From: Prochlorococcus sp. MIT 1341
GTDB taxonomy: Bacteria; Cyanobacteriota; Cyanobacteriia; PCC-6307; Cyanobiaceae
Direction: 5' to 3'
NCBI RefSeq assembly: GCF_034092415.1
Contig: NZ_CP139304.1
Coordinates: 248,001 to 312,000, forward strand
Length of the DNA: 64,000 nt
The notes beneath the pieces are model-generated. The model was not told the DNA's origin and did not search any database. It was given only the letters and a program-made list of their open reading frames with translations. The position numbers were made by a program, and so were the translations under genes. Within the stretch, counting starts at the first letter, position 1; each line of letters opens with the position of its first letter. Of this stretch, positions 1-64,000 are shown in pieces.

Positions 1-111
1 TTTGCTCTAGCGCTTATCTCTAGCGTAAGGGAAGGAGTAAGAGCTAATGCCCTTTGGGAGAGTGGTTTGCGACCGTCCATCGACGTCACATCTTTAAAGA
101 TGAGCGAATAA
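1..111 (+). CDS. C-terminal end of an unidentified protein (partial)
   Basis: An open frame runs from the first base to a TAA at 109-111 and gives the last 36 residues of a protein whose start lies outside the window. The tail ends in DVTSLKMSE. I do not recognise the family from this fragment. It lies upstream of and on the same strand as the VOC-fold gene, with a gap of 57 bases. Confidence 0.6.
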   Translation, partial: FALALISSVREGVRANALWESGLRPSIDVTSLKMSE

Positions 112-168
112 TAACTATCCTGCCTGAATGTCCCTTTCTAATTCTTTTGATTCCTATTGGAAGACTAA

Positions 169-567
169 ATGGTTAAACCAATTGTCACATCACTTTTAGC
201 AGCTGCTAGGCCATATGAGCTAGCTGAGTTCTATTCCTATGCAATGGATGCAAAGATTGTTGCTGGATTTAATAAGAGTCACTGGCAAGTGACAAATTCA
301 CTTGGTTTCAAGATGCAAATTTATAAGCCATCCACTAAGAAGTCTGAACCATTCAAAGGAAACGCCTTGTCCATATGCCTCTATCGGCCCCCATCTACCA
401 ACCCTATCGATGCCTTACATAATTGGTGTAAGGAACTTCTCTTAAAGGGAGCCGCACTTTGTAGCGAAATTACTCTTGATGAATTTGGGGCGGAAACCTG
501 GATTGCTGATCCAGAGGGTAATTTGTTTCTTCTTGTAGTCCCTTCCGGAAACACTTTGACCCCATAG
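169..567 (+). CDS. VOC-superfamily (glyoxalase/bleomycin-resistance fold) protein
   Basis: A 132-residue protein with the layout of one vicinal-oxygen-chelate domain: an N-terminal strand followed by AARPYELAEFYS, and a C-terminal IADPEGNLFLL strand typical of the fold. The substrate cannot be told from sequence; such proteins include glyoxalases, dioxygenases and binding proteins. A GGAAG ribosome-binding site precedes the ATG by a few bases. It is followed closely by the uracil-DNA glycosylase gene and may be cotranscribed with it. The fold assignment is by motif only, so the enzymatic role is open. Confidence 0.7.
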   Translation: MVKPIVTSLLAAARPYELAEFYSYAMDAKIVAGFNKSHWQVTNSLGFKMQIYKPSTKKSEPFKGNALSICLYRPPSTNPIDALHNWCKELLLKGAALCSEITLDEFGAETWIADPEGNLFLLVVPSGNTLTP

Positions 568-594
568 AATTACCTTTGAAAGAGATGTGAGTTT

Positions 595-1209
595 GTGGAT
601 GACTTTTTGTCTAAAGCTTGTAGTAGTTGTAGGTCTTGCGACCTCTTTAAAAGCCGTAGGAAGATAGCTTTTAGTAGGGGCAACCCGTCTGCTAATTTTA
701 TGTTGATAGGCGAAGCACCTGGTTCTAAAGAAGACGAGCTTGGAATTCCTTTTGTTGGTAGATCAGGAAAGTTGTTAGATCAGCTTTTGGAGAGTGTTGG
801 TTTTAACACCGAATCGGATGTCTATATTTGCAATTTGATCAAGTGTCGACCACCTAATAATCGACGCCCAAGTAAGTCTGAATTAGCAGCCTGTCGATCT
901 TGGTTGGACAGGCAAATTAAGCTTGTCAACCCTAATGTTATTGCACTAGCAGGTTCAACTTCAGTAGCAGCGGTTCTTGAAACCAGCGAGTCAATTACAA
1001 AAATTCGTGGTGAATGGAGACTGTGGAAGGGGAGATGGGTAATGCCGCTTTTTCATCCTGCTTATCTTCTACGGAATCCTTCTGTTAAGGAAGAGTCACC
1101 TAAATCGCTTACTCGTAGTGATCTTATAGAAGTTAGGAATAAAATAAATACCTATGATTGTTCCATAGGGATTTCTGCGTTTAATACAGAAAGGAGAGAC
1201 TCACAATGA
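595..1209 (+). CDS. Family 4 uracil-DNA glycosylase (4Fe-4S)
   Basis: Removes uracil from DNA to start base-excision repair. Visible family 4 features are GEAPG at residues 39-43, the stretch [13 protein letters not shown], the CRPPNNRRP segment, and [10 protein letters not shown] with the active-site region His near 154. Cysteines at 12, 15, 84 and 100 have the spacing that binds the 4Fe-4S cluster in this family; C9 is an extra one. Length (204 aa) is normal. The start is GTG, preceded by AAAGAGATG. The stop codon overlaps the ATG of ispG (ATGA type), so the two are probably translationally coupled. Confidence 0.88.
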
Positions 1210-2432
1210 CAGAACTTGTTCACCAGGATCTCGATATTGATTCTAGGCGTTATGACACAACGATCCGACGTCGACCAACTAGAAGTGTCGCTGTAGGCGA
1301 TATCTCAATAGGTAGCGATCATCCTGTAAGAGTCCAGTCAATGATCAATGAAGACACCTTGGATATTGAAGGCTCTACAAATGCCATTCGACTGCTACAT
1401 GAAGCTGGCTGCGAAATTATTCGACTTACTGTTCCTTCATTGGCCCATGCGAAGGCTGTAGGTGAAATAAGAAATAAACTTAAAAAATCCTATATGAATG
1501 TACCTTTGGTAGCAGATGTACACCATAACGGGATGAAAATAGCTTTAGAAGTTGCTAATCATGTTGACAAGGTAAGAATCAATCCCGGTTTGTTTGTTTT
1601 TGAAACTCCTGACCCTTCTAGAACTGAATTTAAACAGGAAGAGATTGATTCCATAAAGGAAATGATTTATGAAAGATTTAAACCTTTAGTCTTGTTATTA
1701 AAAGAACAAAATAAAGCACTACGAATTGGTGTGAATCATGGTTCATTAGCTGAGCGAATGCTCTTTTCCTATGGAGATACACCTTTAGGTATGGTTAAAT
1801 CTGCCATGGAATTTATTAGTATCTGTGACCAACTTGACTATCACAATATCATTGTTTCAATGAAGTCTTCCAGGGCACCAGTTATGCTTGCTGCCTATAG
1901 ATTGATGGCCGATACTATGGATAAACATGGCTTTAATTATCCTTTGCATTTAGGAGTTACAGAGGCAGGCGATGGAGATTATGGACGAATAAAAAGTACA
2001 GCTGGTATTGCTACATTATTATCTGAGGGTCTTGGAGATACAATTCGTGTTTCTCTTACAGAGGCACCTGAGAAAGAAATACCTGTTTGCTATTCAATTT
2101 TGCAGGCTATTGGCCTCCGCAAAACAATGGTTGAATATATCAGTTGTCCTAGCTGTGGCAGAACCCTCTTTAATCTTGAGGAAGTTGTTCATAAGGTTCG
2201 TGAAGCCACGAAGCATTTGACAGGTCTAGATATTGCTGTAATGGGATGCATAGTTAATGGCCCTGGTGAGATGGCCGATGCAGATTATGGTTATGTAGGA
2301 AAAGGGCCAGGTGTAATTTCTCTCTATAGAGGACATGAGGAGATACGCAAGGTTGCAGAAGAAGATGGCGTAAATGCTCTAGTTCAATTAATAAAAGATG
2401 ATGGAAAATGGTTCGATCCTACTAATCACTAA
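1206..2432 (+). CDS. ispG: 4-hydroxy-3-methylbut-2-enyl diphosphate synthase (IspG/GcpE)
   Basis: Catalyses the reductive ring opening of methylerythritol cyclodiphosphate to HMBPP in the plastid-type isoprenoid (MEP) pathway, feeding carotenoid, phytol and quinone synthesis. The 4Fe-4S ligands are visible as C314 and C317 (CPSCGRT) and C348 in GCIVNGPGE, whose glutamate is the conserved catalytic residue. Length (408 aa) fits the cyanobacterial form without the plant insertion. It overlaps the upstream glycosylase gene by four bases, and ctpA begins shortly after it. Confidence 0.96.
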
Positions 2433-2463
2433 TTTCTTAGGCTTCAAAACAATACCTATAATT

Positions 2464-3816
2464 ATGAGTTCAATTTTTCCTATTCTCAAGAGAAAGACCG
2501 CTAGAAATTTAATTTTAGTTTTCTTAGGCCTGAGTTCTTTTCATCCTAAGATATTATATTCAGCACCTTTTTTTCAGTTCCCAAATAGTAATTCTGTAAA
2601 TATTAAAGATAGTCCAAAAGAACTAATTGATCAGGTATGGCAAATAATTTATAGGGATTTTTTAGATGCATCAGGCAACTATAATTCTGTTAAATGGATT
2701 GATATTAGGAAGGAAATTCTCTCTAGAAAATATGTTGATAGAACTCAATCATACAATGCTATTAATGATATGCTTGCACGACTAGACGATCCCTATACAA
2801 GGTTTCTCGATCCAAAGCAATTTAAGGAGATGAGGATAGATACTTCTGGCCAGCTTTCTGGAGTTGGTATTCAACTTTCTGTAGATGATGAGACAAGTAA
2901 ATTAATAGTTGTTTCACCAATTGAAGGGACTCCGGCATTTAAAGCAGGTGTATTACCTAAAGATGTAATTACTGAGATTGATGATAAATCAACTAAAGAT
3001 ATGTCTATTGAGACTGCAGTTAAACTAATTAGAGGTAAAGAGGGAACTTCTGTAACGCTTGGTCTCGAGAGAAATGGAGCCAAAGTGAAAGTCGAACTGA
3101 TTAGGGCAAAAATAGAAATAACCTCACTAAATAGTCATCTTAATATTACACAGTCAGGATTCAAGGTTGGATATATTAGGTTAAGGCAGTTTAGTGCAAA
3201 TGCATCTCGGGAAATGCGAAATGCAATTAATATTCTTCAATCAAAAGGTGCTGAAGGGTATGTTTTGGATTTACGAAGTAATCCCGGAGGTCTTCTTGAA
3301 GCAAGTGTAGATATAGCACGTCAATGGTTGAATAAAGGGACAATAGTTAGCACATTAACAAAGACAGGAATACAGGACGTAAGGAAGGCCAATGGAAGTG
3401 CACTAACAGAGCGACCAATCATCATTTTAGTTAACGAAGGATCAGCAAGTGCTAGTGAAATTCTTTCAGGTGCTATTCAAGATAATAAACGAGGTTTGCT
3501 TGTTGGTAAGAAAACATTTGGCAAGGGCCTTGTTCAATCTGTTCGTGCTTTGTCAGACGGGTCTGGCCTTACAGTTACTATTGCGAGATACCTTACTCCC
3601 TTAGGAAGAGATATTCATAAGCATGGAATTAAACCTGATGTTGAGGTTGGATTATCAACAAAAGAATTAGAAACACTTACAGTAGATCAACTTGGTACAA
3701 ATAAGGATCCGCAATACCGGATAGCGGAAAATTTGTTAGTTAAGAGAATAATAGAAAACAATACAGGCCTTACTTTGAATTCAGCTAATTCAAATTTTGT
3801 ATATACTTTAAATTAA
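2464..3816 (+). CDS. ctpA: Carboxyl-terminal processing protease (S41 family)
   Basis: A periplasmic or lumenal serine protease. In cyanobacteria CtpA-type enzymes mature the D1 protein of photosystem II, but paralogues exist and this one cannot be assigned to D1 from sequence alone. From the ATG at 2464 the product is 450 aa with a basic and then hydrophobic signal segment, a PDZ region (GVGIQLSVDDE... through GAKVKVELI) and the S41 core with DLRSNPGG, the SASE serine near residue 340 and KTFGKG lysine near 363. The frame stays open to 2398 inside ispG, but the internal ATG gives the better signal peptide and avoids the overlap. Confidence 0.9.
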   Translation: MSSIFPILKRKTARNLILVFLGLSSFHPKILYSAPFFQFPNSNSVNIKDSPKELIDQVWQIIYRDFLDASGNYNSVKWIDIRKEILSRKYVDRTQSYNAINDMLARLDDPYTRFLDPKQFKEMRIDTSGQLSGVGIQLSVDDETSKLIVVSPIEGTPAFKAGVLPKDVITEIDDKSTKDMSIETAVKLIRGKEGTSVTLGLERNGAKVKVELIRAKIEITSLNSHLNITQSGFKVGYIRLRQFSANASREMRNAINILQSKGAEGYVLDLRSNPGGLLEASVDIARQWLNKGTIVSTLTKTGIQDVRKANGSALTERPIIILVNEGSASASEILSGAIQDNKRGLLVGKKTFGKGLVQSVRALSDGSGLTVTIARYLTPLGRDIHKHGIKPDVEVGLSTKELETLTVDQLGTNKDPQYRIAENLLVKRIIENNTGLTLNSANSNFVYTLN

Positions 3817-3824
3817 AATCTGAA

Positions 3825-4793
3825 TTATTTACTCATTTTTAACATTAACTTAATTGGTGCTATGGCTTTGTTCCTTATTTTTTCGTCTATAATAATCTCT
3901 GGCTTCATATTTAATAGAGAGAGATATATTTTTTCAAGAGTATTTAAGCGCATGTAGGGGCAGGCATTGCAACTACATCCATCTATGCCAGGAACTTCCA
4001 GAAACTTTTTTGAGGGCTGCTTTTTTTTCATCTGATGCAGAATTCCAGGTTCCGTAAGAACAATGAATGAATCAGCAGAACTTTCATCACTTCTTGCAAG
4101 TAATTTGCTCGTAGATCCTATGAAATCTGCCAAATCCAATAGATTTTGTTGGCATTCAGGGTGAGCCAATACTTCCGCTTTTGGATATTCCATAATAAGT
4201 TTTAAAAGTGCTTCTTCGCTAAAATTTTCGTGTACCTGACAACTACCGGGCCATAAAGTAAGTTTTCTACCACTTTGGTTTTGTACCCACCTTCCTAGGT
4301 TTTGATCAGGTGCAAAGATTAATTGTATATTTTCTGGAATTTTTCTGATTAAATCAACAGCATTACTACTAGTACATATTAGGTTGCTTTGAGCCTTAAC
4401 TTCAGCCGAGCAATTGATATAGCTAACAACATAATGGTTAGGATATTTTGCTCTAAATTTCGCGAAATCATCCGAGTTACAGTCATCAGCTAAATTACAA
4501 CCTGCATCAAGATCTGGAATCAATACAGTCTTTTCAGGGTTTAGTATTTTTGCTGTTTCTGCCATAAAGTGAACACCACTAAAGACAATTACATCAGCAT
4601 TTGTTTTTTCCGCTTTTCTTGATAGCTCGAGTGAGTCGCCTACAAAGTCTGCAATATCCTGAATATCATTATCTTGGTAATAATGGGCCAAAATTACTGC
4701 GTTACGTTCAGTTTTAAGAACGTCAATAGCCTTTATGAGTTCAGGCTTGTTTTTGGGGACCTCTACTGTCCTATTTTCTGTTCCTGCTTTCAT
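3825..4793 (-). CDS. nadA: Quinolinate synthase A
   Basis: Condenses iminoaspartate with dihydroxyacetone phosphate to quinolinate in de novo NAD synthesis; oxygen-sensitive 4Fe-4S enzyme. The protein shows AHYYQDNDIQDIADFVGDSLELS near residues 36-58, SNAVDLI, PDQNLGRWV, WPGSCQVHE and AHPECQ, all typical of NadA, and a C-terminal GCSCNACPYM with cluster-ligand cysteines. Length (322 aa) is normal. It is convergent with ctpA across a gap of only eight bases, so there is no room for a private terminator. Confidence 0.95.
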   Translation of the reverse strand: MKAGTENRTVEVPKNKPELIKAIDVLKTERNAVILAHYYQDNDIQDIADFVGDSLELSRKAEKTNADVIVFSGVHFMAETAKILNPEKTVLIPDLDAGCNLADDCNSDDFAKFRAKYPNHYVVSYINCSAEVKAQSNLICTSSNAVDLIRKIPENIQLIFAPDQNLGRWVQNQSGRKLTLWPGSCQVHENFSEEALLKLIMEYPKAEVLAHPECQQNLLDLADFIGSTSKLLARSDESSADSFIVLTEPGILHQMKKKQPSKKFLEVPGIDGCSCNACPYMRLNTLEKIYLSLLNMKPEIIIDEKIRNKAIAPIKLMLKMSK

Positions 4794-4839
4794 TGCTAGA
4801 AATCTAAGGCAGAATTGTTTAAGAGCTTAACCATTCAAG

Positions 4840-5691
4840 CTGTCTTCTCTTAAAGTTGTAATTGCGGGTGATCTGCATGGAGTTTGGGGTGAAGAGGACC
4901 AGTTGGTCCTTTCTGCGCTTCATCCAGATCTCGTTTTGTTTGTTGGTGACCTTAGTGATGGTGATATCAGAATTGCCAAATCTATTACACAACTTCCTTT
5001 CCCAAAGGCTGTAATCCTAGGTAATCACGATAGGGGTGGCGATCCATCAGGAAATGTTCTTCAATCCCAATTAAGACTACTAGCAGGGCTCCATTGTGGA
5101 TGGAAGCATCTTTACTGGGAGGAATTGGGTGTCTCTGTTGTAGGAGCTAGACCCTGCAGCGGAGGAGGAGGTTTTCATCTATCTGAAGCTGTTAAAAATG
5201 TATTTGGTCCTATAACAATTGAAGAGTCTGTCGATAGGATTGTATCTGCTACGAAGCGGGCTCAAGAGGATATCCCATTAATTATCTTGGCTCATTCTGG
5301 CCCTACAGGACTTGGTTCTGACTCAAATTCAATTTGTGGGAGAGATTGGAAAAAACCTGCAATTGATTGGGGCGATAAAGATTTAGCCTTGGCAATAGAC
5401 AAAATTAGAGAATTTCGCAATCCTGAGTTAGTTGTGTTCGGCCATATGCATCATCAACTTTACCGAGGAGGAGGTATTAGGAAAACTTTTTACAAAGATC
5501 AATTTGGAACTTTCTATTTAAATACAGCTTGCGTACCTCGTCGAGTTAAAGATAGAGATGGAAACATCTTAAGTTGTTTTTCTCAGGTTGATATTCTTGA
5601 AGGGAAAGTAATATTTGCAGCACACCTTTGGATTGCTAGTAATGGAAGGATTGTTTATCAAGAGACTTTGCTTGATAAAAAGATAGGTTAA
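4840..5691 (+). CDS. Calcineurin-like metallophosphoesterase, probable non-canonical start
   Basis: A cyanobacterial/plastid metallophosphatase (TIGR04168-like by motif memory); substrate unknown. The metal-binding motifs are GDLHG (codons at 4867-4881), GDLSDGD, GNHD, AHSG and FGHMHH. The first motif lies upstream of the first ATG/GTG/TTG codon of the frame, which is a TTG at 4903. The frame is open back to a TAA at 4828-4830 and contains no usual start before 4903; CTG at 4840 or ATT at 4861 are the only weak candidates. I place the start at CTG 4840 because losing GDLHG would remove essential metal ligands. The GAAGAGGA before the TTG is explained by Glu-Glu-Asp codons. Confidence 0.75.
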   Translation: MSSLKVVIAGDLHGVWGEEDQLVLSALHPDLVLFVGDLSDGDIRIAKSITQLPFPKAVILGNHDRGGDPSGNVLQSQLRLLAGLHCGWKHLYWEELGVSVVGARPCSGGGGFHLSEAVKNVFGPITIEESVDRIVSATKRAQEDIPLIILAHSGPTGLGSDSNSICGRDWKKPAIDWGDKDLALAIDKIREFRNPELVVFGHMHHQLYRGGGIRKTFYKDQFGTFYLNTACVPRRVKDRDGNILSCFSQVDILEGKVIFAAHLWIASNGRIVYQETLLDKKIG

Positions 5692-5802
5692 TTATATTTC
5701 CTCCTGTTTTATGTGATTTCTGAATTTCTGTTTTTAATATTTGGATATCTATCTTCGATAGGGCTAAATTGAGGTTTTAGGTTGTTTGTATATAAAATAT
5801 CT

Positions 5803-6600
5803 TCATTCACTATTAGTTTTGGGGGTTAGGATAGCTTGTGCTACTAAATAGGCAGCTATTATTGATCCTATAAACCCTAAGCAATTTCTCGCAACGGGTA
5901 GTAATTCAGTTGTCCTTGTTATTACTGGAGCTATACCAAATATACCAAAGAGCATTATCCATAAAGGGGAAAATAATGCTAACCATCCCCAAGAAATAAT
6001 AGCACCTTCTTTTTTAGGAAAGGCGGCAAAGCCGGCTATAAGACCTCCAAGTATTGATGTTACTAAAGACCATAGAGATTGCTCTTTGGGTAATCCTGGA
6101 ACCAGCTGACATCCACCACGGTCGAGGCATGTCTCTATGGCATTAATAGCTCCCAAGACAGAGCCATCTTCTCCATTATCTCTCACATAATATTGATTAC
6201 CATACCTTGTTTGTAATTCAACCCAAAATAATCTTGGCATTAACGCAAATAAAGCATCGCCTACGTTGAAATTCAGAAGGTTACCCCCCCTTGGATCAGC
6301 TATTACAAGTACGCTTCGCTCGTCTAGTTGCCAAAAATCCCTTACCGCTAGTCCAGGTGTTTTCTCGAATTGAGTCAATACCCTTAATTTCCAACCGGTT
6401 TCATTCTCGTATTCTTGCAGTGAGTTATCTAATGTAGTTCTTTGTTGCTCTGTAAGGACTCGAGCAAGATCTATCACAGATGTTTGATGGTCTGGTAGTA
6501 AATCAGGGTTGTCATAGGCGAAAGCGGCCTGGCTTAGGATCAACGATAGGATTAGGCAAAGCAATGCTGTAAAGCATCTTTGCCTCTGCTCGACACGCAT
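5803..6600 (-). CDS. TPM-domain protein, Psb32/TLP18.3-like
   Basis: A thylakoid or periplasmic membrane-anchored protein with a TPM domain, a family linked to photosystem II repair (Psb32 in cyanobacteria, TLP18.3 in plants). Starting at 6600 the protein is about 265 aa with a signal peptide ending near SQAAFA, the TPM motif IDLARVLTEQQRTTLDNSL, RSVLVIADPRGGN, and C-terminal hydrophobic segments. The frame runs on to 6675, but that extension would overlap the divergent methyltransferase gene and hide the signal peptide. The family call is good; the precise role is inferred. Confidence 0.8.
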   Translation of the reverse strand: MRVEQRQRCFTALLCLILSLILSQAAFAYDNPDLLPDHQTSVIDLARVLTEQQRTTLDNSLQEYENETGWKLRVLTQFEKTPGLAVRDFWQLDERSVLVIADPRGGNLLNFNVGDALFALMPRLFWVELQTRYGNQYYVRDNGEDGSVLGAINAIETCLDRGGCQLVPGLPKEQSLWSLVTSILGGLIAGFAAFPKKEGAIISWGWLALFSPLWIMLFGIFGIAPVITRTTELLPVARNCLGFIGSIIAAYLVAQAILTPKTNSE

Positions 6601-6646
6601 AAGATTATCTTTCTCTATTGTATTCTGTCTGATTATCTGACCTTCT

Positions 6647-7852
6647 GTGAATAGTTGCCCAAATTGGTTGAACAAGAAGATTTCTCAGGCGGGAGGTAAT
6701 ATTCCATTTAGAGATTATATGTCCCATGCACTTAATGATCCTGAGCATGGGGCATATGGATCTTCAAAACTACGAATAGGAAAACAAGGAGATTTCGTTA
6801 CTTCACCATCCCTAGGTTCGGAATTTGCTAAATTATTAACAATTCAAATAGTGGACTGGTTTAAACAAATTGAAGAGCATCTTGGTGAGAATGAACGAAT
6901 TACTCTTGTAGAGATTGGTCCTGGAGAAGGCACCCTATTGGCCGATATGATTTCAGAATTGAGACTAATATACCCATCTATTCTACTAAGGCTTGAGGTT
7001 GTATTAATTGAATATAATATCTCTATGATATCCAATCAAAAAGAAAAACTTGCATCTGTTATAGATATTCCTATTCACTGGAGAACATTTCAGGAAATTT
7101 ACCAAAATCCTATAACTGGAATTCTGATTGCTCATGAGATGCTGGATGCTCTACCTGTAGAAAGATTTATATGGTCAAATGGTAGTCTTTGGAGGCAGGG
7201 TGTTTGCTTGCATAACGATAATAATCAAATCTCTTTAGCCCTTACAAAACTTCCAATCCCACCTACATTATCTGCACAACTTATAGATGCTAAAAAGTTT
7301 TTTGGGATTACAATTCCACCTGAAAATGTGCCAGAAGGTTGGTGTAGTGAATGGCATTGTGAACTTGAAAATTGGTTCTCAATGGCGTTCCAATCGATTA
7401 AACAGGGTTTATTATTAGTTGTTGACTATTGCCTTGAAGCTAAACATTATTATTCTCCAGAACGTACTTCTGGAACACTATTAGCATATAAAAAGCAAAC
7501 AGCAAACGAGGATTTTCTAGTTGATCCTGGATTTTGCGATCTCACAGCACATTTATGTATAGAGACTCTCTTGGGATTTGCTCAGCGTAGTGGTTGGGAT
7601 TTTCTTGGACACGTGAAGCAAGGAGAAGCGCTACTGGCGTTAGGTCTGGCAGATAAATTATATTCACTTCAGAAATTTTCAAACAAAGACTTAAAGATAG
7701 CCCTCTCTAAGAGAGAAGAACTTTTAAGATTAGTTTGTCCCTCCGGTCTTGGTTCTTTTTACTGGTTTGCCTTTCAAAAAAGTCTATATAATCAAACTAG
7801 TGACATCAGATCTGGTGTTCGAACCCTGTTCTTAGAAGAACCTATTGCTTAA
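6647..7852 (+). CDS. MidA/NDUFAF7-family SAM-dependent methyltransferase (COG1565)
   Basis: A 401-aa class I methyltransferase of the family whose mitochondrial member methylates an arginine of complex I; in cyanobacteria NDH-1 assembly is a possible but unproven target. Visible are the N-terminal PFRDYMSHALNDPEHGAYG, GDFVTSPSLGSEFAKLL, the SAM loop EIGPGEGTL near residues 88-96, and IAHEMLDALPVERF. It is divergent from the TPM gene. The 3' end overlaps the convergent aroB by 21 bases. Confidence 0.88.
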   Translation: MNSCPNWLNKKISQAGGNIPFRDYMSHALNDPEHGAYGSSKLRIGKQGDFVTSPSLGSEFAKLLTIQIVDWFKQIEEHLGENERITLVEIGPGEGTLLADMISELRLIYPSILLRLEVVLIEYNISMISNQKEKLASVIDIPIHWRTFQEIYQNPITGILIAHEMLDALPVERFIWSNGSLWRQGVCLHNDNNQISLALTKLPIPPTLSAQLIDAKKFFGITIPPENVPEGWCSEWHCELENWFSMAFQSIKQGLLLVVDYCLEAKHYYSPERTSGTLLAYKKQTANEDFLVDPGFCDLTAHLCIETLLGFAQRSGWDFLGHVKQGEALLALGLADKLYSLQKFSNKDLKIALSKREELLRLVCPSGLGSFYWFAFQKSLYNQTSDIRSGVRTLFLEEPIA

Positions 7853-8950
7853 TTTTTTGATACATAACATTATCTCATCTTTACTTACATCATCCCTTAT
7901 CTGAGCACCACCTAAACCTTTTGGAAGGATAAATCGAATCCTCCCCTCTTTGACTTTCTTATCACTTAATAGTGATTTCCAAAATTCATTGAAATTGATT
8001 TCTGGCCAAGATGTTGGCAGGCCAAGGTTTTTTAGCAATGTTAATTGCCGATTTGCCTCCGCTTGTGTCCAACAATTTTTCTGAATTGCAAGTGTTCCTG
8101 CAGCTACCATCCCAATTGCAATAGCTTCTCCATGCAGGAAATTTCCATACCCACATATTTTCTCAATAGCATGACCAAAAGTATGGCCGTAATTCAAAAT
8201 TGCCCTTTGACCAGCCTCTAACTCATCTGAAACGACTACATTTACCTTTGCATTGGCAGACCTTTTGAGAATATCTTCTATCTGTATATTGCTGAGGTCT
8301 GAGAATTCATTTATGAATTTAAATTGCTCTAATTTTGAAAATAGAACAGAGTCGTAAATGACGCCATATTTGACAACTTCCGCCATTCCAGCTCTAAATT
8401 CTCTTGAGGGAAGTGTCTTTAATGTCATTGGATCTATTAAAACTAGTTTAGGTTGATGAAAAGCTCCTATAAGATTTTTACCGCCTGGATGATTAACCCC
8501 AGTCTTACCGCCAATTGATGCATCAACCATTGCAAGTAAGGTTGTTGGTACTTGTATAAATGCTACGCCTCTTAACCATGTAGCTGCTGCAAACCCTGTC
8601 ATATCTCCAACTATCCCCCCACCTAGTGCAATCATTAGAGAATCTCTCTCTAGTTGATGCTCATATGCTGCATTATGGATCATAGTAATGCTTTCTAATG
8701 TTTTATTCTTTTCACCGGAATCTACAAGAATTAGTTTTGGATTAAAGTTACTCTTTTTAAGTGTTTGTATACATAATTGTCCATAATGCTCCGAAATATC
8801 TGTATTAGAGACTATTAGGATTTTTGTATCAGATTTAAATCCTGCTTTTTTGACTTCTTCTCCAAGCCCCTCTAAACCAGGCTCACCAATGACGACTTCA
8901 TATGATCGATCACTCAATGGAACATTGATACGGTTGCCTGTTTTTGTCAT
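7832..8950 (-). CDS. aroB: 3-dehydroquinate synthase
   Basis: Second enzyme of the shikimate pathway; NAD- and zinc-dependent cyclisation of DAHP to 3-dehydroquinate. Visible are the NAD-binding GGGIVGDMTGFAAATWLRG, PTTLLAMVDASIGGKTGVNH, and zinc ligands in AEVVKYG and NYGHTFGHAIE. Length (372 aa) is normal and the ATG lies at 8950. Its last 21 bases overlap the end of the convergent methyltransferase gene, so both stop codons lie inside the partner gene. Confidence 0.96.
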   Translation of the reverse strand: MTKTGNRINVPLSDRSYEVVIGEPGLEGLGEEVKKAGFKSDTKILIVSNTDISEHYGQLCIQTLKKSNFNPKLILVDSGEKNKTLESITMIHNAAYEHQLERDSLMIALGGGIVGDMTGFAAATWLRGVAFIQVPTTLLAMVDASIGGKTGVNHPGGKNLIGAFHQPKLVLIDPMTLKTLPSREFRAGMAEVVKYGVIYDSVLFSKLEQFKFINEFSDLSNIQIEDILKRSANAKVNVVVSDELEAGQRAILNYGHTFGHAIEKICGYGNFLHGEAIAIGMVAAGTLAIQKNCWTQAEANRQLTLLKNLGLPTSWPEINFNEFWKSLLSDKKVKEGRIRFILPKGLGGAQIRDDVSKDEIMLCIKKLSNRFF

Positions 8951-8999
8951 GAATTCGCAATGATGATCGAGGTTTTTCTAACTTTTAAAGAATTTTAGG

Positions 9000-9239
9000 T
9001 TGTACTTATACTTTAGCTTAATGCTTTATTGGTATTCGTTTGGATATATACAGCAGCTTTGTCAGGCTAGTAGAACCTATAATTGGTTGATCAAAGCATA
9101 TTTAGTACTATTTTATTTCCCTATCTCCATTTATCTCTATTTGAGATTTCTTCACTTTCCTAGCCCTACTGCCTTTCAAATATTTATAAATATGACTGGC
9201 TTGTCGTTCTTCTATTCGGCATACTTTCTTTATACATGA
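9000..9239 (+). CDS. Possible small hydrophobic protein before purK
   Basis: A 79-residue frame starting at TTG and rich in Tyr, Phe and Leu, able to form two membrane segments. Its stop overlaps the purK ATG (ATGA), which would suit translational coupling. No motif is recognised, there is no clear ribosome-binding site, and this base composition easily creates hydrophobic frames by chance. It may simply be the purK leader. Weak call. Confidence 0.25.
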   Translation: MYLYFSLMLYWYSFGYIQQLCQASRTYNWLIKAYLVLFYFPISIYLYLRFLHFPSPTAFQIFINMTGLSFFYSAYFLYT

Positions 9240-10438
9240 GTAGCTTATCGATCTCGACCCCTTCAATTCATAAAACTCTTATTGGAGTAATTGGCGGTGG
9301 CCAACTAGCTCAAATGCTTGTTGAAGCAGCGATTATTCGTGATGTCAATGTGGTTGTTCAAACTGGATCTATAGAAGATCCTGCTACCGCTAAGGCCACA
9401 AAACTAGTTCTGGCGAACCCTATTGATGCTGTTGCTACTCGAGATTTGGTAAAACATTGCAAAGGAGTGACTTTTGAAAACGAATGGATAAATGTTCGAA
9501 AATTGCGCTCATTGGAACAAGAAGGTGCAACTTTTTACCCTGCCTTAACGGCAATTGAGCCTTTAATAGACAAGATTTCGCAGCGTTTATTACTTCAGAA
9601 GTTAAATATTCCAGGGCCAAAATGGACCAGTCTTGCTTCGATCATAGATCACCCAATAGAACTTCCCCCAGGCTGGACATATCCTGTTATGGCAAAGGCT
9701 ACTAAGGGAGGATATGACGGGAAAGGAACCAGGGTCATAGAAGATTCGAATGATTTAGAAACTCTCCTACGTTCTGTAAATCAAAACCATTGGTTTTTAG
9801 AAAGCTGGGTTCCTTATGAAAATGAGTTAGCTCTTGTCTGTAGTCGAGATAGAGCGGGGACAATACGGACTTTCCCTTTAGTTGAAACCCATCAGACAAA
9901 TCAAGTTTGTGATTGGGTTCTAGCTCCTGCTGAAGTTAACCACTCAGTTGAGGTACTTGCCTATAACATTGCTTGTTCCTTATTAACAGAACTTGATTAT
10001 GTGGGTGTATTAGGGATTGAGTTTTTCTACGGATCGAAAGGATTGCTTGTTAATGAAATTGCTCCACGCACCCATAACTCTGGCCATTTTTCCATAGAAG
10101 CCTGTAATAGCAGCCAATTTGATCAACAACTATGCATCTCAGCGGACTTAGTCCCACCCAATCCAGAGCTAGTTCATCCTGGAGCTCTGATGGTTAATTT
10201 ATTAGGTTTACCAAAAGGAAATTTCAAACCTTTAAAACAACGTCTTTTGGAATTAGAGGCATTGGACAATTCCTTTCTTCATTGGTATGGCAAGGAAAAG
10301 GAAATATTTGCCAGGAAGCTCGGTCATGTCACTGTGTTGTTACAGGGGAAAGATTCAATGTCTCGTCGACGAGAAGCTGAAAGTGCAATCCAGGCAATCC
10401 GATCTATATGGCCACCATTAAATATGAATTCCCTCTAA
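9236..10438 (+). CDS. purK: 5-(carboxyamino)imidazole ribonucleotide synthase
   Basis: ATP-grasp enzyme that carboxylates AIR to N5-CAIR in purine synthesis. The N-terminal IGVIGGGQLAQML (from about residue 17), PVMAKATKGGYDGKGT in the ATP-grasp domain, and EIAPRTHNSGHFSIEAC near the end are diagnostic. Length (400 aa) is normal. It is immediately followed by a structured RNA; in cyanobacteria 6S RNA has been reported next to and cotranscribed with purK. Confidence 0.96.
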   Translation: MSSLSISTPSIHKTLIGVIGGGQLAQMLVEAAIIRDVNVVVQTGSIEDPATAKATKLVLANPIDAVATRDLVKHCKGVTFENEWINVRKLRSLEQEGATFYPALTAIEPLIDKISQRLLLQKLNIPGPKWTSLASIIDHPIELPPGWTYPVMAKATKGGYDGKGTRVIEDSNDLETLLRSVNQNHWFLESWVPYENELALVCSRDRAGTIRTFPLVETHQTNQVCDWVLAPAEVNHSVEVLAYNIACSLLTELDYVGVLGIEFFYGSKGLLVNEIAPRTHNSGHFSIEACNSSQFDQQLCISADLVPPNPELVHPGALMVNLLGLPKGNFKPLKQRLLELEALDNSFLHWYGKEKEIFARKLGHVTVLLQGKDSMSRRREAESAIQAIRSIWPPLNMNSL

Positions 10439-10467
10439 ATTAGCAAAGGCTGTTGTGTTGGTGATGG

Positions 10468-10690
10468 CCTTTTCTAGTGCTCTGATCTGACTCTCTTTCG
10501 ACTTGAGGTTTCTGTCGTGACAGTGACGTAGACCGATCTTGCATCGGAAACGAAGCTCCACTTTGCGACCTCTTCTGGTTTCTCCAGGTCGATGCTGCTG
10601 GGGTCACATGGCACAGCGGTCCACTAGGTCCATAAGAGCTGCGGCAAGGAACAATCCTCCCAAGTTCGGACCTAGTGTCATTTAAATTTT
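10468..10690 (+). ncRNA. ssrS: Structured RNA downstream of purK, probable 6S RNA
   Basis: The stretch after the purK stop is clearly richer in G and C than the surrounding intergenic DNA and is packed with complementary segments. Examples: CACTAGGTCC (10622-10631) with GGACCTAGTG (10669-10678); CCGAT/ATCGG around 10533-10546; CTGT (10512-10515) with ACAG (10613-10616) and GTGAC (10517-10521) with GTCAC (10603-10607), which form a long hairpin around a CTGG/CCAG tip; CTAGTG (10474-10479) can also pair with CACTAG (10622-10627). A long irregular hairpin with bubbles is what 6S RNA looks like, and the purK linkage is known for cyanobacterial 6S (Yfr7/6Sa). I could not align it to a known sequence; strand and ends are inferred. 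Confidence 0.55.
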
Positions 10691-11132
10691 TATCAATCAA
10701 ATTATGTGTCTATACGGAATAGTATTTAAGTATATTCAATGCTTAAGAAGACAGAATAGTGCGAAATAGTGCGAATGATTAGTTAAATTCATCACTTAAT
10801 TCCGAACAAATTAATTTTAATAAACTAATTGATTTACTAGGTTAAAGGCATAGGTACTAATTTCATTGTATAAGTTGATTGCGTTTCTACTCAATATATA
10901 ATAGCATTTTTCTACCTTAGATTTATCCTATAAGTTCTTAGGATAGTTTAAATACTTAGTAATAAGCAAGAATATCACTTAAATAAAAGAGCATTATGAC
11001 CTGCGCATAAACACTCCCGTGTTAACACTGATTTACAGATGTCGACTTTTGTAGGTAGACCGGATTAGTAATCTATTTTTATTGATCTATTCTTTCCCAT
11101 GCTTTTCCCTTTAACGACAACAGGTTAGTTTT
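10691..11132. other. Intergenic region without a supported gene
   Basis: About 440 AT-rich bases. Seen in it: two tandem copies of AATAGTGCGA (10755-10774), a 7-bp inverted repeat TATCCTA/TAGGATA (10924-10945), and the palindromic cluster AACACTCCCGTGTTAACAC (11010-11028). No reading frame of note. It could contain the promoter of the small gene at 11133 and the end of the RNA upstream. Confidence 0.6.
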
Positions 11133-11366
11133 ATGGAAGCCCCAAAACCTATGTTTACAAAAACATCAGCATCACATCCACATGATGAGAGGTCTCATGA
11201 TACATTTCGAGATCGACGGAGAAGTGAGATGAAACGAAGGTTTCTTTTGTTACAGGCGAGACGTTCAAATTTAGAGAGAGAACTAGATTCTATTAAATTA
11301 TCCCTTATTTCACTAGATAAACAAATGAAACACTATGCCGCATATGAACAGTTGACGATAGGTTAG
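11133..11366 (+). CDS. Small basic coiled-coil protein, unknown function
   Basis: A 77-residue soluble, charged protein. Residues 1-25 look disordered with several His and Ser, followed by a basic helix RDRRRSEMKRRFLLLQARRSNLERELDSI that should form a coiled coil. No domain is recognised. The codon pattern and Arg/Glu-rich composition look like a real gene rather than AT-rich noise. It stands alone behind a long leader region. Confidence 0.6.
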   Translation: MEAPKPMFTKTSASHPHDERSHDTFRDRRRSEMKRRFLLLQARRSNLERELDSIKLSLISLDKQMKHYAAYEQLTIG

Positions 11367-11447
11367 TCATATATTTATTAAGTTAATAGATTATTAGTAT
11401 TAATTAATAGGTTAATCACAATTTTGTTAAATTAATTTACTCATTTC

Positions 11448-11633
11448 TTAAAGTGGCTTTCCAGATATATATATGTGAAATTGAGGATTTAGCCAATAAA
11501 TACTTACGTAATACATAAGCATAATATTTAAACCTATTATCATACTTGTCACAACTACAAACTTCTGATCATTTTGCTGTGGCAGTGAAAGCTGAGATGT
11601 CTTGATTTGAATTTGTTGTTTCTTGTTATTCAT
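11448..11633 (-). CDS. Possible small single-span membrane protein
   Basis: A 61-residue frame with a polar, Gln- and Lys-rich N-terminus and one hydrophobic segment (FVVVTSMIIGLNIMLMYYV) followed by a short tail. No family is recognised. The topology is plausible for a small membrane peptide, and small genes of this kind are common beside hli genes, but there is no independent support. Confidence 0.4.
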   Translation of the reverse strand: MNNKKQQIQIKTSQLSLPQQNDQKFVVVTSMIIGLNIMLMYYVSIYWLNPQFHIYISGKPL

Positions 11634-11858
11634 TAAAATTTTGCTCTAATAGTAAGAATAAAAAATATAGAAATATTGAATATAAGCAGTTTTTGCTTAT
11701 ATTCAATAGAATCTTATTTCATTAATTAAGCTTTGTACTTTCGATTGGTTAATCATTTATATGTTCTATAACCTGATTAACCTTTTTTCTTGTATAGCTT
11801 GTTAACAAGCTGCTTAATTGGTTTGAAAGGATTTAGTTCCATTTTTTTTTGGGGGAGA

Positions 11859-11903
11859 AAATAATTTCCCCATAATATTTATGGGGAAATTATTTGATTA
11901 GTG
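11859..11903 (-). terminator. Strong terminator hairpin after the leftmost hli gene
   Basis: A perfect 14-bp stem (11859-11872 with 11882-11895, plus one more pair) encloses a short AT-rich loop; each arm carries four C/G pairs flanked by AAATAATTT/AAATTATTT. On the minus strand it is reached just after the stop codon of the 35-aa hli gene and is followed by a T-rich run, so it is likely to end the hli transcript. The symmetry means it could also act on plus-strand transcription. Confidence 0.75.
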
Positions 11904-11906
11904 TTC

Positions 11907-12014
11907 CTAGAAAATGCCTGGAAGAATTTGCCCTGTTAAGGCATAGGTTCCTAGAGCAGCTACGATTCCTATCATGGCGAAACGGCCATTTTGAATTTCA
12001 GCGTTTTCGTTCAT
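11907..12014 (-). CDS. hli: High-light-inducible protein (Hli), 35 residues
   Basis: A one-helix chlorophyll-binding stress protein of the Lhc superfamily that sits in the thylakoid and protects photosystems. The frame encodes MNENAEIQNGRFAMIGIVAA followed by a hydrophobic helix and the TGQILPGIF ending shared with the two Hli proteins to its right. The conserved ExxNGRFAMIG chlorophyll-binding motif occupies most of the N-terminal half. At 35 aa it is one of the shortest possible members. It ends just before a strong hairpin terminator. Confidence 0.88.
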   Translation of the reverse strand: MNENAEIQNGRFAMIGIVAALGTYALTGQILPGIF

Positions 12015-12100
12015 TTTGTTAGAGATTTTTGTGAATAGATTTAGACAAATCATTCAATTACCTTTTAGTAATCATTTGACTGCCCTGTAGAGCTAATGAC

Positions 12101-12118
12101 CTGACAATGATTTGTCAG
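12101..12118. repeat. Perfect 7-bp hairpin between hli genes
   Basis: CTGACAA and TTGTCAG flank a TGAT loop in the 162-base gap between two hli genes. It has no clear T-tract on the minus strand, so it may be a processing or stability element, or a partial attenuator between the hli genes, rather than a terminator. Confidence 0.5.
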
Positions 12119-12176
12119 CTTTAATTGGCTCTTTTTGTTTTTTACTGGAATCAGTAATCTTCCTGGAATTTGTTAA

Positions 12177-12380
12177 TTAAAAAATTCCAGGAAGTATCTG
12201 ACCTGTAGTTGCATATGCACCTAATGCTGCAACAAAACCGATCATTGCCCAACGGGAATTGGCAATTTCTGCTTCTTTCGCATAACCGGAGTAGTTGGGA
12301 TCCTGGTAGGGACGCGATTCAATCGCGAACATGTTTTGTCTCCCACCTTCTTCAGTTGTTATATATGGTGATGAGTTCAT
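12177..12380 (-). CDS. hli: High-light-inducible protein (Hli), 67 residues
   Basis: One-helix chlorophyll-binding stress protein of the thylakoid membrane. A soluble N-terminus of about 35 residues leads to the ligand motif EIANSRWAMIGF, a single hydrophobic helix and the C-terminal TGQILPGIF shared by this local Hli group. The gene begins only eleven bases after the end of the hli gene to its right, so both are probably on one mRNA driven from the HLR1-containing promoter. Confidence 0.92.
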   Translation of the reverse strand: MNSSPYITTEEGGRQNMFAIESRPYQDPNYSGYAKEAEIANSRWAMIGFVAALGAYATTGQILPGIF

Positions 12381-12391
12381 AGCAGTAGTTA

Positions 12392-12535
12392 CTAAACCAC
12401 CCCTGGAATGATTTGTCCTGTTGTTAGATAAGCTCCAACAGCAGCCCAGAAACCCATCATTGCTGCCCAGCCGTTGACACGCTCGGCAATGATTTTTTGC
12501 TCCTCGACCTTAGGTTGATTTTTAGAGACTTGCAC
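12392..12535 (-). CDS. hli: High-light-inducible protein (Hli), GTG start
   Basis: A roughly 47-residue Hli with the motif ERVNGWAAMMGFWAAVGAYL and the ending TGQIIPGVV. The frame is open to an ATG at 12652, but I choose the GTG at 12535: it is preceded by AAGAGG at the right spacing, gives the usual Hli length, and leaves the HLR1 promoter site upstream rather than inside the gene. It is first in an apparent hli operon. The Trp in NGWAAMMG replaces the more usual Arg-Phe, a variant seen in some Hli groups. Confidence 0.88.
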   Translation of the reverse strand: MQVSKNQPKVEEQKIIAERVNGWAAMMGFWAAVGAYLTTGQIIPGVV

Positions 12536-12585
12536 TTTTAACCTCTTTTTGGTGATTAATGTGAATGGCCTGAACTGATCCGGCC

Positions 12586-12601
12586 TGTAAAGAACTGTAA
12601 C
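12586..12601 (-). promoter_or_regulatory. HLR1-type direct repeat (RpaB site) upstream of hli
   Basis: Read on the minus strand this is GTTACA, four bases, TTTACA, matching the cyanobacterial HLR1 consensus (G/T)TTACA-N4-(G/T)TTACA bound by the response regulator RpaB at light-stress genes. It lies about 50 bases before the GTG start of the first hli gene, which is the expected target. The motif match is exact to the half-sites; binding is inferred. Confidence 0.7.
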
Positions 12602-13002
12602 GCACTTTATTGAGAAGCGTGACATGTTTTCAAAGATATTTTCTAAATACATATCAAATACCCCTTTATTACCTCTTATTGCAACGAGTTTTAATTTATA
12701 TTTGGGCTTATATTTCTACAAATGACTTGCCAATTGCAGAATTAACTTCCTTATTAGCCCCACTTTGTAAGGTTTAATCTACAAAATAACTCCTTTGGTT
12801 ACCTTTTTAATCGCTAATTTTGAACCGATACATATTTAGAAGTTGCCTTTCAGCCGGTGAATTTTGTTAAAGATATCGTTAACTCTGTCGTTATTTCTAT
12901 TGACTTGTATTTAACAGAGTTCATATAACCCATAGCGTAGCCTTTTAAAGTTCCTTGCTGGACTAGGGTTTAATGTAGTTTTATCCCGCTCAAGGCTTTT
13001 CC
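12602..13002. other. Divergent intergenic region between hli and the 109-aa gene
   Basis: About 400 bases without a convincing gene. It holds the upstream part of the hli control region and, near its right end, a good sigma-70-type promoter for the rightward gene (listed separately), which sits in an 8-bp inverted repeat AACTCTGT (12881-12888) / ACAGAGTT (12914-12921). Confidence 0.6.
12900..12929 (+). promoter_or_regulatory. Predicted sigma-70-type promoter
   Basis: TTGACT (12900-12905) and TATAAC (12924-12929) are separated by 18 bases, so transcription should start near 12936, about 67 bases before the ATG at 13003. An inverted repeat, AACTCTGT and ACAGAGTT, brackets the -35 box and could be an operator. 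Prediction from consensus only. Confidence 0.55.
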
Positions 13003-13332
13003 ATGTCAGAGCCAGATGTTGTCTATGTGCTAATAGCGCCTGTAGGCCAATTAAGTGCTAATGGCCAGTTAAGGGAGACTGTTAAAGAGAGAAGAAATCG
13101 TCAAGGAGACGACGTCGCTTTTTGGTATCTCTCTCCTGAGTTGGTTAAGCAATTCCAACTTTCGGTCAAAGATGTCGAAGGGGTTGTGGCTACCGAGTTG
13201 ACCGCGATAAATTGGCTGAAATTACGTCTAGGAGGTGAATGTTTCAACGCTCAGCTGGACATAGAAAAGCTACGCGCTCTAGCAACTGAATTACCGCCTC
13301 CTCCAATCACTAGAGATATAGCTTGTAAGTAG
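13003..13332 (+). CDS. Conserved hypothetical protein beside ferredoxin
   Basis: A 109-residue soluble protein that begins MSEPDVVYVLIAPVG and contains VAFWYLSPELVKQF and an ELTAINWLKLRLGG helix. It has no recognised catalytic motif and no membrane segment. It is placed 25 bases ahead of a 2Fe-2S ferredoxin gene, behind a good promoter, suggesting a shared transcript and perhaps a role linked to that electron carrier. The regular composition makes a real gene likely. Confidence 0.75.
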   Translation: MSEPDVVYVLIAPVGQLSANGQLRETVKERRNRQGDDVAFWYLSPELVKQFQLSVKDVEGVVATELTAINWLKLRLGGECFNAQLDIEKLRALATELPPPPITRDIACK

Positions 13333-13357
13333 AAATTTTCTTGCCACTAATGTTGAT

Positions 13358-13723
13358 ATGACACTTCGACACAAAATCACAGTCCATCATCGACAGGAAG
13401 GTCGAACCATAGTCCTTGAAGTCCCTGATGGCGAAGAAATTCTTCGTTATTTCGAATCCAAAGGTGAAACCCTTCCTTTCTCTTGTAGAAATGGTTGTTG
13501 TACTACCTGCGCTGTTCGAATTTTGAAGGGGGAGATGGACCCTACTTCTGGGATTGGATTGTCTTCTCAAATGTGCGACCGTGGTTACGGTTTGCTATGT
13601 GTAGCAAAAGCCTATGGCCCCCTTGAGGTCGAAACTCAAGACGAAGATGAGGTCTATGAAATGCAATTTGGTAAGCAATTTAGAGAAATTAAGTCCAAAA
13701 AAGGTAATCCATTTGATATGTAA
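13358..13723 (+). CDS. 2Fe-2S plant-type ferredoxin with C-terminal extension
   Basis: Soluble one-electron carrier of the chloroplast type. Cluster ligands are C43, C48, C51 (CRNGCCTTC, C-x4-C-x2-C) and C81. The usual Ser before the second ligand is Cys here (C47). The protein is 121 aa; the tail after about residue 95 (EDEVYEMQFGKQF...) is longer than in photosynthetic PetF, resembling the FdC-type ferredoxins whose partners differ from those of PetF. It probably shares a transcript with the preceding gene. Assignment to the FdC group is inference. Confidence 0.88.
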   Translation: MTLRHKITVHHRQEGRTIVLEVPDGEEILRYFESKGETLPFSCRNGCCTTCAVRILKGEMDPTSGIGLSSQMCDRGYGLLCVAKAYGPLEVETQDEDEVYEMQFGKQFREIKSKKGNPFDM

Positions 13724-13824
13724 ACCATTCTGTTGTTAATTTCATTAACTTAGTAATCTTTCTTCAAAAAAACTTCACTTTAAATATAGATAGTGATATA
13801 TATTAAACACTTCTTCAACTAAAT

Positions 13825-14868
13825 TTATCCATATCTAACGGCTGAGGTTTTTTCCATTGGAAGAGCAAACTGTCTTAAGATTAAAGAGACAAACTTTGCC
13901 ATTGCAACTGGTTTAGAGAGACCTGAACTTTTTCTCCAGTTCCTAAATGATTCAAGGATTTTCAACCGCATTTCTAGAAACCTTCCGTCTTCAAAGTTGT
14001 ATACCCATGGGAAGGCATTCTTGGAAGTGTTATTTGTTTGTTTGATTACTTCTTCATCAAATAGAACAGGGTCAATGTCTAATAACTCATAAAATTCTCC
14101 TCTCTCGCAGACAGTAAGAGTATGAGTAAGAAATACTGTCCAGAGGAAGAAACGACTTAGTATTTTTCCTCTAATGCCTTTAGTCATTCCTGGCCAGCAC
14201 CTCATCATCATATTTATACAGTCTCCATGCCGATTTTCATCTTGGCACCAAGGCTCAAAAAAGTCGAATAGAGGGGCACATGCCTTGTCCGGGTTTGCTT
14301 TGAGGTGTCGGTTGATCAAAATATATCTCCAATATCCAATTTTTTCAGATAGATATAATGAGTAAAGAACCCAACTTAGAGGGAAAAATGTTGCAGCCCT
14401 TTTCTTAGGGAGGTTGGGCAGGTCAATATTGATTCCCTCTGCTTTGAGTGCTCTACCAAGGAATCCAGCATGCCTTGCTTCATCTCTAGCTAAGAACTGG
14501 AAAAATTGACCTAATTCTTTTTGACCAGCTTTTTTGAATCTGTTTGAAATCTCCTTAAATAGAAGGAAACCAGAGAATTCAGAGACTACTGAACGTACTA
14601 AATAGCTTTCATAGACTGATTTGTCTTCCGGGGAAAGTTCGTTAAGACGTTCTAGCGAGGCTTTCCTGTCAAAATGTTTGAGATTGTAGTCAGCCTCCAT
14701 CTCTTTGAACATAGCCTCAAAGTCTGATCGGGCTATTTCGAGATTGGTCTTTGCAGCTTTATCAAATTCTGTTGTATAGAAACGAGGTGTTAGAAGGTTC
14801 TCGTCTAGATGAGGGGGCAGCTCGTTCCTTCCCAAAGTAGGAGGGGCACTAGAAGCAGTTGCTGTCAT
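13825..14868 (-). CDS. acsF: Mg-protoporphyrin IX monomethyl ester oxidative cyclase
   Basis: Di-iron, oxygen-dependent enzyme that builds the isocyclic ring of chlorophyll. The two carboxylate-bridged iron motifs are E130-x-x-H133 (DEARHAGF) and E211-x-x-H214 (DENRHGD); the TPRFYTTEF stretch near residue 27 is also typical. Length (347 aa) is normal. It is convergent with the ferredoxin gene about 100 bases away; ferredoxin can supply electrons to the cyclase, so the proximity is suggestive, though not proof of a link. Confidence 0.96.
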   Translation of the reverse strand: MTATASSAPPTLGRNELPPHLDENLLTPRFYTTEFDKAAKTNLEIARSDFEAMFKEMEADYNLKHFDRKASLERLNELSPEDKSVYESYLVRSVVSEFSGFLLFKEISNRFKKAGQKELGQFFQFLARDEARHAGFLGRALKAEGINIDLPNLPKKRAATFFPLSWVLYSLYLSEKIGYWRYILINRHLKANPDKACAPLFDFFEPWCQDENRHGDCINMMMRCWPGMTKGIRGKILSRFFLWTVFLTHTLTVCERGEFYELLDIDPVLFDEEVIKQTNNTSKNAFPWVYNFEDGRFLEMRLKILESFRNWRKSSGLSKPVAMAKFVSLILRQFALPMEKTSAVRYG

Positions 14869-15017
14869 TGCTTTTCTCTATCCGATCTCTGATTCTATGC
14901 CCTTAGGTCTGTTTATTGAGCATTTCAATAACTAGCTACATAATTTATGCCCACGCTGCTGTGAGATGTTTGCTTCTTTTTGAAAGTCCCCTTTAACTAA
15001 AAAAGTTTATTCTGATT

Positions 15018-15136
15018 TCAGAACTAAGGGAGGTGGTGGCTCTTAGCTTGTAAAGCTCCCTTTAAGCTTTGTGGTTACAAGGTATTTAATTGGTATCAGT
15101 GCTTCGTAAGGCATTCTAAATGCCTTTATTTATTTT
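15018..15136 (+). ncRNA. Candidate orphan small RNA with its own terminator
   Basis: On the plus strand a -10-like TATTCT at 15008-15013 is followed by AAGGGAG (15026-15032) that can pair with CTCCCTT (15056-15062), and then by a terminator with an 8-bp stem at 15108-15126. No reading frame fits this interval and both neighbouring genes run leftward, so the terminator is otherwise unexplained. It does not show the motif of Yfr1. Predicted from structure only. Confidence 0.4.
15108..15136 (+). terminator. Rho-independent terminator without an upstream gene
   Basis: AAGGCATT (15108-15115) and AATGCCTT (15119-15126) form a perfect 8-bp stem with a three-base loop, followed by TATTTATTTT. On the plus strand the nearest upstream protein gene in the right direction is the ferredoxin more than 1.3 kb away, across the leftward acsF. 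Confidence 0.65.
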
Positions 15137-15237
15137 CTTCTTAGATTGGTATTTCATCATAGGAATGAGACAAACCCTCACTCCAAAATAGAAATCATCA
15201 GGATGTCCTTAGTTCCCTGTATAAAGCATAAACTACT

Positions 15238-15438
15238 TTAACTATCTACTGATAAAGTGGAATTTTCCTTTTTTCGTCGAAGTTCGTGCATACCTTCAAG
15301 TTCATTGTAGACAGCCATCAATTTTTTCTGAACTGAGTCCATATTCTCCAAATTCTTTATTGCCTTCATAGCGTTAAGAAGATTTTCTTTGGCTTCGATC
15401 AGAAGCCGGCATTCGGTACTCCCAGGCTCATATGACAT
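15238..15438 (-). CDS. Small helical protein, unknown function
   Basis: A 66-residue frame with a strongly helical pattern (ECRLLIEAKENLLNAMKAIKNLENMDSVQKKLMAVYNEL) that could form a coiled coil or helical hairpin. No family is recognised. Its overall character (short, charged, helix-turn-helix hairpin) resembles the small proteins at 15638 and 23068. Reasonable codon use supports a real gene, but function is unknown. Confidence 0.5.
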   Translation of the reverse strand: MSYEPGSTECRLLIEAKENLLNAMKAIKNLENMDSVQKKLMAVYNELEGMHELRRKKENSTLSVDS

Positions 15439-15637
15439 CGATAAAGGAATTCGTTGTTATCCACACAATTTATCGAAGTATGTTTGTGTTTGCAGTGACT
15501 AGCGATACATACCCATAAAGAGCTAAAGGCTTTGCTAGGCCTTTATGTCGAAGAGTTGAGGTCATTAGCCTGTTGATTGCAGTTCTTGTTCTTTCGCATG
15601 ATTTAGTAATCTTTTCTAAATTGACAGTCATTGAGTA

Positions 15638-15841
15638 ATGTCAACCAGTAAGAGAGAAGAGGTCTGCTCTCATTTGCGGCATATTCGCCGAGAACTTCGG
15701 GATTTAGACCAGATGCTTAAAGACGATGGCTTACTGCCAGAGGTTACAGAGTTGAAGGAGGTACATGCTTCTCTGGAAGCCTTGTATCAACTACTTGCTG
15801 GAAAGACGAAGAAAAAGCCAAAACCTCAGTTTGACGACTAA
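15638..15841 (+). CDS. Small coiled-coil protein, paralogue of the 23.1-kb gene
   Basis: A 67-residue charged protein: helix 1 HLRHIRRELRDLDQMLKDDG, a short LLPEVTEL turn, helix 2 KEVHASLEALYQLL, then a Lys-rich tail. The gene at 23068 encodes the same plan, with LRKELRDM matching IRRELRDLD and a similar Lys-rich end. No function is known to me. The shared architecture in two separate loci supports this being a genuine family. Confidence 0.65.
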   Translation: MSTSKREEVCSHLRHIRRELRDLDQMLKDDGLLPEVTELKEVHASLEALYQLLAGKTKKKPKPQFDD

Positions 15842-16129
15842 GGATAAAGACATAAATCAGTCAATCAAGCAGATTGTCGGATTGTGTTTAGTTGACTTTC
15901 CTTCGCTGACCATTATGGGAGCTCTTTGTTTACATGTGGGCAATCCAGATTATTTCTATATTTCCACGAATATCTTTACATTATCGTTTCCCTATTGTTT
16001 ATAGTCTTTATAAAGTAATTGCTAATATCAGTACGTTTATCTCATGAATGATTATACACAGGAATCTACTAATATATAATTAAATTTACTTCGACTAGCC
16101 TTTGTTTATGCCGTTACTCAAGTTTTGAT

Positions 16130-16426
16130 TTAATTCATTCGCTTCATTCTCATATTGTAATAAAACCAATACCATGTTGGCAAAGTTATAAAGAAGCCTA
16201 TTAATGCTATATAGCTTTGTGTTGTTTCCCAGGCTTTACGTTGGCACAAGTCTTTAACTTCGTGTTTTGAGGTAACAGGTATTTCTTTGTTTAATTCCCG
16301 ACATATATTTAGCCCATGTAGGCCAAAGACTCCATAAGTTATCGCTGTAGGAACTGTTGCTAACCAAATTGCTAATATTAGATTCCCTAACATTAGTCTT
16401 AGGTTTTCTTTTTTGGAAATTGTCAT
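16130..16426 (-). CDS. Small two-span membrane protein, unknown function
   Basis: A 98-residue protein with a first hydrophobic segment at about residues 12-36 (LMLGNLILAIWLATVPTAITYG), a polar loop containing cysteines at CRELN and LCQRK, and a second segment at about 70-90 (SYIALIGFFITLPTWYWFYY). The two loop cysteines could pair if the loop is lumenal or periplasmic. No family is recognised. Confidence 0.55.
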   Translation of the reverse strand: MTISKKENLRLMLGNLILAIWLATVPTAITYGVFGLHGLNICRELNKEIPVTSKHEVKDLCQRKAWETTQSYIALIGFFITLPTWYWFYYNMRMKRMN

Positions 16427-16566
16427 GAGTCTTGCGAACCAGACTTCATGTTATCTGCGAAAGAGCATGACTTCATGTTGTGTGATTCTTCAACGAAGCT
16501 TGGCCCCCTTCGAAAGTTTGCTTGAATAGCTTTTCGCTGTCTCCCTTGATATTTCAGAAGAGAGAC

Positions 16567-16752
16567 CTATTCTTCTACTTGCTTAATTATTACTAAATAA
16601 ACTGAATCCATCTTTTCTAGATCTTGAAAATTGATTTTCCTTGAGGAAGGTCCTTTTTTGCTGCTAGGCACAGTTGGATTATCTGCATTACAAGGGTTCC
16701 TGTATGTGGATTTGATAGGAGCCAGAACAACCCCGCTCTCAGCAAGCTTCAC
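16567..16752 (-). CDS. Possible small protein, GTG start
   Basis: A 61-residue polar frame with several Pro and Ser residues and a C-terminal helix DLEKMDSVYLVIIKQ. It starts at GTG with a weak AGG upstream. No motif or paralogue is seen, so it could be a chance frame. Confidence 0.3.
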   Translation of the reverse strand: MKLAESGVVLAPIKSTYRNPCNADNPTVPSSKKGPSSRKINFQDLEKMDSVYLVIIKQVEE

Positions 16753-16898
16753 CTAACAGGAATACATAGTAAAAAAACTACTTCTTTAGTCGCTTCGTGT
16801 TAATGGACGTACTGTTGTGTTTGTATTCGCATGCTTGGTATGACTAATTCTGTAGGGCGCGATGTGTTTTTAAGATTCGTAATTTAGACAGGCAATTC

Positions 16899-17159
16899 TT
16901 GTTGGATGCTGTTGGCATTCTTGATTCCAGAAGTCTTGTTTTTTTAGCTTTGGGGTTGCTAGAGCGATGGGAGCAAGACCTATTGAGTCCCCATAGTAGG
17001 CACTTGAGACTTCTAGCATTCCGGCGAACAGTGCTTTTAGCATTGGAGGAGATCTTTTATTCATCCCATACACAAGCGCACTTAATGAGTTTCTGCATGA
17101 GCGGGATTACTTATTCAGAAAGACGTAAAACGATTATGATGGTAGTACATTTATACTAA
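16899..17159 (+). CDS. Possible leucine-rich helical protein, uncertain start
   Basis: A frame of 86 codons from TTG 16899, rich in Leu, Arg and Glu (LLERWEQDLL, LLAFRRTVLLALEE), which looks like coding sequence rather than AT noise. The frame stays open upstream to 16848 but offers no usual start there, so either TTG is used or the 5' end is damaged. No family is recognised. It is followed closely by the gene at 17169. Confidence 0.4.
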   Translation: MLDAVGILDSRSLVFLALGLLERWEQDLLSPHSRHLRLLAFRRTVLLALEEIFYSSHTQAHLMSFCMSGITYSERRKTIMMVVHLY

Positions 17160-17168
17160 AAAGGGGGA

Positions 17169-17423
17169 ATGGCTTTTGTCTCTTCTGGTTCTACTCCTGA
17201 TTTCCTTGTTGTTGAACTTGGTGACATCATTGTCGTCGAAGAAGGTTTGCCTATTAAGGAGGGAAGTCAAGATAGTTGGTGGTTAGGTTATGTTATCCAT
17301 ATCGTCGGAGGTGCACGAGACCCTTCTGTTAACAGCCTTTTTCAGGTGGTTAATGTGGACACAGGGATGATTCAGACCATTAATGCTGATCTGGTTAAAG
17401 GGATACTTAGGCCAAAAGATTAG
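17169..17423 (+). CDS. DUF3104-like small protein
   Basis: An 84-residue soluble protein with a beta-rich plan: VELGDIIVVEEG, DSWWLGYVIHIVGGARDP, SLFQVVNVDTGMIQTINADLVKGI. This matches my memory of DUF3104, a family found in Prochlorococcus and marine Synechococcus, often in several copies. The WWxGxVI and VDTGxIxxxNAD motifs suggest a small SH3-like barrel. Function is unknown. The gene begins just after the 16899 frame. Confidence 0.75.
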   Translation: MAFVSSGSTPDFLVVELGDIIVVEEGLPIKEGSQDSWWLGYVIHIVGGARDPSVNSLFQVVNVDTGMIQTINADLVKGILRPKD

Positions 17424-17492
17424 GTGATTTGAAAGATAAGATATTTCTAGTGCTTTTAAAATGATTGGTTATAGAAGGGCATTTTATTTTGT

Positions 17493-17708
17493 CTATTCCC
17501 AGGGATCTTTGTTGAGGTCTCTACAAGGTGTGTTAAGGGAGGGGAGCTCTGTCTCCTTGAGTTTTTTTATTCCTTTCCATTCACACCACATTTCATTAAG
17601 CAACCAGGATTGAGAAAGGCTTTTTGCTCCATGCTCAAGAAGCAATATTTGTGAAGTGCTGAGGGTCTTCCAGGCTTTGTATTCTTCTTTCCAGTTTTTG
17701 TCGTCCAT
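17493..17708 (-). CDS. Small Trp-rich hypothetical protein
   Basis: A 71-residue frame with six Trp residues (NWKEEYKAWKTLS, SWLLNEMWCEWKGI, and a WE end), charged and predicted helical. No family is recognised. The Trp content is unusual for random AT-rich frames and supports a real small gene. Confidence 0.5.
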   Translation of the reverse strand: MDDKNWKEEYKAWKTLSTSQILLLEHGAKSLSQSWLLNEMWCEWKGIKKLKETELPSLNTPCRDLNKDPWE

Positions 17709-17800
17709 GTAATGATTGAACTTCTAGGTATAATGATCCTTTGTTTATGATATTTTGCAAGGTATGTAACATAATCACAGGGGTGTAGCAGATGTTTGAT

Positions 17801-17810
17801 GGGGGGGGGG
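17801..17810. repeat. G10 homopolymer
   Basis: Ten consecutive G residues in an AT-rich intergenic stretch between two leftward small genes. Such tracts are slippage-prone, so length may vary between cells, or may be misread by sequencers. Confidence 0.85.
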
Positions 17811-17900
17811 AGAGGATGTTAATAGTCTTTTCTATATACCGTTAATAGTCAAATTTGAACAAGATAAATATTTTCAGTGATTTGTAGAATCAAATTAAGT

Positions 17901-18242
17901 CTAAAAACCAGATTTCTGAAGTTGTGTATAAAGATAATCAACTCTTTGCCTGTTGACACCAAGGTCTGATACTCCTATCCGGGATGAAGAACGGATCTGT
18001 ATCCTAGCTTTAGTTGGTATCCTTAGAATTTCCAGGTCATCTGGGAACCTAAAGATAAGACTTCTTACGACAGCATGCATGTAATTATCTGAACTTTTTA
18101 AAATGGAACATCTTGGAAGATCTTTAATAATAGTTTTTAGGTTTAAGAATGCATCATCAACTTTCTTGAATTCCCATTCGTCAAGTACACAGTTACTTGT
18201 TTGTATGCAAGGAGATAAAGAATCCTTTTGAACATAAGCCAT
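17901..18242 (-). CDS. DUF1499 family protein
   Basis: A 113-residue protein whose C-terminal half, IQIRSSSRIGVSDLGVNRQR followed by VDYLY, is the DUF1499 signature; the middle part SSDNYMHAVVRSLIFRFPDDLEI also fits the family. DUF1499 proteins are found in cyanobacteria, algae and plants and have no established function. No signal peptide is visible here. It is complete in length for a single domain. Confidence 0.85.
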   Translation of the reverse strand: MAYVQKDSLSPCIQTSNCVLDEWEFKKVDDAFLNLKTIIKDLPRCSILKSSDNYMHAVVRSLIFRFPDDLEILRIPTKARIQIRSSSRIGVSDLGVNRQRVDYLYTQLQKSGF

Positions 18243-18385
18243 AGAGATCAGTGGCGGTAAGTAATAAGATTTTATCAGTAAGTTTAATATAAGTGTGGGG
18301 TTGAGGGGATGCTACTTTTATTTTGGAACAATAATATATTTGTTTTGATTAGTTGGATTAATTGGGGTATTGATTGAGTGATCTG

Positions 18386-18769
18386 TTATTGAATTTCTTG
18401 GTTTCCGTCTTCTTTTTCTTTAGGAACTATAGTTTCTTTTTCGAGAATATATTTTACTTGCTTTCCAATCTTATCTGGAACGCTTATTTTGCATCCTTTG
18501 TCTTCAAGTTTACAACCCGGCCTTGATCTTTCAACTTTCCAGCTACAGGGAACTTCTTCTGTTTCTGAATCAATAATCTTCCAGCCATCATCAACATATT
18601 CTTGAATGTCGCCTTCATCGCAATAAATATATACTATTTCTTGTTGGGTGACTTTTGTCTCTACATTATCAAAATCAAAAAAACTTTCATATTTATTTAA
18701 AAGTGTACAACTACTTAGAAGAGATGATAGGGCAAGAAAGGTATATAAAGGCTTCTTCAAGTAATTCAT
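18386..18769 (-). CDS. Putative small lipoprotein
   Basis: A 127-residue protein beginning with a basic N-terminus, a hydrophobic stretch and a lipobox-like LSSC at about residues 18-21, which predicts lipid attachment and export. The mature part is acidic with five further Cys residues (IYCDE, VPCSW, PGCKLEDKGCKI), four of which could form disulfides, and ends in a charged tail. No family is recognised. Confidence 0.65.
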   Translation of the reverse strand: MNYLKKPLYTFLALSSLLSSCTLLNKYESFFDFDNVETKVTQQEIVYIYCDEGDIQEYVDDGWKIIDSETEEVPCSWKVERSRPGCKLEDKGCKISVPDKIGKQVKYILEKETIVPKEKEDGNQEIQ

Positions 18770-19497
18770 GCTAAATAATCTTTGGTTAGAGGGTAGAGTA
18801 GTATGTGGAATACTAACCTGTATTGAATCAGTTCTTATAAATAATGTGGAACTAAAAATATGTTGTCAACTTTATACCTGGATTTCTGCCATGTATTTGC
18901 TTAATAGCAGTGCTTGTTGTGTATTGTGTTAGCAACAGGCCTTCAATCCAGAATTTTTAACTAGGATAACTGCCCCTTATATTCTATACTTTCGTGAATG
19001 AAAGAATATCACAATAGGATGTAACAAAATATCTCCTGCAATAAGAGATAAAGTCTTTTGTGGGCATAGCACCCATTGGAACTCTCCTCTAATGGAATTT
19101 GTCAGACCTGGTTTGGTATGAACATGAACAGGCTTAGAAATACAGTATGAGTTGTTTGCGATCTTTATCAATTAAATTGCGCCTGACATTCTGGTTTTCA
19201 ATAAGGTCACCTAACCACACTGGAGTAGAGCTTATTAATGATTCCACTATTAATCTTGTCATTTACTTTTTGTTGGTATTGCACTTTTTTCTAACGTATT
19301 TAGGGAGGTAGAGGGAGTATGGGTGCAGTAGATTGCGAAATTAGGGAACTGTAACTTTATAATATTTTAAAAGTAGATTGGTAATATTCCGATCATTAAA
19401 GGTTTGCGAGATTCAATTATATTAAAGGGATCTCTCCCCTTCTATATATCAACTCCCGGTTAACAATCTGGTAAAAGTTAACTGGGGATTAGGAAAT
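18770..19497. other. Long stretch without a convincing gene
   Basis: About 730 bases. A 64-residue minus-strand frame at 18977-19171 has no supporting feature and I do not call it. At the right end an interrupted inverted repeat (19454-19488) precedes the frame at 19498. The rest shows no recognisable RNA or repeat. Confidence 0.5.
19454..19488 (+). promoter_or_regulatory. Interrupted inverted repeat upstream of the 19498 frame
   Basis: TCCC plus GTTAAC (19454-19464) pairs with GTTAAC plus GGGA (19477-19488), with a small internal loop. It lies ten bases before the ATG at 19498, so it could cover the ribosome-binding site in the RNA or be an operator on DNA. Confidence 0.4.
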
Positions 19498-19701
19498 ATG
19501 CTTTGTGATAGCCAAGTGGTGGATGAACCCAAGGCTTTTATTCAGAACTCTTCCTATATCGACATTCCTTGGCTTTTTCTTCATAAAAATCCAACAACTA
19601 CTAGCAATATCCGCAACCATGCGCTAGATATGTGTGTCTTGATTTCTTTCAGAAACGAAAACGGACGTTTTCAATGGATCAAATTCAAAAATTACGATTA
19701 G
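19498..19701 (+). CDS. Possible small hypothetical protein
   Basis: A 67-residue frame beginning with ATG just after the inverted repeat at 19454-19488. It has no recognised motif and no clear ribosome-binding site except GGGGATTAGGA upstream. It overlaps the 45-aa frame at 19674 by 28 bases. Either one, or both, may be real. Confidence 0.35.
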   Translation: MLCDSQVVDEPKAFIQNSSYIDIPWLFLHKNPTTTSNIRNHALDMCVLISFRNENGRFQWIKFKNYD

Positions 19702-19811
19702 TAGAGGCCCTGGCAACCTCTAAGGCCAAAGGCAATGCACCTCTTGCCGAAGCTGTACGAGTAGCCCTTGAAGAGGACCAAGCTAGGCAAATGCCGTCGA
19801 AGGCCGCCTAA
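19674..19811 (+). CDS. Small Ala-rich helical protein (45 aa)
   Basis: The frame from ATG 19674 to TAA 19809-19811 encodes MDQIQKLRLVEALATSKAKG, then LAEAVRVALEEDQARQM. The alanine- and glutamate-rich, amphipathic composition is unlike the AT-rich noise around it and suggests a real small helical protein. No function is known. It overlaps the end of the preceding frame by 28 bases. Confidence 0.5.
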   Translation: MDQIQKLRLVEALATSKAKGNAPLAEAVRVALEEDQARQMPSKAA

Positions 19812-20038
19812 TAAACATTATTTGGTAGAAAGCCTTATGTTTTGTTGGAAGAAAGCTTAAGGGTCACATCTTTGATCTTTTACTCAGCCCACACTTTTGT
19901 TTCCCCTCTAAGAAGCAAAAACCAACCAAGAATTCTTTTATGAGCATTTATACCTATTTTGCTGCCGCTTTAGCGTTCTCCGCACTTGATTTTGCTGGTT
20001 TTTGGGTGGATCTTTGAAGAGGTGTATAAAGTTCTTCC

Positions 20039-20518
20039 ATGGCTGTTCTACTTCTCCTTCTTATTATCGTTTCAGGGGTTGGCTCTGTAATTCTTTGGAC
20101 TAGTAAAAATCCAAAGGCAGAGGAAATAAAGTTAATTCTCAAAACTATTTTTCAGAATTTAAAAGAGCTATTTGGAAACCTAAAAAAGCTTTTTAGTGCT
20201 TTAAAGGATTTGATTGATGATATAAGTTCTAGTGAAAGCCAGGAAGAGACGCCTAAGACAGAGACGCCTAAGACAGAGACGCCTAAGACAGAGACCCCTA
20301 CTACCATTGACCAGACAACAAAAGCTGCACCGTCCCTCCAAACAAGTTCTGTTGATCAAATTGTTGATTCACCGACCGAAACCGCAGTTACTGAAGTTTG
20401 TGAAATGAAACCAAATCCAACTTCTACTTCTCAAGTCAATTCAGCCACAGAAGTAGATGCTACCACTGGTGATTCAGAGAAAAAGCCCTATGAGGTTGAC
20501 CCCTTTAATGACAATTAG
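20039..20518 (+). CDS. Single-span membrane protein with Thr-rich repeat tail
   Basis: A 159-residue protein: one N-terminal membrane segment (residues 3-20), a Lys/Leu-rich amphipathic helix (about 28-60), and a low-complexity acidic tail rich in Thr, Glu, Pro and Ser. The tail begins with a tandem ETPKT repeat encoded by three identical 15-base units. The plan suggests a cell-envelope or thylakoid-anchored protein with a disordered tail. No homologous family is recognised. Confidence 0.65.
   Translation: MAVLLLLLIIVSGVGSVILWTSKNPKAEEIKLILKTIFQNLKELFGNLKKLFSALKDLIDDISSSESQEETPKTETPKTETPKTETPTTIDQTTKAAPSLQTSSVDQIVDSPTETAVTEVCEMKPNPTSTSQVNSATEVDATTGDSEKKPYEVDPFNDN
20246..20290 (+). repeat. 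Three perfect 15-base tandem repeats
   Basis: GAGACGCCTAAGACA occurs three times in a row without a single difference, followed by a partial unit. Each unit adds five residues (ETPKT), so copy-number change would keep the frame. Confidence 0.95.
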
Positions 20519-20663
20519 GGCCAGTTGTATGGCCCCAACAATGAAAACAAATGTGAGAACTGAAAAATTATTATGAAAAAGATTACATGTGGCCATTCAT
20601 TTAGTAGTACTTCCTAGACCTTATAAGAATGATCATTTTTTATATTTTTAAAGAGTAGTTCAT

Positions 20664-21131
20664 ATGGGTATTAATAAAATTTTTCTGGTTATACAACATA
20701 ATCCATTCACTTACTCATTGATAGCATCTGCTGTATTGGTGTTTATAACAATCATACCTTTGGCAATAGCTAGATATAGGAATTCACTTGATTTGATTAG
20801 GGATATTAGAACACCTCGAACATTGTTTAATCAAATGCCAAAGTGGGGGAAGCGTGCTACTTGGGCACATAAGAATAGTTTTGAATCATTTACACTTCAT
20901 GCGCCAGCAATTCTAATGGCGTTGATCACAGAGTTGATGATAGGGAATAAATTAACTGGAATCTCTGTAAAGGCTGCTATTTTATACCCTATTTTTAGAT
21001 TGTTATATATAATTTTTTATCTATTAAATGTTCCAATAGGGAGAGCATTGTTTTGGGGAAGTGGAATGATATGTACTGGAATAATATATACAGAGGGATT
21101 AAGATGGATATTAAAATATGGGAATTATTAG
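20664..21131 (+). CDS. MAPEG-family membrane protein
   Basis: A 155-residue four-helix membrane protein of the eicosanoid/glutathione-metabolism family. The segment KWGKRATWAHKNSFESFTLH at about 66-85 is the recognisable MAPEG signature, followed by three hydrophobic helices. Bacterial members are mostly uncharacterised; some have glutathione transferase activity. The stop codon lies inside a strong hairpin that probably terminates transcription. Confidence 0.85.
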   Translation: MGINKIFLVIQHNPFTYSLIASAVLVFITIIPLAIARYRNSLDLIRDIRTPRTLFNQMPKWGKRATWAHKNSFESFTLHAPAILMALITELMIGNKLTGISVKAAILYPIFRLLYIIFYLLNVPIGRALFWGSGMICTGIIYTEGLRWILKYGNY

Positions 21132-21160
21132 TTGTAGTAATAATTCCCTATTATTTATTA
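21120..21160 (+). terminator. Hairpin terminator overlapping the MAPEG stop codon
   Basis: GGGAATTATTA (21120-21130) pairs perfectly with TAATAATTCCC (21138-21148) over eleven bases with a seven-base loop, followed by a T-rich TATTATTTATT. The TAG stop codon (21129-21131) is inside the stem. Confidence 0.75.
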
Positions 21161-21203
21161 GACTTTAAATTTTAAGCAATATATTTAGAAAAATATTAGA
21201 AGT

Positions 21204-21413
21204 TTATTTAACTGTACACTTTTCTCCGTAGATAAGTTCCCAACAATGATCTTTGCCAAATCCAAGACCACGTGTATAGCCATTGAAAATTTTGCCTTTC
21301 TGTAGTATTGGGAAACCCTTTGGTCCATCGCTTGCGTTGGCGTTGGGCACTATGGAAGTCAAAGAAAGCAATAAACCAGATGCAAGGATTAAAGAGCAGG
21401 CTTTTAGCTTCAC
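21204..21413 (-). CDS. Small exported protein
   Basis: A 69-residue protein with a clear signal peptide (basic start, ACSLILASGLLLSLTS core, cleavage near NANA-SD) leaving a mature part of about 40 residues with two cysteines (HCWELIYGEKC) that could form a disulfide. No family is recognised. The convincing signal peptide supports a real gene. Confidence 0.65.
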   Translation of the reverse strand: MKLKACSLILASGLLLSLTSIVPNANASDGPKGFPILQKGKIFNGYTRGLGFGKDHCWELIYGEKCTVK

Positions 21414-21673
21414 TTGAATTTTAAAATAGAACTATATAATCATATCCAGCATATGGAGATTGTCCAGTGGTTGAATAGGTTAATGTGCCTTTGTCGAAAT
21501 AATATTACTTAAGGAAAATTTCTTTTCATTTAGAAGTTTACAACATTTCCTAGTTGAAGGATTTTTGTCTAGGGTTGAAGAATATAGATGTAGTGATTAT
21601 TGAATTAATTGTTAGGCTAGAGTTTATTGAAAATGCTTGTGATAAGGTTGTAAAAAGTAAAAGATGGAAATCT

Positions 21674-23047
21674 ATGGCTGAATTTCCTATAGGCATATGG
21701 CTAATAACGAGCTGTATTTTGTTTATATTTTCTTCCCTCAAACATTTTCTTCTTGGCAGTTCAGCTTGGGACTTAGGCATCTTTGAGCAGTTTTCATGGT
21801 TGATATCAAATGGAGATATAAATGGCATAAGCAGTCTTAGAGGGATAACCCCTTTGCAAGATCACTTTTCCCTATTGCTACTACCAATTGGGATAATTTA
21901 TAAACTCTTACCGTCTACCTATACTTTACTGGGGCTCCAATCTGCATCGTTAGGTGCAATTCCCGCGATTTCTAGTTATTTGTGTGAAAAATATGGGATT
22001 CCAAAAAAGCTTCGTATTTCGTTGACGATTGCTACTGCATTTAGTCCCATAATCTTTTTAGTAAATATAGCAAACTTTCACCCTGAGGTACTCGTAACTC
22101 CTTTTATGTTACTTGCTCTAGTTTATATAAGGGAAGGGAGATATATAAGATTATTTCTTCTTTTGTTTATATCCTTATTCGCAAAAAAATCTCAATGCCT
22201 TTTTGGTGCTGGACTAGCAATATATTCATTTTTTATTGAAAGGAAAAGAGTAGCATTTATAATTATGCTGATATCAATTGGCTGGTGGTTTCTTGCAGCT
22301 TCTTTCTCTTCCGCAGGCGGCGATTATATTCAAAGTAGATTAGGTTACCTAGGGTCCGAAAATATAGCAATAATAAATTCCTTACTCTTTACCCCCTGGA
22401 AGATATTTGAAGAGGCCCCACCTGATACAATCTTGCTTTATATAATTGGCCTAATTTTACCTTTTAGTGCGTTAATTAACAAGAAATCCTTACCAGCAAT
22501 GTATGGTACTATTCCATTCTTTTTTATTAATTTAATTTCTAATACTGGAACTCAGAGGGAACTTTACTCCCAGTATTCTATTGGAATTCTCCCTTTTATT
22601 ATAGTTGCTTGTATTGATTGCTTAAAATCTGATTTTCGACATAACTCGTCAAATTTATTAAGAGCATACTATTTAACGATTATTCTGACAATTGTTGCTT
22701 TTATTGGGTATTCAAGAATTGGATATTATCAACATAGATATTTTCCACGTTGGAATGCTGCATTGGAATTTAATAGAATAAAGCAATTAATACCTTCTGA
22801 TTCATCTGTACTTACTAGTGATCATCACGCTGCTCATTTCTCTGCAAGAAAACTAATTCATAATATAGAAGACAGTAACTATAACCCACTTACTCAATAC
22901 GATTATCTGGTCTTCCCGATACTAAACCCAAATGAGAATAGGTTTGATGAGATGAACAGTATTATTGACTCTATTCCCGATGAGCAAAAAGAATGTGTAA
23001 GTAACTTAAAGTATTTTAGAGTTTGCTCTATTTATGAGAATCAGTAA
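21674..23047 (+). CDS. DUF2079 polytopic membrane protein
   Basis: A roughly 457-residue protein with about ten membrane helices. The stretch SSAWDLGIFEQFSWLISNGD near the N-terminus, PLQDHFSLLLLPIGIIYKLLPS and NFHPEVLVTPFMLLAL are characteristic of DUF2079, a family with a glycosyltransferase-like (GT-C) membrane fold. The frame is open to a TTG at 21554; I prefer ATG 21674 because it starts just before the first helix. Substrate unknown; sugar or lipid-linked sugar transfer is only an inference from the fold. Confidence 0.8.
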   Translation: MAEFPIGIWLITSCILFIFSSLKHFLLGSSAWDLGIFEQFSWLISNGDINGISSLRGITPLQDHFSLLLLPIGIIYKLLPSTYTLLGLQSASLGAIPAISSYLCEKYGIPKKLRISLTIATAFSPIIFLVNIANFHPEVLVTPFMLLALVYIREGRYIRLFLLLFISLFAKKSQCLFGAGLAIYSFFIERKRVAFIIMLISIGWWFLAASFSSAGGDYIQSRLGYLGSENIAIINSLLFTPWKIFEEAPPDTILLYIIGLILPFSALINKKSLPAMYGTIPFFFINLISNTGTQRELYSQYSIGILPFIIVACIDCLKSDFRHNSSNLLRAYYLTIILTIVAFIGYSRIGYYQHRYFPRWNAALEFNRIKQLIPSDSSVLTSDHHAAHFSARKLIHNIEDSNYNPLTQYDYLVFPILNPNENRFDEMNSIIDSIPDEQKECVSNLKYFRVCSIYENQ

Positions 23048-23067
23048 TATGGTGATTTGCTTGGTAA

Positions 23068-23271
23068 TCAGGTCTTTTTCTTGGCTTTAGATTTTGACTT
23101 GTTTTTTTTTGGTTCTATTAGTTCAAGCAATTCCTCCATCTTCGTCATTGCATTTTTGACTTCGGCAGGATTTGGCATTATTTGTTCCTCAGTGACTGCC
23201 GCATGCATGTCCCTAAGCTCCTTTCGAAGTTTAGAAAGCTGTGTTTTCACAACAGCTTTCTTTTCACTCAT
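23068..23271 (-). CDS. Small coiled-coil protein, paralogue of the 15.6-kb gene
   Basis: A 67-residue protein from MSEKKAVVKTQ, with helix 1 LSKLRKELRDMHAAVTEEQI, a MPNPAEV turn, helix 2 KNAMTKMEELLELI and a Lys/Ser tail. It shares size, helix-turn-helix hairpin layout, the LRKELRD motif and basic tail with the 15638 gene. The frame starts four codons earlier, but the second Met gives the matching length. No function known. Confidence 0.65.
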   Translation of the reverse strand: MSEKKAVVKTQLSKLRKELRDMHAAVTEEQIMPNPAEVKNAMTKMEELLELIEPKKNKSKSKAKKKT

Positions 23272-23463
23272 TGGCAGGCCCATTAAACGTCCATAGCTAA
23301 TATCTAATATATACTAAACATGTTTTTTTGTCTTCCTCTATGTAGTTATGAATATATATATATTAGAGTGATAAATAAATTGACTGCTTAAGTAGGATTA
23401 ACTCGTAAGATAGAGTATGTTAATTAACTAATATACTCGCAAAAACAATGTAAAAATTTTGTT

Positions 23464-24489
23464 ATGGATTCTGATCATAATAAGTCAAGGACCGTTGTTA
23501 TTACAGGAGGTTCATCTGGAATTGGTTTACAGGCTGCAATTAATCTTTTAAAGTTCGGTAACAGGGTAATCTTGCCATGTAGAGACGATAAGACAAAAGA
23601 CAATGTCAAGAAATTACTAAAGCGAAGCCTTAATTCTAATGACATTTCAAATGTAGAGTTCGAAATAATGGATCTTTCTGATCTAAACCAAGTCTCTTGC
23701 TTTAGTAAACGTATTATAGGAAGAGAAAAGTCTATAGATACATTAATTCTTAATGCTGGACTCCAATATACAGGGTCACCATATCCATTGTTTTCCGCTC
23801 AGGGACATGAACTTACTTTTTCTGTTAATCATTTGTCGCACTTTGCTCTAACACTTTCACTCTTAAAGCTGGTTTTGAATTCGGGAGAACCAAGGGTTGT
23901 TATAACCTCTTCAGAAGTTCATAATCCATTATCACCAGGTGGTCGTATAGGTAAAGGGGCAACCTTAGGACGACTTGTTGGTATGACAAATCAAAATATA
24001 ATTATGCTTGATGGTTCTCCTACTTTTAACGCGGATAAATCATATAAAGATAGCAAGTTATGCAATTTACTATTTGCAAAGAAACTATCTGACTATCTAG
24101 AAGACATAGACAGTCCTATTCCAATTTTGTGTTGGGCACCAGGCTTAGTTATTCCACGATCCCGAGCGGGTTTCTTTAGATATAGTCGGCAAAACAATGA
24201 ATTTGGCCAACGGGTATTTGCCTTTGTAGCAAGGGACATTCTACGAATCACCGAAACCCCTGAAGGTGCAGGCTTTCTATTGTATTCTCTAGCCACCTCA
24301 ACTTTATACAATAAAAAAGGATTTTCTTATTATAATAATTCAGTAGGTTTGATGCACCAGAAAAACAAATTTTCCCAATCATCTGTTTCAACAGAAGCAG
24401 AAGATAAAAACTTAAGAGACTATCTGTGGAAAGAATCTCTTAGAATAGTTAGAGAATATGATCTTCCAATAGCAAATTTTAAGCTTTAG
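23464..24489 (+). CDS. POR-like short-chain dehydrogenase lacking the POR cysteine
   Basis: A 341-residue NAD(P)-dependent SDR enzyme related to light-dependent protochlorophyllide reductase. Visible: ITGGSSGIGLQAA coenzyme loop, LNAGLQ, SVNHLSHFALTLSLL, ITSSEVHNP and the catalytic YKDSKLCNLLFAKKL, all POR-like. In true POR a GCVA cysteine binds pigment; here the equivalent stretch is WAPGLVIPRSRAGFFR with no such Cys. So it may use a different substrate; a real por gene should be elsewhere. It lies convergent with the MscS gene. Confidence 0.8.
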   Translation: MDSDHNKSRTVVITGGSSGIGLQAAINLLKFGNRVILPCRDDKTKDNVKKLLKRSLNSNDISNVEFEIMDLSDLNQVSCFSKRIIGREKSIDTLILNAGLQYTGSPYPLFSAQGHELTFSVNHLSHFALTLSLLKLVLNSGEPRVVITSSEVHNPLSPGGRIGKGATLGRLVGMTNQNIIMLDGSPTFNADKSYKDSKLCNLLFAKKLSDYLEDIDSPIPILCWAPGLVIPRSRAGFFRYSRQNNEFGQRVFAFVARDILRITETPEGAGFLLYSLATSTLYNKKGFSYYNNSVGLMHQKNKFSQSSVSTEAEDKNLRDYLWKESLRIVREYDLPIANFKL

Positions 24490-24502
24490 ATAAGAATAAC
24501 TA

Positions 24503-25567
24503 TTACTCCAGTTGTTTGTTTATATGGATCGTATTGGTTGGAAATGCAAATTCAATTGACCTAGATTTGAACTCCTTCATTATCTCAATATTTATATTCT
24601 GCTGGGCAGTCATTGCTCTTTTATAATTCCCCGTAGGAACGAAGTATACGATCTCAAAGTCAAGACTAAAATCTCCAAATCCAATGAAGCTACATCTATC
24701 GTAATCGGCGTCTGGTACTCTGTTAATGATTGATTCAACTATAATTGGTATTTGAGAAACTAATTCATGTGTAGTTCCATAGACTAAGCCTATTTTATGT
24801 ACAAGCCTTCTTCTCTTCATCTCTGCATAATTGCTAATTGTGCTACTAGTGAGTTTGCTATTACTCATGACAATAGTTTCTCCACTTAAACTTCTCAACC
24901 TGGTAGACCTGACCCCAACCCTCTCTACCGAAGCCCAGACATTATCTACATGAATAAATTGCCCTTTTTGGAATGGTTTATCAAGTAAGATAGTTATATA
25001 TTCAAAAAATTCTTGAACGGGTTCTTTAAGAGCTAAACCAGCTCCAATTCCACCAGCACTAAGCAAAGCCCATACTGCTGCCATTTGTACTCCCATATTC
25101 TGCAAATAGAATATTGTTCCTATTAACCAGACAGAAGCTCTGACCATCGGAGCTATTGACTCTATCATTGCTCCAATTGCATCATCATTAACTTTGTGGG
25201 ACCATGTTTTTAAGAGCCTTAGCGAAATCCTGTTAACTAACCTAACAACTACAAAGAGAACTAATAGTTTTGTGATTCCTAGAAAAAAGTAATCAATTTC
25301 ATCGTTAATTGGTAAAAGTACCCATGAAAAAGAAATTGTAAGTATGAGACCTAAGGGCTTAATAGAACCTAATATTACATTAACTATAAAATCATCTGTT
25401 GTGCTTTTTGTTTTTGTTGCTAGACGTAGGAAGCTTTTTTTTGCTAAAGAGGAGACTATTAATGTAATTAGAGCACCAACTATAAGAGAAAGGATCGAGG
25501 TAAGTATTGTTTTATAGATGGTTCCTTCTTTCAGTATGTTGGATAGAAAAGTTGCTACAAACTCCAT
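24503..25567 (-). CDS. MscS-family small-conductance mechanosensitive channel
   Basis: A 354-residue membrane protein with three or four N-terminal helices, the pore-lining region AVWALLSAGGIGAGLALKEP, and the beta domain FIHVDNVWASVERVGVRSTR, with the ETIVMSNSKLTSSTISNYA stretch. These are typical of MscS. Such channels release solutes on hypo-osmotic shock. It is one base downstream of the isochorismatase gene and shares its direction, so probably an operon. Confidence 0.9.
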   Translation of the reverse strand: MEFVATFLSNILKEGTIYKTILTSILSLIVGALITLIVSSLAKKSFLRLATKTKSTTDDFIVNVILGSIKPLGLILTISFSWVLLPINDEIDYFFLGITKLLVLFVVVRLVNRISLRLLKTWSHKVNDDAIGAMIESIAPMVRASVWLIGTIFYLQNMGVQMAAVWALLSAGGIGAGLALKEPVQEFFEYITILLDKPFQKGQFIHVDNVWASVERVGVRSTRLRSLSGETIVMSNSKLTSSTISNYAEMKRRRLVHKIGLVYGTTHELVSQIPIIVESIINRVPDADYDRCSFIGFGDFSLDFEIVYFVPTGNYKRAMTAQQNINIEIMKEFKSRSIEFAFPTNTIHINKQLE

Positions 25568-25568
25568 T

Positions 25569-26141
25569 TCAATTTTTGCTTGAGGGTATTTCTTTTATAA
25601 TTGTACTCAATTCTTTGAATTCCGGTCTAATTGAGTTGTTACAAATTTCAAAAAGTATACTTTCTGTTGTCGTTAAGGAGGCTCCTTGTGACATGGCACG
25701 CGTTAAAGCAAATTCTTTGTCTACATTATTCCTACTTGCTATGGCATCAGCCACAACGAACACATTGAAATCCTGTTCAATTAAATCAAGAACTGTTTGT
25801 AAAACACATATATGTGCTTCAATTCCGCAAACCACAATATTTTTTGTCTTGTAATTAGATAATATCTTTAATAACATAGAGTCTACTGCACTGAATTTAG
25901 TCTTTTTAAGAGCATCTTTTACCATTATAGGTGATATTTGATTGATTGTTTTTCCCAATTTATCGGGAGCTTGCTCTGTATGTTGTATAGGAATATTTAG
26001 AAGGGTAAAACCATTTATTAATCTTTTGATGTTCCATATTAATATATTAGAATCATTAATTACATTGACTAACTTCTCCTGGACATCAATTACCAAAAGA
26101 ACACATTCGTCACTACCTTTAATTCGGATACAACAACTCAT
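25569..26141 (-). CDS. Isochorismatase-family cysteine hydrolase
   Basis: A 190-residue alpha/beta hydrolase of the isochorismatase/nicotinamidase superfamily. The triad is suggested by the Asp of VLLVIDVQEKLV, the Lys of DALKKTKFSAVDS and the Cys of GIEAHICVLQT. Substrate cannot be told; such proteins hydrolyse amides, isochorismate or related compounds. It precedes the mscS gene with a one-base gap. Confidence 0.85.
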   Translation of the reverse strand: MSCCIRIKGSDECVLLVIDVQEKLVNVINDSNILIWNIKRLINGFTLLNIPIQHTEQAPDKLGKTINQISPIMVKDALKKTKFSAVDSMLLKILSNYKTKNIVVCGIEAHICVLQTVLDLIEQDFNVFVVADAIASRNNVDKEFALTRAMSQGASLTTTESILFEICNNSIRPEFKELSTIIKEIPSSKN

Positions 26142-26346
26142 TTGGTTTTAAATATTTTATTATAGCAGAAATTCATCTACCAAGTTGTCTAACTTTGTAG
26201 AAACCTGCTAAAGTAGAAGGAGGATAAATTGGCTAATGTCCTAATAGTTGTATTGATTAAAGTATAATTAATTATAAATAGCATCTAAAGTCAATAAGCT
26301 ATGGTTAATAGAATGACTTAGAGAATACATTTCAATAATCTAAGCA

Positions 26347-26862
26347 ATGGTGGCTATAGTCTCATTAGTCGCTACTATTGAGAAAAGCAAGCTCACAATG
26401 CTTCGGTCTACAAGAGCTAGATTAGGGCCGACAGTTGGTCCACTAGAAATAGGCCTTCATCAAGGAGGCAGACGCCTTACACCACAACGTAAGCGAGTTT
26501 TAAATCTTTTTGAAAGAATAGGAGCAGGAATTCATTTAAGTGCAGAGGAAGTGCACCATCAACTGCTCGATGCAAAGGAGAAAGTTTCTCTAGCTACAAT
26601 TTATAGAACTCTTAGGCTCCTTGTTGAAATGGGATTTCTACACGAGCTTGAGCTTTCTGAAGGTGGCCATCGATTTGAATTAGCAAGTAATGACCATCCA
26701 GATCATCATCACTTAGTATGCATTGGTTGCGGTAGAACAGAGGAATTTGAGAGTGAATCAGTCCTAAAGGCAGGTCATGATGCTGCAAAAAGTATAGGTT
26801 TTAAACTAATAGAATCTACATTAAATGTAAGAGCATTATGTCCTGTTTGCCAAAGCAAGTGA
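26347..26862 (+). CDS. Fur-family metal-responsive transcription regulator
   Basis: A 171-residue Fur/Zur/PerR-type repressor. The N-terminal winged helix has RRLTPQRKRVLNLF and VSLATIYRTLRLLVEMGFL; the metal/dimer domain has DHPDHHHLVCIGCGRTEEF and C-terminal CPVC, giving the structural Zn(Cys)4 site. Cyanobacteria keep several paralogues and I cannot decide which metal or peroxide it senses. Start may be the internal ATG at 26398, which would shorten it to 154 aa. Confidence 0.88.
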   Translation: MVAIVSLVATIEKSKLTMLRSTRARLGPTVGPLEIGLHQGGRRLTPQRKRVLNLFERIGAGIHLSAEEVHHQLLDAKEKVSLATIYRTLRLLVEMGFLHELELSEGGHRFELASNDHPDHHHLVCIGCGRTEEFESESVLKAGHDAAKSIGFKLIESTLNVRALCPVCQSK

Positions 26863-26896
26863 AATGGGTAACGCTAATTAGCTAATAATCTAAGGA

Positions 26897-27844
26897 TTAT
26901 CCTTGCAATGCACCTCCACAACTTGACCCTGAACCTGCTGTGCATCCAAAACAATGACTAGCTACATTTATTGGGCTATTTATTAACTTATCCTCAGTCT
27001 TAAGAAGATCGTCTATGTTCTTAGCTTGATAGTTAAGCTTTAAGCCTAATTGTTGGTTAAAGTCACAATCATATAAATTACCTTTCCAGTCAACGCTAAG
27101 CATTGTTTTACACATGAGGTGTTGAATATTATTCGGATTATAAGAATCAATTAAGAGATTTTGATAAACTTCAAATTGTTGGTTGGTTTTCAGTTGATTT
27201 GCAAAACGTTTAATAGGCATATTAGTTATCGTGAGCAAGTTATTAAATTGGATACCATGATCTTTATACAGTTCATATTTATAAGCCTCCTGTAATGAAG
27301 ATTGATCTGGTGGTAAGTTTATACCCTGTGGATTGTATACTAAATCAAGGATTAAACCTGTATTATTAATTCCATAACCTTTAGTATTTAAAAGCTTTAA
27401 TCCCTTTATACTTCTATCATATACGCCAAAGCCTCTTTGTTTGTCAACATTTTCTTTTTGGTAGCATGGTAACGAGGCAACAACCCTTACTTTATTTAGT
27501 GCTAAAAAGTCTGAGAGATCTTCCTGACCACTCTCTGTAAGTATGGTCAAGTTACACCTATCAATGATTTCCACATTCAATTTATAGGCATTTTTGACTA
27601 ACTCTCTAAATCCCTTGTGTAGTTCTGGTGCACCACCGGTTAAGTCAAGGGACTTAAAGTTAAATCTCTCTAAAACTAAAGGTATTTTATTAATCAATTT
27701 GTCCGACATCATTTCAGTCCTTGTGGGACTAGCATCAACGTGGCAATGTTTACATGCTTGATTACATTTATAACCAAGATTGACTTGTAGCGTTTCAAGC
27801 TTTTCCCTATATATATTGGGGAAGATAGTAGGCTTTGATATCAT
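26897..27844 (-). CDS. ArsS-like radical SAM/Cys-rich protein
   Basis: A 315-residue radical SAM enzyme. The cluster motif is CNQACKHC (near residue 27), followed by LTGGAPE for SAM binding; the C-terminal domain has MCKTMLSVDWKGNLYDCDFN and a Cys-rich end HCFGCTAGSGSSCGG. This arrangement matches the family with a DUF3641 domain (TIGR04167, often annotated ArsS for arsenosugar biosynthesis). In relatives one Cys of the terminal motif can be selenocysteine; here it is Cys. The arsenosugar role is family-based inference. Confidence 0.85.
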   Translation of the reverse strand: MISKPTIFPNIYREKLETLQVNLGYKCNQACKHCHVDASPTRTEMMSDKLINKIPLVLERFNFKSLDLTGGAPELHKGFRELVKNAYKLNVEIIDRCNLTILTESGQEDLSDFLALNKVRVVASLPCYQKENVDKQRGFGVYDRSIKGLKLLNTKGYGINNTGLILDLVYNPQGINLPPDQSSLQEAYKYELYKDHGIQFNNLLTITNMPIKRFANQLKTNQQFEVYQNLLIDSYNPNNIQHLMCKTMLSVDWKGNLYDCDFNQQLGLKLNYQAKNIDDLLKTEDKLINSPINVASHCFGCTAGSGSSCGGALQG

Positions 27845-27923
27845 GGTAACTTAAAGAGGTATTTTATTAATTGGAAATCATTATGATGCAATATACATGG
27901 TAATTAAAGGAGTGCAAATATTC

Positions 27924-29105
27924 TTAAATATTCTGTGACAGTTTTATAAACCAATTTATGTATTGTGCCGGTCCCTGGTCAAATAAAAAATCAAATTTTA
28001 ATCGATCTTTCTCATCAGTTATGCCTTTAAGTTTATCTTTAATAAAACTAGGTCTATCGACTTCCCCAAAGCTACTATCTACAAGATATGCATGACTACG
28101 TTGATTATTTAGCGTGCCGATATCCTTTATTAAGGTTAGGAAACCTCGATCACTACCGCCTCTAAGATAATTGGTTCCATCTTCGTTAAGGTTTGATGTT
28201 ACTGTATCTCCAATGCCAACTAAAAAAGGAATATCTTCTGTCGGGATTTGGTTTGCTAGATATAATATTTCATTGTATTCCTCAGGTATATCTCTAACGT
28301 TAAATTTTGATCCAAAATGACTTTTGCCTTTTGTAGATTCAATATATTTATTTATAAGTACTAGAAGTCCCGCTTCTTTTAAAGAACCCTTGATCATAAA
28401 TTGTATATCTGTAGTTCCAACATCATTTCTGGTTGAAGATTTAATAATTTCTTTTTTTCCCTTTTTACCAAGATTAGGAGCCAAATGGGTAAAAAAGGAA
28501 TTTGATAAACCTTGCTTGGAGGCTTCTTTTAGGATCTCCTCCATCGTATCTACAATGGATAACTGTAATTTTTTCATAACATCAAGGTTATCTTTCTCAA
28601 GATTAAAAATATAATTTAAATTAATCGTAGGGGAAAGTTGCATATTAATAATTGATTGGCGAGAATAATTCTCTAGTAGATTTATGGGATAACTTGGAAA
28701 GATAACCTTTAATCTGGCGAGAAACTTATTAAAAAGTCTACTAGGAACTGATTTTAAAAATATAATTTCATTATCACTTACACCATCAATGGTGAGATTC
28801 CCATAATTATCTTGATATTGAATTCCCCCTGCTGCTAGACCTGGAAGGTAATAACCTATAACTTCGTCGGGATAATTAATCAAGGCTTGCTCAACTAATC
28901 TATTAACACCTCTTTCCCCTTCATGTTCTCCATTAGTTAATACGAAAAATTTATTATGCAGCCTTTTTGCTGCCTTTACGTAATTTATATTGATTGATCG
29001 ATTCATTGGATCTCTGACCAATGGTATGCATACTCCGTCTATGTCCTGAATAATTAGGAGGTCTTTTTGTGATTTCAATATTTGTAGGAGATCGTTTTCC
29101 TTCAT
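27924..29105 (-). CDS. stpA: StpA-like glucosylglycerol-3-phosphate phosphatase
   Basis: A 393-residue HAD-type phosphatase resembling StpA, which makes the compatible solute glucosylglycerol from its phosphate in salt-stressed cyanobacteria. Visible: IIQDIDGVCIPLVRDPMNR with the nucleophile-acid DxDG, VLTNGEHEGERGV, YYLPGLAAGGIQYQD, FFTHLAPNLG and VGIGDTVTS, all StpA-like. No ggpS is in this window. It lies 79 bases downstream of nothing in its own direction and is followed by the radical SAM gene on the same strand; the dehydrogenase gene is divergent from it. Confidence 0.85.
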   Translation of the reverse strand: MKENDLLQILKSQKDLLIIQDIDGVCIPLVRDPMNRSININYVKAAKRLHNKFFVLTNGEHEGERGVNRLVEQALINYPDEVIGYYLPGLAAGGIQYQDNYGNLTIDGVSDNEIIFLKSVPSRLFNKFLARLKVIFPSYPINLLENYSRQSIINMQLSPTINLNYIFNLEKDNLDVMKKLQLSIVDTMEEILKEASKQGLSNSFFTHLAPNLGKKGKKEIIKSSTRNDVGTTDIQFMIKGSLKEAGLLVLINKYIESTKGKSHFGSKFNVRDIPEEYNEILYLANQIPTEDIPFLVGIGDTVTSNLNEDGTNYLRGGSDRGFLTLIKDIGTLNNQRSHAYLVDSSFGEVDRPSFIKDKLKGITDEKDRLKFDFLFDQGPAQYINWFIKLSQNI

Positions 29106-29331
29106 GTAACTACAAGCATTAGTACCTTATACCATAGTATGTAAGGAATATAAAATTCAGATGGCAAGAACTTTCAAATTATATTAAAATTGATTTATCA
29201 TGATGACTAAACTCGGTCAATCACAAATTTTGGGAATTTAAAGAATTTTCCGTTGCATAGATCATCTTGGATCATGATTGACGAACAAAACAATCCTTAC
29301 ACTCTCCACCGTAAACCTTAACTTTATTCAA

Positions 29332-30849
29332 ATGAAGAACAGTTTTTTTACATACAGTCATACAAATGAATCAATCTCAAAACGGATTAAACAACTAGAT
29401 AAAGCTAAAATAGGTTTTTACAGTATAGGACCTTACGCCGGATCTTTGGCCTATAACTCTGCAATGCAGACTAACGCAAATAACTTACTTCTTGCCCCTA
29501 GAAAAGGTAGATCGTTGCTCGGGGGGTTTACTCCCAATAATATCAAAGGTATGGATGAAAACCATTTAAAAGTTGTGCAGAGTAGATCTCAACATAATTT
29601 AGGAAAAAAAGTGATAACGAATAATCTCGAGTATCTTATTGAGAATTGCGAGTTAGTCATTCTGAGTAGTAATAGCAATCATGTAGAGAAGGACATTAAA
29701 GAAGCTTGCTATTTTCGAACGAAATTAGGTAGAGAGGATGTTCTTCTAGGTTGTTTAGCAGGTTCCTTTGCATACGATGACAAAACGAAAGAATCTTATG
29801 TTCTTGCTGAGAAATTTCAAAACCTTGCTTTTTTCTCAGGGTTTCATAGGCATGGCTCATTACGGAATCCATTAGATAGTTTTACTGCAAACTTTTGCCA
29901 TCCCAATTCTCTTATGGCGTTAATAGGGGCTCGAATGTTGGATAAATTGTCACCTAACATTCAGGTTTCACCAGGAGTTCATAATATTGAAGGACAGTAT
30001 ATTAAGGCAGCTAAGAATATTTCGTCCATATTTGCTGGATTTGCATATCAATATCATTGTAATAATACAGGCATATTGCCTTCAGTTCTTACTCTTCTTT
30101 TGAACCAGTGCTTAGACCAGGCAGCAACAGTATCTATGACAAGAAAAGAACGCAATCAGTTTTATAATAACCAACCAATACCATTAACAGAATTGGGGTA
30201 TGGGGTCCATCGAATTCAGGCTTCATTACAAAGAGAGGCAGAAAGTGAGATGGTTAGGGATCATACATTCGCCCAACTTACCGCAATGGTTGCAGATGTT
30301 AGAGGAAGTATGGACTTACCAGTATCCGGACAACCAACTCGGAATTTTCAAGCAGGTCAAATTCTCTCTAAATATATACTATCCCTTAAAAGATTACCAA
30401 TATCCCTCTCGGAGTTTGAAGCTTGGTGTGAAGCTGAAGGTTTACAAAAGGGAGGATTAGAAGGTTTAAAAGCCTTGAGATTATGGCCAAAGATATTCAC
30501 TCGATATGGAATAGAACTCCATGATTCGTCTATGATTAATTTACTATACCTCTCTATCTTTGGAAAGCCTGAGATAAAGCCACTGATTTATGATGTTCTT
30601 ACAAAGAGTAGAGAACTTAGCAACTTCTGTCAAGAATCAGTTAGACCAAACTTTAGTAAAGCGTATGGCGAAGCTCTTTATACAATAGATCAAAAAGAAT
30701 CCTTAGAGTTAATTATCCAGGCTGTAAAGACTAATCAGTTAATTCAAAGCGATGCAAAAGAATTGACTGAACTAAATCAAAGTAACTCGTCTAATATAAT
30801 TGCTCCACATTTGAAAGCTATTGAATGTATAGAAGAAACATTGAATTAA
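29332..30849 (+). CDS. Predicted NAD(P)-dependent dehydrogenase (6PGDH/GpsA-like fold), unknown substrate
   Basis: A 505-residue protein with an N-terminal Rossmann-like segment (KIGFYSIGPYAGSLAYNSA, then ELVILSSNSNHVEKDIKEAC, in the style of hydroxyacid dehydrogenases) and an all-helical C-terminal half. Other marks are GFHRHGSLRNP, GVHNIEGQYIKAAKN and MVADVRGSMDLPVSGQ. Two-domain layout resembles 6-phosphogluconate or glycerol-3-phosphate dehydrogenases but the glycine pattern is atypical. I do not recognise the exact family. It is divergent from stpA and followed by a sugar-kinase-like gene. Start ATG 29332 chosen over a TTG at 29278. Confidence 0.6.
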   Translation: MKNSFFTYSHTNESISKRIKQLDKAKIGFYSIGPYAGSLAYNSAMQTNANNLLLAPRKGRSLLGGFTPNNIKGMDENHLKVVQSRSQHNLGKKVITNNLEYLIENCELVILSSNSNHVEKDIKEACYFRTKLGREDVLLGCLAGSFAYDDKTKESYVLAEKFQNLAFFSGFHRHGSLRNPLDSFTANFCHPNSLMALIGARMLDKLSPNIQVSPGVHNIEGQYIKAAKNISSIFAGFAYQYHCNNTGILPSVLTLLLNQCLDQAATVSMTRKERNQFYNNQPIPLTELGYGVHRIQASLQREAESEMVRDHTFAQLTAMVADVRGSMDLPVSGQPTRNFQAGQILSKYILSLKRLPISLSEFEAWCEAEGLQKGGLEGLKALRLWPKIFTRYGIELHDSSMINLLYLSIFGKPEIKPLIYDVLTKSRELSNFCQESVRPNFSKAYGEALYTIDQKESLELIIQAVKTNQLIQSDAKELTELNQSNSSNIIAPHLKAIECIEETLN

Positions 30850-30898
30850 ATATACAATTAGAAATGACAGCCTCTAATTTTTAGAATATTGATAAGTT

Positions 30899-32023
30899 AT
30901 GAAAAACAACGTCGAATTCGCCGAGATAATAAGAACTTTCTTTTTAAAAAAAAGCTATCGTATACTATCAATTGATAAAATTAGGTCTGGAAACATAAAT
31001 GGAACTTACCTTATAGAAATAGATTTCGGTGACACTAGAAATAAATATGTTCTTCAACAAATAAACTCGGAAGTATTTCACAGACCCTATGATTTGATGT
31101 CGAATTTGAATGAAGCAATTAAACACTTTAATTACAAGGTAATTTCAATGCCATATAACCAAATCTCATTTTGTATACCTACATACATAAACTCGAATGG
31201 TTCTAAATCACTTTGTCAGGTAGAAGCAATCTTTTGGCGTCTATTTCACTATATTCAGGATTCCTATTCATTGGAAATAATCCATACAGTTGAGCAGGCC
31301 TATTCTGTTGGATATTCGCTCCATAGCTTTCACGGTGTCTTTTGTGATTTACCCAAAAATAAGCTTCTGAAACCAATAAAAGATTTCCATAACACTAAAC
31401 AATATTTAAAGACTTACTATAAATTATTTAATTCAGTTTCGTTTGATAACCTAAATTTTAGCATTAGAGATAGAGTTCTTCGGGCAAATCGAACTATAAT
31501 CGACAATCAAGAATTAATTACAGAGTTGGATGAAACATTAAATAGCAACAAACTAACCTATATGGCTATTCATGGGGATCCTAAAGTTAGCAATTTTCTT
31601 TTTGATTTAAAAACCGATGAAGTTTCCGCAATTATAGATTTAGACACATTTTATTATGGACCTGCGCTAATAGATATAGCAGATTGTATTCGATCAATCT
31701 GTAATCCACATGGTGAAGATGCGAAAAATTTAACTTTAAATTTTTTCGACATGTCATTATTTGATGCTTTCCTTAGAGGGTATTTTAAACGAAGGAAATT
31801 TATCCTAACGAAATATGATATGTTAAACATCTCATTATTTATGAGAATAATTATTTATGAGCTTGGAATTAGATTTTTAACGGATTATTTAATAGGTAAT
31901 AAAGTTTTTAGTATAGAATATAATACACAGAACCTTAAGAGATCTGAAGTTCAGTTTAATACTCTATTAACGATTAATGCTAATTTAAGTGAGATTAACA
32001 AGAATATTCTTAGGTATATATAG
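30899..32023 (+). CDS. NahK-like aminoglycoside-phosphotransferase-fold sugar kinase
   Basis: A 374-residue kinase of the APH/choline-kinase fold. N-terminal SGNINGTYLIEI and YVLQQINSEVFHRPYDLM are close in style to N-acetylhexosamine 1-kinases (NahK); the catalytic loop is AIHGDPKVSNFLFD and the metal-binding motif AIIDLDTF. It probably phosphorylates a sugar or small alcohol, but the substrate is unknown. It is separated by 49 bases from the dehydrogenase gene and likely cotranscribed. Confidence 0.75.
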   Translation: MKNNVEFAEIIRTFFLKKSYRILSIDKIRSGNINGTYLIEIDFGDTRNKYVLQQINSEVFHRPYDLMSNLNEAIKHFNYKVISMPYNQISFCIPTYINSNGSKSLCQVEAIFWRLFHYIQDSYSLEIIHTVEQAYSVGYSLHSFHGVFCDLPKNKLLKPIKDFHNTKQYLKTYYKLFNSVSFDNLNFSIRDRVLRANRTIIDNQELITELDETLNSNKLTYMAIHGDPKVSNFLFDLKTDEVSAIIDLDTFYYGPALIDIADCIRSICNPHGEDAKNLTLNFFDMSLFDAFLRGYFKRRKFILTKYDMLNISLFMRIIIYELGIRFLTDYLIGNKVFSIEYNTQNLKRSEVQFNTLLTINANLSEINKNILRYI

Positions 32024-32043
32024 AACCATATATTATGTTAAAG

Positions 32044-32268
32044 TTATTGAGTCTCTTGAATATATACTTCTAGGTTGCGATTGAGGTTAGAATTAATACC
32101 ACACAATGATATAGATATTGATAAAAGACAAAGCATGGCAATTATTTTTATTATATTAACAGCGTATGAGTCCCAAAGAACTTTGATATCGGTATCTAAG
32201 ATGTATTTAGCAATCCTTGTTTCCAGGGGATTATTAAGAGCGATTTTTCTTCTTCTCCGTCTTGCCAT
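32044..32268 (-). CDS. Small membrane protein with Arg-rich start
   Basis: A 74-residue protein from the ATG at 32268: MARRRRRKIALNN, a soluble segment, and one hydrophobic helix near residues 38-54 (IIKIIAMLCLLSISISL). The frame extends upstream to 32379 but the basic N-terminus marks the natural start. No family is recognised. It is convergent with the NahK-like gene and lies beside the thioredoxin-like gene. Confidence 0.5.
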   Translation of the reverse strand: MARRRRRKIALNNPLETRIAKYILDTDIKVLWDSYAVNIIKIIAMLCLLSISISLCGINSNLNRNLEVYIQETQ

Positions 32269-32421
32269 AATTAGATTTCGATGATCTATAGTATTACAGA
32301 AAGTCAGTTTATTTTCCACTAGAATACACATTCTTAAATGCACATGCCTTCTATCGCTAGATTCATAAGATCTTGACAATTGAAAATAAATCTTTTAATG
32401 TTTAAAAAATTATAAGCACTC

Positions 32422-32730
32422 ATGACACAAATCCAGGTTCTAAAGTTTAGTTCTGAAGAATGTGGTACATGCCATCGCATGAGTCACTATGACTCAAAGG
32501 TCATTGAAGAATTAGGTCTAAACTTCATAAGTGTCATGCTTCAGGATACCCAAACTTATAGAAAATATCGAAAAGTTTTACTTGCTAAATACCCAAATAA
32601 GGAAGGCATGGGTTGGCCAACCTACTTATTAGTAAAAGATCTCGATTCTGATTTTTCTATTATTGGTGAGATTAAGGGTGGACATCCTAAAGGACAATTC
32701 AGGGAAATGTTGAAGCAAATTATTTCATGA
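32422..32730 (+). CDS. Thioredoxin-like protein (CGTC)
   Basis: A 102-residue thioredoxin-fold protein with the redox motif CGTC near residues 14-17 (SSEECGTCHRM), GWPTYLLVKD holding the cis-proline, and a C-terminal helix. The active site is CGTC rather than the CGPC of thioredoxin, so the redox potential and partner may differ. No signal peptide, so cytoplasmic. Confidence 0.85.
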   Translation: MTQIQVLKFSSEECGTCHRMSHYDSKVIEELGLNFISVMLQDTQTYRKYRKVLLAKYPNKEGMGWPTYLLVKDLDSDFSIIGEIKGGHPKGQFREMLKQIIS

Positions 32731-32897
32731 ATACCCTAGTAAATACTTACTAACCTGTTCATTTAGTGATTACATATAAGGAGTAACTTTTAGGTAATTT
32801 AAGTCCATGCCGATATTTTCTAGCATCTAACTATGATCAATAATTGCATTTAATTATTTAATATAACTTTTTCTTATCTTCGTAATTAATAATCTAT

Positions 32898-35800
32898 TTA
32901 ATTAATAGAAAGAACATTCATATTACGTTTAATCTGGTTTTCCTCAAGTTGTTTTAAACTTACATTATCTTCTTGTGGAATCCCTAGATAAATTATGTGT
33001 ATCCATTCTTTTAACTGTTCAATTTGCTGATTCGCGTCCAATCTACCAATTCCCCTAACTATTATAGCATTGATTATCTTCCCTTTTGTAAACACAAATC
33101 TTCCTTGAATATGTTCTGGTAAGTTCTTTTTAAGACTTTTGCAGGTAGCCTCATTCATATGGGATTCCATTATTATATTTGCTTCAGAGGGCTTTATTCT
33201 TTGTATTCCACATGCTTTAGCAAGTATTTTTAACTCCATCATATCTAACAATGATAACACTGAAATCGGTAATGCACCGTATCTATCAGACCAGGATCTT
33301 GCCAATTCGAGTAGATCTTCCTTACTTCTACATTCCGATATTGCTTTATAAGCTGATAATTTTTGATCATTATCCGCAATCCAATCGGATGGGATAAAAG
33401 CCGTTATTTTCAAATCGATTTGGGTATCCTCAACTTTAGGAATGTCATGACCTTTTAGTTCAGCCATAGTCTCCTGGAGTAATTCCATGTAAAGGTCAAA
33501 TCCAATAGCTTCCATTTGTCCACTTTGTGCTAACCCTAAGATATTTCCGACTCCTCTTATTTCCATATCTCTCATAGCTAATTGATATCCGCTACCTAGT
33601 TGAGAGAACTCCTGAATTGCTTTAAGTCTCTGACGTGCCTTTGGCGTAAGTAGAGATGAATTAGGGTACAGCAACCATGCATGAGCCTGAATACCACTTC
33701 TACCAACCCTTCCTCTTAATTGATAAAGTTGAGACAAACCAAACTTATGTGAGTCTTCTATAATAATTGTATTTACTCTCGGAATATCCAAGCCGCTTTC
33801 AATAATTGTTGTGCATAACATCAAATCTGCTTCACCATTATTGAATGCCACCATCGCATTCTCTAGCTCACCTTGTTGCATTTGCCCATGAGCGACAATT
33901 ATTTTCATTGTACTGATCATTTTTGAAAGTTTTTCCGCTACTTCGGCTATACCTTCCACTCGAGGTACTACATAGAAAATCTGTCCACCTCGATCTATTT
34001 CCTGTCTTATTGCACTTCGAATAACTTCACTATCTATTGGAGAGAGATGTGTTTTTATAGCCATTCTCAACGGAGGTGGAGTTGTAATTAAACTCATTTC
34101 TCTTACGCCAGAGAGACTCATATAGAGTGTTCGGGGGATAGGAGTTGCGGATAGTGTTAAAACATCAATATTCTTACGTATTATTTTTATTGCTTCTTTT
34201 TGTTTTACCCCAAACCTTTGTTCTTCATCAACTACTAGTAATCCAAGAGATTTAAACTCAATATTCTTATGAAGTATTTGATGGGTTCCTATTACAACAT
34301 CGATATCACCGACTTTTAATCCTGTCATTACTCGTTTTTTTTCATTCAGAGTTCTAAACCTGCTTAGCAATGCAACTTTTATTGGATATGGAGCAAATCG
34401 CTCGGCAATTGTTCTCCAATGTTGCTGAGCTAGAACTGTAGTAGGTGTAAGTAGTGCAACTTGTTTACCTGAAGTAATGGCCTTGAAGATGGCCCTAATT
34501 GCTACTTCGGTTTTTCCATATCCCACATCGCCACAGACGAGCCTATCCATGGGTTTTTCCATTTCCATATCCTTTTTAACTTCGCTGACGGCTTTAATTT
34601 GATCTGAAGTTGGTTCATACGGAAATGAGTCCTCTAATTCGCGTTGCCAAGGACCATCTGGAGGGAAAGCTAAACCTTTGACTTTTTCCCTTTCTGCATA
34701 AAGTTTGATTAGATCAATTGCAACCTTTTGAATTGATTTTCTTGCTTTTTCCTTAATTGAGTTCCAGGTAGTGCCACCCATTTTATTAAGTTTTGGTTCT
34801 TTATCATTTGTTGCTCTATATTTTCCTAGTGAACCCAATTGATCGGCTGCAACACTTAAAGTCCCATCTAAATATTGAATTATTAGATAATCTCTAGCCT
34901 CACCACCAATTGATAATTTACCTATTTTTAGAAATTTACCAATTCCATGGTTTCGATGAACTATATAATCGCCAGGTGACATTTTATAGGGATCTACCTG
35001 TTTACTTTGAGCCCTTTTTCTTTTACGGATATACCCTGTATGGTTAAGGGTTGTCTGACCAAATATCTCCTTATCAGTTATAACTGCTATTCTCCATGCA
35101 GGTAAAATAAAACCTTCTAGGTCCTGAATACCTCCATGCTTTAATGCTACAGGAGTATAATCCTTTAATAAATAATCTATAGAGTAAAAGTCATTAGTAT
35201 TTGGTATAAAACTTGAGGAACAGCCATGCTCTTCTAGTAACGTTACTGTCCTACTAGGTTGAGCAGATAACAACCATATATTTGTATTATCTTGCTTTAA
35301 TAAACTAATAGTTTCAGAGAGTCTTCCAAATTGGTTAGGATAAGAGGGTATTGGTTTTGCTGACAAATCAAAAGAGTTCGATCTATTGTCTTTTTCTAAT
35401 AATTCTGCTGTATCAAAACCAGGAAATTTAGATACATCTTTCAAACAGCTTTCGAAAGTTTTATGTAGATTGAAGTGGAGCTTTTTGGAAGAGTCATTAA
35501 CTTGTGATTTGGTGCGAGATGAGAGTTCTTGTATATGTCCGTTAACGTGGTCTAACCAGCTTTTGGAATGAGCCATACATTGGTTAGGTTCATCAATTAT
35601 AATTCTTGTGTTATCAGGAAGATAATCTAGTAGGGATGAAGGCTTCTTCCATGCATAACCTATGTATTTACCAAGACCTTTTGGCATCTGTCCATCTTGT
35701 AAGCTTTCGATAGTTTGGTTATCTATGATTTGATTTAGTCGTGAATTAGAGGATTGCTTGACTATGTTTGCTATTAAATAATTTGTCCCTTTTGGAGTGA

Positions 35801-36476
35801 TTATTATAGAGTCAACATCATCTAAAGATTTCTGGGTTAGGGGATCAAATTCGCGTACTCGTTCAACTTCATCACCAAAGTATTCAACTCGTATTGGCAA
35901 CTCGCTGTTAACAGGGTAAACATCAATAATATCTCCTCTTTTACTCCATGTACCTTCTTGATCGGTATTTTCACATCGTTCATATCCAAGGTCTAGAAAT
36001 CTTTGCTTTAAGGATTGAATATCCAATGAAAGATTTTTATTAATATTGAGACAAGATTGAATAAAGTCTTTTTTTGGAGGAAGATGTGGTTGTAACGCTC
36101 GCTCGGTTGTTATTATAATACTATTGCTATTATCATGTAAGCTTATTAGATTTCCTAAAACCTGCATTTGACCCCATACAATTTCATTTATCGTGTCAAA
36201 ATCATCATATGGGCTACCCTCACTTGTGGGATATAACATTGAAGTTTGTATGTTCATTGTGTTCATTAAAGCTGACCAACGCGTTGCATCCTCCATGGTT
36301 GGTAAGACGATAAAAACTGGACATACTATCTTTTCTGCTATAGCGCTCACTGTAACAGCTCTTACTGCTCGTGACCCACCTCTAATAATAAGCCGATCTT
36401 CTCGATCAATTCGTTGTATTAACTCACTTGTTAATCCAACCTTTGTAAGATGATTGACTAATGATGTTATGCCCAT
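32898..36476 (-). CDS. mfd: Transcription-repair coupling factor Mfd
   Basis: A 1192-residue ATP-dependent translocase that removes RNA polymerase stalled at DNA damage and recruits UvrA. Visible: N-terminal UvrB-like domain ([25 protein letters not shown]), the RNA polymerase-interaction domain ([18 protein letters not shown]), and RecG-like helicase motifs [22 protein letters not shown]-type [43 protein letters not shown] and LRGRVGRSG. Length and order are complete. It stands alone on the minus strand. Confidence 0.97.
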
Positions 36477-36599
36477 TTCGAGATATAAATTTTTAAAGGA
36501 ATTTAGAGTTGAAGGTATTGATCACTATACATTAATATCAGGATTTTAGAAGGTTTAGAGAAGGTTATTTTTAATGATGATATAATAGAAGTAAAGCCT

Positions 36600-37316
36600 T
36601 TACTCACTAATCTGTAATCGTAGTAATTTATTAAATTCTAATAATTGACTAATTGACAGGGTGTGTCTTGAATTTGTATTCATTTTTTCTTTAAGATATG
36701 CTCTGCCTTTCTCTTCGTTCCATTGAAGTTGATTTATCAATTTGTCAGACTCATCTATAATTTCCTCCTTACTGGGTTGAGGTTCATTTGGATGTATATC
36801 TTTGGTTATTTTAATAGATTGTAAATCATCTAAATATCTTATTAGGTCTTTATAGTTTGTAATTCTACTGCGACTTTTATAATTGTAGTTTTTTTCTAAA
36901 AATGCATCTTCTTTCTCCTTGTCCCATGATAAACGTTTGATCTCAATTTCTATTTTACTAAGTTCTTCGCTCCAGTTGATTGGTTCTTTAAGTGTTTTAT
37001 CCGTAGTAAGAGGTTTATTAGAAGAATTAAATTTGGTCTCTTTAACTGTATTTTTGTGAGCTGGTCTTTTATCCAATTGATCGTTGTTAGCTTTTGACGA
37101 ATTAAATTTCATATTTGTGGGATTTAAATCACTTAGAGGTGGTTTAAGGCTTGATTTTAATCTTGCTAGCAACCTTGAGATTGCGTGATCCTCTGCAATC
37201 TCGATATTTGAGCCTTCCCCAAGAGCACTGCCTAGCAAGATATCGTTTTTTGTTGCAGTAACCTTTACCACTCTTGTATCAGTGTCAATGTGGCAAATTT
37301 CTGACTGGATGATCAT
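36600..37316 (-). CDS. Conserved hypothetical with C-terminal WxxEKExAxL repeats
   Basis: A 238-residue protein with three parts: an N-terminal domain (about 1-55) whose RVVKVTATKNDILLGSALGEG plus the helix EIAEDHAISRLLARL looks like a small dsRBD/Rad52-type alpha-beta fold; a Lys/Asn/Pro-rich linker; and two repeats, LSWDKEKEDAFLEKNYNYKS (about 128-147) and LQWNEEKGRAYLKEKMNTNS (about 197-216), each followed by a helix with L-x-x-L pattern. Function unknown; a nucleic-acid role is inference from the N-terminus and the neighbouring mfd. Confidence 0.7.
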   Translation of the reverse strand: MIIQSEICHIDTDTRVVKVTATKNDILLGSALGEGSNIEIAEDHAISRLLARLKSSLKPPLSDLNPTNMKFNSSKANNDQLDKRPAHKNTVKETKFNSSNKPLTTDKTLKEPINWSEELSKIEIEIKRLSWDKEKEDAFLEKNYNYKSRSRITNYKDLIRYLDDLQSIKITKDIHPNEPQPSKEEIIDESDKLINQLQWNEEKGRAYLKEKMNTNSRHTLSISQLLEFNKLLRLQISE

Positions 37317-37415
37317 TCTTGTTTTTGCTCCTTCTCTTTCTAACCTAAATTGTCCTTTGTTTCCTTATTTGCGTAATTCATGCGCTCTTAACGGAAATAA
37401 ACCTTTTTATAATAA

Positions 37416-38132
37416 ATGGACTCAGCGTCCCTGCATTCGCTAATCCCTATTCTGGATGGGGTTGATCGCTGGGCAGAGTTAGCTCCATTACTACCCATAA
37501 TAATATCTCTGGAGCTTGTTCTGTCAGCAGACAACGCGGTAGCCCTTGCTGTAATAGCTAAAGTTCAACGATCACCCGAACTTCAAAAACGTGCTTTAGA
37601 TATAGGAATAGTTATTGCTTTGTTGTTGAGGATAATGTTGATTCTGGCAGCCCAATTGGTTATAAAATACTGGTTTATCAAACTTATTTCTGGAATTTAT
37701 CTTTTATCATTATTTATTTCAAGTTTAAATAAACAAAGTCCTATAGGGACCATAGAGAATGATGAAAACACCAATCAAGCTAAATCAGAGAGTCTGCTCA
37801 AAACCATTTTTTTCTTAGCGTTGACTGACCTTGCATTCTCGATTGACAGTGTGACAGCGGCAGTTGCAATAAGTGATCAGATTGTACTAGTTGTTACTGG
37901 GGCAATAATAGGAGTAATTGCATTGAGATTTACTTCTGGCCTATTTATTAAATGGTTAGAAGAATATAGTCACCTTGAATTAGCTGGTTACATAGCTGTT
38001 GGAATTGTTGGGTTAAAACAAATAGTTCAATTACTAACCCCACAGTATATTCTTTCAGAATGGCAGATGATGATTCTCATAGCTACATTATTCGTTTGGG
38101 GTTTTTCCAAGAAAAATATTACAGAAGGCTAG
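37416..38132 (+). CDS. TerC-family integral membrane protein
   Basis: A 238-residue polytopic membrane protein. The TerC signature ELVLSADNAVALAVIAK and the second conserved motif TDLAFSIDSVTAAVAI (with an Asp that could bind metal) are clear. TerC family members include Alx and are linked to manganese homeostasis; plastid TerC is required for thylakoid protein insertion. The family places it among metal exporters or assembly factors. It is convergent with fmt across 22 bases. Confidence 0.88.
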   Translation: MDSASLHSLIPILDGVDRWAELAPLLPIIISLELVLSADNAVALAVIAKVQRSPELQKRALDIGIVIALLLRIMLILAAQLVIKYWFIKLISGIYLLSLFISSLNKQSPIGTIENDENTNQAKSESLLKTIFFLALTDLAFSIDSVTAAVAISDQIVLVVTGAIIGVIALRFTSGLFIKWLEEYSHLELAGYIAVGIVGLKQIVQLLTPQYILSEWQMMILIATLFVWGFSKKNITEG

Positions 38133-38154
38133 AGCTTCCAGAAATTTCAAATTG

Positions 38155-39153
38155 TTATTTTCCAAATTTTCCAAATAATTTAAGCTCCATACCTTTTAAT
38201 TGTTGTATTAATTCGTTGTTAGATAATGTATTCTTGCCTTCTAATTGGGCTTTTGTAATCCACAACTCACCATTTCCAGTCAAAACTTTTATTCCTTGTT
38301 GATTATCTACTTTAACAATTGTACCGTATTGTTCCTTTGAATCAATCTGATAATTTGAGTTGGAGTCGAACAAAATTGTTGTCAACACCTTAAGTCTTTT
38401 GCCTTTCCAAATTGTATATGCATTTGGATAGAGCCCCATAACTAGTCTATGTATATCAATGGCACTTGAATCCCAACTAATCAAGTAATCTTGCTTATTT
38501 ATCATTCTTGCATAAGACGGCTCTTCTCCGAGATCGCCTTGGGGTGTCAATTCTATCAGGGAAAGATAATTTTCATTTTGGGTATTATTAATGGAATTTT
38601 CTATTTTCTCAATAGCTTCGAGCATAAGTTCAGAGTTTAGTTTACTCATCCTTTTAGATAATTGAGAATAGTTTTCATTAGGTTGAATAGTTATTTCTTT
38701 TTGAATTAAAATAGGTCCTGTATCTAAGCTTTCTTCCATAGCGATTATTGCGACGCCTGTTCGTTTATCGCCTTTTATAATCGCCCATTGTATTGGGCCT
38801 GCTCCTCTCCAATTAGGTAATAATGAAGCATGACCATTCCAGCAGCCATACTTTGGAAATGCCAACACATTAGCCGGAAGAATTTGACCATATGCAACAA
38901 CCACATATAGATCTGCTGCTAATGCCTGCAGTTCCTTTTGTATAGTCAGATCCTTTGTAATTGATGAAGGAGTAAAGACTTGAATCTCGTTTTTGACAGC
39001 TTCGATCTTTATAGGAGATGAAATTTTACTGCTTCCTCTTCTTCGCTTCTTATCAGGTTGTGTTACAACGGCTAAAATTTCATGATTGCTTTCATGTAGC
39101 GATTTAAGGGTAGGCACAGCATATTCGGGTGTTCCCCAAAATATGATTTTCAT
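38155..39153 (-). CDS. fmt: Methionyl-tRNA formyltransferase
   Basis: Formylates the initiator methionyl-tRNA using 10-formyl-tetrahydrofolate. Visible: IIFWGTPEYAVPTL start, HASLLPNWRGAGPIQWAI with the folate-binding SLLP motif, and the C-terminal domain with the YPNAYTIWKGKRL region. Length (332 aa) is normal. The ATG overlaps the end of the pmbA-like gene by four bases, so they are translationally coupled. Confidence 0.96.
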   Translation of the reverse strand: MKIIFWGTPEYAVPTLKSLHESNHEILAVVTQPDKKRRRGSSKISSPIKIEAVKNEIQVFTPSSITKDLTIQKELQALAADLYVVVAYGQILPANVLAFPKYGCWNGHASLLPNWRGAGPIQWAIIKGDKRTGVAIIAMEESLDTGPILIQKEITIQPNENYSQLSKRMSKLNSELMLEAIEKIENSINNTQNENYLSLIELTPQGDLGEEPSYARMINKQDYLISWDSSAIDIHRLVMGLYPNAYTIWKGKRLKVLTTILFDSNSNYQIDSKEQYGTIVKVDNQQGIKVLTGNGELWITKAQLEGKNTLSNNELIQQLKGMELKLFGKFGK

Positions 39154-40544
39154 GCTTCGCCGGTAATAGAAAGACTACTTACCCACACATGAGGACATAT
39201 TCCTTGTGGGGTAACTTTCTGTGATTCCTCCACACAAATAATTTCTTTTAGAACTTGTTTAATATCACCTGCGATAGTAGCTGCCTCAATCGAGATTCTT
39301 TCTCCCGATTTAACCATCCATCCATCAAATGGAAGTGAAAAAGCTCCTTGACTTGCTTTTATGCCAGAATGGAGTGCATTTAAACTTTCAACCAATACAT
39401 AATCACCGGGATAATTATCAATATCGAAACTTAATTCATTGGATTGGTTATTTGTATCTCCAATAACTTCAAGCCAATCGATTCCAACTGAAACTTTGGC
39501 GCCAAGACCTGCATGACCTGTGGGTTTATCCCCAAATATCCGAGCTGTTGTTTCTGAATGGATAAAGTTGTCTAATCTTCCTGAATTTATTAAGCTAAGT
39601 TTTTTTGTGGGTGTACCTTCGCCGTCAAATGTTGATGCACCAATATGAGATGGATGAAGAGGGTTATCAATTATGGACAAAAAGGGTACTGATATCGTTT
39701 TCCCAAGGGAGTTCTTATTGCTAATACTTACACCATCAAGTATAGATCTCGCATTAAAAATGTTACTGAAGGCTCCGATAAGATCTAGAAAAGCTTCGGG
39801 TGTAAAACATATCAAATATTTTCCAGTTGCAATTGGGCTGTAGTTAAGATGACTGATTGTACGTTCAGCTGCTTCATTTATACAACCATTAATATCTAAG
39901 TCATTAAATCCATTTGCTAAGCGAATGGCCCCAGAACTACGCGGTTTGCGGTTCTCTTCTGATGTAAGGGCATATAAATAAATTGATGAGTAGCTTGATT
40001 CAATATATCTTAGTGCATTTTCGCTATTCATATATATTCTTTCACTATTAGTTTCTCCTATGCCATTATATGGAACAGATGTAATTGAACTATGTTTAGA
40101 GAGTAATTCTGACTCTGCTAGTTTTAATTGTGATAATAATCTTTTTATGCCACATGGTGGATAAATAGGATTTTTAATTTTAGCTAATTCTGATTTGCAT
40201 AAAGGAGAAAAATTTGGGATCTCATTAACATTTCCCAAAATACTAGCTTTACTGGCTTCTTTTAAAGCTCGGTCAAGACCTTGAGTACTTATGTCTGAAG
40301 TGCTTGTAATACCAACTAATCCTTGGTTATTCCAAACCCTTACTGTAATTGAATTTCGTTGGGATGATTTTAGTTGTTTGCTTTCACCGTGGTCAACTTG
40401 AACTGAGGTCTCAGTATTGACTGTTGCACCAAGATCCCATTTGTTTATATTCAGCTTATTTGCAAGGGAAGTAATAGTACTTCTAATATGATCAACATTA
40501 AGTCTTGGAGCTGTATACATGTTATCTGTAGAATTTGAACTCAT
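39150..40544 (-). CDS. pmbA: PmbA/TldE-family protein
   Basis: The non-catalytic half of the TldD/TldE metalloprotease. It lacks the HExxxH zinc motif of TldD, as expected, and shows the family's GEGTPTKKLSLINSGRLDNF stretch with ASTFDGEGTP and TGHAGLGAKVSVG. TldD/TldE proteases degrade unfolded peptides and mature microcin or other peptide natural products. It sits between fmt and tldD in the same direction with a two-base gap to tldD. Confidence 0.88.
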   Translation of the reverse strand: MSSNSTDNMYTAPRLNVDHIRSTITSLANKLNINKWDLGATVNTETSVQVDHGESKQLKSSQRNSITVRVWNNQGLVGITSTSDISTQGLDRALKEASKASILGNVNEIPNFSPLCKSELAKIKNPIYPPCGIKRLLSQLKLAESELLSKHSSITSVPYNGIGETNSERIYMNSENALRYIESSYSSIYLYALTSEENRKPRSSGAIRLANGFNDLDINGCINEAAERTISHLNYSPIATGKYLICFTPEAFLDLIGAFSNIFNARSILDGVSISNKNSLGKTISVPFLSIIDNPLHPSHIGASTFDGEGTPTKKLSLINSGRLDNFIHSETTARIFGDKPTGHAGLGAKVSVGIDWLEVIGDTNNQSNELSFDIDNYPGDYVLVESLNALHSGIKASQGAFSLPFDGWMVKSGERISIEAATIAGDIKQVLKEIICVEESQKVTPQGICPHVWVSSLSITGEA

Positions 40545-40546
40545 GA

Positions 40547-41980
40547 TTACCTACCCCCAATAGTTATGGAATCTACTTTTATATGTGGTTGTCCTACAGT
40601 TACATTGATACTACCACTTATAGAGCCGCAGAAGCCAGCTGCTAAATCTAGATCATTTGCACACATAGATATTCTAGGTAAAACTTCTTTAGCTTCCCCT
40701 ATTAGAGTAGCTCCTTTAACTGGCTTATCTAATTTCCCATCTTTTATAAGGTAAGCCTCTTCAACCGAAAAGTTAAATTGACCTGTGGGACCAACACTAC
40801 CACCACCCATTGATTTACAATATAATCCATCATCAACGGACGAAATAAGCTCCTCAGGTGTATTTTCACCTGCCGCAATGTAGGTGTTTCGCATTCTACT
40901 TGCTGCTGCAAAATTGTGCCCTTGCCTTCTTCCGCTACCTGTTCTTGGGTGACCTGTTCTTATTTCTCCCGCTCTATCACTAAGAAATGTTTTAAGAACA
41001 CCATTTTCAATAAGTGTGGTTTTTTGTGGCTCCATTCCTTCATCATCTATAGAGATAGATCCGAAGGCTCCTGTTGTTTCTCCCTCGTCTATTGCCGTAA
41101 CAGATTGGTGAGCTATTGGTTCGTTAATTTGACTTGAAAAGGGTGATGTTCCGCGTTCTATTTGAGTTGTTTCTAAAAGATGTCCACATGCTTCATGGAA
41201 AATTACTCCACCAAACCGATTAGCCAATACGACTGGCTTTTGCCCAGCATCAACGTAATCAGCATATAGCATTTTGCTAGCACTAGTGCATATCTCTTGA
41301 GCTGTGGTATCAACATCCCATTGTCTAAGTGAATTAGGAGTAGATGATGTTCCATTACGGCGACCTATGCTAGATCGGTGATTTCCATCTTCACACAAAA
41401 CATTTAATCCTATCGATTCAGTTAATCGAATGTCAGAAGCAAAAGTTCCATCACTGGCCGCAATTAGAACTTCTTGCCAACCTCGAGAATAACTCGAACG
41501 TCTAACAATGATATTAGAACCGTGATGCTTAAGAAGCTGTGTTCCTTTTAAAAGTATATGACTTGCTTCCTCTAAATCAGGTAGTGTCTTAGCCCAATTA
41601 ATTTTTTTTGAAGAGTAATTCTTTAGAGGATGAAGGCCTTGAAAATTAGAATTACTTATTTTAGTTACTTCTAAATCTATCATTTCAAGTGCTTGAGTTA
41701 GTGATCTCATTAAGCCAACTTCAGTTACATCATTGGTACTAACAAATCCATCTTTACCTCCGCGAAAAACTCTGATACCAGCTCCTATTCCAAAACTGGG
41801 GCTTACGTTAGTAATATCATCTTCTTCTGCAAGAAGCCCAGTGTAGTCTGTCTTTTCAAGAAAAATCTCAACTAAATCGGCGCCTGAGGCACAACCCTTA
41901 TGAATGACTCCTTCCAAAAGGGTTTTGTTTTGAAAATTAAACAAATCAGTTGAGTGTGAGGACTTGTTAGTTGAGGACAC
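40547..41980 (-). CDS. tldD: TldD zinc metalloprotease subunit
   Basis: The catalytic partner of the PmbA/TldE protein. The zinc motif is FHEACGHLLET (HExxxH), and NGVLKTFLSDRAGEIRTGHP and GRRQGHNFAAASRMRNTYI are diagnostic of TldD. Length (477 aa) is normal. In other bacteria the heterodimer cleaves small or unfolded peptides; a natural substrate here is unknown. It is the first gene of the leftward tldD-pmbA-fmt set. Confidence 0.93.
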   Translation of the reverse strand: MSSTNKSSHSTDLFNFQNKTLLEGVIHKGCASGADLVEIFLEKTDYTGLLAEEDDITNVSPSFGIGAGIRVFRGGKDGFVSTNDVTEVGLMRSLTQALEMIDLEVTKISNSNFQGLHPLKNYSSKKINWAKTLPDLEEASHILLKGTQLLKHHGSNIIVRRSSYSRGWQEVLIAASDGTFASDIRLTESIGLNVLCEDGNHRSSIGRRNGTSSTPNSLRQWDVDTTAQEICTSASKMLYADYVDAGQKPVVLANRFGGVIFHEACGHLLETTQIERGTSPFSSQINEPIAHQSVTAIDEGETTGAFGSISIDDEGMEPQKTTLIENGVLKTFLSDRAGEIRTGHPRTGSGRRQGHNFAAASRMRNTYIAAGENTPEELISSVDDGLYCKSMGGGSVGPTGQFNFSVEEAYLIKDGKLDKPVKGATLIGEAKEVLPRISMCANDLDLAAGFCGSISGSINVTVGQPHIKVDSITIGGR

Positions 41981-42175
41981 GATGATTAATAGATCTAGTT
42001 ATCATTGGTAGTCTTAAAAATTTAATTATACTAAAATCAATCCTTAAAATGCTGGAAATTAGCCTTCTTTTTGTCATTTTATATAATTCTTCGTATAATT
42101 GGTAGTAGGAACATTGGTGATGATATTTGGGATAACTAATATAAATTTATATAATTGGGCAAGCTGCCGGGGAGA

Positions 42176-42712
42176 TTAATTTCTTCCTAACCATTTTTGG
42201 CCATTTAATCTTTGAAGAATTCTTGAAAGGATTAACGCTTTAGTAATTTTTCGTTCGTCAATCAAAAAAGATTCCAATAAGCTTGGGGCAAAACCTCCTT
42301 CTGAGATGCAAAATGTTTTGGCTGATTTAATCGTATCGGAATCAAAACATAACCAAAATGTTCTTCCTTGGTTCAATTCACAAAAAATCATCCAGCATTT
42401 TCCACCAACTATTGGTCTTTCTCCTTGAATAAACTCTAGTTTTGATGGCTCTATTCCATGTTTGCTTAGTGATTCACTAAGGCCCGGTATTAAATGCTGA
42501 GAAATAAACTCCGCAAATGGCTTTTCCTCCGGTTTTGGTGGAGCTGGTGGCTTTTCTGAGTCAGTTAAAGGCTTCTGAACAGGATCCTTTGGAGATGGAG
42601 GAGTCGCTGGTGGTTCTCTCAAGATATGGGAAAAGTCTTTTATTACTTTACTCAAATCTCTAAAGATAAAAATCTTTTGTGTTATTTTAATAATTTTGCT
42701 ACCAATCATCAT
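42176..42712 (-). CDS. DUF2996 cyanobacterial protein with Pro-rich linker
   Basis: A protein of about 178 residues whose C-terminal domain carries DUF2996 features: GGKCWMIFCELNQGRTFWLCF, LLESFLIDERKITKALILSR and RLNGQKWLGRN at the end. A Pro/Lys linker (PPATPPSPKDPVQKPLTD) precedes it. The ATG at 42712 overlaps the stop of the preceding membrane-protein gene, so I choose it over the ATG at 42748. DUF2996 is cyanobacterial and chloroplast-related with no known function. Confidence 0.85.
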   Translation of the reverse strand: MMIGSKIIKITQKIFIFRDLSKVIKDFSHILREPPATPPSPKDPVQKPLTDSEKPPAPPKPEEKPFAEFISQHLIPGLSESLSKHGIEPSKLEFIQGERPIVGGKCWMIFCELNQGRTFWLCFDSDTIKSAKTFCISEGGFAPSLLESFLIDERKITKALILSRILQRLNGQKWLGRN

Positions 42713-43241
42713 CTGAATATTCACCCCAATCTTCCTGCTGCTCAGCATAGCTTGGTGATTTTATTGGTTCATTGGGAATGTCTTTTATAGATGGTTCTAA
42801 ACTATCGGAGTCGAAGTCTTGTTTCTCATAAAAATTAGGTCCTTTCGATCCACTTCTAATTACTCTATAAGAGGTAGAAATTGTTGGTAATGGTTCCCTA
42901 ATATCCCTTTCCGGGGGTATATCTATTAGCTCATTCTTTATTACATCTGAGCTGATTTCATTTTGTTGTTCAGGATGACTTTGAGGTTTGTCATGATAAG
43001 AATAATGAACTTTGCGATGTAATTTTGTTGAGGGTTTGTGTGATACATAAGAGTTTAATAAAGCTATGCTTGCACCGCTTATTGTACCAAGAGACATTAG
43101 AAAGCCAATTGATATTTTTGGAGTTTCCCAAATTAGAAATTTTAGTTTTGTTTGCGTGTTGATGTTAATTATCGAAATGATTCCTATAGCAATAATTGGG
43201 GAAAGGAATGTTGTAATAAAGAAGGTCTTGTATTTATTCAT
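42699..43241 (-). CDS. Two-span membrane protein with acidic C-terminal tail
   Basis: A roughly 180-residue protein from MNKYKTFFITTFL with two hydrophobic segments at about 7-25 and 38-60 (SIGFLMSLGTISGASIALLNS), then a long polar and acidic tail ending EYSDDDW. The layout resembles LapA-like proteins. The ATG at 43241 overlaps the ubiX stop (ATGA), and the end overlaps the DUF2996 start, giving a tightly coupled leftward operon. Confidence 0.7.
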   Translation of the reverse strand: MNKYKTFFITTFLSPIIAIGIISIININTQTKLKFLIWETPKISIGFLMSLGTISGASIALLNSYVSHKPSTKLHRKVHYSYHDKPQSHPEQQNEISSDVIKNELIDIPPERDIREPLPTISTSYRVIRSGSKGPNFYEKQDFDSDSLEPSIKDIPNEPIKSPSYAEQQEDWGEYSDDDW

Positions 43242-43846
43242 TGTTTTTCCTGTTTCCACCGTGGAAAATCAATTACCTCAAGGCCAAATGAATCGAATAT
43301 TCTTACAATGATAAAATCTACAATATCGTCAACAGATTTGGGATCTGTGTACCAACCTGGAATAGGTGGAGCAATTTTTGCGCCTGCTTCAGCAAGGCTA
43401 GTTAAATTCCTTAGATGTATAAGGTTCCAAGGCATTTCTCTTGGGCAAATTAAGAGTGGTCGAGATTCCTTAAGGTGCACATCAGCTGTTCTCTCAATTA
43501 AGTCTAATGAGATTCCTGATGCGATTCTTCCAACTGTTCCCATCGTTGATGGAATGATTAGCATTCCTCGTGTTTTATAACTTCCACTTGCTATACATGC
43601 AGACTGATCATTCCATTTATGACATGTGAGGGAACCTTTCGAGGTTCCTAGATGATCTCGCCAAAACTTTTCTTGTAATTGTGGATTTACGGGTATTTGA
43701 ATACCTATTTCTGATTCCCATACAAGATGTGCCCCTTTACTAACAATTAGATGAACATTTTGCTCTTGCTCTAGCAATACTTGAAGGGCTCGTTCTCCAA
43801 GCCGTTGAGCTGATGCCCCTGTAATTGCGAGAACAAAAGGTTCCAA
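43238..43846 (-). CDS. ubiX: Flavin prenyltransferase UbiX
   Basis: Makes the prenylated FMN cofactor needed by UbiD-type decarboxylases; in cyanobacteria this serves plastoquinone-related or other decarboxylations. Visible: LAITGASAQRLGERAL, the SxxTMGTVGRIASGIS loop, RPLLICPREMPWNLIHLRN and GAKIAPPIPGWYTDPKSVDD, all UbiX hallmarks. Length (202 aa) is normal. Four bases separate it from the zam-like gene upstream on the minus strand. Confidence 0.93.
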   Translation of the reverse strand: MEPFVLAITGASAQRLGERALQVLLEQEQNVHLIVSKGAHLVWESEIGIQIPVNPQLQEKFWRDHLGTSKGSLTCHKWNDQSACIASGSYKTRGMLIIPSTMGTVGRIASGISLDLIERTADVHLKESRPLLICPREMPWNLIHLRNLTSLAEAGAKIAPPIPGWYTDPKSVDDIVDFIIVRIFDSFGLEVIDFPRWKQEKQ

Positions 43847-43850
43847 TTGA

Positions 43851-46178
43851 TTACTCCTTTATAGTTTGATGGGCTTCGTTATTTTTCTCATTATCTAGTT
43901 GTTTTTGTGGTGTATCTTCAGTGGATAGTTCAAGGTCTACCTGATTACGTAATAAATCAACTTTTAAGACACGTGTTTTAACAATATCTCCAAGTTGGTA
44001 TGTCTTTCTACTTTTTCTACCTACCAGTTTATTTTGACGGGAGCGATACTCGTACCAATCATCAGCAAGGGAACTTACATGAACTAAACCTTCTGCCTCA
44101 GAGGGTGGTAGCTCAACAAAAAAACCATAGCTTTGTATTCCACTAATCGTACCCTCTAATTCTTTACCTATTTCAGATTCAAGGGTGCGTGCCTGAGCAA
44201 AAGAAATCAACTCGTTTTTAAAGTTTTTTGCTTTTCTCCTGAGGTTGTTCTGCTTACTACATGTTGAGACTGTAAACAAGTTGTTAATTGTGTGCTGTAT
44301 GGAACTACTAAATAAATTCCATGAAATAGATTTTCCTATACCCATTTTAGCAAGAGAAATCTTCGACTTTGATCGAGTGGTTGGAGATGATTTACCGTCA
44401 TTTAATAAAAAGGTTATAACTTGTTGGTTCATTAAATCTGAATAGTGCAATGAAGCGTTAACCCAAGGAGCCTGTTGATTAAAAACTATATTATTGGATT
44501 GTAATATTGACGAAACTGAATCATTAGTAACAGAATCAGCAAAACAATTTATTTGCTTTAAAACAGGTTCATGAATACAATATGTGAGCTGCTGTTGAAG
44601 AACTCTTTTATAGTTAGTGTCTTTAAATGAATTAACAAGTTCCTGAGCAGTTGGATTACCCTCGTCATTTAAGGAAAGTGGAATTTCCAGAGAAATGGCT
44701 GATTTAGCTACATCATTAATAGAGTTTGTATCTATAGGTTGAGACTCAAGGACTAATCCAGGAAGATTAATATCTTGTAAATGCTTTGCCCATATTCTGT
44801 TAGCTTCTCTAGTAAAAACACTAAGAATGGAATTAGGGTCAGTCTCATCAATAGGTAGTATCCACTCCTGGTTATTTGTGTCGGGATTTTGCCAATTTAA
44901 ATCGCCCAAATATTCTAATTTAGGTATTGGAAGTTCCAATTGTATTAATCCAATTGATTCTTCTCTTTTCTTTATAAGGCTAGCTGCAAATATAGTTGTT
45001 TTTACTGTGTCAATATGATCCTTTATAGGCTTGAGGATTGCTGGTAAAGTACGTGCTTTTGGTTTCCTTTCTGATAATGCAGTAAGCATTTCAGGGGTAA
45101 TTAGAGCAACTGGTTTAACATTAGCCAAATAAAATTCCCAGTCTTCAATATTACCTGTTGGTGAAATATCAACCCTCAGACTTACTGATTCATTCTGCTC
45201 TCCTACTTGAAATTCTGATTGCTTAGTTAAGGTTTTGTTTAATAATGGCTTCCATTCGTCCGTAAGACAATGCGATTCCCCTTTTTCTCTAAGCCAATTA
45301 TCCAAGCTATTGCGGACAGTCAGACGTTCAGAAATTGCTGGCGCGTGTAGCCATAGTCTCACTCCTGCAGCTTGCGGTTCAACATATATTGCTGATAAAG
45401 GGGGAGCGTCCTTTCCCTGCCAACTTCTCAAAAGTAATGATGGTTGGTTTGTTAAATCTACCCTCTTTTTTTGGGAAGGTGTTTTTAGGCTTGAACGTGG
45501 TGGATTAACTTCTTGATTTAAATTAGATTTTGTAAGAAGAATATCGAGATCACCATTTTTACCAGCATCTAATGTTAAAGGTCTTACGACATGTCCCTTC
45601 GCTGGATATTGACCTACTGGATATAAATCTATTTTAACTTCAACAATTTTTGCCTGTTGAATAATCGAAGAATCGTTATTATTACTCTCTTCTATATTTA
45701 TAACTGCATTAATTCTCTCATCAAGGGGGTTAGCTATTATTTTATCGTCAGTCTTTTCAAGCATACATACTAATGTAGTCGAATTACGTTCTAATATGCA
45801 TTGAACTGCTCCTTCTGGGGATCTTCTACGAATTCCTTCTCTGTTAATCCTTACAAGAACTCTGTCCCCATTCCAAGCGTTATTGAGGTTATGGTCTCTA
45901 ATATAAATATCATCTCCATCGTCTTCCCTTAACGCAAAACAATAACCTTTACTGCTACATCTAAGTCTCGCTTCGATTATTCCCTCATGTTTGAATTTTG
46001 ATATTTCTCCAGATTGCACTTCCTGAATAAGACCTATTTTACCAAGTGCAGAGATTGCAAGATTTAATTGTTCTCGTTGCTCTTTTTTTGTAAGTTTAAG
46101 AATTTTTTCTAGCTTCTTAGTTTCCAATGTTCCTTGTTCAGGAACTAGATCAAGGATGTTTTCGACCGTAAACTTCAT
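43851..46178 (-). CDS. zam: Zam-like RNase R homologue without catalytic aspartates
   Basis: A 775-residue protein with RNase R layout: an N-terminal winged helix and cold-shock OB region (SSKGYCFALREDDGDDIYIRD, then a PAKGHVVRP stretch), an RNB-like middle, and a C-terminal S1 domain (EGTISGIQSYGFFVELPPSE). In the RNB part the expected run of catalytic Asp (DxxDxDDA) is absent: SAIYVEPQAAGVRLWLH occupies that place and the later RRYxDL region reads LHYSDL. It is the type commonly annotated as acetazolamide resistance protein Zam. Hydrolysis is therefore doubtful, RNA binding likely. It heads the ubiX operon. Confidence 0.85.
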   Translation of the reverse strand: MKFTVENILDLVPEQGTLETKKLEKILKLTKKEQREQLNLAISALGKIGLIQEVQSGEISKFKHEGIIEARLRCSSKGYCFALREDDGDDIYIRDHNLNNAWNGDRVLVRINREGIRRRSPEGAVQCILERNSTTLVCMLEKTDDKIIANPLDERINAVINIEESNNNDSSIIQQAKIVEVKIDLYPVGQYPAKGHVVRPLTLDAGKNGDLDILLTKSNLNQEVNPPRSSLKTPSQKKRVDLTNQPSLLLRSWQGKDAPPLSAIYVEPQAAGVRLWLHAPAISERLTVRNSLDNWLREKGESHCLTDEWKPLLNKTLTKQSEFQVGEQNESVSLRVDISPTGNIEDWEFYLANVKPVALITPEMLTALSERKPKARTLPAILKPIKDHIDTVKTTIFAASLIKKREESIGLIQLELPIPKLEYLGDLNWQNPDTNNQEWILPIDETDPNSILSVFTREANRIWAKHLQDINLPGLVLESQPIDTNSINDVAKSAISLEIPLSLNDEGNPTAQELVNSFKDTNYKRVLQQQLTYCIHEPVLKQINCFADSVTNDSVSSILQSNNIVFNQQAPWVNASLHYSDLMNQQVITFLLNDGKSSPTTRSKSKISLAKMGIGKSISWNLFSSSIQHTINNLFTVSTCSKQNNLRRKAKNFKNELISFAQARTLESEIGKELEGTISGIQSYGFFVELPPSEAEGLVHVSSLADDWYEYRSRQNKLVGRKSRKTYQLGDIVKTRVLKVDLLRNQVDLELSTEDTPQKQLDNEKNNEAHQTIKE

Positions 46179-46272
46179 TTGAGTTTGGGGATGATGTTTT
46201 GTTAGTGGCTTTAAGGTAAGTAACTGAAAGGTTCTAAAACTACTTACCTTTAAGAATAATTGCTTGTTCGGC

Positions 46273-46593
46273 TTATGGCTCCTTTCTAGTTTGCATAAAG
46301 AATGATGCTAGATCACTCTTACTGATGGTTGGCCACAAAAAACGTATGCCAATAACAAGAAATCCAAGTGCAGCAATCAATTTAAGAATCACTTCTGGAA
46401 TCAGGTTAGCTATTGATCCTCCTGCTAATGCACCGATGAGGCTTGCTATTACTAGGGCAGAGGAAGATCCTAGAAAAACTGCAATCGGTTTGTTAGAGGA
46501 TCCACTAATGGCAACTGTTGCCAACTGAGTTTTGTCTCCCAGTTCAGCTAAAAAAACAGTAATAAATGTTGAGGCTAGTATTGGAATGACCAT
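46273..46593 (-). CDS. UPF0016 half-size membrane transporter
   Basis: A 106-residue protein with a single UPF0016 repeat. The family motif is ELGDKTQLATVAISG, in the first of three helices. Full-length relatives (Mnx, GDT1, TMEM165) fuse two such repeats and export manganese or calcium. This gene and its neighbour at 46606 have one repeat each, so together they probably form a heteromeric Mn exporter. Separated by twelve bases from the second half. Confidence 0.88.
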   Translation of the reverse strand: MVIPILASTFITVFLAELGDKTQLATVAISGSSNKPIAVFLGSSSALVIASLIGALAGGSIANLIPEVILKLIAALGFLVIGIRFLWPTISKSDLASFFMQTRKEP

Positions 46594-46605
46594 TTTTTAA
46601 TATTA

Positions 46606-46959
46606 CTAAATCGTGCCTAGCATGCTTTCAAATGCCTGGGTTGCGAGCCAAACTCCTAAAACAATGAATAATAAGCCAGATATTTGTTGAAATTTTTCAG
46701 GTGATACAACCGTTGAGAGCCATCTGCCTACTAGAACCCCGACCAAGCTTGCTGAAATAAGGGCTAGAGCAGCTCCTAGGAAGACTATTAATGGTCTTCC
46801 AGATTGGGCAGAAAGCAATAGCGTGGCTAATTGGGTTTTATCTCCAATTTCTGCAATAAAAACTGTTGTGAATGTGGTTAAAAAGACCGTCAAGAAGCCA
46901 TCATTGATGGTTTCTTTTGATTCTTGTAACGATTCAGGTTCGTGTTCTGTTTCGTTCAC
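46606..46959 (-). CDS. UPF0016 half-size membrane transporter, partner subunit
   Basis: The second single-repeat UPF0016 protein, with EIGDKTQLATLLLSAQ and three helices ending AFESMLGTI. Start is unclear: the frame is open to an ATG at 47070 with AAGAGG before it, but that extends 110 bases into the YkgJ-type gene. The GTG at 46959 lies right after that gene's stop and gives about 117 aa, so I prefer it. It probably pairs with the 46273 product to form a manganese exporter; tandem half-size genes are known in cyanobacteria. Confidence 0.85.
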   Translation of the reverse strand: MNETEHEPESLQESKETINDGFLTVFLTTFTTVFIAEIGDKTQLATLLLSAQSGRPLIVFLGAALALISASLVGVLVGRWLSTVVSPEKFQQISGLLFIVLGVWLATQAFESMLGTI

Positions 46960-46960
46960 C

Positions 46961-47344
46961 TTAATGTTTTTCGCGACTACGGATGCTTCTATTGAATCTA
47001 CGCAGTTCTGAGCTCTTTCCGCCATATATTGATCTAATTTGGGATCTACAGCAGTTAATTGCAAATTCATTTGCCTCTTGATTGGAAATCTTGAAAATCA
47101 CTTGTATTTTCTCAACCCTGCAGAAGTCCGGTCGATTCTCATAAATTCTGCAACGCCTTCTTCCAGAATCAAAATATTTACACCAGCCATCAGGCTTAAC
47201 CATGCTTAGGTACACAGCTTGTTGGTCTAGGTCCAACGCTTCCAAGGCTTCTAAGCGCTCCTCAGGTGCAAGGCGGCAACACGAACCACAGAGATTTATA
47301 CATTGCCACTTTTCATACCGTTTCATTTGTGGGAGCTGTGACAA
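46961..47344 (-). CDS. YkgJ-family Cys-cluster protein
   Basis: A 127-residue protein with the CxxCxxCC-type signature: CINLCGSCCRLAPEERL, then CKYFD, CRIYENRPDFCRVE and a late CC (INCCRSQI). The cysteines are placed to bind zinc or an Fe-S cluster. Substrate and role are unknown; the family is widespread in cyanobacteria. It is divergent from the small Psb30-like gene and directly upstream of the UPF0016 genes on the minus strand. Confidence 0.85.
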   Translation of the reverse strand: MSQLPQMKRYEKWQCINLCGSCCRLAPEERLEALEALDLDQQAVYLSMVKPDGWCKYFDSGRRRCRIYENRPDFCRVEKIQVIFKISNQEANEFAINCCRSQIRSIYGGKSSELRRFNRSIRSREKH

Positions 47345-47447
47345 GCCATCACAGAGATTCTAAATGCAATCAAATCCTGCCGTTTTTCTTTTAAGCTAAT
47401 GTTTAGTAACCTAGTACCCTAGGATCTCTTTAGAACCAGTTCACACT

Positions 47448-47534
47448 ATGGGCAATCTTCTTCCTTTTGTTGTCGTCGCCTTGGCCGGACCAGCAATCAT
47501 TGCACTCATTTTCTATAGAACAGACTTCACCTGA
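47448..47534 (+). CDS. psb30: Psb30/Ycf12-like small photosystem II protein (28 aa)
   Basis: A short frame from ATG 47448 to TGA encodes MGNLLPFVVVALAGPAIIAL then a short IFYRTDFT end. A single hydrophobic helix with the VVxxAGPxxIxL pattern fits Psb30 (Ycf12), a one-helix subunit of photosystem II. It is too short for gene finders with a length cut-off. Followed by a strong terminator at 47598-47627, which supports a monocistronic gene. The family call is by pattern; other small PSII peptides are possible. Confidence 0.6.
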   Translation: MGNLLPFVVVALAGPAIIALIFYRTDFT

Positions 47535-47597
47535 TAAACATTTCCTTGTTGAGGCCTCAGTTCCCAGAACGGGAAAGGCTCAAGAAATATTTCAATA

Positions 47598-47634
47598 CCC
47601 TAGCAGAATGCTCTGCTAGGGGAAATTTTAATAA
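47598..47634 (+). terminator. Strong terminator after the Psb30-like gene
   Basis: CCCTAGCAGA (47598-47607) pairs perfectly with TCTGCTAGGG (47612-47621) around an ATGC loop, followed by GGAAATTTTAATAA. A ten-base GC-rich stem of this kind is conspicuous in an AT-rich genome. Confidence 0.8.
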
Positions 47635-47698
47635 GGATTAATCAAGACAATTGTATCAAGTAAATAACTAGTTTTTTACAGTTACTAATATTTGGATC

Positions 47699-49591
47699 CT
47701 ACAAAACAAGACCACATGCAACAGAGGCGTCTTCTATGATTCTTTCTATATACTTATGGTTCTTCCATTTTTGGTCATAGATTAAATCCCCTCCCCTATT
47801 GACGGTTGCGCGTATCTCTTGTCCCAATTGATTCCTTATTACTACAATATTATCATCTTCGATGTAACACGAATATGTATTTTTTCCATAACAGATTGGA
47901 ATAAGCCTTTGAAAATTCCGTAAGGCCTTAATTTCGAGTTGAAGTTCGTTTTTATCTAGATAATTATTTAAATTGATTCTATAACATATATCAATGATCT
48001 CAGGTAGGTTTTTATTTGAGTCTTGGCCCCAATAAATGGAATGAAGGTTTTTATTATCCTGAGTTAAATCTATTTTTAAATGGCCTCCATTAATAACCTT
48101 TGAATTAGTTACTTTGCATTTTCTCGACCAGAACAATGGGTGCCTATTTCCGTTGCCAAATGGTTCTAATCGTTTAATTTCGTTCCATAGATTCATATCA
48201 ATTTGAGAAAAGCTAAGGTAGGCTTCAGGTTTGATTTCTTTAGTGAATGTAATAGATAGGTTTGAGGCTATAGAGTTCAATTGGGATTGCAAAATGGATA
48301 TGTTTTGTGGTTTCACAGTGAAACCTCCTGCTGCTGGATGTCCTCCTCCTGAAATTAGATAAGGACTACAGCGCTCTAAGGCTTTGTCTACTGAAAACTC
48401 TTCTAAAGGTGAGCGTACTGAACCTCTAAAATTACCATTTATGTCTCCCCCTAAAATAGCGGTTGGACGGTTATATTTATCTGATATTCGCGAAGCGACA
48501 ATTCCTATAACTCCTATGTGCCAATGTCTTTGAGCAATAAGTATAAAACTGGGAATTTTATCGGCATCTGCTTCTAACAAAGCGATAGCTTCTAATTCTA
48601 TTGAGGAACATAAATCCCTTCTTTGCCTATTAAGTTGGTCACATTCTCGTGCTAATGTTATTGCTTTATTACTATCCTCTTCAGTAAAAAGTTCTATAAC
48701 TAATCTTGGATCCCCCAATCTTCCAACAGAATTTATTCTAGGGGCAATTTTAAACCCTATAGCATCACTAATTAACTCATGGTGCTTGACACCTGACAAC
48801 TTTAGTAATAAGCTAAGACCAAGACATTTAGTATGCATAAAGTTTTTTAAACCGTGATATAGTAAAAATCTATTAACACCGGTAATTTCTGCCATATCTC
48901 CGATTGTTCCAATACAAAATAGATCTAGAGATTTATTATTGATATCTGGTCTATTCATTTTTTCCCCCAGAGTTATCGCTAAGATGTATGCAAGTCCAAC
49001 TCCGGCAAGCTGTCTATAAGGTGAATTATTGGGAGTGGTAGAAGGGTGTAGCAATGCAAAAACATCCTCTAACCCATCTATAATTGTATGGTGATCAGTA
49101 ATGATAACTTCAATTTTATGTTCTTTGGCGAGGGATATAGCTTCTTTGGCGTTAACACCATTATCTACCGTGATTAATAATCTAAATCCATCTTTTGCCA
49201 ATTTTGATACCATATTAATGTTTAATCCATAACCTTCTTCCTGCCTACTTGGGATGAGCGCAGTTGGATTACCTCCTAGAGAAGTGATGGCTTGGATCAA
49301 AAGAGTTGCGCTAGTCATTCCGTCTGCGTCGTAATCTCCACAAATGGCTATTTTTTCTCCTGATCGACATGCCTGTTCAAGTCGTTCAGTTGCTATTGAA
49401 AGATCTGGAAAGTGCTCTTTAGGGTTTGGAGGTGATGGTGGAAATAAGAAACGTTTGGCTTCCTCATTTGAATTAATTCCTCGCCTTGCTAAAACTGCCT
49501 TTAACGGATCAGGGATATTTAACTTTGTGAATTTTGTTACTGAGACAAAATTTGGCAGAATCCAGTTGTTATTTATATTATTTAATCTCAT
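47699..49591 (-). CDS. recJ: Single-stranded-DNA-specific exonuclease RecJ
   Basis: A 630-residue 5'-3' exonuclease of the DHH superfamily used in recombination and mismatch repair. Visible: AICGDYDADGMTSATLL with the DHH-domain metal ligands, EVIITDHHTI, GTIGDMAEI, and SGGGHPAAGGF in the DHHA1 part, which also fit. Length and domain order are complete. Confidence 0.95.
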   Translation of the reverse strand: MRLNNINNNWILPNFVSVTKFTKLNIPDPLKAVLARRGINSNEEAKRFLFPPSPPNPKEHFPDLSIATERLEQACRSGEKIAICGDYDADGMTSATLLIQAITSLGGNPTALIPSRQEEGYGLNINMVSKLAKDGFRLLITVDNGVNAKEAISLAKEHKIEVIITDHHTIIDGLEDVFALLHPSTTPNNSPYRQLAGVGLAYILAITLGEKMNRPDINNKSLDLFCIGTIGDMAEITGVNRFLLYHGLKNFMHTKCLGLSLLLKLSGVKHHELISDAIGFKIAPRINSVGRLGDPRLVIELFTEEDSNKAITLARECDQLNRQRRDLCSSIELEAIALLEADADKIPSFILIAQRHWHIGVIGIVASRISDKYNRPTAILGGDINGNFRGSVRSPLEEFSVDKALERCSPYLISGGGHPAAGGFTVKPQNISILQSQLNSIASNLSITFTKEIKPEAYLSFSQIDMNLWNEIKRLEPFGNGNRHPLFWSRKCKVTNSKVINGGHLKIDLTQDNKNLHSIYWGQDSNKNLPEIIDICYRINLNNYLDKNELQLEIKALRNFQRLIPICYGKNTYSCYIEDDNIVVIRNQLGQEIRATVNRGGDLIYDQKWKNHKYIERIIEDASVACGLVL

Positions 49592-49668
49592 AAGGTGGGG
49601 CTTATAACTTTGTAACTTGGTTGAATTGATATGATTGGAAAGATAATCTTGGAATTAATATCGATCAT

Positions 49669-50409
49669 ATGGAGGAAATTACTACTGTTTTTTGGGATCT
49701 AGATGGAACCATAGCTGAAACAGAGATGGATGGACACCGAGTTGCCTTTAATATGGCCTTTTCACATATTGGGCTCGATTGGCATTGGGATAGGATTATT
49801 TATTCTAAGCTTTTACTGGTTGCAGGGGGGAAAAATAGAATTAGAAAATACTTAGAAGATACGAATTATTCCCTTAAGGAGCATGAAATAGTAAAAATCC
49901 ATTTACTAAAACAGCAATTTTATGTAGAAGTTATCAAAAAGGATCCTCCTAAACTAAGAATCGGCGTAGAGAGAATATTACGAGAGATAGAATGCAAAAA
50001 GATCAAACAATATATCGTCACTACGAGTTCTCAGACAGCAATAACTGCATTTCTCAATGCCGCATTTCCACAGCAAAATATCCCTTTTTCTGGTTGGATT
50101 TCTGGCGATGATGTCATAAAACATAAACCTAATCCTGAAGCTTACATAAAAGCAATTGAATTATTTAGTTGTGTACCTGAAGAAATACTTGTAATCGAAG
50201 ACTCTCCAGCCGGTTATTTTGCAACCCAATCAGCTAACCTAAAATGTCTGATTACCCTCCCCGAATGGTGGCAAGGAAATGTAGATGTTTTTGAACGAGC
50301 TGTTGCTATCGTTACTAACCTGGGTGATGATGATGTAAAAACAGAGGTCGTTAAGGGTAATGTATGTAAGCAGGGAAAAATTACGTTTGAGTATTTTCTA
50401 GATTTATAA
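49669..50409 (+). CDS. HAD-superfamily hydrolase, CbbY-like
   Basis: A 246-residue phosphatase/phosphomutase-type HAD protein. The nucleophile motif is FWDLDGTIAETEMDGHR near residues 8-24; TTSSQTAI gives the motif II Ser/Thr, KPNPEAY the Lys and EDSPAGYFA motif III. This is like CbbY and related phosphoglycolate or sugar-phosphate phosphatases. Substrate unknown; a role in the Calvin-cycle vicinity is inference. It overlaps the DUF565 start by one base. Confidence 0.85.
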   Translation: MEEITTVFWDLDGTIAETEMDGHRVAFNMAFSHIGLDWHWDRIIYSKLLLVAGGKNRIRKYLEDTNYSLKEHEIVKIHLLKQQFYVEVIKKDPPKLRIGVERILREIECKKIKQYIVTTSSQTAITAFLNAAFPQQNIPFSGWISGDDVIKHKPNPEAYIKAIELFSCVPEEILVIEDSPAGYFATQSANLKCLITLPEWWQGNVDVFERAVAIVTNLGDDDVKTEVVKGNVCKQGKITFEYFLDL

Positions 50410-50744
50410 TGAATATCCAAAATACAAAGCTTAATTACATACAAAAAAAGGTTTGGTTTTTTCTCACGGATTCAATAACAGGACCATGGAAAAAAAGAAG
50501 TGTAGGGCTTTTGTCCCTTTTAATCGGTTATTACCTTGGTAGTACTTTGACCTCATATTATTTAATTAAATTCGGAGAGCGTCCCTTAGTTGGACTTATG
50601 ATGGTATTTGTAGTTGAGCTATGCGTTAGAGCAAGGTCTTCAAAGGTACTTAGAGAGAACTCATATCTAGTTACCACAATTGACAATTTAAGAATAGGTT
50701 CTGTTTATTCTGTTGTACTAGAGGCCTTTAAACTGGGTTCCTGA
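50409..50744 (+). CDS. ycf20: DUF565/Ycf20-like membrane protein
   Basis: A 111-residue protein with two membrane segments (SVGLLSLLIGYYLGSTLTSY and PLVGLMMVFVVELCVRAR) and ending in VVLEAFKLGS. This matches Ycf20/DUF565, found in cyanobacteria and plastids; in plants a homologue is linked to photoprotection, but the mechanism is unknown. Its ATG overlaps the HAD gene stop by one base, suggesting coupling. It is convergent with rpmF. Confidence 0.85.
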   Translation: MNIQNTKLNYIQKKVWFFLTDSITGPWKKRSVGLLSLLIGYYLGSTLTSYYLIKFGERPLVGLMMVFVVELCVRARSSKVLRENSYLVTTIDNLRIGSVYSVVLEAFKLGS

Positions 50745-50824
50745 ACTGAAAAAAGTTTATGTTAAAACGAGTTTTAGCTATTAAAAAAATTAATTAATAG
50801 TAGAGCAGTTAAATTACTTCAAAA

Positions 50825-50998
50825 TTAATCTTCGTCTTCTTCTTGGTCAAGTGGATAGACAAAGCCCCTTGCCCTTCCAGTAAGAACTGACTTACCTATA
50901 GATAGAGCTCGTTCGGCTGCTGTTGCTGCCTTGGCTTTCCAGACAGCATGACGCTGGTTTCTCTTGCTTTTGGAGGTTTTTTTCTTCGGTACGGCCAT
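50825..50998 (-). CDS. rpmF: 50S ribosomal protein L32
   Basis: A 57-residue basic ribosomal protein: [20 protein letters not shown], then [18 protein letters not shown], with an acidic DQEEDED tail typical of cyanobacterial L32. The zinc-binding cysteines of some bacterial L32 are absent, as is usual in cyanobacteria. It is short enough to be missed by a length cut-off. It diverges from ftsH. Confidence 0.95.
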
Positions 50999-51134
50999 CT
51001 CAGGCAGGATTAAAACTAGAATTGTTATACCTTATGTGATTATGGCTCAAATCGCTAGTCAAGAAGACTTTTCGTTGAACCCACAATTCAAGTGTTCTCG
51101 ATATAAATGGCGATCAAACCCGACTTTTAAGTAA

Positions 51135-52904
51135 ATGGACAAAGCTATAGCCACCGCATTCTCAATAAGTAGGAAAGTCAAACAAGGGCTCAGCTACAGT
51201 GACCTTTTAAAGGAAATTCGAAATGGGAATATTGTTTCAATAGAGCTTACCCCTTCCAGAAGAGAGGTCTTGGTTAAGTTTGCAGATGGATCTAAAAACA
51301 AATATGCGGTGCTTCCCAATGATCAAAATATTCTACGAGCAGCCCAAGAGTCAGGGACCCCCCTTTCAGTTTCAAACATAAGACAACAAGAAGCCTTAGC
51401 AGGTGTACTTGGAAATGTTGGAATAATTCTAATGATTATATTTGCTCTAAGTTTCTTACTTCGACGCTCTGCAAATATTGCTAATAAAGCAATGGGTTTT
51501 GGTCAGAGTAAATCAACTATTAAACCACTAGATGAATTACAAATTCATTTTGAGGATGTTGAAGGAGTAGAAGAAGCTAAAGAAGAATTGAGGGAAATAG
51601 TGACATTCCTTAAACAACCGGAAAACTATACCAAACTTGGGGCAAGGATCCCTAAAGGGTTCCTACTTGTAGGTCCACCAGGTACAGGAAAAACACTCTT
51701 AGCCAAAGCTATAGCTGGGGAAGCAGGAGTACCCTTTTTTACCATTTCTGCTTCAGAATTTGTAGAGCTGTTTGTTGGAGTTGGAGCAAGTCGTGTGAGA
51801 GATCTTTTCAAGAAAGCCAAGGAAAAAGCACCATGTCTCATATTCATAGATGAGATTGATTCTGTTGGTAGACAACGGGGTGCAGGAATAGGGGGCGGAA
51901 ACGATGAAAGAGAGCAAACATTGAATCAACTCCTAACCGAAATGGATGGTTTTGGAGATAATTCGGGAATAATTATAATTGCAGCAACTAACAGATCAGA
52001 CATTCTTGACTCTGCTCTTATGAGGCCTGGTAGGTTTGATCGAAGAATTGAAATTGGCCTACCAGATAGAAAAAGCCGAGAGAAGATATTGTCAGTTCAT
52101 GCGAGAACACGACCTTTAAGTGAAAATGTTTTGATGGAGGAGTGGGCACTAAAAACACCAGGTTTTTCAGGAGCAGACTTGGCCAATTTAATAAATGAGG
52201 CTGCAATATATACTGCAAGAAATAATGATAAAAAAATTACAAATAAATATCTTGAAATGGCCTTTGAACGAATCACATTAGGCTTACAGAAGTCTCCACT
52301 TTTGGATAACTCTAAGAAGAGATTGATTGCCTATCATGAGATTGGTCATGCATTAGTTGCTACACTGATCAAAGGATGTGATCAGGTGGATAAGATCTCA
52401 ATTCTACCAATTGCTGGAGGAATGGGGGGCGTCACAAGATTTATTCCAGATGAAGAAAGAATGGACTCAGGGTTGGTTACTAAAAGCTATCTGCTTAACT
52501 CGCTAATTATTTCGTTGGGAGGTAGAGCGGCTGAAATACTAGTCTTTGGATCAAATGAGATAACCCAGGGTGCTAGTGGGGATCTGGAAAGAGTTGGCGA
52601 ACTTGCTAGAGCTATGGTTACACGTTTTGGATTCTCGAGTCTGGGTCCAATAGCTTTAGAATCTGATAATTCTCAGGTTTTCTTAGGAAGAGACTTAATT
52701 AATAAAAGATCAGAGTATGCAGAATCTACGGGTAGGGAAATCGATAAACAAGTCAGGATTATTGCTTCTATGTCATTGGAAAAGGCAATTAAAATACTTG
52801 AACCACATAGAGACACCATGGATAGATTGGTTGATGCTTTAATAAATGAAGAGATATTGGACAGAGTAAGATTTATGGAATTAGCAAACATTACTAATGT
52901 TTAA
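51135..52904 (+). CDS. ftsH: FtsH-family ATP-dependent zinc metalloprotease with one membrane segment
   Basis: A 589-residue AAA+ protease: ATPase Walker A GPPGTGKT, Walker [11 protein letters not shown] region [10 protein letters not shown], and zinc-protease HEIGH with further [14 protein letters not shown]. Cyanobacterial FtsH enzymes degrade damaged D1 and other membrane proteins. The usual N-terminal first membrane helix is missing: the protein starts [18 protein letters not shown] and goes directly to the lumenal-type domain, leaving only one hydrophobic segment near residues 91-108. The frame has a TAA just before the ATG, so no longer version exists. Confidence 0.93.
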
Positions 52905-52956
52905 GCATTACCATAATAAAGTGAAAAACTATATTATAGAGAATATGGGTATTTGA

Positions 52957-55746
52957 TTGACTAAATTAACTGCATTAACGGCAAATTTTCTTTCTAAACC
53001 AAAAGTTCTGGCATTGGGTGCTGGATTAATAGTCATATTATACGTTTTAATGAGACTACATGTAGAGTCAATTTGGTTTTCACAGTTTTCATATTCTGAG
53101 GTCATTTATAAGAGATGGCTATTGCAAGCAATAGGATTTGCAGGCTCTAGTTTCCTGGTAATAGCTGGAAGACTATGGCAAAAGAAATGGTTTAAGCGAT
53201 TAAAGCTCGATTACGACCAAAATAACAAAAACAAGATTAAAGGTATCAAGTACACATTATTTTTGACTTCAACATTCCTAGTAACCCTATTAATAATCGG
53301 ATTACTAGGAATGGTTTCATGGACAGCCTTGAACCAACCATTTAAACTATCCGAGATACATACTCTTATTAGACCATCTAATATAGAATATATTATTCTT
53401 ACCGCTGTACTGTCTTATACCAGTTATTTACTTCTGCTAAAGAGAGGTGGATATAAAATAGTGTTTTTATTGGGGGGATTATTCTTTTCGTTAATAGTAT
53501 CAAGAGCATGGGGTATATGGGCAATTGCCTTTACAATACCCTCTGGAAATATAGTAGAACCAGTATTCGGATCAAATATTAACTTTTCGTTAGCAATTTA
53601 CCCTGCCATTCAATTAATTCTGTTCTTAATGTTTAGTATTCATACACTTTTAGTAAGTACATCTATATGGGCAAAATTATCGTATGGAAGTGCATTTTCA
53701 GATTGGATGTGCAATGATTTTGCTTACAGTCAGAAGAAATATATTAAACCTATGGGCTCAATTTCGCTGGTTTACATAGCCGCTTTTCTGTGGTTATCAC
53801 GTTATAATTTTTTATGGATTCAACATGACGCTCGCTCGGGTGCCTCATGGTTAGACATACACCAAAACATACCATTAAGGACAAGTGCTTCTTTACTAGT
53901 AATAGTTGGTGCAGTATTAGTTGCTATACCATTAAGTAATAAACGTTTAAGTAAGTTATCAATATTTAGCCTTGTTTTGGCCTTGTTTACTCTTATATCT
54001 GAATCCTTATTATCTCCAATAGTTAATTGGATTGTAGTTCGTCCGAGGGAGCTTACTCTTGAATCACCATACATACTTAGATCCATTAACTCTACACGGA
54101 AGGCTTTTCAGTTAGACTCAATCAAGACAGAATTAATAAGCCCAAACCAAAAACTTACTAAGGATGATTTAAAAAAAGGCAGTAGCACGCTAAAGAATAT
54201 ACGGCTTTGGGATAGTCAGCCACTGTTGGCAACCAATAAACAGCTTCAACAGCTAAGAGTTTATTACAGATTCTCCAGCGCTTCTGTCGATAGGTATCAA
54301 CTAAGGCCAGGTACAAATGAAAGGCAACAAGTTATAGTGGCTGCTAGAGAGCTTGATCAGGAGTCATTACCTGAAAGCTCGAGAACATGGCTGAACAAAC
54401 ATTTTGTATTTACTCATGGCTATGGTTTCACACTTAGTCCTGTCAATACAAAGGCGATTGACGGTTTACCAGATTACTTTATTAGTGATTTAGGATCTTC
54501 ACGACGAATAGAGGGAAGCCCTCAGCTTGGTATTACAAGCGAAGACGTAGAAAAAACTGTCCCTATAAATCGTGCTGCTTTATATTTTGGAACATACAAA
54601 TCTCCTTATGCAATTGCTCCTACAGAAATTGAGGAGTTTGATTTCCCTGAAGGAGATCAGAATATCTATAATCACTATAAGGGGGAAGCTGGAATTTCAT
54701 TAAATAATATTCTTAATAGAATCTCAGCATCGTTATACCTAGCCGAGCCAAGGCTTCTTACAACTGGCGTAATTAAAAATGATTCTAAATTAATTATACG
54801 AAGAGAAGTCCGTCAAAGGGTTAATGCGATCGCTCCATTCTTAACAACACTTGGAGAACCATATATGGTTTCAGTAAAGATAAATAATGACGATACTGAA
54901 TATGCAACTAATCAAAACCAGTATTGGATTGTAGAAGGATTTACTAAATCAACAAGATATCCATATGCCGAAGCAGCTCCTGGCAACGGGGAAGTTCGTT
55001 ACATCAGAAATTCGGTGAAAGTGATTATTGACGCCTATAACGGTAAGGTTAATTTTTATATTAGTGAGCCTAATGACCCAATAATTTTAGCCTGGAGAAA
55101 AGTTTTTCCAACACTTTTTCAATCCATAGAAGATATGCCAAAATCTATCAGGGATCATTTGAAGGTTCCAACAGAGTTATTTGAAATTCAGGTCAGCCAG
55201 TTACTTAAATACCATGTAACAGACCCTAGAACCTTTTATAACGGGGATGATGTATGGCAAGTCCCAATGGAACTATATGGGGAGAAGCAAATTCCGGTTG
55301 AGCCATATCATATTTCCGCACAATTAAAACAGACAAATGAAACAGAATTTCTACTATTACAACCCCTTTCACCACTTTCTAGACCCAACTTGTCTGCTTG
55401 GCTTGCTGCCCGAAGTGATGGCGACAACTACGGACAACTTGTTTTACTCCGCTTTCCAAGTCAAACCACAATTTATGGCCCTGAACAAATACAAGCACTA
55501 ATTAATCAAGACCCTGATATTAGCCAACAATTCAGTCTATGGGATCGAGCAGGATCTCAGGTTATACAGGGGAATTTATTGGTTTTACCTTTAGGAAACT
55601 CCTTGTTATATGTTGAACCAGTTTATTTAAAGGCGAGTCAGGGTGGTTTGCCAACACTAACAAGAGTAGTCGTTAGCGATGGTAAGAAGATAATAATGGC
55701 AGAGAATCTACTTGAAGGTGTTAAATCCTTGGTAGAAGAAAATTAA
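52957..55746 (+). CDS. UPF0182 family multi-span membrane protein
   Basis: A 929-residue membrane protein of a family found in actinobacteria and cyanobacteria, function unknown. About six to seven N-terminal helices are followed by a large non-membrane part with typical PYAIAPTEIEEFDFPEGDQN, LTTLGEPYMVSVK and YGQLVLLRFPSQ segments. The start is TTG 52957 (TTG ACT AAA) because no ATG precedes the first helix; the TTG is poorly supported by a ribosome-binding site. It lies 52 bases after ftsH on the same strand, so may be cotranscribed. Confidence 0.88.
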   Translation: MTKLTALTANFLSKPKVLALGAGLIVILYVLMRLHVESIWFSQFSYSEVIYKRWLLQAIGFAGSSFLVIAGRLWQKKWFKRLKLDYDQNNKNKIKGIKYTLFLTSTFLVTLLIIGLLGMVSWTALNQPFKLSEIHTLIRPSNIEYIILTAVLSYTSYLLLLKRGGYKIVFLLGGLFFSLIVSRAWGIWAIAFTIPSGNIVEPVFGSNINFSLAIYPAIQLILFLMFSIHTLLVSTSIWAKLSYGSAFSDWMCNDFAYSQKKYIKPMGSISLVYIAAFLWLSRYNFLWIQHDARSGASWLDIHQNIPLRTSASLLVIVGAVLVAIPLSNKRLSKLSIFSLVLALFTLISESLLSPIVNWIVVRPRELTLESPYILRSINSTRKAFQLDSIKTELISPNQKLTKDDLKKGSSTLKNIRLWDSQPLLATNKQLQQLRVYYRFSSASVDRYQLRPGTNERQQVIVAARELDQESLPESSRTWLNKHFVFTHGYGFTLSPVNTKAIDGLPDYFISDLGSSRRIEGSPQLGITSEDVEKTVPINRAALYFGTYKSPYAIAPTEIEEFDFPEGDQNIYNHYKGEAGISLNNILNRISASLYLAEPRLLTTGVIKNDSKLIIRREVRQRVNAIAPFLTTLGEPYMVSVKINNDDTEYATNQNQYWIVEGFTKSTRYPYAEAAPGNGEVRYIRNSVKVIIDAYNGKVNFYISEPNDPIILAWRKVFPTLFQSIEDMPKSIRDHLKVPTELFEIQVSQLLKYHVTDPRTFYNGDDVWQVPMELYGEKQIPVEPYHISAQLKQTNETEFLLLQPLSPLSRPNLSAWLAARSDGDNYGQLVLLRFPSQTTIYGPEQIQALINQDPDISQQFSLWDRAGSQVIQGNLLVLPLGNSLLYVEPVYLKASQGGLPTLTRVVVSDGKKIIMAENLLEGVKSLVEEN

Positions 55747-55776
55747 AAAAGCACTGCTATAAATAGCAGTGCTTTT
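55747..55776. terminator. Bidirectional terminator between UPF0182 and peroxiredoxin
   Basis: AAAAGCACTGCTA (55747-55759) pairs perfectly with TAGCAGTGCTTTT (55764-55776) around TAAA. The stem has A-rich and T-rich flanks on both strands, so it can stop both convergent genes. Confidence 0.8.
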
Positions 55777-55805
55777 GTTAGGGAAATATTTTATATTATA
55801 GAGAT

Positions 55806-56402
55806 CTATAATGTAGAGAAGTATTCCTTACTACCTTTAGGATCTTCTAACATTGTTTTATCACCTGGTGTCCAATTCGCGGGGCATACTTCACTTGGGT
55901 GAGCTTCAACATATTGATAAGCCTGTAACACCCTTAAAGTTTCATCTACATTTCGACCTACGGGCGCTTTATTAACAGTACTGTGCATAATTATGCCTTG
56001 AGGGTTAATAATAAATAAACCTCTGTCAGCTTCACCATCCTCATTGAGGACGTTATATGCTGAGCAAATTTCTTTTTTCAAGTCGGACACTAGTGGGTAG
56101 GAAATGTCACCAATTCCACCTTCATTGCGAGGAGTTTGAATCCAAGCTAAATGGCTGAACTTACTATCAACTGAAACTGCTAAGACCTCTGTATTCTTGT
56201 TAGCAAATTCAGAGTATCTATCACTGAAGGCAGTAATCTCAGTAGGGCAAACAAAGGTAAAGTCAAGTGGATAAAAGAAAAGTACGACGTACTTACCTCT
56301 ATATTTGGATAAACTTATATCCTTAAACTCCTGATCAATTACAGCTGTTGCAGTAAAGTCAGGTGCTGGTTGCCCTACACGTAAACAATCGTTGCTGGTC
56401 AT
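55806..56402 (-). CDS. 2-Cys peroxiredoxin (AhpC/TSA family)
   Basis: A 198-residue thiol peroxidase that removes hydrogen peroxide and organic hydroperoxides. The peroxidatic Cys is in [14 protein letters not shown] near residue 52 and the resolving Cys in EVCPANW near residue 173, so it is a typical 2-Cys enzyme reduced by thioredoxin. Length is normal. It is convergent with the UPF0182 gene across a terminator. Confidence 0.95.
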
Positions 56403-56547
56403 GGATTTAGTTGGATTGATTATGTGGTGTCATATACTAATGATTCTTAATGGATCATGAACACCATTCTCAAAACATATCATGTTAAACCACGATCTGA
56501 ACAAAAATCAGCAATAGCTAAAGACTAATTCTCTATTGAGCTACAAA

Positions 56548-56706
56548 ATGAGTAATTTATCCTGGGATGCACAACTTCTAAGAAAATTTGGTTCAACTAG
56601 TCATTTTCGGCTTTTAAATCAACTTAAATCAGACTTGAGAGCAAACCCTATCCAACGCTCACACCCAACAGTAAGGTCAGAAAGAAGGGGTCCAAAACCT
56701 GATTAG
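56548..56706 (+). CDS. Small basic protein, conserved-looking (52 aa)
   Basis: The frame from ATG 56548 to TAG 56704-56706 encodes MSNLSWDAQLLRKFGSTSHF, then RLLNQLKSDL and a basic Ser/Arg/Pro-rich end. Composition and a folded-looking N-terminal half suggest a true small gene. I do not recognise a family. It is below the size normally annotated and lies between peroxiredoxin and the tRNA gene. Confidence 0.6.
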   Translation: MSNLSWDAQLLRKFGSTSHFRLLNQLKSDLRANPIQRSHPTVRSERRGPKPD

Positions 56707-56836
56707 ATAGAATACTCCTCCCTGAAACAGCTCATGGCATAATGATTTCATTGAAGAATTTGATATTCTTTTGCCATGGAGTACATAAGCAAACAAGTGT
56801 TTTTGTTGATATTACAGGGCTTACGTAAAAGATAAA

Positions 56837-56910
56837 TGGCTCGGGGGAGACTTGAACTCCCGACCTCGGGGTTATGAATCCCGCGCTCTAACCGGCTGAG
56901 CTACCGAGCC
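56837..56910 (-). tRNA. tRNA-Met (anticodon CAT)
   Basis: Read on the minus strand it begins GGCTCGGTAGCTCAG and ends with CCGAGCC plus a discriminator A. The acceptor, D (GCTC/GAGC), anticodon and T (GGGAG TTCAAGT CTCCC) arms can all be drawn. The anticodon loop is TTCATAA with CAT at positions 34-36. A31 faces C39, a mismatch in the anticodon stem. Elongator tRNA-Met is the best call; the lysidine-modified isoleucine tRNA also has CAT, so the identity is not certain. Confidence 0.85.
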
Positions 56911-57062
56911 AGGATTCTATCAATCTTAAACTATTGCACTTGAAGAGCAAAAACGTCAATGTATGGATAAAAGGATTGGAGGCATTATGAATGGTAAATG
57001 TTAGATCATGTGAGTTGACTTGATTTGAAATATCAGTGAGGACCTTATGCCGTTAATCCGGT

Positions 57063-57554
57063 TCAGAATAGATGAAGCGAACTTGCTGCTTTATAGGAAA
57101 TGACAGCACAAGCTACTGACAAATTTAAACTCCTTACACCTCCCTTAATAGTCTGAGGTGTTTTACCAGGCATTTCTATGCAAGTGATTTGGTCACATCT
57201 ATTACGAACCTCGCTAGGTAAACCAGTATCCTCCCTTCCAAATAAGAGTATATCTCCTTTGTTAAAGGACATATTTGCTAAGGCAATTCCTCCGTGGCTA
57301 CTTGCACCAATTATTCTTTGCTGGGGTGATACCGATTCAATAAATGAGGAAAAGTTATCTTTAATAATTATCTCTACAAGTGGCCAATAATCTAAACCTG
57401 CTCTTCTAAGATGTTTATCGGAAAGAGAAAAGCCGAGTGGTTTGATTAAAACTAGTGGTATTTTAAATGCTGCACAGGACCTAGCTATATTTCCAGTATT
57501 CTGTGGAATACAAGGTTGGTAAAGGGCAACAGTTAAAGGATAATTATTTAACAT
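57063..57554 (-). CDS. trmL: tRNA (cytidine/uridine-34-2'-O)-methyltransferase TrmL
   Basis: A 163-residue SPOUT-fold methyltransferase for the wobble ribose of certain tRNAs. Visible: QPCIPQNTGNIARSC, the SAM-knot LLFGREDTGLPSEV, and RSLNLSVACAVISY at the end. Length (163 aa) fits TrmL rather than larger SpoU proteins. The ATG overlaps the stop codon of cobU by one base on the minus strand. Confidence 0.92.
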   Translation of the reverse strand: MLNNYPLTVALYQPCIPQNTGNIARSCAAFKIPLVLIKPLGFSLSDKHLRRAGLDYWPLVEIIIKDNFSSFIESVSPQQRIIGASSHGGIALANMSFNKGDILLFGREDTGLPSEVRNRCDQITCIEMPGKTPQTIKGGVRSLNLSVACAVISYKAASSLHLF

Positions 57555-58114
57555 TAGATTGGAGTTCCTATTTCCGAAATATTAATTGCTGTGCTATTTA
57601 TAACAAGCCAGGAAGAGGCGGCTATTGTAGAAAAGTATTGCGTAAGTTGTCCCATACGTTCTGTAAAGATAGAACCTGACTCTGTTGTTGGAACAAGGCC
57701 CCAGCCAATTTCCTCGGAAACAAGAATTATCCTTTTATCTTGTATGGCAAGTAAGTTTTTAAAGTGAACTACTTTATTGTTCCATTCAGAACTGGGTAAC
57801 ATCAGATTAGAGGTAACAAATCCACCTAGTGAATCAATTAGGAGTAGTTCATATTGTGAAACCTGATGTAGGGATATAAAAGGATCTTGGTTAGAGTTCA
57901 AAAAGGCCCAACCTTTTGGCCTTCTTTGTTGATGGACATGAATACGTTTGAGCATATCATTATCAATAAATTCATCAGAGAGGGTAGCAATATAAAGAAC
58001 TCGCGTAAATTGTCTTGCAATAGTCTCTGCGAAAAGACTTTTACCACTATTTGTAGGTCCACTTACAAAGGTTATTCCTTGGTCTAATGTAGGATAAATC
58101 TTTTTGGTAACCAT
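57554..58114 (-). CDS. cobU: Adenosylcobinamide kinase / guanylyltransferase
   Basis: A 186-residue enzyme of late cobalamin assembly, phosphorylating and then guanylylating adenosylcobinamide. The P-loop is FVSGPTNSGKSLFAE near residues 16-30; the next helices show RVLYIATLSDEFIDNDM, RRPKGWAFL and LLLIDSLGGFVTSNL, the family's usual order. Length is normal. It shares a one-base overlap with trmL. Confidence 0.9.
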   Translation of the reverse strand: MVTKKIYPTLDQGITFVSGPTNSGKSLFAETIARQFTRVLYIATLSDEFIDNDMLKRIHVHQQRRPKGWAFLNSNQDPFISLHQVSQYELLLIDSLGGFVTSNLMLPSSEWNNKVVHFKNLLAIQDKRIILVSEEIGWGLVPTTESGSIFTERMGQLTQYFSTIAASSWLVINSTAINISEIGTPI

Positions 58115-58282
58115 TTAATAGATAAGGGTAAATCCAGTATATATGGAGGGTCAAGGTTGAATTGAGGAAAAAGCGAAAAGGGATAAATATTAAGTAGGCA
58201 TTAATAAAGATCACAGTCCTTCTAACCTAATATAGATAGCTAAACTAAGAACTAGTATAAAACTTGGTTGGCGCTTCTATAG

Positions 58283-58909
58283 ATGGCAAATAGCGCAAAG
58301 TACATTTTAGGTTTTGGAATCTTGTTCCTCTCCCTAACTGTGCTTAATGGTGCGTTACAGGGACAAGTAGATCCTGGGTTTCTAAGAGCCGAGGTATTGG
58401 CTGGACTTTCATCGGTTTGTTTGATGCTTATATCCTATTTATCTACGGAGTACTCACCGATAAAGGCGGAGAAAAAGCAATTAAAGGGAAAACAGGGTAT
58501 CCAAATTTCTGACCAATTAACAAAAACTATTAGGGAGGAAATTGCTTGGGGATCAAAGTTAATTTTAACTAGTACACCTGCCTCATCATTATTAATTTAT
58601 TGGAATGACAATGTACTTCTACGAAGAGGTATAATTGGAAATTTATCCTTTACACCAGGAGAAATATGTAAAAGGTCATTATCAACAGGAAAGACAATCT
58701 CATTAGTTAAAACCTCTTTATATCCAGGTCGGAAGGAGTTATATACTTTTGTTGAAGATATACCTTCTGTAATCATACTACCATTAGAGAGCAAAGGACT
58801 ATTGTTAGTGGGCGGTTGGAGTGAACGTTGTTTTAGTATTTCTGATGAAAAATTAATAGAGTGTTGGAAAGAAAAACTGATAAACATATTATGTAAAGAA
58901 ATGAGTTGA
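58283..58909 (+). CDS. Cofactor assembly of complex C subunit B (CCB2/CCB4-like)
   Basis: A 208-residue membrane protein related to CCB2/CCB4, which attach heme c(i) to cytochrome b6 of the b6f complex. Two N-terminal helices (YILGFGILFLSLTVLNGALQ and VLAGLSSVCLMLISYL) are followed by a soluble domain with ASSLLIYWNDNVLLRRGI and SVIILPLESKGLLLVGG. Family assignment is by pattern; a role in b6f maturation is from the plastid homologues. Confidence 0.8.
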   Translation: MANSAKYILGFGILFLSLTVLNGALQGQVDPGFLRAEVLAGLSSVCLMLISYLSTEYSPIKAEKKQLKGKQGIQISDQLTKTIREEIAWGSKLILTSTPASSLLIYWNDNVLLRRGIIGNLSFTPGEICKRSLSTGKTISLVKTSLYPGRKELYTFVEDIPSVIILPLESKGLLLVGGWSERCFSISDEKLIECWKEKLINILCKEMS

Positions 58910-58925
58910 GATGTTTGATTAAGTG

Positions 58926-59843
58926 TTAATCGAATTCAAGGACTCCTTGTTCTGTTAACTCTGCTTCAATTTTTGTACGGTCAATTAATAATTTAGAGCT
59001 GTTTCTTCTCAGCTTTGCACCTCCAGAAAATGTAAGAGTTTCATCATTCCAATTCCATAAACACCTTTTAGACTCTATATATTCGTTTTTTTGGTATACC
59101 TTGCAGGATCGAATACCTAAAAGGCTTTTATTGGTATTTCCAAAGATAGATTGACCGGATATTCTCTGGTATTGATCCAACGATTCCAAAACTCTTACAC
59201 CACTAATTGGGCCCAAGGCCTTAAAGTATCCTGTATCATAGTTCCACGAAGGGTTATTTAATAAAAGCTTAAATCTCCCAGTATTTTCTTTGGAGTTAGT
59301 TGTAGGATTATTAGTGACTAAACTAGCACCTTTTAACAGTACAGTTTTATCTCTATGATTAATTATTACTTCTTCTGATTTGATAAGAACTTCAGAATTC
59401 AGGAGAGTTGGTTTAATGTCAAGCTCCATATGTTCATCAGCCGTGTTCCAAACTCCTCTGGCACTAGTTAATGTATGATCATTTCCATTAATCTTATTAA
59501 TTTTAAGACCACCCTCAAGGAGAATTAGTTCACCATCATTTAGGATATTAGCTGATTGTGCATAAATATTATAAGTAGGAATTGACTGATTAAAGATAGT
59601 TGCCTCTACATTTATAGCTCTAATAAGCCTATTACCTAGCTCATACCTAGCCTCAGGGCTTGTAATTTTCCACATGCTATTACCTTTATTATCTTTCTTG
59701 CTAAGTTGTAGTTTCGAAAATACAAATGGCTGGTAAACATCATTGCCAATGGGAGAATCAGAGGAACAAGCAATAACTGCAAATAAAAAAAACATGTAGT
59801 TGCTACTTATTATGAATAGTTTTAACATGCTAGAAGAGGTCAC
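58926..59843 (-). CDS. lptC: LPS-export periplasmic protein LptC
   Basis: A 305-residue protein with an N-terminal membrane/lipobox-like start (MFFLFAVIACSSDS) and the LptC/DUF1239 beta-jellyroll repeats: NSMWKITSPEARYELGNRLI, NILNDGELILLEGGLKI and SAKG-like SARGVWNTADEHMEL. It bridges the LptBFG transporter and LptA, moving LPS across the periplasm. It overlaps the end of metG by 14 bases on the minus strand, an unusual pairing. Confidence 0.85.
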   Translation of the reverse strand: MTSSSMLKLFIISSNYMFFLFAVIACSSDSPIGNDVYQPFVFSKLQLSKKDNKGNSMWKITSPEARYELGNRLIRAINVEATIFNQSIPTYNIYAQSANILNDGELILLEGGLKINKINGNDHTLTSARGVWNTADEHMELDIKPTLLNSEVLIKSEEVIINHRDKTVLLKGASLVTNNPTTNSKENTGRFKLLLNNPSWNYDTGYFKALGPISGVRVLESLDQYQRISGQSIFGNTNKSLLGIRSCKVYQKNEYIESKRCLWNWNDETLTFSGGAKLRRNSSKLLIDRTKIEAELTEQGVLEFD

Positions 59844-61377
59844 TAATTTCCAATTTGGACATAATAGGATTGGGCTCTGGTAACGGTTTGCCTGATTTAA
59901 GTAGCCCCCAATTAAGTAGCTCTTGTGAGTTAGTTGTGTGATGGGTTATGCCTAGCTGTAAATCTATTCGCTGACTTAGGTTGGGAACAAAAGGTTGTAA
60001 AAGGATTGAGGAAATCCTACAGGTCTCTAACACCGAATATAAAGTTTGTGCTACTACATCTGTGTTAGATTGATCTTTAATTTTGGTCCATGGTGCCTGT
60101 TCATTTAAATAAATATTAGCATTAGTGGCTAATGAAAGTATTAAATCGGCGCTTTTATCTAAATTAAATTTATCCATATGTAGATGATATTGATGAATAG
60201 TAGAAATTGCCTTATCAGCTAAATAGTTGGATTCTAATTCTGTCAAATTATTTGGGGGAATACTATTATCAAACCATTTTCTTGACATGCTTACAGTACG
60301 ATTGAGAAGATTTCCAAAAGTGTTAGATAAATCATTGTTGATGGTTTCCACAAAGCGTCGTTGTTGAAAATCTCCATCACTACCAAATTGAATGTCCTTT
60401 AACAAATACCACCTAACTGCGTCAATTCCAAACTCATTTAATAGTATTTCTGGATCTAAAACGTTGCCTAAAGACTTTCCCATTTTCTTTCCCTCTCTAG
60501 TGAGGAATCCATGCCCAAATATAGATCGGGGCATTGGCAATCCTGCTGAGATTAAAATAGCTGGCCAATACACAGCGTGAAATCTAAGAATATCCTTACC
60601 TATCATATGAACATTGGCTGGCCATCCATTCAGGATTAAACTTGAAATATCAGGTATTTCATTTTGCTGGTCAATTAATGAAGAGAGATAACCAGAAAGA
60701 GCATCAAACCAGACATAAAAGGTATGGCCCTTGTATTCAGGGACTGGGATGCCCCAATTTAAATTAACACGGGAAATAGAAAAATCATGGAGTCCCTTTT
60801 TGACTAAATTCTTAATCTCATTACGACGAATAATAGGAAGAATAAAGTGATCGTCATTCACCAAATTTTCTATTTGTTCTTGGTACCTTGATAATCTAAA
60901 GAATAGGTTTTCCTCATCCCTCCATTCAAGTTTCTTCTGATGAATATCACATATAGGACTAGAGACTGTTTTATCTAGATCCTTAAACTCCTCGCAACCA
61001 ACACAATACCATCCCTGTTGTCTTCCTAGATAAATATCATCATTTGCTTGAACCCTGTAGAATAACTGTTCAACTAATGAGCGATGCTTGCTTGAAGAAG
61101 TCCGGATAAACCTATCATTAGTAATATTCCATTTATCCCAAAGAGTTCTGTATTGCTTGGCTACATGATCACAGTGCTGCTGAGGAGAAATATTATTCTC
61201 CTGTGCTGTACGTTGTATTTTTAACCCGTGTTCATCAACTCCAGTTATAAATATGACCTCCTCGCCTTGTAATCGTTTATATCTAGCTAAGGCGTCACAT
61301 GCAATTGTGGTATAGGTACTACCAAGGTGTGGCTTGTCATTTACGTAGTAAAGGGGAGTAGTAATTGTATAAGACAT
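59830..61377 (-). CDS. metG: Methionyl-tRNA synthetase
   Basis: A 515-residue class I synthetase. The HIGH-type motif is PLYYVNDKPHLGSTYT near residues 8-23 and the KMSKS-type motif GKKMGKSLGN at about 294-303 with Gly replacing Ser. A zinc knuckle is present (WYCVGCEEF and PICDIH). Length fits the bacterial form without a C-terminal tRNA-binding extension. It is in the rpmG-rpsR-rnb-metG-lptC block. Confidence 0.96.
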   Translation of the reverse strand: MSYTITTPLYYVNDKPHLGSTYTTIACDALARYKRLQGEEVIFITGVDEHGLKIQRTAQENNISPQQHCDHVAKQYRTLWDKWNITNDRFIRTSSSKHRSLVEQLFYRVQANDDIYLGRQQGWYCVGCEEFKDLDKTVSSPICDIHQKKLEWRDEENLFFRLSRYQEQIENLVNDDHFILPIIRRNEIKNLVKKGLHDFSISRVNLNWGIPVPEYKGHTFYVWFDALSGYLSSLIDQQNEIPDISSLILNGWPANVHMIGKDILRFHAVYWPAILISAGLPMPRSIFGHGFLTREGKKMGKSLGNVLDPEILLNEFGIDAVRWYLLKDIQFGSDGDFQQRRFVETINNDLSNTFGNLLNRTVSMSRKWFDNSIPPNNLTELESNYLADKAISTIHQYHLHMDKFNLDKSADLILSLATNANIYLNEQAPWTKIKDQSNTDVVAQTLYSVLETCRISSILLQPFVPNLSQRIDLQLGITHHTTNSQELLNWGLLKSGKPLPEPNPIMSKLEISDLF

Positions 61378-61451
61378 CCTCTACGATTATTCTGGGTAAT
61401 TTAAAGTGGTAGGAAATGGATCAATTTCCATCTACATTATGGCACATTATC

Positions 61452-62777
61452 CTATTTAGATTGACAAATGTGCAGATGTCCTGTTAGTACATCACTAGAA
61501 AGTAATTCCATACGAAATCTATCTCCTGGTAGGATTGGTTGATTGGTTTCGAATTTGCAAAAGAACTCAAATGCAATATGGTCTATATAGATTAAAGCTA
61601 AATGGTTAGATTTATTCATCCATCTGAGAAACTGACATTCAATATTTTTATGTGAATTCTTTTGTAGCCATAACATTAAATATTTTTTTTGATCTTCTCT
61701 AACTATCAAATTTGCTTCTCTAGATTTATTGTCTAATTTAGGTAGTAATTCGCTAATCTCCAAATAAGAAAAAACCTGATTACCGCTAATAAAGTTTATA
61801 ATTTGCCTGTGAACTAATAGGTCTACATAACGCCTAATAGGAGAAGTAGCTTGAACGTAAGCGGGAAGTCCAAGGGTAGAATGACAAGCGGGTTCGGATT
61901 GAAATCGACTACGGTTTAGTGAAAATTTAATGGATGAGTTATCAACTGGATTATCTAACATTCTATGATCATTCTGAGGAAATCTAGTGTATATTTGTGT
62001 CTGTGTTTTATATGGGAGTGGAAGGTTAACTTTATTTCCAAAATCTGCAATTGAGGAGCCCGTTAAGATCATGGCCTCTCTTACCATTCTTCTAGAGAGA
62101 CAATTCTCTATTATTTTCACTTTTAGATTTCCTTCATCATTCATGTAAAATTTTCCCTGATTTTGCTCCATAATTAAAGCTCCATTAGACAATCTCCAGT
62201 TAAGTCTATTCTCTAGCAAACTAGAAATGATTCTAAGATCCTTATCACCAGGGGGATCTAAATCAATCAATTCATCTGCTTCGGAATAGGTCAAAGAATA
62301 GTTAACTTTTACCCATGATCTACATATTTTTGTTTTGCTTACAGATCCGTCCTCTGCAAGCAAAATTGAAACACTTAGTGCAGCCCGTGTACGGCATGAT
62401 TGTAGACTTATTAAATTATCCGTAAGTTTGAAAGGCAGCATTGGGATAACTCTATCGACTAGATAGAGACTTGTGACCCTTTTTTTAGCCTCCTTATCTA
62501 AGGAGCTATCAGCCCTTACCACTCGACACGGGTCTGCGATATGAACCCACAAAATATCTCCTTCTCTTGTTCTCTCTAAAGATATAGCATCATCAATCTC
62601 ATAGCTATTCTCGTCATCTATTGCGTAAGTTTTTAATTTAGTTAAATCCTCTCGACTGTTATCGCCATTGTTTATTTTATCTGAAATCTCTAGAAGTTCC
62701 GATGTTTCCTTCAATGAGTCCTCTGAAAAAGAGTGATCCCAAACGGTCTTTGAACTTATAGAATTTGACAAATGCAT
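61452..62777 (-). CDS. rnb: Compact RNase II/R-family exoribonuclease (RNB)
   Basis: A 441-residue RNB protein of cyanobacterial type. The catalytic region is TYAIDDENSYEIDDAISLE: the first Asp and the final Asp-Asp pair align to the RNase II metal ligands, with Glu in the middle position. ILWVHIADP, VIPMLPFKLT and SPIRRYVDLLVHRQI follow as in active enzymes. It lacks the full N-terminal cold-shock domains, and the C-terminal S1-like part is short and divergent. It is the likely active partner of the inactive-looking Zam protein. Confidence 0.9.
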   Translation of the reverse strand: MHLSNSISSKTVWDHSFSEDSLKETSELLEISDKINNGDNSREDLTKLKTYAIDDENSYEIDDAISLERTREGDILWVHIADPCRVVRADSSLDKEAKKRVTSLYLVDRVIPMLPFKLTDNLISLQSCRTRAALSVSILLAEDGSVSKTKICRSWVKVNYSLTYSEADELIDLDPPGDKDLRIISSLLENRLNWRLSNGALIMEQNQGKFYMNDEGNLKVKIIENCLSRRMVREAMILTGSSIADFGNKVNLPLPYKTQTQIYTRFPQNDHRMLDNPVDNSSIKFSLNRSRFQSEPACHSTLGLPAYVQATSPIRRYVDLLVHRQIINFISGNQVFSYLEISELLPKLDNKSREANLIVREDQKKYLMLWLQKNSHKNIECQFLRWMNKSNHLALIYIDHIAFEFFCKFETNQPILPGDRFRMELLSSDVLTGHLHICQSK

Positions 62778-62886
62778 CCAGATATTATTGAAGGATCTTT
62801 TTTAACTTATTTGCTAATAATAAAAATTTAGGAAAAGTGAATATATTTATTATACTAGTTTTATATCTGAACAAAGTATAGAGAGG

Positions 62887-63108
62887 CTACCCTTCAGGGT
62901 TAATAAAAGGTAATAGAGCTACTATCCTGGCTCGCTTAACTGCAGTTGTAAGATCTCTTTGTTGCTTTGCTGTTAAACCAGTCAATCGTCTTGGTAGGAT
63001 TTTTCCTCTATCAGTAATAAACTTTTTTAAAAGATCTACATCTTTATAATCAATAGGATCTCCTGGTTTAATTGGAGAAAGTCTCTTTTTAAAAAACGAG
63101 TTAGACAT
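62887..63108 (-). CDS. rpsR: 30S ribosomal protein S18
   Basis: A 73-residue basic protein: [20 protein letters not shown], then [20 protein letters not shown] and [20 protein letters not shown] with the RIVALLPFI end, all typical of S18. Normal length. Part of the ribosomal-protein pair rpmG-rpsR. Confidence 0.96.
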
Positions 63109-63148
63109 GTTTTGATGGATTAACGGTCAAATGGTTGTATTCAATTGA

Positions 63149-63343
63149 TCACTTTATCTCCTTATGGGGAGTAGATCGATTGCAGTGTGTGCAGAATTTT
63201 TTGATTTCCAGACGTTCTGTTGTGTTCCTTCGGTTTTTCTCTGTGGTGTAGCGAGAGACCCCAGGAGAACGCTTGGCGGTATTGGACCGGCATTCGGTGC
63301 ACTCAAGAGTGATCACGATCCGGACGCCCTTGTTTTTGGCCAT
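63149..63343 (-). CDS. rpmG: 50S ribosomal protein L33
   Basis: A 64-residue protein with [20 protein letters not shown] at the start and [17 protein letters not shown] at the end; the two CxxC pairs form a zinc ribbon, so this is the zinc-binding (C+) L33. It is the first gene of the leftward block and is divergent from pheT. Confidence 0.96.
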
Positions 63344-63463
63344 AAAAGGACGTTTCGCCGCTTTTGCTAAGCGAAATAAATGAATCTATATCCTACAAGG
63401 GAAGGGGCCCTATCCGAATGGACTGATTTATTCGTAGTATCAATTACTAATCACATACAACCT

Positions 63464-64000
63464 ATGCGGGTTCCACTTTCCTGGATTAGGGAGTACGTCT
63501 CCATACAGGATTATTCAGCGAACCATATCGCTGAAAAGCTTTCTATGGCAGGCTTTGAGGTGGAAGCTGTTGATGATTCATCACAGAACGCAAAAGGTGT
63601 TGTAGTTGGCCGTATTCAAAGTGTAGATAGTCATCCGAATGCGGAAAAGCTCAATGTATGCAAGGTGGAAATTGGAAAAAACGAACCAATACAAATCGTA
63701 TGTGGAGCGTCTAATGTCAAGCCAGGGATCCATGTGCCAGTCGCTCTGGAAGGGGCTGAGCTGAAAAATATAGGAATGAAAATAAAAGAAAGTGAAATAA
63801 GAGGAGTAAAAAGCTATGGAATGATTTGTTCGCTAAAAGAACTGGGACTTGAAAATGAATCTGAAGGAATAGCAATACTTGATGAAATTACAGATGAAGT
63901 AAGGGCTTTAGGTACAAAGGTGGATACCTTGTTGGGTTTGAATGACCAGGTGCTAGATATAGCAATAACCGCTAATAGACCAGATGGAATGTCAATTATT
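63464..64000 (+). CDS. pheT: Phenylalanyl-tRNA synthetase beta subunit (partial, 5' end)
   Basis: The first 179 codons of the beta subunit run off the end of the window with no stop. The start MRVPLSWIREYVSIQDYSAN, then the tRNA-binding EMAP/OB part (VVGRIQSVDSHPNAEKLNVC and IVCGASNVKPG), EIRGVKSYGMICSLKELGL and DIAITANRPDGMS are diagnostic. It is divergent from rpmG. Confidence 0.96.
   Translation, partial: MRVPLSWIREYVSIQDYSANHIAEKLSMAGFEVEAVDDSSQNAKGVVVGRIQSVDSHPNAEKLNVCKVEIGKNEPIQIVCGASNVKPGIHVPVALEGAELKNIGMKIKESEIRGVKSYGMICSLKELGLENESEGIAILDEITDEVRALGTKVDTLLGLNDQVLDIAITANRPDGMSII

Follow-up and report, generated by a model that had tools for sequence, protein, structure and literature searches.

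StpA and a divergent protein of the glycerol-3-phosphate dehydrogenase fold form a conserved unit in Prochlorococcus and other cyanobacteria, with a proposed role in glycerol-3-phosphate formation

The phosphatase StpA and a conserved, nameless dehydrogenase (hereafter DH) are the real unit of a four-gene locus in Prochlorococcus sp. MIT 1341, which lies in a window of 64,000 nucleotides, the whole stretch of DNA analyzed (contig NZ_CP139304.1, C1:248001-312000). ArsS, StpA, and a kinase are ordinary parts of this locus, and DH is the unordinary one. The reading favored here, probable though well short of certain, is that DH works alongside StpA as an NAD(P)H-dependent dihydroxyacetone-phosphate reductase, with a substrate that we infer. 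Such a protein fits a gap in Prochlorococcus, namely in the annotation of NAD(P)-type glycerol-3-phosphate (G3P) dehydrogenase, and its 295 relatives, members of an unannotated cyanobacterial family, gain a likely role in salt-solute metabolism.

The locus comprises two divergent gene pairs, an ArsS-like gene with a StpA-like gene and a dehydrogenase with a NahK-like gene, as the sequence-only reading had described, and all four open reading frames are in place within 26897-32023:

26897-27844, minus strand: ArsS arsenosugar radical SAM enzyme (TIGR04167, 444.6 bits, cut-off 300)
27924-29105, minus strand: StpA/GgpP glucosylglycerol-3-phosphate phosphatase (TIGR02399, 485.4 bits, cut-off 365.5; PF09506, 454.2 bits)
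29106-29331, no strand: StpA-DH intergenic region of 226 bp between the divergent starts, defined by position only
29332-30849, plus strand: DH, 505 amino acids, glycerol-3-phosphate dehydrogenase fold (AlphaFold2 model and structure matches)
30899-32023, plus strand: NahK-like sugar 1-kinase of the APH fold (PF01636; family profile against NahK 4ocj, E 2.7e-76)

The DH frame was listed as 29278-30849(+) with a TTG start, which is probably too early, since the homologs begin at an internal ATG; the real start would then be 29332, giving 505 residues. The region between StpA and DH is presumed to be a shared regulatory region, and a promoter scan found no promoter-like matches above chance in it. 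In Prochlorococcus, the neighborhood is conserved in the order SDR-MscS-isochorismatase-Fur-ArsS-StpA-DH-kinase-MetB-MetA, and ArsS, StpA, DH, and the kinase stand side by side in many of its genomes.

Co-occurrence of the four genes across strains, which the sequence-only reading had named as a check, holds for StpA and the dehydrogenase but not for ArsS and the kinase. Across 151 family genomes, 73 possess both StpA and DH, 71 have neither, and seven are discordant (5 + 2), with a phi of 0.91; most of the discordant cases lie at contig ends or in incomplete assemblies, and among well-assembled genomes the exceptions are G102, with StpA alone, and G083, with DH alone. Across a sample of the whole phylum (n = 292), DH was found in 33 genomes and StpA in 55, and all 33 of the DH genomes have StpA. 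The 295 DH relatives came from a scan of a genome collection and include those of Leptolyngbya, Xenococcus, Hyella, Lyngbya, and Acaryochloris. Of the 29 DH genomes selected for a closer look, mostly non-picocyanobacterial, 26 have StpA, 26 have the glucosylglycerol synthase GgpS, and every one has at least one of the two; StpA is lacking in G083 (SynAce01) and in two further DH genomes. DH occurred solely in cyanobacteria among the genomes searched here, and a search for viral copies returned none.

At the non-picocyanobacterial loci examined, such as those of Pleurocapsales, Leptolyngbya, and Acaryochloris, DH is not beside StpA, and its neighbors outside picocyanobacteria (lpxA/lpxB-like, secD/secF, CorA, MscS, and DAG-kinase-like genes) give no consistent clue. 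In RCC307-type Synechococcus, the gene order is ggpS-ggtBCDA-DH-stpA-GH13-glpD-glpK, which places StpA and DH inside the glucosylglycerol cluster and not with ArsS or the kinase. Because StpA and DH co-occur even where they are unlinked, and because they sit in this cluster, the tie of DH to glucosylglycerol is more than local gene order.

Two readings of the locus bear directly on this distribution. That StpA and DH keep company through conserved gene order in streamlined genomes, with no functional tie, is quite unlikely; the conservation of the whole SDR-to-MetA neighborhood in Prochlorococcus speaks for it, but the two genes lie apart in Pleurocapsales, Leptolyngbya, and Acaryochloris, and yet StpA is present in 26 of the 29 selected DH genomes against 55 of 292 in the phylum sample, and both are jointly absent from about half of the family. 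It is hardly credible that all four genes serve one modified-sugar pathway with a radical SAM step, the kinase, dehydrogenase, and phosphatase acting together with ArsS, as was put forward from the letters of the DNA. Their adjacency in many Prochlorococcus genomes speaks for such a pathway, but ArsS is near-universal in the family (94 of 94 good-quality genomes) and is therefore uninformative on any pathway. Kinase homologs occur in 102 of the 151 family genomes, 38 of these without StpA, while no kinase occurs in the HL-type genus g18 or in six of the 28 StpA- and DH-bearing genomes that lack GgpS, and StpA and DH of RCC307-type Synechococcus sit with ggpS, glpD, and glpK instead. The four-gene pathway was rejected on this distribution; ArsS and the kinase are neighbors by synteny that stand outside the StpA-DH unit, the kinase being loosely linked to it.

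The identity of DH is drawn mainly from its predicted structure. The AlphaFold2 model (pLDDT 86.1, pTM 0.84) was compared with the PDB by Foldseek, and the best 19 matches were all G3P dehydrogenases (top E 5.2e-10). With a structural aligner, DH matched GpsA (3k96) at Z 27.9 over 310 residues with an rmsd of 3.0, and its 16 best entries again belonged without exception to the G3P dehydrogenases (Z 23-28, rmsd 3.0-3.9, about 310 residues), with ketopantoate reductase, at Z 14.7, as the best match from another family. The modeled structure places DH within the G3P dehydrogenase fold, as a member that has diverged strongly. The earlier idea of a dehydrogenase acting on a sugar or glycerol phosphate survives to this extent, in that DH looks like a glycerol-phosphate enzyme by fold, but not as a step of a four-gene pathway.

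In sequence, the DH protein of the window has no match in Pfam, NCBIfam, or the PDB and does not pass the GpsA models (PF01210/PF07479 and NCBIfam), and we accordingly call it a G3P-dehydrogenase-fold protein and do not file it as GpsA. When 42 DH members were compared with Pfam, one member matched PF07479 (E 0.0087), the C-terminal domain of GpsA, and no other family was matched; the GpsA model NF000942 was weakly matched by two members, and further weak NCBIfam matches fell in unrelated families and were discounted as noise. Profile-profile comparison of DH with cyanobacterial GpsA by hhalign was not significant, and a PADLOC search gave no match.

A joint MAFFT alignment places DH K228-N229 on GpsA K167-N168 and DH R337-N338-F-Q-x-G on GpsA R231-N232-Y-Q-x-G, while D322 and S326 of DH were matched by eye to D220 and T224 of GpsA. 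K228-N229, D322, S326, and R337-N338 are invariant in 120 DH proteins, which share 115 nearly invariant positions, including the Rossmann and active-site motifs. In a column-shuffle control, DH and GpsA had 18 identical invariant columns, where 40 shuffles averaged 12.2 and reached 19 at most; the residue match is thus moderately above chance, and since it is modest, the fold carries the argument for the identity of DH. The lysine of the GpsA 'TKG' motif, a catalytic residue in human GPD1 (K120), has no counterpart in DH, which has CLAGSF at the place aligned by MAFFT. Furthermore, H172-R173, invariant and specific to DH, flank a low-confidence loop of the model; as one motif is missing and the other is new, the substrate of DH may differ from that of GpsA.

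The sequence-only reading called GgpS absent, which is true within the 64-kb window but not in the genome, where the synthase is encoded at C1:361179-362618 (TIGR02398, 782.8 bits, cut-off 569) on the same contig, about 49 kb past the end of the window and 85 kb from StpA, with ggtBCDA-type transporter genes following it. Absence of GgpS from the organism is ruled out by this gene; StpA has its normal partner elsewhere in the genome, and its link with the dehydrogenase still stands. Similarly, the ggt operon of Synechococcus WH8102 is reported to contain ggpS (SYNW1281), with ggpP (SYNW0860) located elsewhere (PMC2874817), and the separation of ggpS/ggt from stpA is the ordinary marine picocyanobacterial layout. 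Since GgpS is encoded in the genome, the role of StpA there is conventional: as a member of its assigned family, and by analogy with Synechocystis, StpA would dephosphorylate the glucosylglycerol-3-phosphate made by GgpS. The StpA model (pLDDT 94.1) has a HAD fold with Z 22.6 to trehalose-6-phosphate phosphatase, and its D21, D23, G24, and D300 are invariant, the DxDG motif being kept.

In agreement with reports that most Prochlorococcus lack key genes for glucosylglycerol (PMC6753628), 28 of the 151 family genomes have StpA and DH without GgpS, 17 of these 28 being assembled in 10 contigs or fewer. In 20 GgpS-free genomes, StpA conserves 64 of 64 invariant residues and shows no fixed difference from its GgpS-bearing relatives, and dN/dS between close-relative pairs (StpA, roughly 0.15-0.25; DH, roughly 0.08-0.14) denotes purifying selection in the GgpS-free genomes. 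StpA, intact in its residues and low in dN/dS, is thus under selection for something even where the synthase is gone. Because its fold is nearest to trehalose-6-phosphate phosphatase, a glycoside phosphate is the likeliest candidate substrate in these genomes; a plain G3P-to-glycerol phosphatase is less likely, since StpA resembles the disaccharide-phosphate phosphatases. An intact glucosylglycerol-phosphate phosphatase without its synthase, as retained in many Prochlorococcus-type genomes, is a puzzle, and the proposal for DH leaves the retention of StpA unexplained.

Membrane lipid synthesis requires G3P, and a G3P-dehydrogenase-fold protein kept in Prochlorococcus-type genomes is therefore a natural candidate for supplying it. 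In a search with PF07479, canonical GpsA was not found in any of seven Prochlorococcus-type genomes tested, that of the window included, an absence that stands on one family model in these seven genomes plus two papers; matches were obtained in the genomes G009, G023, G083, G102, and G220. The label Prochlorococcus-type was assigned from gene order, genome size, and named relatives, not from a tree. A comparison of 2012 counted EC 1.1.1.94 among the activities that lacked annotation in Prochlorococcus and in Synechococcus WH7803 (PMC3369817), and DH is present in WH7803 (L184). A survey of 2022 found gpsA in freshwater and SC5.2 picocyanobacteria and only the FAD-type enzyme in marine strains (PMC9361551). 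The FAD-dependent GlpA reported in marine strains could itself bear on G3P metabolism and is a counterpoint to the proposal for DH.

In the proposed role, DH would reduce dihydroxyacetone phosphate to G3P with NAD(P)H, as GpsA does, and this G3P would serve both as the acceptor for GgpS and as the backbone of membrane lipids. Where glucosylglycerol producers possess GpsA as well, DH would act as an osmolyte-linked isozyme, whereas in Prochlorococcus-type genomes without canonical GpsA it would carry out the G3P step mainly or alone, which would explain the survival of DH after the loss of ggpS. Whether DH is in fact the missing G3P-forming enzyme of Prochlorococcus, an unrecognized family that replaced GpsA, was recruited from the osmolyte pathway, and was kept with StpA after glucosylglycerol synthesis was lost, is a question to which we would give evenly balanced chances. 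If true, an unrecognized family would have taken the place of GpsA in the planet's most abundant photosynthetic cells.

Against the reductase role stands a doubtful but weightier alternative, in which DH has the same fold and acts on another phosphate, such as a glycosyl-glycerol phosphate or another phospho-ketose, whose product StpA dephosphorylates to give an undescribed solute, with another glycosyltransferase serving GgpS-free Prochlorococcus. StpA is the most constant partner of DH, including in the 28 GgpS-free genomes, and its undiminished set of 64 invariant residues in 20 of them agrees with such a pathway, as do its trehalose-6-phosphate-phosphatase-like fold, which suits a glycoside phosphate, the loss of the 'TKG' lysine, and the new invariants H172/R173 near the active-site loop. 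The fold match, however, singles out G3P dehydrogenases, DH seems to retain the phosphate-binding R-N and the catalytic K-N, a G3P-forming enzyme is needed where GpsA was not found (the seven genomes), and the StpA-DH locus has no extra glycosyltransferase. It is very unlikely that DH has lost its catalysis and assists StpA (or GgpS) structurally or as a regulator: near-perfect co-occurrence with StpA and the missing 'TKG' lysine would suit such a role, but the 115 nearly invariant positions in 120 proteins and the low dN/dS fit a working enzyme, and G083 (SynAce01) and the two other DH genomes do without StpA.

Like Synechocystis StpA/GgpP (slr0746), the StpA of the window lies over the TIGR02399 equivalog cut-off in a genome that also has GgpS and a Ggt-like transporter; it differs in that stpA is unlinked to ggtA and is paired with DH. 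The kinase has full-length homology to the N-acetylhexosamine 1-kinase NahK, its family profile matching the structures 4ocj and 4wh1 (E about 3e-76) with the HGDxKxxN and DLDT kinase motifs aligned, whereas the picocyanobacterial copies are 30-37% identical among themselves and independent of StpA. DH shares with GpsA/GPD1 (PF01210 and PF07479) the same two-domain fold over ~310 residues (Z 27.9), with the K-N helix and the later R-N-x-x-x-G motif apparently in matching places, but has 505 residues against about 320, a C-terminal extension, an extra conserved loop (HRHG), and no 'TKG' lysine, and it is missed by the family models. The second-best Foldseek match to DH is DsGPDH of Dunaliella salina (PDB 6iuy, Z 26.9), a bifunctional G3P dehydrogenase that this salt-tolerant alga uses for its osmolyte, with a HAD phosphatase domain attached; in cyanobacteria, by contrast, dehydrogenase and phosphatase are encoded by two genes, with StpA resembling the phosphatases of disaccharide phosphates.

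The order of the SDR, MscS, isochorismatase-like, Fur and ArsS genes, the last encoding an arsenosugar radical SAM enzyme, spans 23464-27844 of the window and is kept across Prochlorococcus. A predicted membrane protein of 497 aa (21554-23047) adjoins the SDR gene, and other genes are located there in relatives. Downstream of 32023, the window has thioredoxin-like and Mfd-like genes, assigned by eye, where MetB, MetA and others are usual.

The NahK-like kinase (30899-32023) shares only 30-37% identity with its picocyanobacterial relatives, whereas the neighboring glycerol-3-phosphate dehydrogenase-fold protein (DH) shares about 50-60%. Neither the HL-type genus g18 nor the genome G003 yielded a match to the kinase. 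At many loci of marine Synechococcus and Prochlorococcus, DH is separated from the kinase by an SbcC/SbcD-like gene pair, assigned by eye (L108, L109, L110, L124, L135, and L146); the window lacks this pair.

DH is also found without StpA, the glucosylglycerol-3-phosphate phosphatase. For instance, the complete genome G083 (L115/L116) possesses DH together with the partner synthase GgpS, but StpA had no match in it, and a different phosphatase may stand in its place. In the genome G220, DH (L160/L165) is 67% identical to the picocyanobacterial copies and lies among unrelated genes that by eye resemble those for an amine oxidase, an aminotransferase, and a Na+/alanine symporter; this identity together with the unrelated neighbors hints at horizontal transfer of the G220 DH.
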